The notes beneath the pieces are model-generated. The model worked only from the letters and a program-made list of their open reading frames with translations, was not told where the DNA came from and made no database searches. From NCBI GenBank assembly GCA_002362145.1, contig DETX01000041.1:1-26631 (forward strand): DNA of 26,631 nucleotides, read 5' to 3'. This document shows positions 1 to 26,631 of this stretch, one piece after another. Position 1 is the stretch's first letter. Every line of letters begins with the position of its first letter. The translations under genes were made by a program, and so were the position numbers. The stretch comes from Clostridiales bacterium UBA3277. Lineage in GTDB: Bacteria > Bacillota > Clostridia > Oscillospirales > Oscillospiraceae.

Positions 1-71
1 TTTTTATTGAATATCAGTATAACACCTCCATGGGCTTGCCGCCACCAAAAGGACTTGACTTTGGCCAAATC

Positions 72-99
72 CCCCATGTCAAAATGGTTTGACATGGGG
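72..99. other. Inverted repeat downstream of addA
   Basis: A perfect 12-bp inverted repeat (CCCCATGTCAAA / TTTGACATGGGG) with a 4-nt loop lies about 35 nt beyond the addA stop codon. No clear T-run follows on either strand, so it is not a textbook intrinsic terminator. It may stabilise the 3' end of the addBA transcript or be a weak terminator. The rest of 1-133 shows no gene. Confidence 0.5.
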
Positions 100-133
100 A
101 CAGCTGCCCTGATTTTCCTTACGGAGGCAGGGT

Positions 134-3100
134 TTATACGGCCTCGAACCGATCCAGATGGAAGAAATACAGGAATTTTCCCTTGATGGGCTTTTCATAG
201 ATCCTGCTAAGGGCTTCCCCGTAGACCTCCACCTGGGGGCGGTAGCGGCTGATCACTTTCTCAAGCGTCTCCTCTGTCACATAGTCTGTCTTGAAGTCCA
301 GGATGGTGATGCCGTCCTCCTCCACCAGGGCGCAGTCCACCACACCCTGCAAAAGGACCTGCTCCCCTTCCAGGCCCTGGCCGTAGTGGCGGCCGTCGTC
401 CAGGATGGAAAATTTGAATTCCCGGATACAGGGTACCCCGCCGCGGAGCTTCTGCCCCAGCTCCGTGACGAAAAAGGCGGCGAGCTTCCGGCAGTTGACC
501 AGCTCCCCCTGTTCCCTCGTCAGATAGCCCCCGGCCACCAGACGGGCAATTTCCCGGGAAACCCCGGCTTCATTTTCGCACGCTTTGTATCGGATGTATT
601 GCAGGGCCGCGTGGATGGCGCTGCCGTAGGCCTTGCCCGCTTGCTTTTGGGTCAGCAGCTCCGGCTTCCTCCAAGTCAGCTGGGGACGGCCGGGCTCCCG
701 GGCGTTCTCGGCCGCCTCGGCGTCCTTAAACCGGCCCTTCCGGTCTGTGGCGGTCTGCTTGGAGGGCGCCTGGGTGGCGGCCAGGTGGGGATACCGGAAG
801 GAGACGGCGGCCCGGAGCTTTTCCATGGCGTCCTCCGGCATAGAAGGAAGGGTCTCGGTCAGTGCGGAAATCTCCCGTCCCGCGTCGGAGGTCTCCCGGG
901 CGGTGATTTTCCAGGGGTGGACGCTGAGAGTCGTTTTCAGCGGGCGGCCGCCCAGGTTGTGGAGCTGTCCGGCCTCCGTGCGGCCCACGGCGGCCAGGAG
1001 CACCCAGTCGCCCAGGCACAATGCCTCCCGGCACCAGAGCTCTCCTCCGTCAAAGTCCAGCCCCATTGCCGCCTGCTTTAAGACCTTGTCGGCATCGCTG
1101 GCCGCGTAGGTCATAATGAGGCGGTCCCTGGCCCGGGTCATGGCCACGTACAGCACCCGCAGTTCCTCGGATACGCTCTCCCGCATGAGCTTGACCGCGA
1201 TGGCGTTTTTCGCCAGGGAGGGATAGCGGATGCGCTCCCGGGCATCCGCCACCGTAAGGCCCAGCCCCAGCTCCCGGTCGCAGAGGATGGGGTTTTTCAG
1301 CTCCTCCCGGTTGAAGCTCCGGGAGAGGTTGCAAAGAAAAACCACCGGGAATTCCAGGCCCTTGGAGCGGTGGATGGTCATAATGGTGACGCAGCCCGTG
1401 CCGGAGGCGCCGGCGGCTGTGAGCCCCTTGCGTTCCAGGGCATCCAGATGATATAAAAACTGAGAAAGGTCCCGAAGGCTTCCCCCTTCAAACCCGGCGG
1501 CAAGCTGGAAAAAGGCCTGCAGATTGGCGCTTCTGGCCTTTCCGTCCGGGAGGGAACCATAGATGCTGTCCAGCCGGGTCAGGGTGAATACCTGCTCCAA
1601 AAGGGCCGTCAGACTGCTGCGGCGGGAGTCCGCCCGGAGCCGGGAGAGGATATCCAGGAAGCGCCGCCCTTTTTCATTCTCCCAGCTTAGCAGGGCGTCG
1701 TAGATGGTCCCCTGCTTCTGCCGGGCCCGCAGGGCCGCCAAATCGTCGGCTGTAAACGCGAAAACGGGGCTGAGCAAAGCGCACAGCAGCGGAATATCCT
1801 GCCGGGGGTTCAAAACCGTCTGCAAGATTGCCCGGAGGGTCCCCACCTCCGGGGTTTTTAAAAGGTCCGTGCCTCCGCCGGAGGTGCTGCGGATGCCCCG
1901 GGCCGCCAGGGCCCGCTCAAAATAGGCGGCTGTGTTTTCGCTGTAGCCGCCGAAGGCCCGGAGAAGAATGACAATGTCATCCGGCTCCACAGGTCTGAGG
2001 CCGCCGTCCTTGCGGACCAGGGTCCGGGACCTAAGCATTTTCTCGATTTCATCGGCCACGAAGGCGGCCTCTTCGGCGTAGGCCTTGCCGTCGGTTTTCA
2101 GAACGTGGAGCTCCACAGCCGGGTCCGGAAGGACTTCGTGGGGCACTCCCTCCCGGAGGGCCTCCCCCTCGCCGTAGACAAGGCCGCCCACCTCCGGGCG
2201 CATACAGGTGCGGAATACGTCGTTCACCGCTTCGATGACCTCGGGGCCGGAACGGAAGTTGTGGCTCAGAAGAACCTTTCTCCCCTGGCCGGTCTGGGCT
2301 TTTTCCGGGGCGGTGTATGTCTGATATTTCTCCAGGAAGATTCCCGGGTCCGCCAGGCGGAAGCGGTAGATGGACTGCTTCACGTCCCCCACCAGGAAGC
2401 AGTTCTGCTTTTCCCGGGTCAGCGCGTCAAAGATGGCATCCTGGACGCCGTTGGAGTCCTGATATTCGTCCACCATAATCTCCCGGTAGCGGCGGCCCAC
2501 CTCGGCGGCCAGTGCCGTGGGGCCGCCCCGGTTCTTTCCCAGCAGCAGATCCAGGCACCGGTGCTCCAAATCGCCAAAATCCAGGACGCGGCGGCTGCGC
2601 TTAGCGGCCGCGTAGTCCCGGGAGAAAGCCTCCACCAGCTTCACCAGCCCCCGGACCCCGGCGGCGGACTGGGCCATGTCTCCAAGAATCTGCTGGGAGG
2701 TGTCGCTGAAATAGGAGAGCTTTTTCTCCAATTTTTTCTTCCACTCCTGACGCAGAGCCTTGATCTGCTCCGAGAGCTCCGGGTCCGGATTCTTCGTGGG
2801 AAACCGGAGGGTCCCGTAGCCGATCTCCCGCCCGGCACAGACTTCGTCCCAGGTCTCCGCCTGGGCCAGATTTTCCAGCTGATGGCAGGTTCCCCAGAGA
2901 TTTGCCGCGGGCTTTTCCATGCCCGGACACGCTTCCAGCAGCCGGGCGCATTTCTCCCAGGCGGCGATCTGGCAGCGGAGGTAGTCCTTGAGGTCCTTTA
3001 AAAGGAAGCGCCCCCACACCGTGTCCCCGGCATCGGCCACCCCCTCCACGTCGGCATCCGCCACGCACTTTTGAAGCCAGCCCTGGGGGTCCAGGTGGCA

Positions 3101-3655
3101 CATGGCGCTGTTATACACCGACTCAATGAGCTCCGGCACCAGGCTGTCATCCCGACCCAGGCCCTGGGTGTCCACAAAGGCCCTAAAATCCGGGTCCTCG
3201 TCGATGGTCTCATAGGCACGGTCCAGCAGATCCTTCAGACAGTTGTCCCGAAGCTCCCGGCACTCGTTCTCGTCCGCCACCCGAAAGTCGGCGGCCACGT
3301 CCAGCCGGTAGGCATACTCCCGGATCAGGTCCCCGCAAAAGCCGTGGACCGTGGAGATTTTTGTCAGGTAGAGCCGCTGCATCTGCTTTTGCAGATGGCG
3401 GTTTTCCGGTTCTGCCGCGATGCGCTCGGTGAGTTTGGCGGCAATCTTGGCCCGGAGCTCCGCGGCGGCGGCGTTGGTGTAGGTGATGATGAGAAACTCA
3501 TCCAGATTGGCAGGGTCCCGTTCCTCCGTCAGATAACTCAAAAGCCGGTCCACCAGGACCTTGGTTTTGCCGGAACCAGCGGCGGCGGAGACCAGCAGCC
3601 TGCCGCCCCGGTTTTGTACTGCCTGGGCCTGCTGGGGCGTCAGTTTATCTGCCAT
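134..3655 (-). CDS. addA: ATP-dependent helicase/nuclease subunit A (AddA)
   Basis: AddA is the motor and one of the two nucleases of AddAB, which resects double-strand breaks for RecA-dependent repair in Firmicutes. The 1173-residue product has all superfamily 1A helicase motifs: Walker A AAAGSGKT (about 24-31), TYTNAAAAEL (motif Ia), VDEYQDSN (Walker B), GDVKQSIYRFR (motif III), TIHRSKGLEFPVVFL (motif V) and YVAMTRARDRL (motif VI). The C-terminal RecB-type nuclease keeps its DFKTDY signature (D1120, K1122). Length fits the family (about 1200). The ATG start lies inside the end of addB (11-nt overlap), indicating translational coupling. Annotation is secure. Confidence 0.97.
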   Translation of the reverse strand: MADKLTPQQAQAVQNRGGRLLVSAAAGSGKTKVLVDRLLSYLTEERDPANLDEFLIITYTNAAAAELRAKIAAKLTERIAAEPENRHLQKQMQRLYLTKISTVHGFCGDLIREYAYRLDVAADFRVADENECRELRDNCLKDLLDRAYETIDEDPDFRAFVDTQGLGRDDSLVPELIESVYNSAMCHLDPQGWLQKCVADADVEGVADAGDTVWGRFLLKDLKDYLRCQIAAWEKCARLLEACPGMEKPAANLWGTCHQLENLAQAETWDEVCAGREIGYGTLRFPTKNPDPELSEQIKALRQEWKKKLEKKLSYFSDTSQQILGDMAQSAAGVRGLVKLVEAFSRDYAAAKRSRRVLDFGDLEHRCLDLLLGKNRGGPTALAAEVGRRYREIMVDEYQDSNGVQDAIFDALTREKQNCFLVGDVKQSIYRFRLADPGIFLEKYQTYTAPEKAQTGQGRKVLLSHNFRSGPEVIEAVNDVFRTCMRPEVGGLVYGEGEALREGVPHEVLPDPAVELHVLKTDGKAYAEEAAFVADEIEKMLRSRTLVRKDGGLRPVEPDDIVILLRAFGGYSENTAAYFERALAARGIRSTSGGGTDLLKTPEVGTLRAILQTVLNPRQDIPLLCALLSPVFAFTADDLAALRARQKQGTIYDALLSWENEKGRRFLDILSRLRADSRRSSLTALLEQVFTLTRLDSIYGSLPDGKARSANLQAFFQLAAGFEGGSLRDLSQFLYHLDALERKGLTAAGASGTGCVTIMTIHRSKGLEFPVVFLCNLSRSFNREELKNPILCDRELGLGLTVADARERIRYPSLAKNAIAVKLMRESVSEELRVLYVAMTRARDRLIMTYAASDADKVLKQAAMGLDFDGGELWCREALCLGDWVLLAAVGRTEAGQLHNLGGRPLKTTLSVHPWKITARETSDAGREISALTETLPSMPEDAMEKLRAAVSFRYPHLAATQAPSKQTATDRKGRFKDAEAAENAREPGRPQLTWRKPELLTQKQAGKAYGSAIHAALQYIRYKACENEAGVSREIARLVAGGYLTREQGELVNCRKLAAFFVTELGQKLRGGVPCIREFKFSILDDGRHYGQGLEGEQVLLQGVVDCALVEEDGITILDFKTDYVTEETLEKVISRYRPQVEVYGEALSRIYEKPIKGKFLYFFHLDRFEAV

Positions 3656-6600
3656 GGCGTTCCATCTCCTCTCCGATCTTCTCCCAAAAGTCCTCCGCCT
3701 TCATGGCGGCATACTGCCGCCGGCCCGTCACGGAAGCCGGATGGCAGACGGGGCCATAGGGGCAGAAGGCACAGGCGTCGTGACTGGAGCCCCGGGTATA
3801 GGGGTTGGGCTCCACATTTCCGGAGGCGATGTCCTCCACCAGGCCCGCCAGGACCCGGAAAACATACCCTTCCAGCAGCTTCATCTGTTCCCGATCCGCC
3901 AGAGAGCCGGAAATGCCCTTCTTGCTGACGGTGTAGCACAGCCTCTGGGGCTTGTCCCCGGGCTCCATGGCCTCCAAAACCTGCTGGTCATCCAGGAGGA
4001 GCCCCTTGCGTTTCCATTCGCTCTTGCGCTTGGCGGCTGCCTCGGTCCCGCTGCGGCCCTCGGTGGTCAGGTAGGGGGCCCGGGCCGGGAAGTAGAGAAC
4101 CCCCGCCGGAAGATCCGCCCCTTGCAGCAGCTCGCTGCCGCTTTCCTTCAGGGCAAACAGGTATAACAGCATTTGCAGTCCCACGCCGTTAAAAACGTCG
4201 CAGTAGTCGAAACTCTTTTTGCCGGTCTTGTAGTCCACCACCCGGTAGTAGCCCCGGCCCACATCCGGATGCCAGACATCGATCCGGTCGATGACCCCCC
4301 GCAGGACGGCATTCATGCCGGAGTTGGGTATGGGAATGGGCGGCAGGGGCTCCTGGTCCTCTTCGGAGCCCTTGCGGGCGTCCTCAAAATGGACCTCAAA
4401 GCCCTCGGGCGTAAACTGGCAGACCGACATCTCCTCCCACAGCTCTTCGATAATCATGTCCAGCTCCCGGAGGTTCCGGTCAAACAGGTGCTTGACGCGC
4501 TCGCTTTCCAGCTGGCCAAAATGCTCCCTGGCGTACAGATCGCTGAACCGGTGGGCCAGGGAACGGGTCTGCTCCACATCCACTTTGTGGAAGCCCCCCT
4601 CCTCCCGGACGCTGCGGCAGGTGTTTTCCAGGATATAGTGGACATACATGCCGTATTCCGCCGGGTCCACCGTGATCTCCTTGCGCTCCTTGGCCCGCAG
4701 GCCGTAGCGCAGGAAATAGGCCAGGCGGCACTCCGCCTGCTTATCCACCTGGGAGGCGGAGAGGTTCAGGGTGGAACCGTAGAGGCCCCGGATGTGCTCC
4801 GGAGAGACCTCCCCCAGGCTGTAATCCCGGCGCGCTGCCACTTCCCGGTAGGCTTCCTCCGCCCCCAGCTCCCGGGCCTGGTCCTCCGCCTGCCAGCGGG
4901 CGAGATAGGCCCCGGCCTCGAAATCGTCCGCCTGGGCAAAGCCCAGCTCATCCCGGATTTCCGTCACGGTCCCGGCCATGTCCGCCAGGCGGCGGAACAC
5001 GAAGGAGGGCTGCTCCCCGGAATAGCTGACCTGAATGGAACGCCCCGCTCCACAGAACACCCCGTAGATCTCGGCGAATTCCGCCTGGATGCCCTCCATG
5101 GCCCCGCCGGTGAGGGGGACGCCCAGCTCCCGCAGAACCACCCGCTCCTGGTCCGTCAGCACGCCGGCAGAGCCGGAATAGCCCGGAAGATTCCCCTCCT
5201 GGGCCCCCAGGACGATAAGATGGTCCTGCTGGTTGCAGCGCATGGCCGTCACCGGCCCCATCTGGACCGCGTCCAGCACCGGGGGGATGGTGCCCACATT
5301 GTACTGGCTGAGCAGCAGCCGGAACAGTCTTGAAAAGTGCTCCGCTTCCCAGTAGGTCTCCCCCAGCACATCGTGCATCTGCTCCATAGCTGAGATCAGG
5401 ATCTCCCAGAGCTGGTTGAGAATCTGGGCTTCCCGGTTCTCTCCGGCGGCGTCCAGCTCTTCGGCCATGGCCTCCAGCCGTTCTTCCAGCCGGATTTCCT
5501 CCAAGAAGGCGGTGAGGGCCCCGATCTGGCCCCGGAGATCCTTCGCCTCCCGGAAGCCCCTTTGCAGGCGGCTCAGGGGGCCGATGGCCTCCTCCCGGGC
5601 CTCGTTCAGCTTTTCCAGCAGGCCCATGGCGGCGTCGGTTCTGGTGCCGCCCAGGCCGTCGGGGTCGTATTCCCATTTCTCCAGCCATTTCTGGCCCCGG
5701 ATGCCCCAGATGAACACATAGTTTTCCACCAGGTCACAGGTGTCCGGGTCCAGGGGGGAAAGAGCCGAACGGAGATAGCGCAGGATGCTGCGCTGGTCAA
5801 AGCCGCTCAGGGCCGCGTCCAGGGCCGTGAGGACCGTGGCGATGACACTTTTTTGCAGAATTTCCTCGGTGCCCGCCTGGTAGAGCGGGATATGGAACCG
5901 GTGGAAAATCAGCTTCAAAAGAGGCTCGTATACGGTCATATCCGCCACCACCAGGGCGACGTCCCGGTAGCGGCAGCCGTTTTCCACCAGGGCCATGACC
6001 TGCTTGGCAGCGTCCAGACATTCTAAGTAGGGGCTTGCCCCGTGGCAGGCTCTCAGACAGTCCTCCACCGGGGGGATCGGCCCCTGGAACAGCCGCTCCC
6101 GGACCGGGGACAGGGGCGTCCTTGCCTCCGCGACGGTCTCCATGCGGATTTCCACCCCGGCCCGCTGGGCGCAGCGCAGCAGCGCCTGGGCGGTGTCCCC
6201 CGCCTTTTCGAAGGCCAGCAGCCGGGAATCCGGCCCGTCGCAGTTGAGGCTCACCGTGACGCTGGGAGAAACTCGGATGAGGTGCTCCAAAATCGCCAGA
6301 TTCTGCCGGGTGAAATCAGGAAATCCGTCTATGTAAAACACATGGGTCTGACCAAAATCGCCGTCCTCCAGCTGCTCCAGCAGCCAGGTCATCTGGTCCC
6401 TGGGGTCCCGCTTGCCCCGGGCGCAGAGGGCGTCATAGCTCTCCATGAGCAGGGAAAGCTCCTCCAGCTTTTGGGCAAGGCTCCCATGGGTCCGGGCCGC
6501 GGCGGCGGCCAGGTCCTGAGAAGAGATGCAGCAACGCTTGAATTCGTCCACCGCGTCAATGAGGCCTGTGAGAAATTCCGGCTTGGTCTCCACGGCGGCA

Positions 6601-6920
6601 TAGGCCTTCAACCGGCTGCTGAGCTGGCGGGCCGCCGCGGCCATGGCCACCACCCGGCCTCCCCCGTCCAGGCACTCCCGGGCGGTGCTGCCCATGGTAT
6701 CCGCCACCCGGCGGGCCAGCCGGGTAAAGGAGAGAACCTCGGCATAGCGGCTGGCAGTGTCCCCGGCCCAGGCGCAGAGACGGCGCTCGGTGTCGTGGCT
6801 GATCAGCTCCGGGACCATCAAAATCCGGTTTCCCTGTCTGTTTTTCACGTCAGCGGCAATTCTTTTCAGGATCTCCTCCCGGTTGGCCGTCCAGTCCCGG
6901 CCCAGCAGCAGATGCAGCAT
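3645..6920 (-). CDS. addB: ATP-dependent helicase/deoxyribonuclease subunit B (AddB)
   Basis: AddB is the second AddAB subunit; it recognises Chi and cuts the 5'-ended strand. The start used is the ATG at 6920 (MLHLLLGRDW), preceded by a strong GGAGG site; the frame is open further upstream but without support. The 1091-residue product has the C-terminal nuclease signature VVDYKTGKK (D896, K898) and a cysteine set that fits the family's 4Fe-4S cluster: C731, then C1050-x2-C1053-x5-C1059. At the N terminus, where many AddB proteins have a Walker A loop, this one reads LLLGRDWTANREE with no GxxxxGK[ST], so the AddB nucleotide site looks degenerate. It overlaps addA by 11 nt, so the order is addB-addA. 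Confidence 0.95.
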   Translation of the reverse strand: MLHLLLGRDWTANREEILKRIAADVKNRQGNRILMVPELISHDTERRLCAWAGDTASRYAEVLSFTRLARRVADTMGSTARECLDGGGRVVAMAAAARQLSSRLKAYAAVETKPEFLTGLIDAVDEFKRCCISSQDLAAAAARTHGSLAQKLEELSLLMESYDALCARGKRDPRDQMTWLLEQLEDGDFGQTHVFYIDGFPDFTRQNLAILEHLIRVSPSVTVSLNCDGPDSRLLAFEKAGDTAQALLRCAQRAGVEIRMETVAEARTPLSPVRERLFQGPIPPVEDCLRACHGASPYLECLDAAKQVMALVENGCRYRDVALVVADMTVYEPLLKLIFHRFHIPLYQAGTEEILQKSVIATVLTALDAALSGFDQRSILRYLRSALSPLDPDTCDLVENYVFIWGIRGQKWLEKWEYDPDGLGGTRTDAAMGLLEKLNEAREEAIGPLSRLQRGFREAKDLRGQIGALTAFLEEIRLEERLEAMAEELDAAGENREAQILNQLWEILISAMEQMHDVLGETYWEAEHFSRLFRLLLSQYNVGTIPPVLDAVQMGPVTAMRCNQQDHLIVLGAQEGNLPGYSGSAGVLTDQERVVLRELGVPLTGGAMEGIQAEFAEIYGVFCGAGRSIQVSYSGEQPSFVFRRLADMAGTVTEIRDELGFAQADDFEAGAYLARWQAEDQARELGAEEAYREVAARRDYSLGEVSPEHIRGLYGSTLNLSASQVDKQAECRLAYFLRYGLRAKERKEITVDPAEYGMYVHYILENTCRSVREEGGFHKVDVEQTRSLAHRFSDLYAREHFGQLESERVKHLFDRNLRELDMIIEELWEEMSVCQFTPEGFEVHFEDARKGSEEDQEPLPPIPIPNSGMNAVLRGVIDRIDVWHPDVGRGYYRVVDYKTGKKSFDYCDVFNGVGLQMLLYLFALKESGSELLQGADLPAGVLYFPARAPYLTTEGRSGTEAAAKRKSEWKRKGLLLDDQQVLEAMEPGDKPQRLCYTVSKKGISGSLADREQMKLLEGYVFRVLAGLVEDIASGNVEPNPYTRGSSHDACAFCPYGPVCHPASVTGRRQYAAMKAEDFWEKIGEEMERHGR

Positions 6921-6945
6921 AGCTCCGCCTCCTTCTTTTTTCTGC

Positions 6946-6974
6946 ATCATACCACATTTTTGGGTCCCGCGCAA
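6946..6974 (-). promoter_or_regulatory. Candidate promoter for addBA
   Basis: Minus strand: TTGCGC, 17-nt spacer, TATGAT (5/6 to the -10 consensus, 3/6 at -35). It lies in the 58-nt gap between spoIIR and addB, 26 nt before the addB start. The weak -35 makes this tentative. Confidence 0.5.
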
Positions 6975-6978
6975 TGGC

Positions 6979-7584
6979 TCAGCTGAAAAGTCCCGCCTCC
7001 AGAGCCCCCAGGGCATCCAGAAGGAAAAAGCGGATATGGCCCTCTCCCTTGGCCAGGGTTTGGGTCAGGCCCTCCGGGAAGCCCGCTCCCGCCGCCGTAT
7101 CGGAAAACTCCCGGGTCGTCGCCGGGAGGCACAGAGTCGGAAAGGCAACGCACCACCAGTTATGGCCCTCCCCCGCGCCGATGGTGACGCGCAGAGCCTC
7201 ATAGACGCCGGCGGGCAGGGTAAAGGTCTCATAGACCCGGGTGTCGAAGGCCTCCCTGCAGAGGGACACCACCGCCCTGTCGGAAACGCCCGCCGCGCTC
7301 AGGGCGGCATTGGCGATTTTTTCCAGCTTCGGCAGGTTTTCCGTCAGATAGGTCCGGGCCTCGTCCACGTCGGCAACGGCCTTCAAGTCCTCCTGAATGC
7401 TGCATAGGATGGCATCCCGGACCCGCAGCTTCACCGTCTGGTCCGCCTCCGTGTCGGAATTTGCCACCACATGGAGGCGGACCAGACCGTCGTTCAATTT
7501 CTCCCGGTCGGCCAGCAGCGTGCCGCAGAAGGCAAAAGCCGCCAAAACCAGGCAGAAGAGCACCCTGTTAAGTAATTTTTTCAT
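6979..7584 (-). CDS. spoIIR: Stage II sporulation protein R (SpoIIR)
   Basis: SpoIIR is made in the forespore, secreted, and triggers SpoIIGA to process pro-sigma-E in the mother cell. The 201-residue product starts with a signal/anchor segment (MKKLLNRVLFCLVLAAFAFC), followed by the conserved RLHVVANSDTEADQ block and the GEGHNWWCVAFPTLC block typical of the family. The ATG at 7584 is chosen because it begins the signal sequence and has a GGAG six bases upstream; the frame continues to a TTG at 7635 that has no such support. The Shine-Dalgarno directly abuts a terminator-like hairpin, so expression probably needs its own forespore promoter or readthrough. It marks the host as an endospore former by descent. 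Confidence 0.93.
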   Translation of the reverse strand: MKKLLNRVLFCLVLAAFAFCGTLLADREKLNDGLVRLHVVANSDTEADQTVKLRVRDAILCSIQEDLKAVADVDEARTYLTENLPKLEKIANAALSAAGVSDRAVVSLCREAFDTRVYETFTLPAGVYEALRVTIGAGEGHNWWCVAFPTLCLPATTREFSDTAAGAGFPEGLTQTLAKGEGHIRFFLLDALGALEAGLFS

Positions 7585-7625
7585 AAAAAACTCCGTCCAT
7601 ACTGAATTACCATCAGTATGGACGG
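7585..7625 (-). terminator. Intrinsic terminator of ispE, abutting the spoIIR start
   Basis: Minus strand: a perfect 13-bp stem (CCGTCCATACTGA / TCAGTATGGACGG, 7-nt loop), then AG and six T residues that end directly at the spoIIR ATG. It lies 12 nt past the ispE stop. The last two G residues of the stem are also the first two bases of the spoIIR Shine-Dalgarno (GGAG), so the hairpin could also hide that site. Confidence 0.85.
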
Positions 7626-7637
7626 GGTTTTCCAAAA

Positions 7638-8495
7638 TTATACAGGCTTAGCCATAAAAATCTGGGGATAGTTGTCTTTGAGCATATTGCAGACCACCGC
7701 GCCGTATTCAAAGCTGGGCATGATGGCAAACACGGCGGAACCGGAGCCGGTCATCTGCTGGGCCAGGGCGCCGTAGCTGTTGCAGATGGACTTGATATAG
7801 TTCAGTTCCAGGTGGTCCGAGGTGACGATGGGGTCAAAGACATTCCACACATTCTCCGCCACCGCCCCCAGGTCTCCGGCAAGGAGGGCGCTTTCCATGG
7901 CCCGGTTGTCCGGCCGCTGGGCGATGGCCACGGTGTCGATTTTTTGGTACAGCTCCGGCGTGGACACGGAAAAGTCCGGCTTGCAGATCACGAACACGCA
8001 GTCGGGAAGGTCCGGCAGCTTTCGCACCCGCTCTCCCCGGCCCTCCACCATGGCGGTGCCGCAGATGGTGCAAAACGGTACGTCGCTGCCCACTTCCGCC
8101 CCCAGCTCCGCCAGGGCGCCGATGGACAATGGGCTTCCGTAATGCCGGTTCAGCGCCCGGAGCACCGCCGCCGCGTCGGCGCTGCCGCCGCCCATGCCCG
8201 CCCCGGAGGGAATTCGCTTGAGAATCCGGATTTCCAGGCCCTCCGGGTCCTTGTGCAGCGCCTCACAATATACCTTCGCCGCCTTCCAGGCCAGGTTACA
8301 CTCGTCGGTGGGGATGCCCTCCGCAGAGCACAGGAGCTTCCAGGGCTCTCCCGTGCCCACGTCAATCTCCACATCGTCCCGGATGGAGATGGTCTGCATC
8401 ACGCTGCGAAGGTCGTGGTAGCCGTCCTCCCGCCTGCCCAGGACATCCAGGGTTAAATTCAGTTTCGCGAAGGCGCTTTCGTACAGTGTTGTCAT
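7638..8495 (-). CDS. ispE: 4-diphosphocytidyl-2-C-methyl-D-erythritol kinase (IspE)
   Basis: IspE is a GHMP-family kinase that phosphorylates CDP-methylerythritol with ATP, the fourth step of the MEP isoprenoid pathway in the cytoplasm. The 285-residue product has the N-terminal FAKLNLTLDVLGRREDGYH motif, the ATP-binding PSGAGMGGGSADAAA loop and the C-terminal MTGSGSAVFA motif, all standard for IspE. The ATG at 8495 has AAGGAT upstream; an in-frame ATG at 8519 would add eight residues but has no ribosome binding site. It has its own promoter at 8528-8556 and a terminator just after it, so it may be monocistronic. Confidence 0.96.
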   Translation of the reverse strand: MTTLYESAFAKLNLTLDVLGRREDGYHDLRSVMQTISIRDDVEIDVGTGEPWKLLCSAEGIPTDECNLAWKAAKVYCEALHKDPEGLEIRILKRIPSGAGMGGGSADAAAVLRALNRHYGSPLSIGALAELGAEVGSDVPFCTICGTAMVEGRGERVRKLPDLPDCVFVICKPDFSVSTPELYQKIDTVAIAQRPDNRAMESALLAGDLGAVAENVWNVFDPIVTSDHLELNYIKSICNSYGALAQQMTGSGSAVFAIMPSFEYGAVVCNMLKDNYPQIFMAKPV

Positions 8496-8527
8496 GGTCT
8501 TATCATCCTTTTCTCGCATTTGGATTT

Positions 8528-8556
8528 ATTATAACGAATGCTGCCGTTTTTTGCAA
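8528..8556 (-). promoter_or_regulatory. Sigma-A type promoter for ispE
   Basis: Minus strand: TTGCAA, exactly 17 nt, TATAAT (perfect -10, 4/6 at -35). Predicted transcription start is about 26 nt before the ispE ATG. Confidence 0.75.
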
Positions 8557-8625
8557 TGGCAATTCAATAAAATCGGCCATTTGGGGCACCCTAATTCCAT
8601 CCGAAAGAAAAGGGAGGGTAATTTT

Positions 8626-8829
8626 ATGGATACCATTGCGCTGATCATTTCCATCATTGGCTGCGTCAACTGGGGGCTTGTGGGCATTTTCCAGTTGGAT
8701 TTGGTCGCCTGGCTCTTCGGCGGGGCCGGTTCTCTCATGAGCCGCATCGTCTACGTCGTGGTGGCCCTGGCCGGACTGTGGTGCATCAGTCTGCTGTTTC
8801 GAAAACGGCTCCGTGTGGAGGGCGAATAA
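8626..8829 (+). CDS. DUF378 family small membrane protein
   Basis: A 67-residue protein with two hydrophobic segments (about 3-30 and 40-57). The N-terminal pattern DTIALIISIIGCVNWGLVGIFQLDLVAWLFG is diagnostic of DUF378, a family of small two-helix membrane proteins of unknown function. The ATG at 8626 follows an AGGGAGGG site with an 8-nt gap. The frame is open upstream but the family begins at this methionine. It is divergent from ispE, stands alone, and is followed by a clear terminator. I saw no convincing promoter in the 130-bp gap. Confidence 0.9.
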   Translation: MDTIALIISIIGCVNWGLVGIFQLDLVAWLFGGAGSLMSRIVYVVVALAGLWCISLLFRKRLRVEGE

Positions 8830-8834
8830 AAATG

Positions 8835-8870
8835 CGGCAGTTCCAGATTTGGGACTGCCGTATCTTTTTT
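8835..8870 (+). terminator. Intrinsic terminator after the DUF378 gene
   Basis: A 10-bp stem (CGGCAGTTCC / GGGACTGCCG, one G-T pair) with a 6-nt loop, followed by TATCTTTTTT. It starts 5 nt after the stop codon. Confidence 0.9.
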
Positions 8871-8875
8871 AATTC

Positions 8876-8918
8876 ATCAAATCAAAACCACTGGCTTAGC
8901 CAGTGGTTTTGATTTGAT
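8876..8918. repeat. Perfect 20-bp palindrome between convergent genes
   Basis: The arms at 8876-8895 and 8899-8918 are perfect complements with a 3-nt loop (TTA); the core is CCACTGGC / GCCAGTGG. A T-run continues on the plus strand (8918-8922). It can serve as a second terminator for DUF378 and as a terminator for the convergent gene ending at 8928. The unusual length and perfection also suit a dispersed REP-like or transposon-end hairpin; only a genome search can tell. Confidence 0.7.
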
Positions 8919-8927
8919 TTTTCACAT

Positions 8928-9977
8928 TTAGTTGCAGCGGACGATGCAGCTGACTTCCTGGTCGCCGTACTTGGCGGTGATGGATGTGGTTCCCTTTTTC
9001 AGGGCCTTGACGTTGCCCTCGGCATCCACAGAGGCAATATTGGGGTGCTCCGAGCTCCACTGGACCGCGTTCTGCTCCAGCTTGCAGTTGAGCAAAAGCT
9101 GGAATTCATAGTGAACGCCCAGGCTGATGTCCGTTTTCTTGAGCTTCAGCTTTACGTCTGGATTGGTAGTGGGAGCGGTGGTGGCCTCAGTGGCTTCCGT
9201 GGCGTCGGTATTGCCGCCTTCGGTGGCAGCGGTGGTCTCACCCTCGGTGGGGGCGGTGGTCTCTTCCTCGATGGTGACGGTCACGGGGCAGATCTCCTCC
9301 TGGCTGCCGCAGGTAATGTGAATCTCCGTTGTGCCCTGGCCCACGGCCGTCACAAGACCCGTCTCGTCCACGGTGGCGACGCTCTCGTCGGCAGAGCGGA
9401 AGGTAATCTTGTCGGTGGTGTTCTCAGGCTGGGCAAACACGTTGATGGCGTGCAGGCCGCCGACGCTGTAGAGCTTGGCCTCTCCGCTGAGGAGCACCAG
9501 ATTCTGGCAGGGAATCTCCTCGGTCTTGGCGGCCTCAGAGGTCTCCGGCTGGGTGGACTTCGCGGAGGAATCCCCGCCCTTCATGCCCGGCAGGAAGTAC
9601 CGGACGAACAGGAAGCCCGCCGACAGCAGCAGCACCGCGATCAGGGCCGTCAGCAGAATCACCACGCCGGTGTTGTGCCGGGGCTCCTCATCGTAGGGCT
9701 CTTCGTCGTCCATGGGCTCCTCCCGCTTGGGCGCGGAGGCCTGGTTTCCGGCCGCTCCCGTCTTGGGGGGATTGACTTCGTCGAAGTCAAAAATTTCCTT
9801 GCGCTTCTTGGCGGGAGAGAAGTGACCGCCCCGGCCCTTGGGCTCGTCGGTAATCTCATCGGTGAGCTCGCCGCCCAGCAGGGCAGCCGCGTCGTCCCGG
9901 GTGCAGCCGCAGATGGGGCAGCACTTTGCCGTATCGGGATAGGTCGTCCCGCAGATGTCGCAGATAATCTTACTCAT
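8928..9977 (-). CDS. Zinc-ribbon, single-pass membrane protein with two BIG2 (Ig-like) domains
   Basis: The 349-residue product has, in order: a zinc ribbon (C6-x2-C9 and C20-x2-C23); a charged cytoplasmic linker with a KKRKEIFDFDEVN patch; one transmembrane helix (about 105-128); a BIG2-like domain (about 158-237, with the ATVDETGLVTAVGQGTTEI pattern); a Thr/Glu/Ala-rich spacer (238-273); and a second BIG2-like domain (274-347, ASVDAEGNVKALKKGTTSI). The likely topology is zinc ribbon inside, Ig-like domains outside. The start at 9977 has a perfect AGGAGG site. It is divergent from the kinase-like gene with the same inside-TM-outside layout, so a shared envelope role is possible. No function is established. 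Confidence 0.85.
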   Translation of the reverse strand: MSKIICDICGTTYPDTAKCCPICGCTRDDAAALLGGELTDEITDEPKGRGGHFSPAKKRKEIFDFDEVNPPKTGAAGNQASAPKREEPMDDEEPYDEEPRHNTGVVILLTALIAVLLLSAGFLFVRYFLPGMKGGDSSAKSTQPETSEAAKTEEIPCQNLVLLSGEAKLYSVGGLHAINVFAQPENTTDKITFRSADESVATVDETGLVTAVGQGTTEIHITCGSQEEICPVTVTIEEETTAPTEGETTAATEGGNTDATEATEATTAPTTNPDVKLKLKKTDISLGVHYEFQLLLNCKLEQNAVQWSSEHPNIASVDAEGNVKALKKGTTSITAKYGDQEVSCIVRCN

Positions 9978-10024
9978 ATCGTTACCTCCTATCGGATAAC
10001 TTTAATGTTCCAGTAGATTTTGAC

Positions 10025-10053
10025 ATTATACCACACCTTACAAAAGATTACAA
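10025..10053 (-). promoter_or_regulatory. Promoter for the zinc-ribbon/BIG2 gene
   Basis: Minus strand: TTGTAA, 17 nt, TATAAT (perfect -10, 4/6 at -35), about 47 nt before the start codon. It sits back to back with the candidate promoter of the divergent kinase-like gene. Confidence 0.65.
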
Positions 10054-10063
10054 CTATAAAGTA

Positions 10064-10092
10064 TTGCTTTTTTTCTTTTTTTCATATATGAT
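10064..10092 (+). promoter_or_regulatory. Candidate promoter for the kinase-like gene
   Basis: TTGCTT, 17 nt, TATGAT (5/6 at -10, 3/6 at -35), followed 25 nt later by the TTG start codon. The spacer is mostly T. Confidence 0.5.
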
Positions 10093-10117
10093 ATAGGGGT
10101 TAAAGGAGGCGATCGAA

Positions 10118-12973
10118 TTGTCCGACCCCAAACTAATCTCTCCTCTTTTGGATGGCTTTGCCATGGGAACGCCCATTTCCGACCACAATGGCATCCGCTG
10201 CTGCCCAGCCATCCGGGAAAATTCCGACAAGAAATACATCGTAAAAATCGTCAGCATTCCCGCCACCCAGGCCCAGATGGACGCTCTGCTTCTGGCAGGG
10301 GCCTACCGGGACCCTGCCGACGCCATGGAATACTACCGCCAGACCGGCGAAGAGCTGATGAAAGAGGCGGAGCTTCTCAAGTCCCTTTCCAAGCTCGACG
10401 GCTTTGTGGGCTACGAAAACTGGCAGATGGAGCCCATTATGAAGCAGCGCCTGGGCTACGAAGTCTATCTGGTCAGCGCTTACCGGCGCTCCCTGGATAA
10501 ATATGTGCGGCGAAATCCCGTGACCCATTTGGAGGCCATGAACATGGCCCTGGATCTGTGCGCGGCCCTGGCAACCTGCCGCCAGGCCGGGGCGCTGTAT
10601 GTGGATCTGAAGCCCACCAATGTGTTTATTTCCGACAAGAAGCAGTTCCGCATCGGCGATCTGGGCTTTATCCGGATGGACGCGCTGAGCTACACCGCTC
10701 TGCCGGACAAGTACCGCAGCTCCTATACCCCTCCGGAGTTGGAGGACCCCATGGCCTCCGTGAATCTGACTGTGGACACCTACGCTCTGGGTATGATCCT
10801 GTACCAGCTGTACAATGAGGGGCACCTTCCGCCAAGGACGCTGCCGGAGGGCGAGGCGCTTCCCTCCCCGGTCAACGCCGATTACGAGCTGGCCGCCATC
10901 ATTTTAAAAGCCATCGACTTTGACCCCGCAAAACGCTGGCAGGACCCCAAGGAGCTGGCCAAGGCCCTTGTGAGCTACCGGCAGAAAAACGTGGTCAACG
11001 ATGTGCCAATCGTACCCTATGTGCCTCTGGAAATAAACACCGAGGACGTGGCCATCCCCCAGGAGACGGCGGAGGCCCCGGCGGAGGCGGCAGAGACGGA
11101 AGCGGCAGAGGCAGGCGGGGAGGAGGTCCCGGCCTCTGATGCAGAAGCGGCCCCGGTGGAGGACGAGACCCTGCCCGGGGATGCCGACGCCGAGACCCTG
11201 ATGCCCCACGAAATGTCTGATGAGCTGTCCAAAATTCTCTCCAAGGCCGATGATCTCATCTCCCACAAAGCCCCGGAGGGCGTGGTGATCCCCGAGGTTC
11301 CCGAACCCCCGGACCCCTTCGCCTTTGCCAAGGAGGATGAGATCGACGAGACCGAGCTGCCAATGGACCCCGTCATGGAGGAGGCCCGGGTGGAGCCCAA
11401 GCCCAAACGCTCCCGGAATTTCGCTTCCAACGTCCGGCAGCAGCGGCTGCAAAAGGCCCTTGCCACCATCGCGTCGGTGCTGGGGGTGCTGCTGCTGGTC
11501 TTTGTGGGTTACTGGTACTACAAATTCCAATACTTACAGACCATCGACGACATGACCGTCCTGGGGGACCGGAGCCAGCTCATTGTCTCCGTCCGGACCA
11601 GTGCCGATCCGGCGCTGATCACCGTCACCTGCTCGGACAATTTGGGACAGGCCTGGAGCCAGCCCCTTTCTGACGGCCAGGCGGTATTCACCGGATTGCA
11701 GAGCGACACCATGTATACCGTGCGGCTGGAAATCTCCGGCTTTCACGGTCTCACCGGCAAGACCAGCGATATTTACACCACCGACTCCACCACCAACATC
11801 ACCGCCTTCCATGTGGTCACCGGTTCCGAGGACGGCTCCGCCGTCGTAACCTTCACCGTGGACGGGGATGAGCCGGATACCTGGATTCTCACCGCCGTCG
11901 CCGAGGACGAGGAGCAGAAGGTCTACACCTTCTCCGGACACACCGTCAACATTGACGGCCTGGCCATCGGCAAGATCTACAACCTCACGCTGTCGGCGGC
12001 CAACGGCATGGCCCTGAGCGGGCAGTTCTCCGACCAGTTCATGGCCTCCCGGCTGATCCTTGCCCAGGATCTGACCATCACCTCCACCGGCGAGGGGGAG
12101 ATGACCGTTCACTGGACCGCCCCCGGCGACGTGGTAGTGAATCTCTGGTCGGTCCGGTGCTACAGCAATAACGGCTACGAGGAGCAGCGCACCGTCTCCG
12201 AGACGGAGGTGCTCTTCACCGGCGTGGACCCCACTGCCAGCTACACCGTGGAGGTCACCGCTGAGGGCATGACCCAGCCCGCCCGGACCAGCATCACCGC
12301 CAACCCCGTGAACATCACCGCCTTCCATGCCGACGAGGGCGAGGGGGCCGATCTGAAGCTGACCTGGGACTACACCGGCACCGCCCCCGAGGGCGGCTGG
12401 CTGCTGATGTACACCGTGGACGGCAGCGCCGTGTCCAACGTTCTCAAATGCGAGGAGGCTGCCGCCACCATCACCCCCAGAATCCCCGGGGCGAAATATC
12501 AGGTGACCGTCCAGGCAGCGGACACCACCTCCATCTTCGGCAATGTGTTCTCCTACACCAGCCCCAAGGCCGGGTCCTTCTCCGAAGGGGGGCTGGACGC
12601 CCAGTACATCACCTGCAGCCTGCTGAAAACCCCCGAGGAAGAGAATTGGACCTTTGACAAGGTGGGCAAGGATGCCCTGACCACCGAATTTAGCCAGGGA
12701 GACCCCATTTCCATCGTTCTCCACGGGGAAAAGAATTTTGACCTTCCCGACACGGAGCTGGAAATTCTCTACGTCATCCGCGATGTCCACGGCAACGCCC
12801 TGCCGGAGCTGGCCTCCCAGGCAAAGACCACCTGGAAGGATCTGTGGTTCGACGGCGACTACCACTACGGAGAGCTGAATCTGCCCACCGTGCCGGACAG
12901 CGCCGGAAACTATGTGCTGACCATCTACTTTAACGGCGGTGAGGTTGTCTCTTCTGAGTTCAGCGTTTCTTAA
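10118..12973 (+). CDS. Transmembrane Ser/Thr protein-kinase-like protein with FN3-like ectodomain
   Basis: The 951-residue product has an N-terminal kinase fold (about 10-290): K43 in YIVKIV, catalytic loop YVDLKPTN (D163, K165, N168), metal-binding DLG (D181), PPE (205-207), DTYALG (D220) and a late Arg (R273). The Gly-rich loop is not canonical and HRD is YVD, so activity is likely but unproven. A Glu/Ala-rich linker (about 300-440) leads to one transmembrane helix (about 449-468), about four FN3-like repeats (each closing with a Y-x-V/L-x-V/L strand), and a C-terminal beta-rich domain. The layout recalls PknB/PrkC-type sensor kinases but with FN3 instead of PASTA repeats. Start is TTG at 10118 behind AAAGGAGG (8-nt gap). 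No phosphatase gene is adjacent. Confidence 0.85.
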   Translation: MSDPKLISPLLDGFAMGTPISDHNGIRCCPAIRENSDKKYIVKIVSIPATQAQMDALLLAGAYRDPADAMEYYRQTGEELMKEAELLKSLSKLDGFVGYENWQMEPIMKQRLGYEVYLVSAYRRSLDKYVRRNPVTHLEAMNMALDLCAALATCRQAGALYVDLKPTNVFISDKKQFRIGDLGFIRMDALSYTALPDKYRSSYTPPELEDPMASVNLTVDTYALGMILYQLYNEGHLPPRTLPEGEALPSPVNADYELAAIILKAIDFDPAKRWQDPKELAKALVSYRQKNVVNDVPIVPYVPLEINTEDVAIPQETAEAPAEAAETEAAEAGGEEVPASDAEAAPVEDETLPGDADAETLMPHEMSDELSKILSKADDLISHKAPEGVVIPEVPEPPDPFAFAKEDEIDETELPMDPVMEEARVEPKPKRSRNFASNVRQQRLQKALATIASVLGVLLLVFVGYWYYKFQYLQTIDDMTVLGDRSQLIVSVRTSADPALITVTCSDNLGQAWSQPLSDGQAVFTGLQSDTMYTVRLEISGFHGLTGKTSDIYTTDSTTNITAFHVVTGSEDGSAVVTFTVDGDEPDTWILTAVAEDEEQKVYTFSGHTVNIDGLAIGKIYNLTLSAANGMALSGQFSDQFMASRLILAQDLTITSTGEGEMTVHWTAPGDVVVNLWSVRCYSNNGYEEQRTVSETEVLFTGVDPTASYTVEVTAEGMTQPARTSITANPVNITAFHADEGEGADLKLTWDYTGTAPEGGWLLMYTVDGSAVSNVLKCEEAAATITPRIPGAKYQVTVQAADTTSIFGNVFSYTSPKAGSFSEGGLDAQYITCSLLKTPEEENWTFDKVGKDALTTEFSQGDPISIVLHGEKNFDLPDTELEILYVIRDVHGNALPELASQAKTTWKDLWFDGDYHYGELNLPTVPDSAGNYVLTIYFNGGEVVSSEFSVS

Positions 12974-12982
12974 GATTTTCTT

Positions 12983-13022
12983 ACAAGGCAGCCCTGTTTC
13001 CAGGGCTGCCTTGTGGCTTTTT
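12983..13022 (+). terminator. Intrinsic terminator after the kinase-like gene
   Basis: A perfect 14-bp stem (ACAAGGCAGCCCTG / CAGGGCTGCCTTGT, TTTC loop), then GGCTTTTT. It begins 10 nt after the stop codon. Confidence 0.92.
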
Positions 13023-13075
13023 ACAAATTTATTGGGAGATCTCCCGGCGGGAATTATGCGTTTATCTGATTTTGG

Positions 13076-13095
13076 GGAAATGTTCACACATTTCC
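13076..13095. promoter_or_regulatory. Palindrome, candidate operator upstream of the PLC-like gene
   Basis: A perfect inverted repeat with 8-bp arms, GGAAATGT and ACATTTCC, around TCAC. It lies just upstream of the extended -10 at 13105-13113, over the place where a -35 would be. This position fits a repressor or activator site rather than an RNA hairpin. No regulator is identified. Confidence 0.45.
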
Positions 13096-13104
13096 GTAAA
13101 TCTA

Positions 13105-13113
13105 TGCTATACT
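13105..13113 (+). promoter_or_regulatory. Extended -10 promoter of the PLC-like/VanZ operon
   Basis: TGCTATACT is an extended -10 (TGn + TATACT). The nearest -35-like hexamer, TTCACA at 13083, has a 19-nt spacer, which is long. The start codon follows about 33 nt downstream. Confidence 0.6.
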
Positions 13114-13146
13114 CTTTCTGGACTCAAACAGAAAGGAGCTTTTTCT

Positions 13147-13698
13147 ATGCGTGGAAAAAGTCATATGTGCCTTGGCAGCTACCTGGCCGAGCATTATCTG
13201 ACGGACGTTCCCAAGGTTTATATCAGAGCCTTTCTCATCGGCTGCATCGAGCCCGACCGCAATCCCGCCACCTATCTCAAGGGCTCTTTCCGGAATCAGT
13301 GGCTTCGCGGCCACAACTATCTCAATGCCCGGCGGTACATGGCCCGGATCTCCCAGCGCCTGGAGCGCAAGGAGAGCTGGCACATCTGGGACTACTACAC
13401 CCTGGGAAAGCTCATTCACTACACCACCGACGCCTTTACTTACGCCCACAACGACAGCTTCCCCACAGATCTGGACGAGCACTGTCAGTATGAGGCAGAG
13501 CTTCAGGACCATTTCCTGGAATATATGCGGCAGGACCCCAAGGTCAATCCCACCTGCGCCCGCAGCATCATGGCGGCCATCCGCCGCTACCACAGCGAAT
13601 ACGACAAGCAGCCCTCCAACATCTACACCGATACCCGCTTTGCCATCACCGCCTGCTGCTGCGTTTTGGCCATGCTCTTTACAAAGCCCATTTTGTGA
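13147..13698 (+). CDS. Zinc-dependent phospholipase C family protein
   Basis: The 183-residue protein carries the metal-ligand pattern of the Bacillus cereus PC-PLC/S1-P1 nuclease fold: H6, D37, H56, then H91-x3-D95-x5-H101 and H112-x3-E116. These spacings match the three-zinc site of the family. There is no signal peptide, so unlike the secreted toxin-type enzymes this protein is probably cytoplasmic; the substrate is unknown. The ATG at 13147 follows AAAGGAG with an 8-nt gap and begins MRGKSHMCLG; the frame is open upstream but without a site. It is 13 nt upstream of a VanZ-family gene and shares its transcript. Confidence 0.85.
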   Translation: MRGKSHMCLGSYLAEHYLTDVPKVYIRAFLIGCIEPDRNPATYLKGSFRNQWLRGHNYLNARRYMARISQRLERKESWHIWDYYTLGKLIHYTTDAFTYAHNDSFPTDLDEHCQYEAELQDHFLEYMRQDPKVNPTCARSIMAAIRRYHSEYDKQPSNIYTDTRFAITACCCVLAMLFTKPIL

Positions 13699-13711
13699 GG
13701 TGTCCGCGGTG

Positions 13712-14296
13712 ATGCAAATGGTTTTCTTCTCGCTGGACGCCCTGGCGGCGGCAGTCATCTTTCTGCCGATCTTCTGGTGGCTGAACCGGCGGCGGTTTCA
13801 TAATTTCAAAAAAACGGTCTGGTATTTTATCATGGCCGTTTATTTTTCGGGCGTCTACGCCGCAGTGGGGCTGCCGGATATCCGCTATATCCGGCTGGAC
13901 TTTAACATCAACCTCATTCCCTTTGCCTATATGTTCTCCGCCTACCGCTCCTCTTTGTTAAATGTCCTGCTGTTCGTGCCCCTGGGCTTTTTCCTGACGA
14001 TGCTGTGGGAGAAATTCGGGAAGCTGGGCTGGACGGTGCTCTTTGGCTTCTGCACCTCATTGTGCATTGAGCTGCTGCAGCTTTTTACCTTCCGGGCCAC
14101 GGATGTCAACGATCTGATCACCAACACCGTGGGGACGATGGCGGGCTGGTGCGTGGGCAGGCTGCTGCTCCGGCTTTTTCCCGGGCAGACACCGGAGAAA
14201 GACACTGAAAACGCCTTTCTCGTCTGCGGCGTCAGTTTTTTTGTCATGTTCTTTTTGCAGCCCTTCCTGGCGGATCTGGTTTTCCCCTTCCTGTGA
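13712..14296 (+). CDS. VanZ family membrane protein
   Basis: A 194-residue protein with five or six hydrophobic segments. The block DFNINLIPF, then NVLLFVPLGFFL, and the RATDVNDLITNTVGTMAGW segment are the VanZ-like signature. VanZ confers low-level teicoplanin resistance in Tn1546, but most chromosomal relatives have no known role. A GTG at 13709 is an equally possible start (GAGG 8 nt upstream); the ATG at 13712 directly follows it. It is co-transcribed with the PLC-like gene, which may point to a lipid or envelope role. Confidence 0.85.
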   Translation: MQMVFFSLDALAAAVIFLPIFWWLNRRRFHNFKKTVWYFIMAVYFSGVYAAVGLPDIRYIRLDFNINLIPFAYMFSAYRSSLLNVLLFVPLGFFLTMLWEKFGKLGWTVLFGFCTSLCIELLQLFTFRATDVNDLITNTVGTMAGWCVGRLLLRLFPGQTPEKDTENAFLVCGVSFFVMFFLQPFLADLVFPFL

Positions 14297-14341
14297 TTTT
14301 TTATCATCACCACCGGCACGGCCGATGGGTTTCTTTCCGCG

Positions 14342-14378
14342 GAAATGTCCCGGTATCCTTGCGATACCGGGACATTTC
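14342..14378. terminator. Hairpin between convergent VanZ and pcrA genes
   Basis: A perfect 16-bp stem (arms 14342-14357 and 14363-14378, core AATGTCCCGGTATC) with a 5-nt loop. It ends one base before the pcrA stop codon and lies 45 nt after the VanZ stop. The T-tract is short on both strands, but the position between convergent genes fits a bidirectional terminator. Confidence 0.65.
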
Positions 14379-16520
14379 TTAGTCGATATAGGTAAGTTTG
14401 GCCGATGGGCCGAAGGTTCTGGGGGTGACCACGGTCTCGAACTGGACAATGACCCCCTCCTGGTCTCTGGGGATTCCGATGACCTTGCCCTCGCCGAAAA
14501 CCGGATGGAGAACCCGCTTGCCCACCAGCTCGCTGGTCTGGGCCGGGCGGTCGGAAGGGTCCTCGGTTCTGCGGATCTCGGCCAGCGCCCGCTCTTCCAG
14601 GTCCGGGTCCAGGGGGACGGCATAGTCCACGTTTTCCTTTTCGGCATTGAACAAAAAACGGCTGGGATAGCGGAAGGAGCCGTCGTAGTTGGTGCCGGCG
14701 GCGTCGGACAGGAACAGCCGGTCCCGGGCCCGGGTGAAGGCCACATAGCACAGCCGCCGCTCCTCCTCTAATTTTTCCCGGGTGTTGGCCCGCTTGCCGG
14801 GGAAAATGCCCTCGGACATTCCGCACAGAAACACCACCGGAAATTCCAGGCCCTTGGCCGCGTGGATGGTCATCAGCTTCACCGCCTGGGCCCGCTCTGT
14901 CTGGTCCATGTTGGTGAACAGGGCGGCATGGTCCAGGTAATTTCCCAGGGTGACCTCCTCCCCTGCCTTGCGCTCAAAGTCGTAGATGGCCTGCTTCAGC
15001 TCCGCCAGGTTGTCTAAGCGCTCTTCCTCGCCGCAGGAGCGGAGCATATCCTCATAGCCGCTTTCGCCCAGGACTCCGGCCAGCAGATCCGTCAAGTCCA
15101 TCCCGTCGTAGATGGCCCGGTACTTTTCGATCATCCGGACATAGTCCCTGGCCCGGCACCGGCGGAACAGCTCTGTTTCCAGGTTTTGCAGCAGCGCGTC
15201 GTAGAGGCTGCACTGGTTCAGGGCGGCGAATTCCTTCAGCGCGGCGATCCGGGTGCGGCCCACCCCCCGGCGGGGCTCGTTGACGGTGCGCAGGAAGCTG
15301 ATGTCGTCCCCGGCGTAGATCATCCGCAGATAGCACAGCACATCCTTAATTTCCTTGCGCTTGTAAAACTCCACGCCGGAGTAGAGGATGTAGGGGATTT
15401 TATTGCGGATGAGGGATTCCTCCACCGCCCGGGACACATAGTGGGCACGGTAGAGAACCCCTATGGAGGAATAGGGCAATCCGGCCTCGTGGAGGGCTCG
15501 CATATTGGCGGTCATCCAATCGGCCTCCAGGGCGCCGGTCTTGGCGTGGAAATACAGGGGCTTCCGGTCGTCCGGGCGGACGGCGGTGAGCTGCTTTTTG
15601 AGCCGGTCCCGATTCTTATCGATGAGGGCGTTGGAGGCGGTGAGAATCTGGGGGGCTGAGCGGTAGTTGGTGTTTAAGTAGATGGTCTGGACATTTTCAT
15701 GGCGGCTGTCAAATTCCAGAATGAATTTTACGTCCGCGCCCCGCCAGGTATAGATGGTCTGGTCCGGGTCTCCCACCACAAACAGATTTTTATGATAGCC
15801 GGAGAGGATGTCCGCCAGGGCGTACTGGTCCTTGTCGATGTCCTGAAACTCGTCCACCATGATGTATTCCAGGCGCTGCTGCCATTTTTCCCGGGTGGGC
15901 CGGTCCTGCTCCAGGATATACAGAGCAAAGTACACCAGGTCATCAAAATCCAGGCCGTAGCACTTTCGCTGCTCGTAGAAATAGCGGTACATGACCTTAT
16001 CCTTGAGGGTAGTGGCCGAGGCGGCCAGGCCGCTGAGCTTTTCCGGGTCGCCGATCAGGGTCTTTACATACCCCCGGCCGCCCTTGCGCCAGCCGATGTA
16101 GTCCACCGCGTCCCGAATGGTCATGTCCCGGCTGGTGATCCCCAGGTCCTCAAACACCGTGCGCAGCATGGCCTCCTTGTCCTCCTCATCCAGGACGATG
16201 AAGGTGGTGGGATAGCGGACCACATGGCAGTCCTCTTTGAGAAGGCCCACGCAAAAGCCGTGGAAGGTGGTGATCCTGCCCAGGTCCCGGTCCGGAAGGC
16301 TCCTGCGGACCCGTTTTTTCATCTCGGCAGCGGCCTTGTTTGTAAAGGTGACGCAGAGGATATTGGCGGTGGAAATGCCAAGCTGGTCCACCAGGTACAT
16401 ATACCGGGCGGTGAGGGTCTTGGTCTTGCCGGAGCCGGCTCCGGCCACCACCCGGATGCACCCTTCCGTGGTGGTGGCGGCTTTGAGCTGCTCCGGGTTC
16501 AGGCTCTGCAAGTAGTCCAT
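14379..16520 (-). CDS. pcrA: ATP-dependent DNA helicase PcrA/UvrD
   Basis: PcrA is a 3'-5' superfamily 1A helicase used in nucleotide excision repair and in removing RecA filaments and stalled RNA polymerase. The 713-residue product shows the Q motif LNPEQLKA, Walker A AGAGSGKT (26-33), TFTNKAAAEM, VDEFQDID, GDPDQTIYTWRGAD, NYRS, MTIHAAKGLEFPVVF and YVAFTRARDRL. The C terminus has the small domain GKRVLHPVFGEGKVIGI...VIVQFE seen in PcrA, which binds RNA polymerase. The ATG at 16520 (MDYLQSLNPEQ) has AAAGGAA upstream; the frame is open another 85 codons without support. Monocistronic, divergent from the aro operon. Confidence 0.95.
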   Translation of the reverse strand: MDYLQSLNPEQLKAATTTEGCIRVVAGAGSGKTKTLTARYMYLVDQLGISTANILCVTFTNKAAAEMKKRVRRSLPDRDLGRITTFHGFCVGLLKEDCHVVRYPTTFIVLDEEDKEAMLRTVFEDLGITSRDMTIRDAVDYIGWRKGGRGYVKTLIGDPEKLSGLAASATTLKDKVMYRYFYEQRKCYGLDFDDLVYFALYILEQDRPTREKWQQRLEYIMVDEFQDIDKDQYALADILSGYHKNLFVVGDPDQTIYTWRGADVKFILEFDSRHENVQTIYLNTNYRSAPQILTASNALIDKNRDRLKKQLTAVRPDDRKPLYFHAKTGALEADWMTANMRALHEAGLPYSSIGVLYRAHYVSRAVEESLIRNKIPYILYSGVEFYKRKEIKDVLCYLRMIYAGDDISFLRTVNEPRRGVGRTRIAALKEFAALNQCSLYDALLQNLETELFRRCRARDYVRMIEKYRAIYDGMDLTDLLAGVLGESGYEDMLRSCGEEERLDNLAELKQAIYDFERKAGEEVTLGNYLDHAALFTNMDQTERAQAVKLMTIHAAKGLEFPVVFLCGMSEGIFPGKRANTREKLEEERRLCYVAFTRARDRLFLSDAAGTNYDGSFRYPSRFLFNAEKENVDYAVPLDPDLEERALAEIRRTEDPSDRPAQTSELVGKRVLHPVFGEGKVIGIPRDQEGVIVQFETVVTPRTFGPSAKLTYID

Positions 16521-16554
16521 GGCGGCGTTCCTTTCGTCTTTGCGATTTTTCTTT

Positions 16555-16563
16555 ATTGTAGCA
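16555..16563 (-). promoter_or_regulatory. Extended -10 promoter for pcrA
   Basis: Minus strand: TGCTACAAT (TGn + TACAAT), with a poor -35 (TTTTTA) at a 17-nt spacing. It lies 35 nt before the pcrA ATG. The gene-poor stretch 16521-16858 holds this promoter, the divergent aro promoter and the aro leader. Confidence 0.6.
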
Positions 16564-16635
16564 CAGCTTCGGTCCAATAAAAAGGGTACGATGAACAAAA
16601 ATCCAAATTGTTCCACCGGAAGCCTCAATTTTCTC

Positions 16636-16664
16636 TTGCAATCCACCGCCTCCCGTGCTATACT
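16636..16664 (+). promoter_or_regulatory. Promoter of the aromatic amino acid operon
   Basis: TTGCAA, exactly 17 nt, TATACT, with TGC just before the -10 (extended -10). This is the best plus-strand promoter in the window. The transcript should start near 16671, about 27 nt before the leader peptide ATG and 190 nt before aroF. Confidence 0.85.
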
Positions 16665-16697
16665 ATGGGCAGTTAATCCATCCCGGAGGAATCTTTC

Positions 16698-16757
16698 ATG
16701 ACCGTCAGCACTGCTTTCTTCTTTTATTCCTATTACTTTTTTATGAGGAAAAAGTAA
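16698..16757 (+). CDS. Aromatic leader peptide (pheL-like) of the aro operon
   Basis: An ORF of 19 codons, MTVSTAFFFYSYYFFMRKK, with a perfect GGAGGA ribosome binding site 7 nt upstream. Eight of nine consecutive codons (16716-16742) are Phe (five) or Tyr (three). There is no Trp codon, which matches an operon that contains tyrA and pheA but no trp gene. It resembles E. coli PheL in design, not in sequence. The peptide itself probably has no function; its translation senses charged tRNA-Phe and tRNA-Tyr. It is too short for gene callers and is likely unannotated. Confidence 0.85.
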   Translation: MTVSTAFFFYSYYFFMRKK

Positions 16758-16807
16758 TAGCGATTTGTGCTGCAAAGATTTTTCGGGAGCTTAAAAGGTA
16801 TTTTAAG

Positions 16808-16838
16808 ACGCCGCACGAATTGCCGTGCGGCGTTCTTT
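16808..16838 (+). terminator. Attenuator terminator upstream of aroF
   Basis: A perfect 10-bp GC-rich stem (ACGCCGCACG / CGTGCGGCGT) with a 6-nt loop, followed by TCTTTTATATTT. It lies 25 nt before the aroF start, between the leader peptide and the aroF ribosome binding site. Confidence 0.9.
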
Positions 16839-16858
16839 TATATTTAGGAGATGTTTTT

Positions 16859-17860
16859 ATGATCGCGATTTTAAAGCACGGCACCACCCCCGCCCAGATG
16901 GAGCATCTGGTAGCCTGGCTCAAGCACATGGACCTGGATGTTCACATCTCTCAGGGCCGTGAGGTCACCATCCTCGGCCTCATCGGCGACACCAGCCGGG
17001 TGGATATGGAGCTTCTCAAAAGCCTGGAAATGGTGGAAACCGTCAAGCGTGTGTCCGAGCCCTACAAGCAGGCCAACCGGAAATTCCACCCCAACGACAC
17101 CATCATCCAGGCCGGCTCCGCCCGGATCGGCGGCGGGTACTTCTCCCTCATTGCCGGTCCCTGCTCCGTGGAATCGGAGGAGCAGATTATTGAGGTTGCC
17201 AAGGCCGTAAAGGCCTCCGGCGCCACCATTCTCCGGGGCGGCGCCTTCAAGCCCCGGACCTCCCCCTATGCCTTCCAGGGCATGAAGGGCGAGGGCATCC
17301 AGCTTCTCGTTAAGGCCAAGCAGGCCACGGGCCTGCCCATTGTCACGGAAATCATGAACATCTCCACTCTGGATCTCTTCGCCGACGTGGATATCATCCA
17401 GGTGGGCGCCAGAAATATGCAGAATTTCGATCTGCTCAAGGAGCTGGGCAAGACGAAAAAGCCCATCCTCTTAAAGCGGGGCCTCGCCAACACCCTGCAG
17501 GAGCTGCTGATGAGCGCCGAATACATTATGAGCGAGGGCAACGACCAGGTCATCCTCTGTGAGCGGGGCATCCGGACCTTTGAGACCGCCACACGGAACA
17601 CCCTGGACCTGTCCGCCGTGCCGGTGCTCCACAATCTGACCCATCTGCCTGTGGTGGTGGACCCCAGCCACGCCACCGGCAAGGCCCACCTGGTGGAGCC
17701 CATGGCCTGCGCCGCCACCGCCGCCGGGGCGGACGGGATCATGATTGAGGTCCACAACAACCCCAGCTGCGCGCTGTGCGACGGTGCCCAGTCCCTGACC
17801 CCGCCCCAATTCGACGATCTGGCCCGGAAGGTCCGCAAGCTCCGTGAGGTCATGGCATGA
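16859..17860 (+). CDS. aroF: 3-deoxy-7-phosphoheptulonate synthase (type I-beta DAHP synthase)
   Basis: Condenses phosphoenolpyruvate and erythrose 4-phosphate into DAHP, the first step of the shikimate pathway. The 333-residue protein has an N-terminal ferredoxin-like regulatory domain (about 1-70) and a TIM barrel with AGPCSVES, GGAFKPRTSPYAFQG, QVGARNMQNF, LLKRG and DPSHATG. This layout is that of the Thermotoga-type I-beta enzymes, in which the N-terminal domain mediates feedback inhibition by Tyr/Phe. The ATG at 16859 has TAGGAGATG upstream; the frame extends to 16655 through the attenuator, which rules out the longer start. First gene of the operon; its stop overlaps the tyrA start (ATGA). 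Confidence 0.97.
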   Translation: MIAILKHGTTPAQMEHLVAWLKHMDLDVHISQGREVTILGLIGDTSRVDMELLKSLEMVETVKRVSEPYKQANRKFHPNDTIIQAGSARIGGGYFSLIAGPCSVESEEQIIEVAKAVKASGATILRGGAFKPRTSPYAFQGMKGEGIQLLVKAKQATGLPIVTEIMNISTLDLFADVDIIQVGARNMQNFDLLKELGKTKKPILLKRGLANTLQELLMSAEYIMSEGNDQVILCERGIRTFETATRNTLDLSAVPVLHNLTHLPVVVDPSHATGKAHLVEPMACAATAAGADGIMIEVHNNPSCALCDGAQSLTPPQFDDLARKVRKLREVMA

Positions 17861-18687
17861 GGGTCGGGATTTTAGGGCTGGGACTCATCGGCGGCTCCCT
17901 GGCCCGGGCCTATGCCCTGGAAGGGCACACCGTCTACGCCAGCGAATTAAATGAGAGTATGCTGTCCTTTGCCATGCTGGCAGGGGCCGTCCACGGAAGG
18001 CTGGACGAAACAACGATTCCTCAGTGCGAGCTGATCCTGCTGGCCATCTACCCCGGCGGCAGCGCCGCCTGGCTGGAAGAAAATGGGCGGTACATCTGCA
18101 AAGATGCCCTGGTGCTGGACTGCTGCGGCACCAAGCGAGAGATCTGCGGCCGGTGCTTCCCGGTGGCGAAGGCCTTCGGCTTTACTTTTGTGGGGGGCCA
18201 CCCCATGGCAGGCTCCCAGTTCTCCGGCTTCAAATACAGCCGGGCGGACCTTTTTAAGGGCGCTCCCATGGTGCTGGTGCCCCCGGTATTCGATGACGCG
18301 GTGCTTTTGGAGCGGGTCCAGACCGCCCTGCGGCCCTGCCATTTTGGCTCCTTCCCGGTGACCACCGCCCAGGAGCACGACAAGATGATCGCCTTTACCT
18401 CCCAGATGCCCCACATCCTCAGCAACGCCTTTATCAAGTCCCCCACGGCAGTCAAGCACAAGGGCTTTTCCGCCGGAAGCTACCGGGATCTGACCCGGGT
18501 CGCCTGGCTGAATCCCCAGATGTGGGCGGAATTATTTCTGGAAAACAAGGACAACGTGCTCTTTGAGCTGGACCAATATCTCAATTCCCTCCGTGCCTAC
18601 CGGGACGCCCTGGCGGCGGAGGATCTTGCGGCCCTCACCGCTCTGCTGGACGAGGGAAAGCGCCGAAAGGAGGAGGTGGACGGATGA
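17857..18687 (+). CDS. tyrA: Prephenate dehydrogenase
   Basis: Oxidatively decarboxylates prephenate to 4-hydroxyphenylpyruvate with NAD(P)+, the committed step to tyrosine. The 276-residue product starts with the Rossmann motif GILGLGLIGGSLARAYALEG and has the family's GGHPMAGSQFSGFKYSRADLFKGAPMVL segment around the active-site His. There is no fused chorismate mutase and no C-terminal ACT domain, so it is the minimal form; mutase activity comes from pheA. It overlaps aroF and aroB by 4 nt each (ATGA), implying coupled translation. Confidence 0.95.
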   Translation: MRVGILGLGLIGGSLARAYALEGHTVYASELNESMLSFAMLAGAVHGRLDETTIPQCELILLAIYPGGSAAWLEENGRYICKDALVLDCCGTKREICGRCFPVAKAFGFTFVGGHPMAGSQFSGFKYSRADLFKGAPMVLVPPVFDDAVLLERVQTALRPCHFGSFPVTTAQEHDKMIAFTSQMPHILSNAFIKSPTAVKHKGFSAGSYRDLTRVAWLNPQMWAELFLENKDNVLFELDQYLNSLRAYRDALAAEDLAALTALLDEGKRRKEEVDG

Positions 18688-19736
18688 ATACCATAACCGT
18701 GAACGCCTCGATGCGCTACGACATCCACATCGGCCCCGGGCTTCTGGGAAGTCTGGGCCAGGCGGTGAGGCAGCTGGGAAACGCCCAAAAAATATGTCTC
18801 GTCAGCGAGAGCACCGTCTTTCCCCGATACGGTCAGGCCGCCCTGGACAGCCTGAAGGACACCGGGTTTTCCGTGGATGCCTTCGTATTTCCTGCCGGGG
18901 AGGAGAGCAAAAACGGGGCTGTTTTCCTGGAATTATTAAACTTTCTCGCTGAGAAGCGGCTCACCCGGTCGGACCGGATTGTGGCGCTGGGCGGCGGCGT
19001 TGTGGGCGATCTGGCAGGGTTTGCCGCCGCCAGCTACCTCCGGGGCATCTCCTTTATTCAGGTTCCCACCACGCTGCTGGCGGCGGTGGATTCCTCCGTG
19101 GGGGGAAAGACCGCCATTGACCTTCCCGCCGGAAAAAATCTGGCGGGGGCCTTCCATCAGCCCAGCCTGGTGCTTTGCGATACGGACACCCTGGATTCCC
19201 TGCCCGGGGATATTTTCCTGGACGGCTCCGCCGAGGTCATCAAATACGGCGTGCTCTACGACGAGGCGCTCTTCTCCCATTTGGAGGAAAGGGGCGTCGC
19301 CTTCCACCGGGAGGCCGTCATCACCCGCTGCGTGGAATTAAAGCGGGACGTGGTGGCTCTGGACGAATTTGACACCGGGGCCCGGATGAAGCTGAATCTG
19401 GGCCACACCGTGGCCCACGGCATTGAGGCAAAGAGCAATTTTACCATCTCCCACGGCCGGGCCGTGGCCATGGGCATGGCCATCATCACCCGGGCGGCCG
19501 TCCAGATGGGGCTGTGTGACAAGGGGGCGGCGGAGCGGATTATCCATGTTTTGAACCAATTCGGCCTGCCCGTTTCCACGGACTTTTCCGCAGACGACCT
19601 GTACACCTACACCCTTTCCGACAAGAAGCGTTCCGGCGGTACGGTGAAGCTCATTGTCCCCCGGGAGATCGGCCGGTGCGATATTGAGCCTGTGGGGGTG
19701 GAAGAACTCAAAGACTGGATAAGGGCGGGACTTTGA
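18684..19736 (+). CDS. aroB: 3-dehydroquinate synthase
   Basis: Converts DAHP to 3-dehydroquinate using NAD+ and a divalent metal, the second shikimate step. The 350-residue product has PAGEESKN, the NAD-binding GGGVVGDLAGFAAASYLRG, PTTLLAAVDSSVGGKTAID, and metal ligands in SAEVIKYG (Glu), NLGHTVAHGIE (His) and SHGRAVAMGM (His). Length matches the family. The start has AAGGAGGAGG upstream and overlaps the tyrA stop. It is one nt from aroA. Confidence 0.97.
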   Translation: MNTITVNASMRYDIHIGPGLLGSLGQAVRQLGNAQKICLVSESTVFPRYGQAALDSLKDTGFSVDAFVFPAGEESKNGAVFLELLNFLAEKRLTRSDRIVALGGGVVGDLAGFAAASYLRGISFIQVPTTLLAAVDSSVGGKTAIDLPAGKNLAGAFHQPSLVLCDTDTLDSLPGDIFLDGSAEVIKYGVLYDEALFSHLEERGVAFHREAVITRCVELKRDVVALDEFDTGARMKLNLGHTVAHGIEAKSNFTISHGRAVAMGMAIITRAAVQMGLCDKGAAERIIHVLNQFGLPVSTDFSADDLYTYTLSDKKRSGGTVKLIVPREIGRCDIEPVGVEELKDWIRAGL

Positions 19737-19737
19737 T

Positions 19738-20937
19738 ATGGACATTCAGATTTTCCCCGGGAAGCTCTCCGGGACCGTCACCGCCATTTCCTCCAAGTCC
19801 CAGGCCCACCGGCTGCTCATCTGCGCCGCCTTCGCGGACAGGCCCACCTTTTTAATCTGCCCCGAGACCAGCCGGGACATGGATGCCACCGCTGGCTGTC
19901 TGGAGGCTCTGGGGGCACGGATTTCCCGGGAGGAGGGCGGATACCGGGTCTGTCCAGTTAAGCGTCCCCCCGCTTCTGCCCTGCTCGGCTGCCTTGACAG
20001 CGGCTCTACGTTGCGCTTTCTTTTGCCGGTGGCGGGGGCTCTGGGGGTGGAGGCCACCTTTCACCTGGCGGGTCGGCTGCCCCAGCGGCCCCTGTCCCCT
20101 TTGTGGGAGGAGATGGAGCGGATGGGCTGCCGCCTCAGCCGGCCCACGGAGGATACGGTCCTCTGCCAGGGCAGGCTCCGGCCGGGTAAATTCACCCTGG
20201 ACGGCGGCGTATCCAGCCAGTTCATTACGGGACTGCTGCTGGCGGCGGCCCTCATCGACGGGCAGTCGGAGATCCAGCTCACGGGAACCGTGGAATCCCG
20301 GCCCTATATCACCATGACCCGGGAGGCCATGGCCATTTTCGGGCGAGAGACCACTGGTTTTCAGGTCCGGGGCGGAACGCCCTTCCGCTCCCCCGGCACG
20401 CTGGCCGTGGAGGGAGATTGGAGCAACGGCGCCTTTTTCCTCGCGGCAAGAGTTCTGGGCAGCGACGTGACTGTGGAGGGTCTCTCCCCCGGCTCCTCTC
20501 AGGGGGACCGGGCGGCGGCAGAGCTTCTGCCGGGACTGCGCCGGGAAGCTCTAACCATTTCCGCGGCGGACATCCCGGACTTAATCCCCATCCTTGCCGT
20601 CACCGCCGCTGTCTTTCATGGGGCGGTATTTACGGACATCCGGCGGCTGCGGCTGAAGGAATCGGACCGGGTGGCCGCTGTGACGGACATGATTGAGGGC
20701 CTGGGCGGGCATGTGGAATCCGACGAAAACACCATGCGGGTCTACGGAACCGGGCTGACCGGCGGGTCCGTGGACAGCCGGAACGACCACCGCATCGCCA
20801 TGGCCGCCGCCATCGCTGCCACGGTCTGCCGTCAAGGCGTGACCATCCGGGGGGCGGAGTGCACCCAGAAATCCTATCCCCGGTTTTGGGAGGAATACGC
20901 GCGTTTAGGAGGCAGATATGAGCAGTACATACGGTGA
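19738..20937 (+). CDS. aroA: 3-phosphoshikimate 1-carboxyvinyltransferase (EPSP synthase)
   Basis: Transfers enolpyruvate from PEP to shikimate 3-phosphate, the sixth step and the glyphosate target. The 399-residue product has SSKSQAHRLL near the N terminus (K20, S21, R25), LDSGSTLRFLLPVAGALG, SSQFITGLLLAAAL and RLRLKESDR, and a conserved NDHRIAMA block near the C terminus. It is somewhat shorter than the usual 420-430 residues. Its start is one nt after the aroB stop, and its last 20 nt overlap aroC. Confidence 0.96.
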   Translation: MDIQIFPGKLSGTVTAISSKSQAHRLLICAAFADRPTFLICPETSRDMDATAGCLEALGARISREEGGYRVCPVKRPPASALLGCLDSGSTLRFLLPVAGALGVEATFHLAGRLPQRPLSPLWEEMERMGCRLSRPTEDTVLCQGRLRPGKFTLDGGVSSQFITGLLLAAALIDGQSEIQLTGTVESRPYITMTREAMAIFGRETTGFQVRGGTPFRSPGTLAVEGDWSNGAFFLAARVLGSDVTVEGLSPGSSQGDRAAAELLPGLRREALTISAADIPDLIPILAVTAAVFHGAVFTDIRRLRLKESDRVAAVTDMIEGLGGHVESDENTMRVYGTGLTGGSVDSRNDHRIAMAAAIAATVCRQGVTIRGAECTQKSYPRFWEEYARLGGRYEQYIR

Positions 20938-22018
20938 CAATCTCAAGCTCTCCATCTTCGGCCAGTCCCACGGTCCGGCCATCGGCGTGGTTCTGGACGG
21001 AATTCCCGCGGGGCTTCCCGTGGACACAGATATCTTGCAGGCGTTTTTAAACCGCCGGGCCCCCGGGCAGAACAGCTGGTCCACTCCCCGGCGGGAGGAG
21101 GACCGGCCGGAAATCCTGGCGGGGATTCTGGACGGCCGCACCACCGGGGCCCCCATCGCGGCCATCATCCGAAACACCAACACCCGCTCCGGGGACTATG
21201 CCCAGCTCCGGGACTGCCCCCGGCCGGGCCACGCCGACTACACCGCCGAAATCAAATACGGCGGCTTTCAGGACGCGGCAGGGGGCGGCCACTTCTCCGG
21301 GCGGCTGACGGCGCCGCTGTGCATCGCAGGAGGGCTGTGCAAGCAGTGGCTCGGGGAGATGGGCATTCAGATTGGGGCCCACATCGCCTCCATCGGCGGC
21401 GTCCCGGACCGGGGCTTTGACCCGCTGGAACCGGAGCTTTCCCAGGTGGGAACGGATTTCCCGGTGCTCTCACGCGACACCGTGGAGAAAATGCACACCG
21501 CCATCGCCCAGGCGGCAGCGGAGGGGGACAGCGTGGGCGGATGCGTAGAGTGTGCCGTCACCGGCCTTCCGGCCGGGGTGGGAGAGCCCATGTTCGGCGG
21601 CGTGGAGAGTAAAATCGCCGCCATTGTCTACGGAATTCCCGCCGTAAAGGCCCTGGACTTCGGCATAGGCGCCCAGGCGGCAGACCTCCGGGGCAGTCAG
21701 TGCAACGACCCCTATACCTTGGAGGACGGGAAAATCCGCACCCTTACCAACCGCGCGGGGGGAATTCTGGGCGGAATTACCAACGGAATGCCGGTGGTGT
21801 TCCGGGTGACCCTGAAACCCACGCCCTCCATTTCCCGGCCCCAGCAGAGCGTCTCCCTATGCCGCATGGAGCCGCAGGAGCTGAGCGTCAAAGGCCGCCA
21901 CGACCCCTGCATCGTACCCAGGGCCGTGCCGGTGGTGGAAGCGGCGGCGGCCATTGCCATTTATGATCTGATTCTGGGAAACACCCAGACAACAAGGAGG
22001 AAATCACCATGGAATTAG
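20918..22018 (+). CDS. aroC: Chorismate synthase
   Basis: Makes chorismate from EPSP with reduced FMN, the last common step. The 366-residue product has STYGDNLKLSIFGQSHGPAIG at the N terminus, RPGHADYT, the DAAGGGHFSGRLTAP block and the C-terminal GRHDPCIVPRAVPVVEA signature with its conserved His and Asp. The start is inside the aroA end, with AGGAGG 5 nt before the ATG. It overlaps pheA by 10 nt. Confidence 0.97.
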   Translation: MSSTYGDNLKLSIFGQSHGPAIGVVLDGIPAGLPVDTDILQAFLNRRAPGQNSWSTPRREEDRPEILAGILDGRTTGAPIAAIIRNTNTRSGDYAQLRDCPRPGHADYTAEIKYGGFQDAAGGGHFSGRLTAPLCIAGGLCKQWLGEMGIQIGAHIASIGGVPDRGFDPLEPELSQVGTDFPVLSRDTVEKMHTAIAQAAAEGDSVGGCVECAVTGLPAGVGEPMFGGVESKIAAIVYGIPAVKALDFGIGAQAADLRGSQCNDPYTLEDGKIRTLTNRAGGILGGITNGMPVVFRVTLKPTPSISRPQQSVSLCRMEPQELSVKGRHDPCIVPRAVPVVEAAAAIAIYDLILGNTQTTRRKSPWN

Positions 22019-23151
22019 AGCAGCTTCGTCAGGAAATCGACCAGATTGACCAGGAGCTTGTGAAGCTCTTCGGCCAGCGGATGGATGTGTCCGCCCGGAT
22101 CGCGGACTATAAGCGGGAAAACGCCATGCCCATTTTCGTCCCCGCCCGGGAGCGCTCCAAGCTCCAGGAGGTGGCAAAGCTGGCAGGTCCGGATATGGCC
22201 AACTACACCCGGGTCCTCTACTCCATGCTCTTTGAGCTCAGCCGGAGTTATCAGAGCAAGCGCCTTGGGAAGGTCAGCCCCCTCAGCCAGCGGATCACCG
22301 AGGCCATTGAGCATACGCCCAGGCTCTTCCCCCAGGCTCCCATGGTGGCCTGCCAGGGTGTGGAGGGGGCCTACTCCCAGATTGCCTGTGAGCACATTTT
22401 TAAAGACCCCTTCATTCTCTACTTCAAGAATTTTGAGTCCGTTTTCTCCGCCATCGACCAGGGTATGTGCCAGTACGGCATTCTGCCCATCGAAAACTCC
22501 ACCGCCGGGTCCGTGAAAAAGGTCTATGATCTGATGCAGAAGCACAACTTCTCCATCGTGCGCTCCTTCCGGCTGAAGGTGGACCACAACCTTCTGGTCA
22601 ATCCCGGCACCCGGCTGGAGGACATCCGGGAGGTCTACTCCCACGAGCAGGCCATCGGCCAGTGCGGCGACTTTTTGCAGAGCCTGACCGGCGCCAACGT
22701 CATCCCTGTAGGCAACACCGCCATGGCGGCGGAGATGGTGTCCATCTCCGGCCGGAAGGATGTGGCCGCGCTGAGCAGCCGGGCCTGCGCCGAGCTATAC
22801 AATCTTGACTGCCTGGCCGCCTCGGTCCAGGACAAGGGCAACAACCGGACCCGCTTTTTGTGCATCAGCAAGAATTTGGAAATCTACCCCGGTTCCGACC
22901 GGACCAGCATCATGATGATCCTGCCCCACCGCCCCGGCTCCCTGTACAAGGTCCTGGCAAGGCTCTACACCCTGGGCATCAACGTAACCAAACTGGAATC
23001 CAGGCCCATTCCCGACCGGGAGTTTGAGTTCATGTTCTATTTCGATTTGGAAACCTCCATCTACTCCGAGGAGTTCGTACAGCTCATGTGCGAATTGGAC
23101 GAATTGTGTGAGGAATTCAAATACTTCGGCAGCTATACAGAGGTGGTCTGA
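22009..23151 (+). CDS. pheA: Bifunctional chorismate mutase / prephenate dehydratase (P-protein)
   Basis: Turns chorismate into prephenate and then phenylpyruvate, the committed branch to phenylalanine. The 380-residue product has an AroQ-type mutase domain (about 1-90, with LRQEIDQIDQELVKLFGQR and YKRENAMPI), a dehydratase domain (about 108-285, with GVEGAYSQ, LPIENSTAGSV, YSHEQAIGQC and the catalytic NRTRF), and a C-terminal ACT domain (about 300-380) with the Phe-binding ESRP motif. Feedback inhibition by Phe is therefore likely. Its mutase also supplies prephenate for TyrA. The ribosome binding site AAGGAGG lies in the aroC end; the stop TGA shares one base with the next ATG. Confidence 0.96.
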   Translation: MELEQLRQEIDQIDQELVKLFGQRMDVSARIADYKRENAMPIFVPARERSKLQEVAKLAGPDMANYTRVLYSMLFELSRSYQSKRLGKVSPLSQRITEAIEHTPRLFPQAPMVACQGVEGAYSQIACEHIFKDPFILYFKNFESVFSAIDQGMCQYGILPIENSTAGSVKKVYDLMQKHNFSIVRSFRLKVDHNLLVNPGTRLEDIREVYSHEQAIGQCGDFLQSLTGANVIPVGNTAMAAEMVSISGRKDVAALSSRACAELYNLDCLAASVQDKGNNRTRFLCISKNLEIYPGSDRTSIMMILPHRPGSLYKVLARLYTLGINVTKLESRPIPDREFEFMFYFDLETSIYSEEFVQLMCELDELCEEFKYFGSYTEVV

Positions 23152-24377
23152 TGAACTGCGGTCTGCTGGGACGGAAGCTGGGACACAGCTACTCCCCCCA
23201 AATTCACGGATATCTGGGGGATTATTCCTACCGCCTCTTCGAAAAGGAGCCGGAGGAGCTGGCGGATTTTCTGAGGCACGGAGATTTTACCGGGCTGAAT
23301 GTGACCATCCCCTATAAAAAAGAGGTCATCCCCTTCCTGGACGACCTGTCGGACACCGCCAGGAAGATGGAATCTGTCAACACCATCCTCCGGCGGAAGG
23401 ACGGAACCCTCTTCGGCCACAATTCCGACTACTTCGGTTTCTGCTCCCTGGTGCGCCACAGCGGGATGGGCCCCGCCGGGAAGAAGGTTTTGGTGCTGGG
23501 CAGCGGCGGGACCTCCGCCATGGCCCAGTGCGCCCTGACGGACATGGGGGCCCGGGTCATTGTCATTTCCCGGTCGGGCCCGGACAACTACGGAAATCTG
23601 GAGCGGCACGCCGACGCCGCCATGGTGGTCAACGCCACGCCCCTGGGGATGTACCCGAATGTGGGGACGGCGGCCCTGGACCTGAGGGCCTTTCCCAGGC
23701 TGGAAGGGGTGCTGGATGTGGTCTACAATCCCGCCCGGACGGCGCTGCTGCTCCAGGCGGAGCAGTTACATATTCCCTGCGCCAACGGACTGTGGATGCT
23801 GGTGGCCCAGGCGAAGGAAGCCGCGGAGTATTTTACCGGCAGGGCCATAGACGACAGCGTCATTGAAAAAATCTATGGCAGACTCTCCGCTCAGATGGAA
23901 AACATCGTCCTCATCGGGATGCCCGGCTGCGGAAAGAGCACCGTGGGGGCCATTCTGGCGGAAAAAACCGGGCGCACCCTTCTGGACGCCGACGAGCGAA
24001 TCTGTGAGCTGGCCGGAAAATCCATCCCGGAGATTTTTGCCCAGGATGGGGAAGCGGCCTTCCGGCAGTGGGAGACTGAGGCCCTCCGGGAATTCGGGAT
24101 GCAGTCCGGGCGCATCCTCGCCACCGGCGGCGGCTGCGTCACCCAGAGCCGAAACTATCCCCTGCTCCACCAAAATGGACGAATTTTCTACCTCACCCGG
24201 GATTTGGACCGGCTGCCCACCGACGGAAGGCCCCTGTCCCAGGCCAATCCTCTGGCCGAGCTGTACGCAGCCAGGAAGGGGCTGTACGAGGCGTTCGCGG
24301 ACATGACGGTTGACAACAACGGCCGCGCTCAGGACACGGCAGAAACGATTCTGAACGCTTTGGAGGGATCATTATGA
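23151..24377 (+). CDS. aroE-aroK: Fused shikimate dehydrogenase / shikimate kinase
   Basis: One 408-residue chain carries two consecutive-pathway enzymes. Residues about 1-245 are AroE: GRKLGHSYSPQIHG, GLNVTIPYKK (catalytic Lys), GHNSDYFGF, NADP-binding VLGSGGTSAMAQ and NATPLGMYP. Residues about 250-408 are AroK: Walker A GMPGCGKST, LDADERICELAGKSIPEIF (shikimate-binding Asp), ATGGGCV and DGRPLS. AroE is shorter than typical stand-alone enzymes (270-290). There is no stop between the domains. An internal Met (QMENIVLIG) sits at the junction and could in principle give free AroK, but no strong ribosome binding site is evident. Starts 1 nt inside pheA; overlaps aroQ by 4 nt. Confidence 0.94.
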   Translation: MNCGLLGRKLGHSYSPQIHGYLGDYSYRLFEKEPEELADFLRHGDFTGLNVTIPYKKEVIPFLDDLSDTARKMESVNTILRRKDGTLFGHNSDYFGFCSLVRHSGMGPAGKKVLVLGSGGTSAMAQCALTDMGARVIVISRSGPDNYGNLERHADAAMVVNATPLGMYPNVGTAALDLRAFPRLEGVLDVVYNPARTALLLQAEQLHIPCANGLWMLVAQAKEAAEYFTGRAIDDSVIEKIYGRLSAQMENIVLIGMPGCGKSTVGAILAEKTGRTLLDADERICELAGKSIPEIFAQDGEAAFRQWETEALREFGMQSGRILATGGGCVTQSRNYPLLHQNGRIFYLTRDLDRLPTDGRPLSQANPLAELYAARKGLYEAFADMTVDNNGRAQDTAETILNALEGSL

Positions 24378-24802
24378 AAATTCTGGTATTAAACGGACCG
24401 AATCTCAATATGCTGGGGATTCGGGAGCCGGGGATCTACGGAAAGAGCACCTTCTCGGACCTGCTGAATCTGCTGGCGGACACAGCCCGGGAGGAGGGGG
24501 TGGAGATTGAACAGTTCCAATCCAACCACGAGGGGGCTCTGGTGGATAAAATTCAGGAGGCCTACGGAAAATTTGACGGCATTGTCATCAACCCCGCGGC
24601 CTACACCCACACCTCCGTGGCGATTCTGGATGCCCTGAAAGCCGTATCCATTCCGGCGGTGGAGGTTCACATCTCCAATGTGGACGCCCGGGAGCCCTTC
24701 CGGCAGGTATCTTATGCGGGCCTGGCCTGTGTCAAGACCATCAAAGGGCACGGACTTGAGGGGTATCGGGAGGCCATCGTGTACCTCAAGGAGCATTTCT
24801 GA
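24374..24802 (+). CDS. aroQ: 3-dehydroquinate dehydratase, type II
   Basis: Dehydrates 3-dehydroquinate to 3-dehydroshikimate, the third step. The 142-residue product has GPNLNMLGIREPGIYG (active-site Tyr and the flexible loop Arg), NPAAYTHTSVAILDAL, VEVHISNVDAREPFRQVSY (catalytic His region), all diagnostic of the small dodecameric type II enzymes. Last gene of the operon; the ATGA overlap with aroEK and the terminator 13 nt after the stop bound the transcript. Confidence 0.97.
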   Translation: MKILVLNGPNLNMLGIREPGIYGKSTFSDLLNLLADTAREEGVEIEQFQSNHEGALVDKIQEAYGKFDGIVINPAAYTHTSVAILDALKAVSIPAVEVHISNVDAREPFRQVSYAGLACVKTIKGHGLEGYREAIVYLKEHF

Positions 24803-24815
24803 CGAATGAAATTCA

Positions 24816-24849
24816 AAAAGGCGGCTGTCAAAATTGACAGCCGCCTTTT
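24816..24849 (+). terminator. Terminator of the aro operon
   Basis: A perfect 15-bp stem (AAAAGGCGGCTGTCA / TGACAGCCGCCTTTT) with a 4-nt loop. The T-tract is the end of the 3' arm, and a matching A-run begins the 5' arm. Confidence 0.9.
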
Positions 24850-24863
24850 GGTTATACAAGATG

Positions 24864-24893
24864 TTATTCACAGTTTCCACAGCATTATCCACA
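24864..24893 (+). other. Cluster of DnaA-box-like sequences
   Basis: TTATTCACA (24864-24872), GTTTCCACA (24873-24881) and TTATCCACA (24885-24893) lie in the same orientation. The third is a perfect consensus DnaA box, the first has one difference, the middle one two. The outer two start 21 nt apart, two helical turns. The gap 24803-25039 holds this cluster and the aro terminator and no credible gene. Whether DnaA binds is unknown; no dnaA or dnaN gene is in the window. Confidence 0.55.
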
Positions 24894-25039
24894 GGTCCTT
24901 CGGGACTTTCCACCGGTCGAAAAAGGGGTTTTCCTGGGTTTTGGAAACGAAATGTAACTTTTTGAAGGAGTTTGTGTCGAAATTGTGAATTCTGCCCCCA
25001 ATATTCATTCACATAGCGGTGCATATCCGGGGCAGTTTT

Positions 25040-26056
25040 CTACAGGGCCTCTCCCAGGATGGACTTGGTGGCGTAGGCGTTCAGGGACATATCCGCCGTG
25101 TTTCCGGCCAGGAATTCATAGTACGCCTGGGCGCCGATCATGGCGCCGTTGTCGCCACACAGGCTCAGCGGCGGCATATAGACCTGGGCGCTCAGCCTCT
25201 CCGCCGCCGCCAGAATGTCCCGGCGGATGCGGGAATTGGCCGCCACGCCGCCGGCCACGGCAATCTTCCGGCAGCCGGTCTGTTCCATGGCCAGCACCAC
25301 CCGGGGGACCAGGATATCGGAGACGGCGGCAGAAAAGGAGGCGCAGAGGCTGGGCGTGTCCAAGGCCTCCCCCACCTGCTCAGCATGGTGGATGAGATTC
25401 AGGGCGGCGGTCTTGAGGCCGGAAAAGCTCATATTGTAGGGGTTTTCTCCGGGCTTGCTCCGGGGCAGGGCGTATTTACGATCGTCCCCCAGCTTCGCCG
25501 CCCGGTCCAGGGCCGCGCCGCCGGGATAGGGCATTCCCAGGACCCGGGCCACCTTATCAAAGCTCTCCCCCGCCGCGTCATCCAGAGTGGTGCCCAGGAT
25601 GGCCATATCCGTATAGTCCCTGACGTCCACGATCATGGTGTGGCCGCCGGAGACCACCAGGCAGAGAAAGGGCGGCGTAAGCTCCGGGTAGGCCAGGTAA
25701 TTGGCGGCAATGTGGCCCCGGATGTGGTGCACGGGAATGAGGGGCTTTTCCAGAGCCAGGGCCGCCGCCTTGGCAAAGTTCACTCCCACCAGCACCGCGC
25801 CGATGAGCCCCGGGGCATAGGTCACCGCCACGGCGTCAATGTTCTCCCGGCCCAGGCCCGCCTTAAGAAGGGCCTGATCCGCCAGGCCGTAAATCGCCTC
25901 GATGTGCTTCCGGGAGGCAATCTCCGGCACCACGCCGCCGTAAATCTTGTGAAGGTACACCTGGGAGGCGATGCAGTCGCAGAGCACCTCCCTGCCATCC
26001 CGGACGATGGCCACAGCCGTCTCGTCACAGGAGGATTCCACGGACAATATATTCAT
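25040..26056 (-). CDS. tsaD: tRNA N6-adenosine threonylcarbamoyltransferase (TsaD)
   Basis: Transfers the threonylcarbamoyl group to A37 of tRNAs that read ANN codons, working with TsaB and TsaE. The 338-residue product has the ASKHA-fold start SVESSCDETA, the metal-binding HHIRGH motif (H111, H115), VSGGHTMIV, DDAAGESFDK and AVAGGVAANSRIR, CGDNGAMIG. The ATG at 26056 has AAGGAG 8 nt upstream; a GTG nine nt earlier lies on top of that site and is rejected. It overlaps rimI by 4 nt (ATGA), so the two are translationally coupled. Confidence 0.97.
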   Translation of the reverse strand: MNILSVESSCDETAVAIVRDGREVLCDCIASQVYLHKIYGGVVPEIASRKHIEAIYGLADQALLKAGLGRENIDAVAVTYAPGLIGAVLVGVNFAKAAALALEKPLIPVHHIRGHIAANYLAYPELTPPFLCLVVSGGHTMIVDVRDYTDMAILGTTLDDAAGESFDKVARVLGMPYPGGAALDRAAKLGDDRKYALPRSKPGENPYNMSFSGLKTAALNLIHHAEQVGEALDTPSLCASFSAAVSDILVPRVVLAMEQTGCRKIAVAGGVAANSRIRRDILAAAERLSAQVYMPPLSLCGDNGAMIGAQAYYEFLAGNTADMSLNAYATKSILGEAL

Positions 26057-26493
26057 AGGTTCCACTCCTTCCGGAGGATATCCCCATCCTCTTTGGGTCT
26101 TGAATAGTAATTTTTCCGGCAGCCCACCTTTGTAAAGCCCAGCTTCTCGTACAGGGCCTTGGCGGCGGCATTGGAGGCGCGGACCTCCAAGGTCAGGCAG
26201 CGGCTCCCCCCCTTCGCCAGAGCGGAAATCAGGGCCGTCACCAGCTTTTCGGCAATGCCCTGCCGACGGAAGTCCGGATGGACCGCCAGGTTCATCATGT
26301 CCGACTCCCCCAGCACGGTTTGAGAGCCCACGTAGCCCAGGACCCGGTCCCCTTCCACCGCCACAAGCCAGAGGGCCAGGGGATTTTCCACTTCGGAGGC
26401 AAGGCTCCTGTCATCCCAGGGAGCGGAAAAGCAGCGCTTTTCCAGATCCGCAATCTGAGAAACGTGGGCAGGTTTCATGGTTTCAATGGTCAT
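26053..26493 (-). CDS. rimI: Ribosomal protein S18-alanine N-acetyltransferase (RimI)
   Basis: A 146-residue GNAT acetyltransferase. It has the acetyl-CoA-binding pattern VHPDFRRQGIAEKL (R/QxxGxG/A loop), LEVRASNAAAKALYEKLGF and KNYYSRPKEDGDIL, which together are typical of RimI. RimI acetylates the N terminus of ribosomal protein S18 in E. coli; the target in Clostridia is less certain. It sits in the usual rimI-tsaD pair, but tsaB is not directly upstream; instead the gene starts inside the end of polA (4-nt overlap). Confidence 0.9.
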   Translation of the reverse strand: MTIETMKPAHVSQIADLEKRCFSAPWDDRSLASEVENPLALWLVAVEGDRVLGYVGSQTVLGESDMMNLAVHPDFRRQGIAEKLVTALISALAKGGSRCLTLEVRASNAAAKALYEKLGFTKVGCRKNYYSRPKEDGDILRKEWNL

Positions 26494-26631
26494 TTTGCTT
26501 CGTACCAGCTCTTTCCGTACTTCGCCTCGGCGGTGAGGGGGACCTTGAGGGCGGCCACCCGCTCCATTTCATGGCTGACCAGGGCCGCCACCGCCTCCGC
26601 CTGGGCCTCGGGGCACTCCACGATCAGCTCG
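26490..26631 (-). CDS. polA: DNA polymerase I, C-terminal end (partial)
   Basis: Only the last 47 codons are in the window; the gene continues past the right edge. The frame reads ELIVECPEAQAEAVAALVSH, then MERVAALKVPLTAEAKYG and KSWYEAK before the stop. This matches the end of family A polymerases (HDEL[IV].E, then a helix, then VPL.[VA]E...G..W..AK); the preceding Asp codon would be split by the edge. The stop overlaps the rimI start (ATGA), placing polA, rimI and tsaD in one operon. Confidence 0.85.
   Translation of the reverse strand, partial: ELIVECPEAQAEAVAALVSHEMERVAALKVPLTAEAKYGKSWYEAK

Follow-up and report, generated by a model that had tools for sequence, protein, structure and literature searches.

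A putative Phe/Tyr leader-peptide attenuator upstream of a clostridial shikimate operon, and related leaders before other aromatic genes

Described attenuators and the operon under study

Leader-peptide attenuation is a mechanism already known from trpL and pheL. T-boxes read tRNA directly, without translation, and in T-box regulons one conserved RNA scaffold stands before many pathway genes, its codons naming the amino acid. Several further leaders are described in the accessible text of the papers cited here. The uORFC-13-1 motif joins an upstream ORF with Phe codon(s) to a terminator before aroF, and Phe-dependent attenuation was proposed for it; its 24 representatives come from Acholeplasma and environmental sequences only and hold at least one Phe codon, the accessible text mentioning no Tyr (PMC8632094). 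Histidine leader-peptide attenuators are predicted in the B. cereus group, Eubacteriales and Erysipelotrichales (PMC9413887), for bacilli also in PMC2965389, and a His-dependent leader before hisZ of Clostridium difficile is credited to an attenuation survey by Lopatovskaya et al. in PMC4833913. A leucine-rich attenuator peptide was proposed, with suppressor mutants, for S. aureus ilv-leu (PMC5794164), and work on Actinobacteria is also among the nearest accounts (PMC1262725). An earlier, sequence-only reading of the DNA studied here had assumed that Firmicutes mostly use T-boxes or TRAP, which is too strong, his, ilv-leu and Acholeplasma aroF leaders being in print as far as these texts go (PMC9413887, PMC2965389, PMC5794164, PMC8632094). 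For a Clostridia-wide family of Phe/Tyr leader attenuators we found no account in the open literature, outside which most subscription papers lie.

The window, by which we mean the whole 26,631-nt stretch that was analysed, carries a leader upstream of aroF that resembles E. coli pheL-pheA and trpL in its runs of sensed codons, its 1:2, 2:3 and 3:4 pairings and its intrinsic terminator, and that behaves in the same direction as these two when cut RNA is folded. Unlike them, it would read Phe and Tyr together, precedes a whole shikimate operon and belongs to another phylum; the Rfam Phe_leader model (RF01859) found no detectable homology (13.6 bits, cut-off 55, E 9). With uORFC-13-1 it shares, by comparison of descriptions only, an upstream ORF with F codons and a terminator before aroF. 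The His attenuators described in the accessible texts are likewise leader-peptide attenuators in Firmicutes, but they differ in having histidine codons and his genes, as S. aureus ilv-leu does, on the same footing, in having Leu/Ile codons and another operon. Unlike a T-box, the element holds an ORF, and it matches no T-box model. The mechanism is old; what is new is the lineage, the double specificity, the way a single scaffold serves an aromatic regulon through exchange of its codons, and the occurrence of split copies, some Tyr-rich and others Tyr-poor.

The sequence-only reading had proposed a Phe/Tyr leader-peptide attenuator, and this proposal is supported: the ORF and the pairing are conserved and the codons follow the genes. 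On these comparisons the leader is very probably a ribosome-mediated attenuator, with charged Phe- and Tyr-tRNA as its signal and the entire shikimate/Phe/Tyr operon under its control. Classical Phe/Tyr attenuation would then reach a large group of gut anaerobes, in which it would explain the control of the shikimate operon. The leader precedes eight genes, aroF-tyrA-aroB-aroA-aroC-pheA-aroEK-aroQ, which overlap or nearly abut up to position 24802; a further gene diverges from them.

16859..17860, plus strand: aroF, DAHP synthase (Bsub type); NCBIfam, above cut-off
17857..18687, plus strand: tyrA, prephenate dehydrogenase; best NCBIfam matches, below cut-offs
18684..19736, plus strand: aroB; NCBIfam, above cut-off
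19738..20937, plus strand: aroA; best NCBIfam match, below cut-off
20918..22018, plus strand: aroC; NCBIfam, above cut-off
22009..23151, plus strand: pheA, chorismate mutase-prephenate dehydratase; best NCBIfam match, just below cut-off
23151..24377, plus strand: aroE-aroK fusion; best NCBIfam matches, below cut-offs
24374..24802, plus strand: aroQ, type II dehydroquinate dehydratase; NCBIfam, above cut-off
14379..16526, minus strand: divergent UvrD/PcrA-like helicase gene; best match, below cut-off

In the closest relative found, genome G001 (AroF 89% identical), ORFs of like size and order lie 3' of its own leader, the first four confirmed by similarity (L001).

Anatomy of the leader and its predicted switch

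Upstream of aroF a promoter, a GGAGGA, the leader ORF, a terminator and then the Shine-Dalgarno (SD) sequence of aroF itself follow one another.

16636..16664, plus strand: sigma-A-type promoter, TTGCAA, 17 nt, extended -10 TGcTATACT; sequence scan
16671..16844, plus strand: predicted leader RNA, its start taken from the -10 and its end from the U tract
16685..16690, plus strand: ribosome-binding site GGAGGA of the leader ORF, read from the sequence, 7 nt before the ATG at 16698
16698..16757, plus strand: leader peptide ORF, MTVSTAFFFYSYYFFMRKK and stop; 19 codons, 8 Phe/Tyr, sensor F/Y codons 16716-16742
16730..16760, plus strand: hairpin 1:2a, YYFF codons 16730-16741 with the stop region 16749-16760; 19-sequence alignment
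16706..16772, plus strand: pairing 1:2b, CAGCAC 16706-16711 with GTGCTG 16767-16772; predicted fold
16760..16773, plus strand: strand 2, 5' part of the antiterminator, GCGATTTGTGCTGC; sequence and alignment
16810..16823, plus strand: strand 3, 3' part of the antiterminator, overlapping the 5' arm of the terminator; sequence and alignment
16807..16844, plus strand: intrinsic terminator (16807-16834) and U tract; sequence scan and alignment

The extended -10 promoter, the leader peptide and its ribosome-binding site, all named in the sequence-only reading, were borne out from the coordinates, and a recount returned the competing pairing of 16760-16773 with 16810-16823 as it had been claimed: 13 of the 14 positions form standard pairs, including two G-U, and U16771/C16812 is the sole mismatch. 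The terminator just before aroF stood as well; its length, given as 10 bp, did not, since we count 11 pairs, one G-T among them, followed by CTTTTATATT. Hairpin 1:2a is absent from that reading: in it the codons TAT TAC TTT TTT are themselves base-paired with AAAAAGTAATAG around the stop codon. A terminator-type hairpin alone is not beyond chance (1 found vs a shuffle mean of 1.2), and the scanned 1-kb stretch held 1 promoter-like site vs a shuffle mean of 0.4. Of 5000 dinucleotide shuffles of the window's 320-nt upstream region, 3 contained an ORF that follows an SD and has 8 or more F/Y in 14 residues. For the leader RNA (16671-16842) the predicted folding energy is -58.4 kcal/mol (z -5.0).

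Sequence comparison establishes the ORF, the terminator and the competing pairing, the fact that they are conserved, and the agreement between codons and genes; from this arrangement we infer translation of the leader, stalling, readthrough and a timing of ribosome and polymerase. With Phe and Tyr plentiful, the ribosome would reach the stop codon and cover the start of strand 2; strand 3 would then pair with strand 4 and transcription would end before aroF. With Phe or Tyr scarce, it would stall on the F/Y run and leave strand 2 free, and free strand 2 would capture strand 3 before strand 4 is made, RNA polymerase then reading into aroF. In an untranslated leader, strand 1 would hold strand 2, through pairing 1:2b in the modelled fold, and termination would be the default. 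If the leader works as drawn, these Firmicutes would need coordinated timing of ribosome and RNA polymerase, within leaders at least. According to the accessible text of one account, transcription can outrun translation in B. subtilis (PMC7858274, citing Johnson et al. 2020), so that widely distributed ribosome-read attenuators in Clostridia would make the timing there directly testable.

The switch was followed on paper in two regimes, the full-length RNA at equilibrium and RNA cut before the 3' terminator arm, which mimics ongoing transcription. At full-length equilibrium the window shows no switch, the terminator winning in every ribosome state (0.91-0.97 when stalled), and the terminator is also dominant in most relatives; only 10 of 69 loci switch (terminator below 0.2 in some stalled state and above 0.8 at the stop). 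In cut RNA, upstream sequence captured strand 3 with a mean probability of 0.76 for a ribosome stalled at the best F/Y codon, as against 0.33 for one at the stop codon and 0.50 for an untranslated leader. In 63 of 69 loci the stalled value was higher than the stop value by over 0.2, and the reverse never occurred; the E. coli controls, treated alike, gave 0.62 vs 0.00 (trpL) and 0.84 vs 0.00 (pheL). When the stretch from the F/Y run to the terminator, strand 2 included, was shuffled, the mean stalled-minus-stop difference fell from 0.41 to 0.11, and 29 of 69 loci ranked within 2 of 40 in this control, about 5 being expected. For the window alone the control is weak: strand 3 was captured at 0.77 when stalled and still at 0.48 at the stop position, and 6 of 40 shuffles gave as large a difference. 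Among 16 close sequences, stop-state capture stayed near 0.4 with the assumed ribosome edge at +10 to +18 and was 0.66 at +8. For the claim that a ribosome at the stop codon masks strand 2 while one stalled on the F/Y codons does not, the folds of cut RNA speak in favour and those at full-length equilibrium against, save in the 10 of 69 loci that switch; folding with and without ribosome masking likewise yields the switch in the first regime and, for the window, none in the second.

The terminator and the pairings might instead answer to a T-box, a riboswitch or an RNA-binding protein, the F/Y ORF being incidental. T-box matches abound in these genomes (12 related ones have 5-15 each at E 0.001), a T-box-like motif was seen by eye at three leaderless aroF regions (L228, L231, L236), and there is a weak PyrR match of 28.3 bits. 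That match is far below the cut-off of 54, and neither the window nor any of 20 further upstream regions gave an Rfam match at or above the gathering score; ten whole loci of relatives yielded only an FMN riboswitch, elsewhere in L018. Moreover, the conserved F/Y content follows the gene, and a ligand-binding RNA would have no need of this; we regard such a sensor as highly improbable. On Rfam scores we rejected the T-box reading (RF00230, no match in the window) along with the riboswitch and PyrR ones. In G001 a T-box match precedes pheS (E 1.1e-16, below the Rfam gathering score); in that genome a T-box at pheS and the leader at the aro operon would thus both read Phe-tRNA status.

Conservation of the leader among relatives

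Taking 80 aroF loci from named records, with a rule of at least 5 F/Y in 14 residues within 320 nt upstream, we found an F/Y-rich leader ORF upstream of aroF in 69 of them as well as in the window; 11 close loci had none by the rules used. A stricter rule, at least 7 F/Y in 14 residues with an SD motif required, selected 46 of 81 regions vs 2 of 1620 dinucleotide shuffles; of 433 control regions, taken from these loci but lying in front of other long ORFs, none qualified. In 16 of 19 close sequences the leader ATG is preceded, at a distance of 28-33 nt, by an extended -10-like TGnTAnnnT. The sequence-only reading hinged on whether the F/Y run and the antiterminator pairing persist in relatives; both are conserved.

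The same anatomy would suffice for a general attenuator of translation status, in which any slow ribosome leads to readthrough with no Phe/Tyr specificity, and antibiotic-responsive leaders of such a sort exist in Firmicutes, as far as the accessible literature on them goes. When single residues were counted (at least 4 in 14), however, exactly Phe (36 of 81 regions) and Tyr (31 of 81) were enriched among the 20 amino acids, Leu coming next with 6, and in split operons the matching one of the two is enriched (below). A sensor of this unspecific kind is therefore very unlikely.

In wider samples of the family and the class, regions were picked from longer lists, and at least L083, L084, L090, L126, L136 and L139 are contigs of the first 80 loci, as is L321 from the model search described below. 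Within the family of G001, inspection showed an F/Y leader in 19 of 20 regions upstream of aroF; these 20 were picked from the best 21 with one skipped, and at least three of the 19 are contigs already in the 80-locus set. An even sample of the class had AroF at E 1e-60 in 99 of its 138 genomes, and 80 upstream regions, hand-picked from the matches and in some cases several per genome, held an aromatic-rich leader by rule 43 times vs 17 in 1600 shuffles; of the 37 others, 12 apparently lie behind another gene and 25 fit neither description. Among the 30 best loci of a phylum sample, 7 have a leader by rule, one being G001 itself, and two more (L219, L223) have one by eye. Six F/Y leaders with aroF (L015, L020, L038, L040, L060, L069) sit on contigs labelled Treponema, Treponemataceae, Thermoguttaceae, Lentisphaerae and Kiritimatiellae, which points either to horizontal transfer or to mis-binned contigs. 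The leader of L029, some 100-196 nt upstream of aroF in an operon aroF-tyrA-aroA-aroC, also contains Trp: MKNSNCTANKIWYWYYFAMNDSKVSLQCTEL.

An alignment (A1) of 19 close sequences, chosen from the window and the 80 loci, was used to follow the pairings. The terminator covaries strongly and the remaining pairings weakly: 89.5% of cells are paired in 3:4, with both-side changes at 9 of 11 pairs; 99.1% in 1:2a, with both-side changes at 2 pairs; and 83% in 2:3 (12 of 14 pairs counted), with both-side changes at 5 pairs, a covariation that exceeds its own shuffles only modestly. The lone 2:3 mismatch position is mismatched in all 19 sequences; our guess is that this strand-2 base is perhaps kept to pair with strand 1. 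In 32 of 70 loci the pairing of the leader's first half with the region 3' of the F/Y run ranks 10 or better among 200 shuffles, where about 4 such loci are expected; the window, at rank 55, shows no such excess. Sequestration of the Shine-Dalgarno sequence by the distal leader, as in the window's fold, was rejected as unconserved, such a rank being reached in only 3 of 18 sequences.

Leader codons, downstream genes and a wider family of leaders

The sequence-only reading had matched the Phe and Tyr codons to an operon with pheA and tyrA, and across leaders, as in split copies, the codons do follow the downstream genes. Among 100 leaders the Tyr fraction was 0.54 with tyrA next (n=78) vs 0.26 without (n=22; Mann-Whitney p 2.3e-9). 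This comparison omitted leaderless loci and three loci with too little downstream sequence (L015, L045, L066), counted L069, with pheA between aroF and tyrA, as having tyrA, and drew on a non-random subset of 20 class-sample rows chosen for tyrA or pheA apart from aroF or for absence of tyrA. Two loci without tyrA adjoining aroF (L266, L267) are exceptions, with 5 Tyr among 11 F+Y.

In seven family genomes, each with two AroF copies, the operon was interpreted as split. Their six aroF-tyrA copies all have Tyr-rich leaders (Tyr fraction 0.62-1.0), such as MKQSRNYGYSYYRYYDSGIL, and their six aroF-aroB-aroA copies all have Tyr-poor ones (0-0.33); within the stretch fetched, pheA is in view in five of the latter and tyrA in none. 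Five of these six leaders are Phe-rich, such as MTRRSLTTASFLFSFGWARFMGTGFFGMGK, the exception being L254 with only 2 Phe, 1 Tyr and 2 Trp. No leader was seen at L116, the second aroF copy of G038, and the region of the other AroF copy of G068 ends with its contig. The split copies fall into two clades and may stem from one duplication. Such duplicated operons would amount to a natural experiment on codon-specific sensing.

Kinship weakens the correlation between codons and genes. The AroF tree needs 8 gene-order changes, and only 4 independent pairs lie on well-supported (starred) branches; pairs going the expected way numbered 2.4, 3.4 and 3.1 vs 0.1, 0.1 and 0.0 the opposite way at thresholds 0.35, 0.40 and 0.45. 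The phylogenetically controlled match is not significant because the independent pairs are too few. Four genomes (G014, G015, G027, G056) have a further AroF copy behind trp-like genes. At L104-L107 the second copy lies directly 3' of an apparent trpC or trpF, recognised by eye, and this Trp-linked paralogue coexists with the Phe/Tyr-leader copy in the same genomes.

A covariance model (R1) built from the 19 aroF leaders of A1 matched 67 of 150 family genomes at E 0.01 and 4 of 149 in the phylum sample at E 0.001, including G001 itself and one more before aroF-tyrA. It recovers leaders outside its training set (L024, 79.7 bits; L074, 78.8 bits). We examined 48 distinct sites, namely the best match of 30 genomes and 20 chosen second or weaker sites, minus two duplicates. 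R1 prefers F/Y-rich leaders because F/Y codons are in the model; the downstream genes are not. Of these sites, 32 precede aroF. Two precede pheA and have Phe-rich leaders, MKSNIFAAEFTFFYFGHTR and MSFTFAAEFTFFYFCKKK; two precede aroB-aroA, with a looser codon fit (MYLSGYSSAFIFIFTFTKRFS; MENKISAAKKYWRRFGFTMTVVRLICDA); and one, with Trp codons in its leader (MNRTLGTAFYWFWFSFTDSFGKVDLRCDEA), precedes the gene of a TrpB-like enzyme. Anaerobes can synthesise Phe from phenylacetate, and two sites precede a phenylacetate-CoA ligase-like (PaaK-like) gene, below the NCBIfam cut-off, with the leader MFAALAVFMFFFAFYFTNREVKAICAAAKG, the second gene being a fragment 75.5% identical to the first. Two sites precede a TrpX-like binding protein gene (below cut-off) and two a sodium symporter gene of unassigned substrate, the symporter leaders being MRNIVSMACEYYYSYYFRNNKSDL and MNTRNTAANRYWFWFYFTM. 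Codon content suits the downstream gene in the pheA, ligase, TrpB-like and symporter leaders. The remaining five (L309, L317, L320, L326, L327; 28.6-41.3 bits) stand before no recognised aromatic gene. By rule they lack a leader, although L309 gains one if TTG/GTG starts are allowed, and none of the eight aro proteins of the window is matched there.

It is fairly likely that a homologous leader RNA was copied across an aromatic regulon of Oscillospirales-type Clostridia and that its specificity was reset by exchanging Phe, Tyr and Trp codons in the ORF; aroF operons, pheA, aroB-aroA and the PaaK-like, TrpB-like, TrpX-like and sodium symporter genes would be its members. If true, the logic of a T-box regulon would here be carried out by ribosome stalling, in bacteria that also have T-boxes. 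The TrpX-like ABC binding proteins (L303/L312, L315) and sodium symporters (L292, L324) behind F/Y(/W) leaders are candidate Phe/Tyr/Trp importers of gut Clostridia.

The F/Y run might also be a by-product of a U-rich hairpin arm, the hairpin mattering and the reading frame not. Indeed, TATTACTTTTT is paired with AAAAAGTAATA in 99.1% of cells of A1, so the codons are also under RNA constraint. The Tyr/Phe proportions nevertheless follow gene content, and Trp codons stand before the TrpB-like gene. Split-genome leaders, moreover, are poorly found by R1: only one of the four loci given (L246-L249) was matched, the Tyr-type leader of L249 (21.1 bits, E 0.0068, the match starting exactly at the leader ATG), with no match in L246, L247 and L248. 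These missed or barely found leaders are still aromatic-rich in frame with their ATG. On these grounds together a mere by-product is extremely unlikely beside the attenuator that reads Phe and Tyr codons.

Leaderless aroF genes carry other elements. The T-box-like motif upstream of three of them (L228, L231, L236; by eye) reads GGGTGGTACCRCG, another sensor in the same place. Sequences resembling GTAGTACGGTAGGA, often in tandem and in some loci before a short terminator-like hairpin, were seen by eye upstream of leaderless aroF at L174, L193, L195, L196, L198, L224, L229-L233, L237, L239, L240, L243 and L245; given their 5-nt gaps, they do not look TRAP-like. At L045, L059 and L076, AAAGC-type repeats, 8-10 nt apart, lie just behind the -10 and 30-100 nt upstream of leaderless aroF, with similar repeats in L072; they look like an operator or an RNA-binding repeat.
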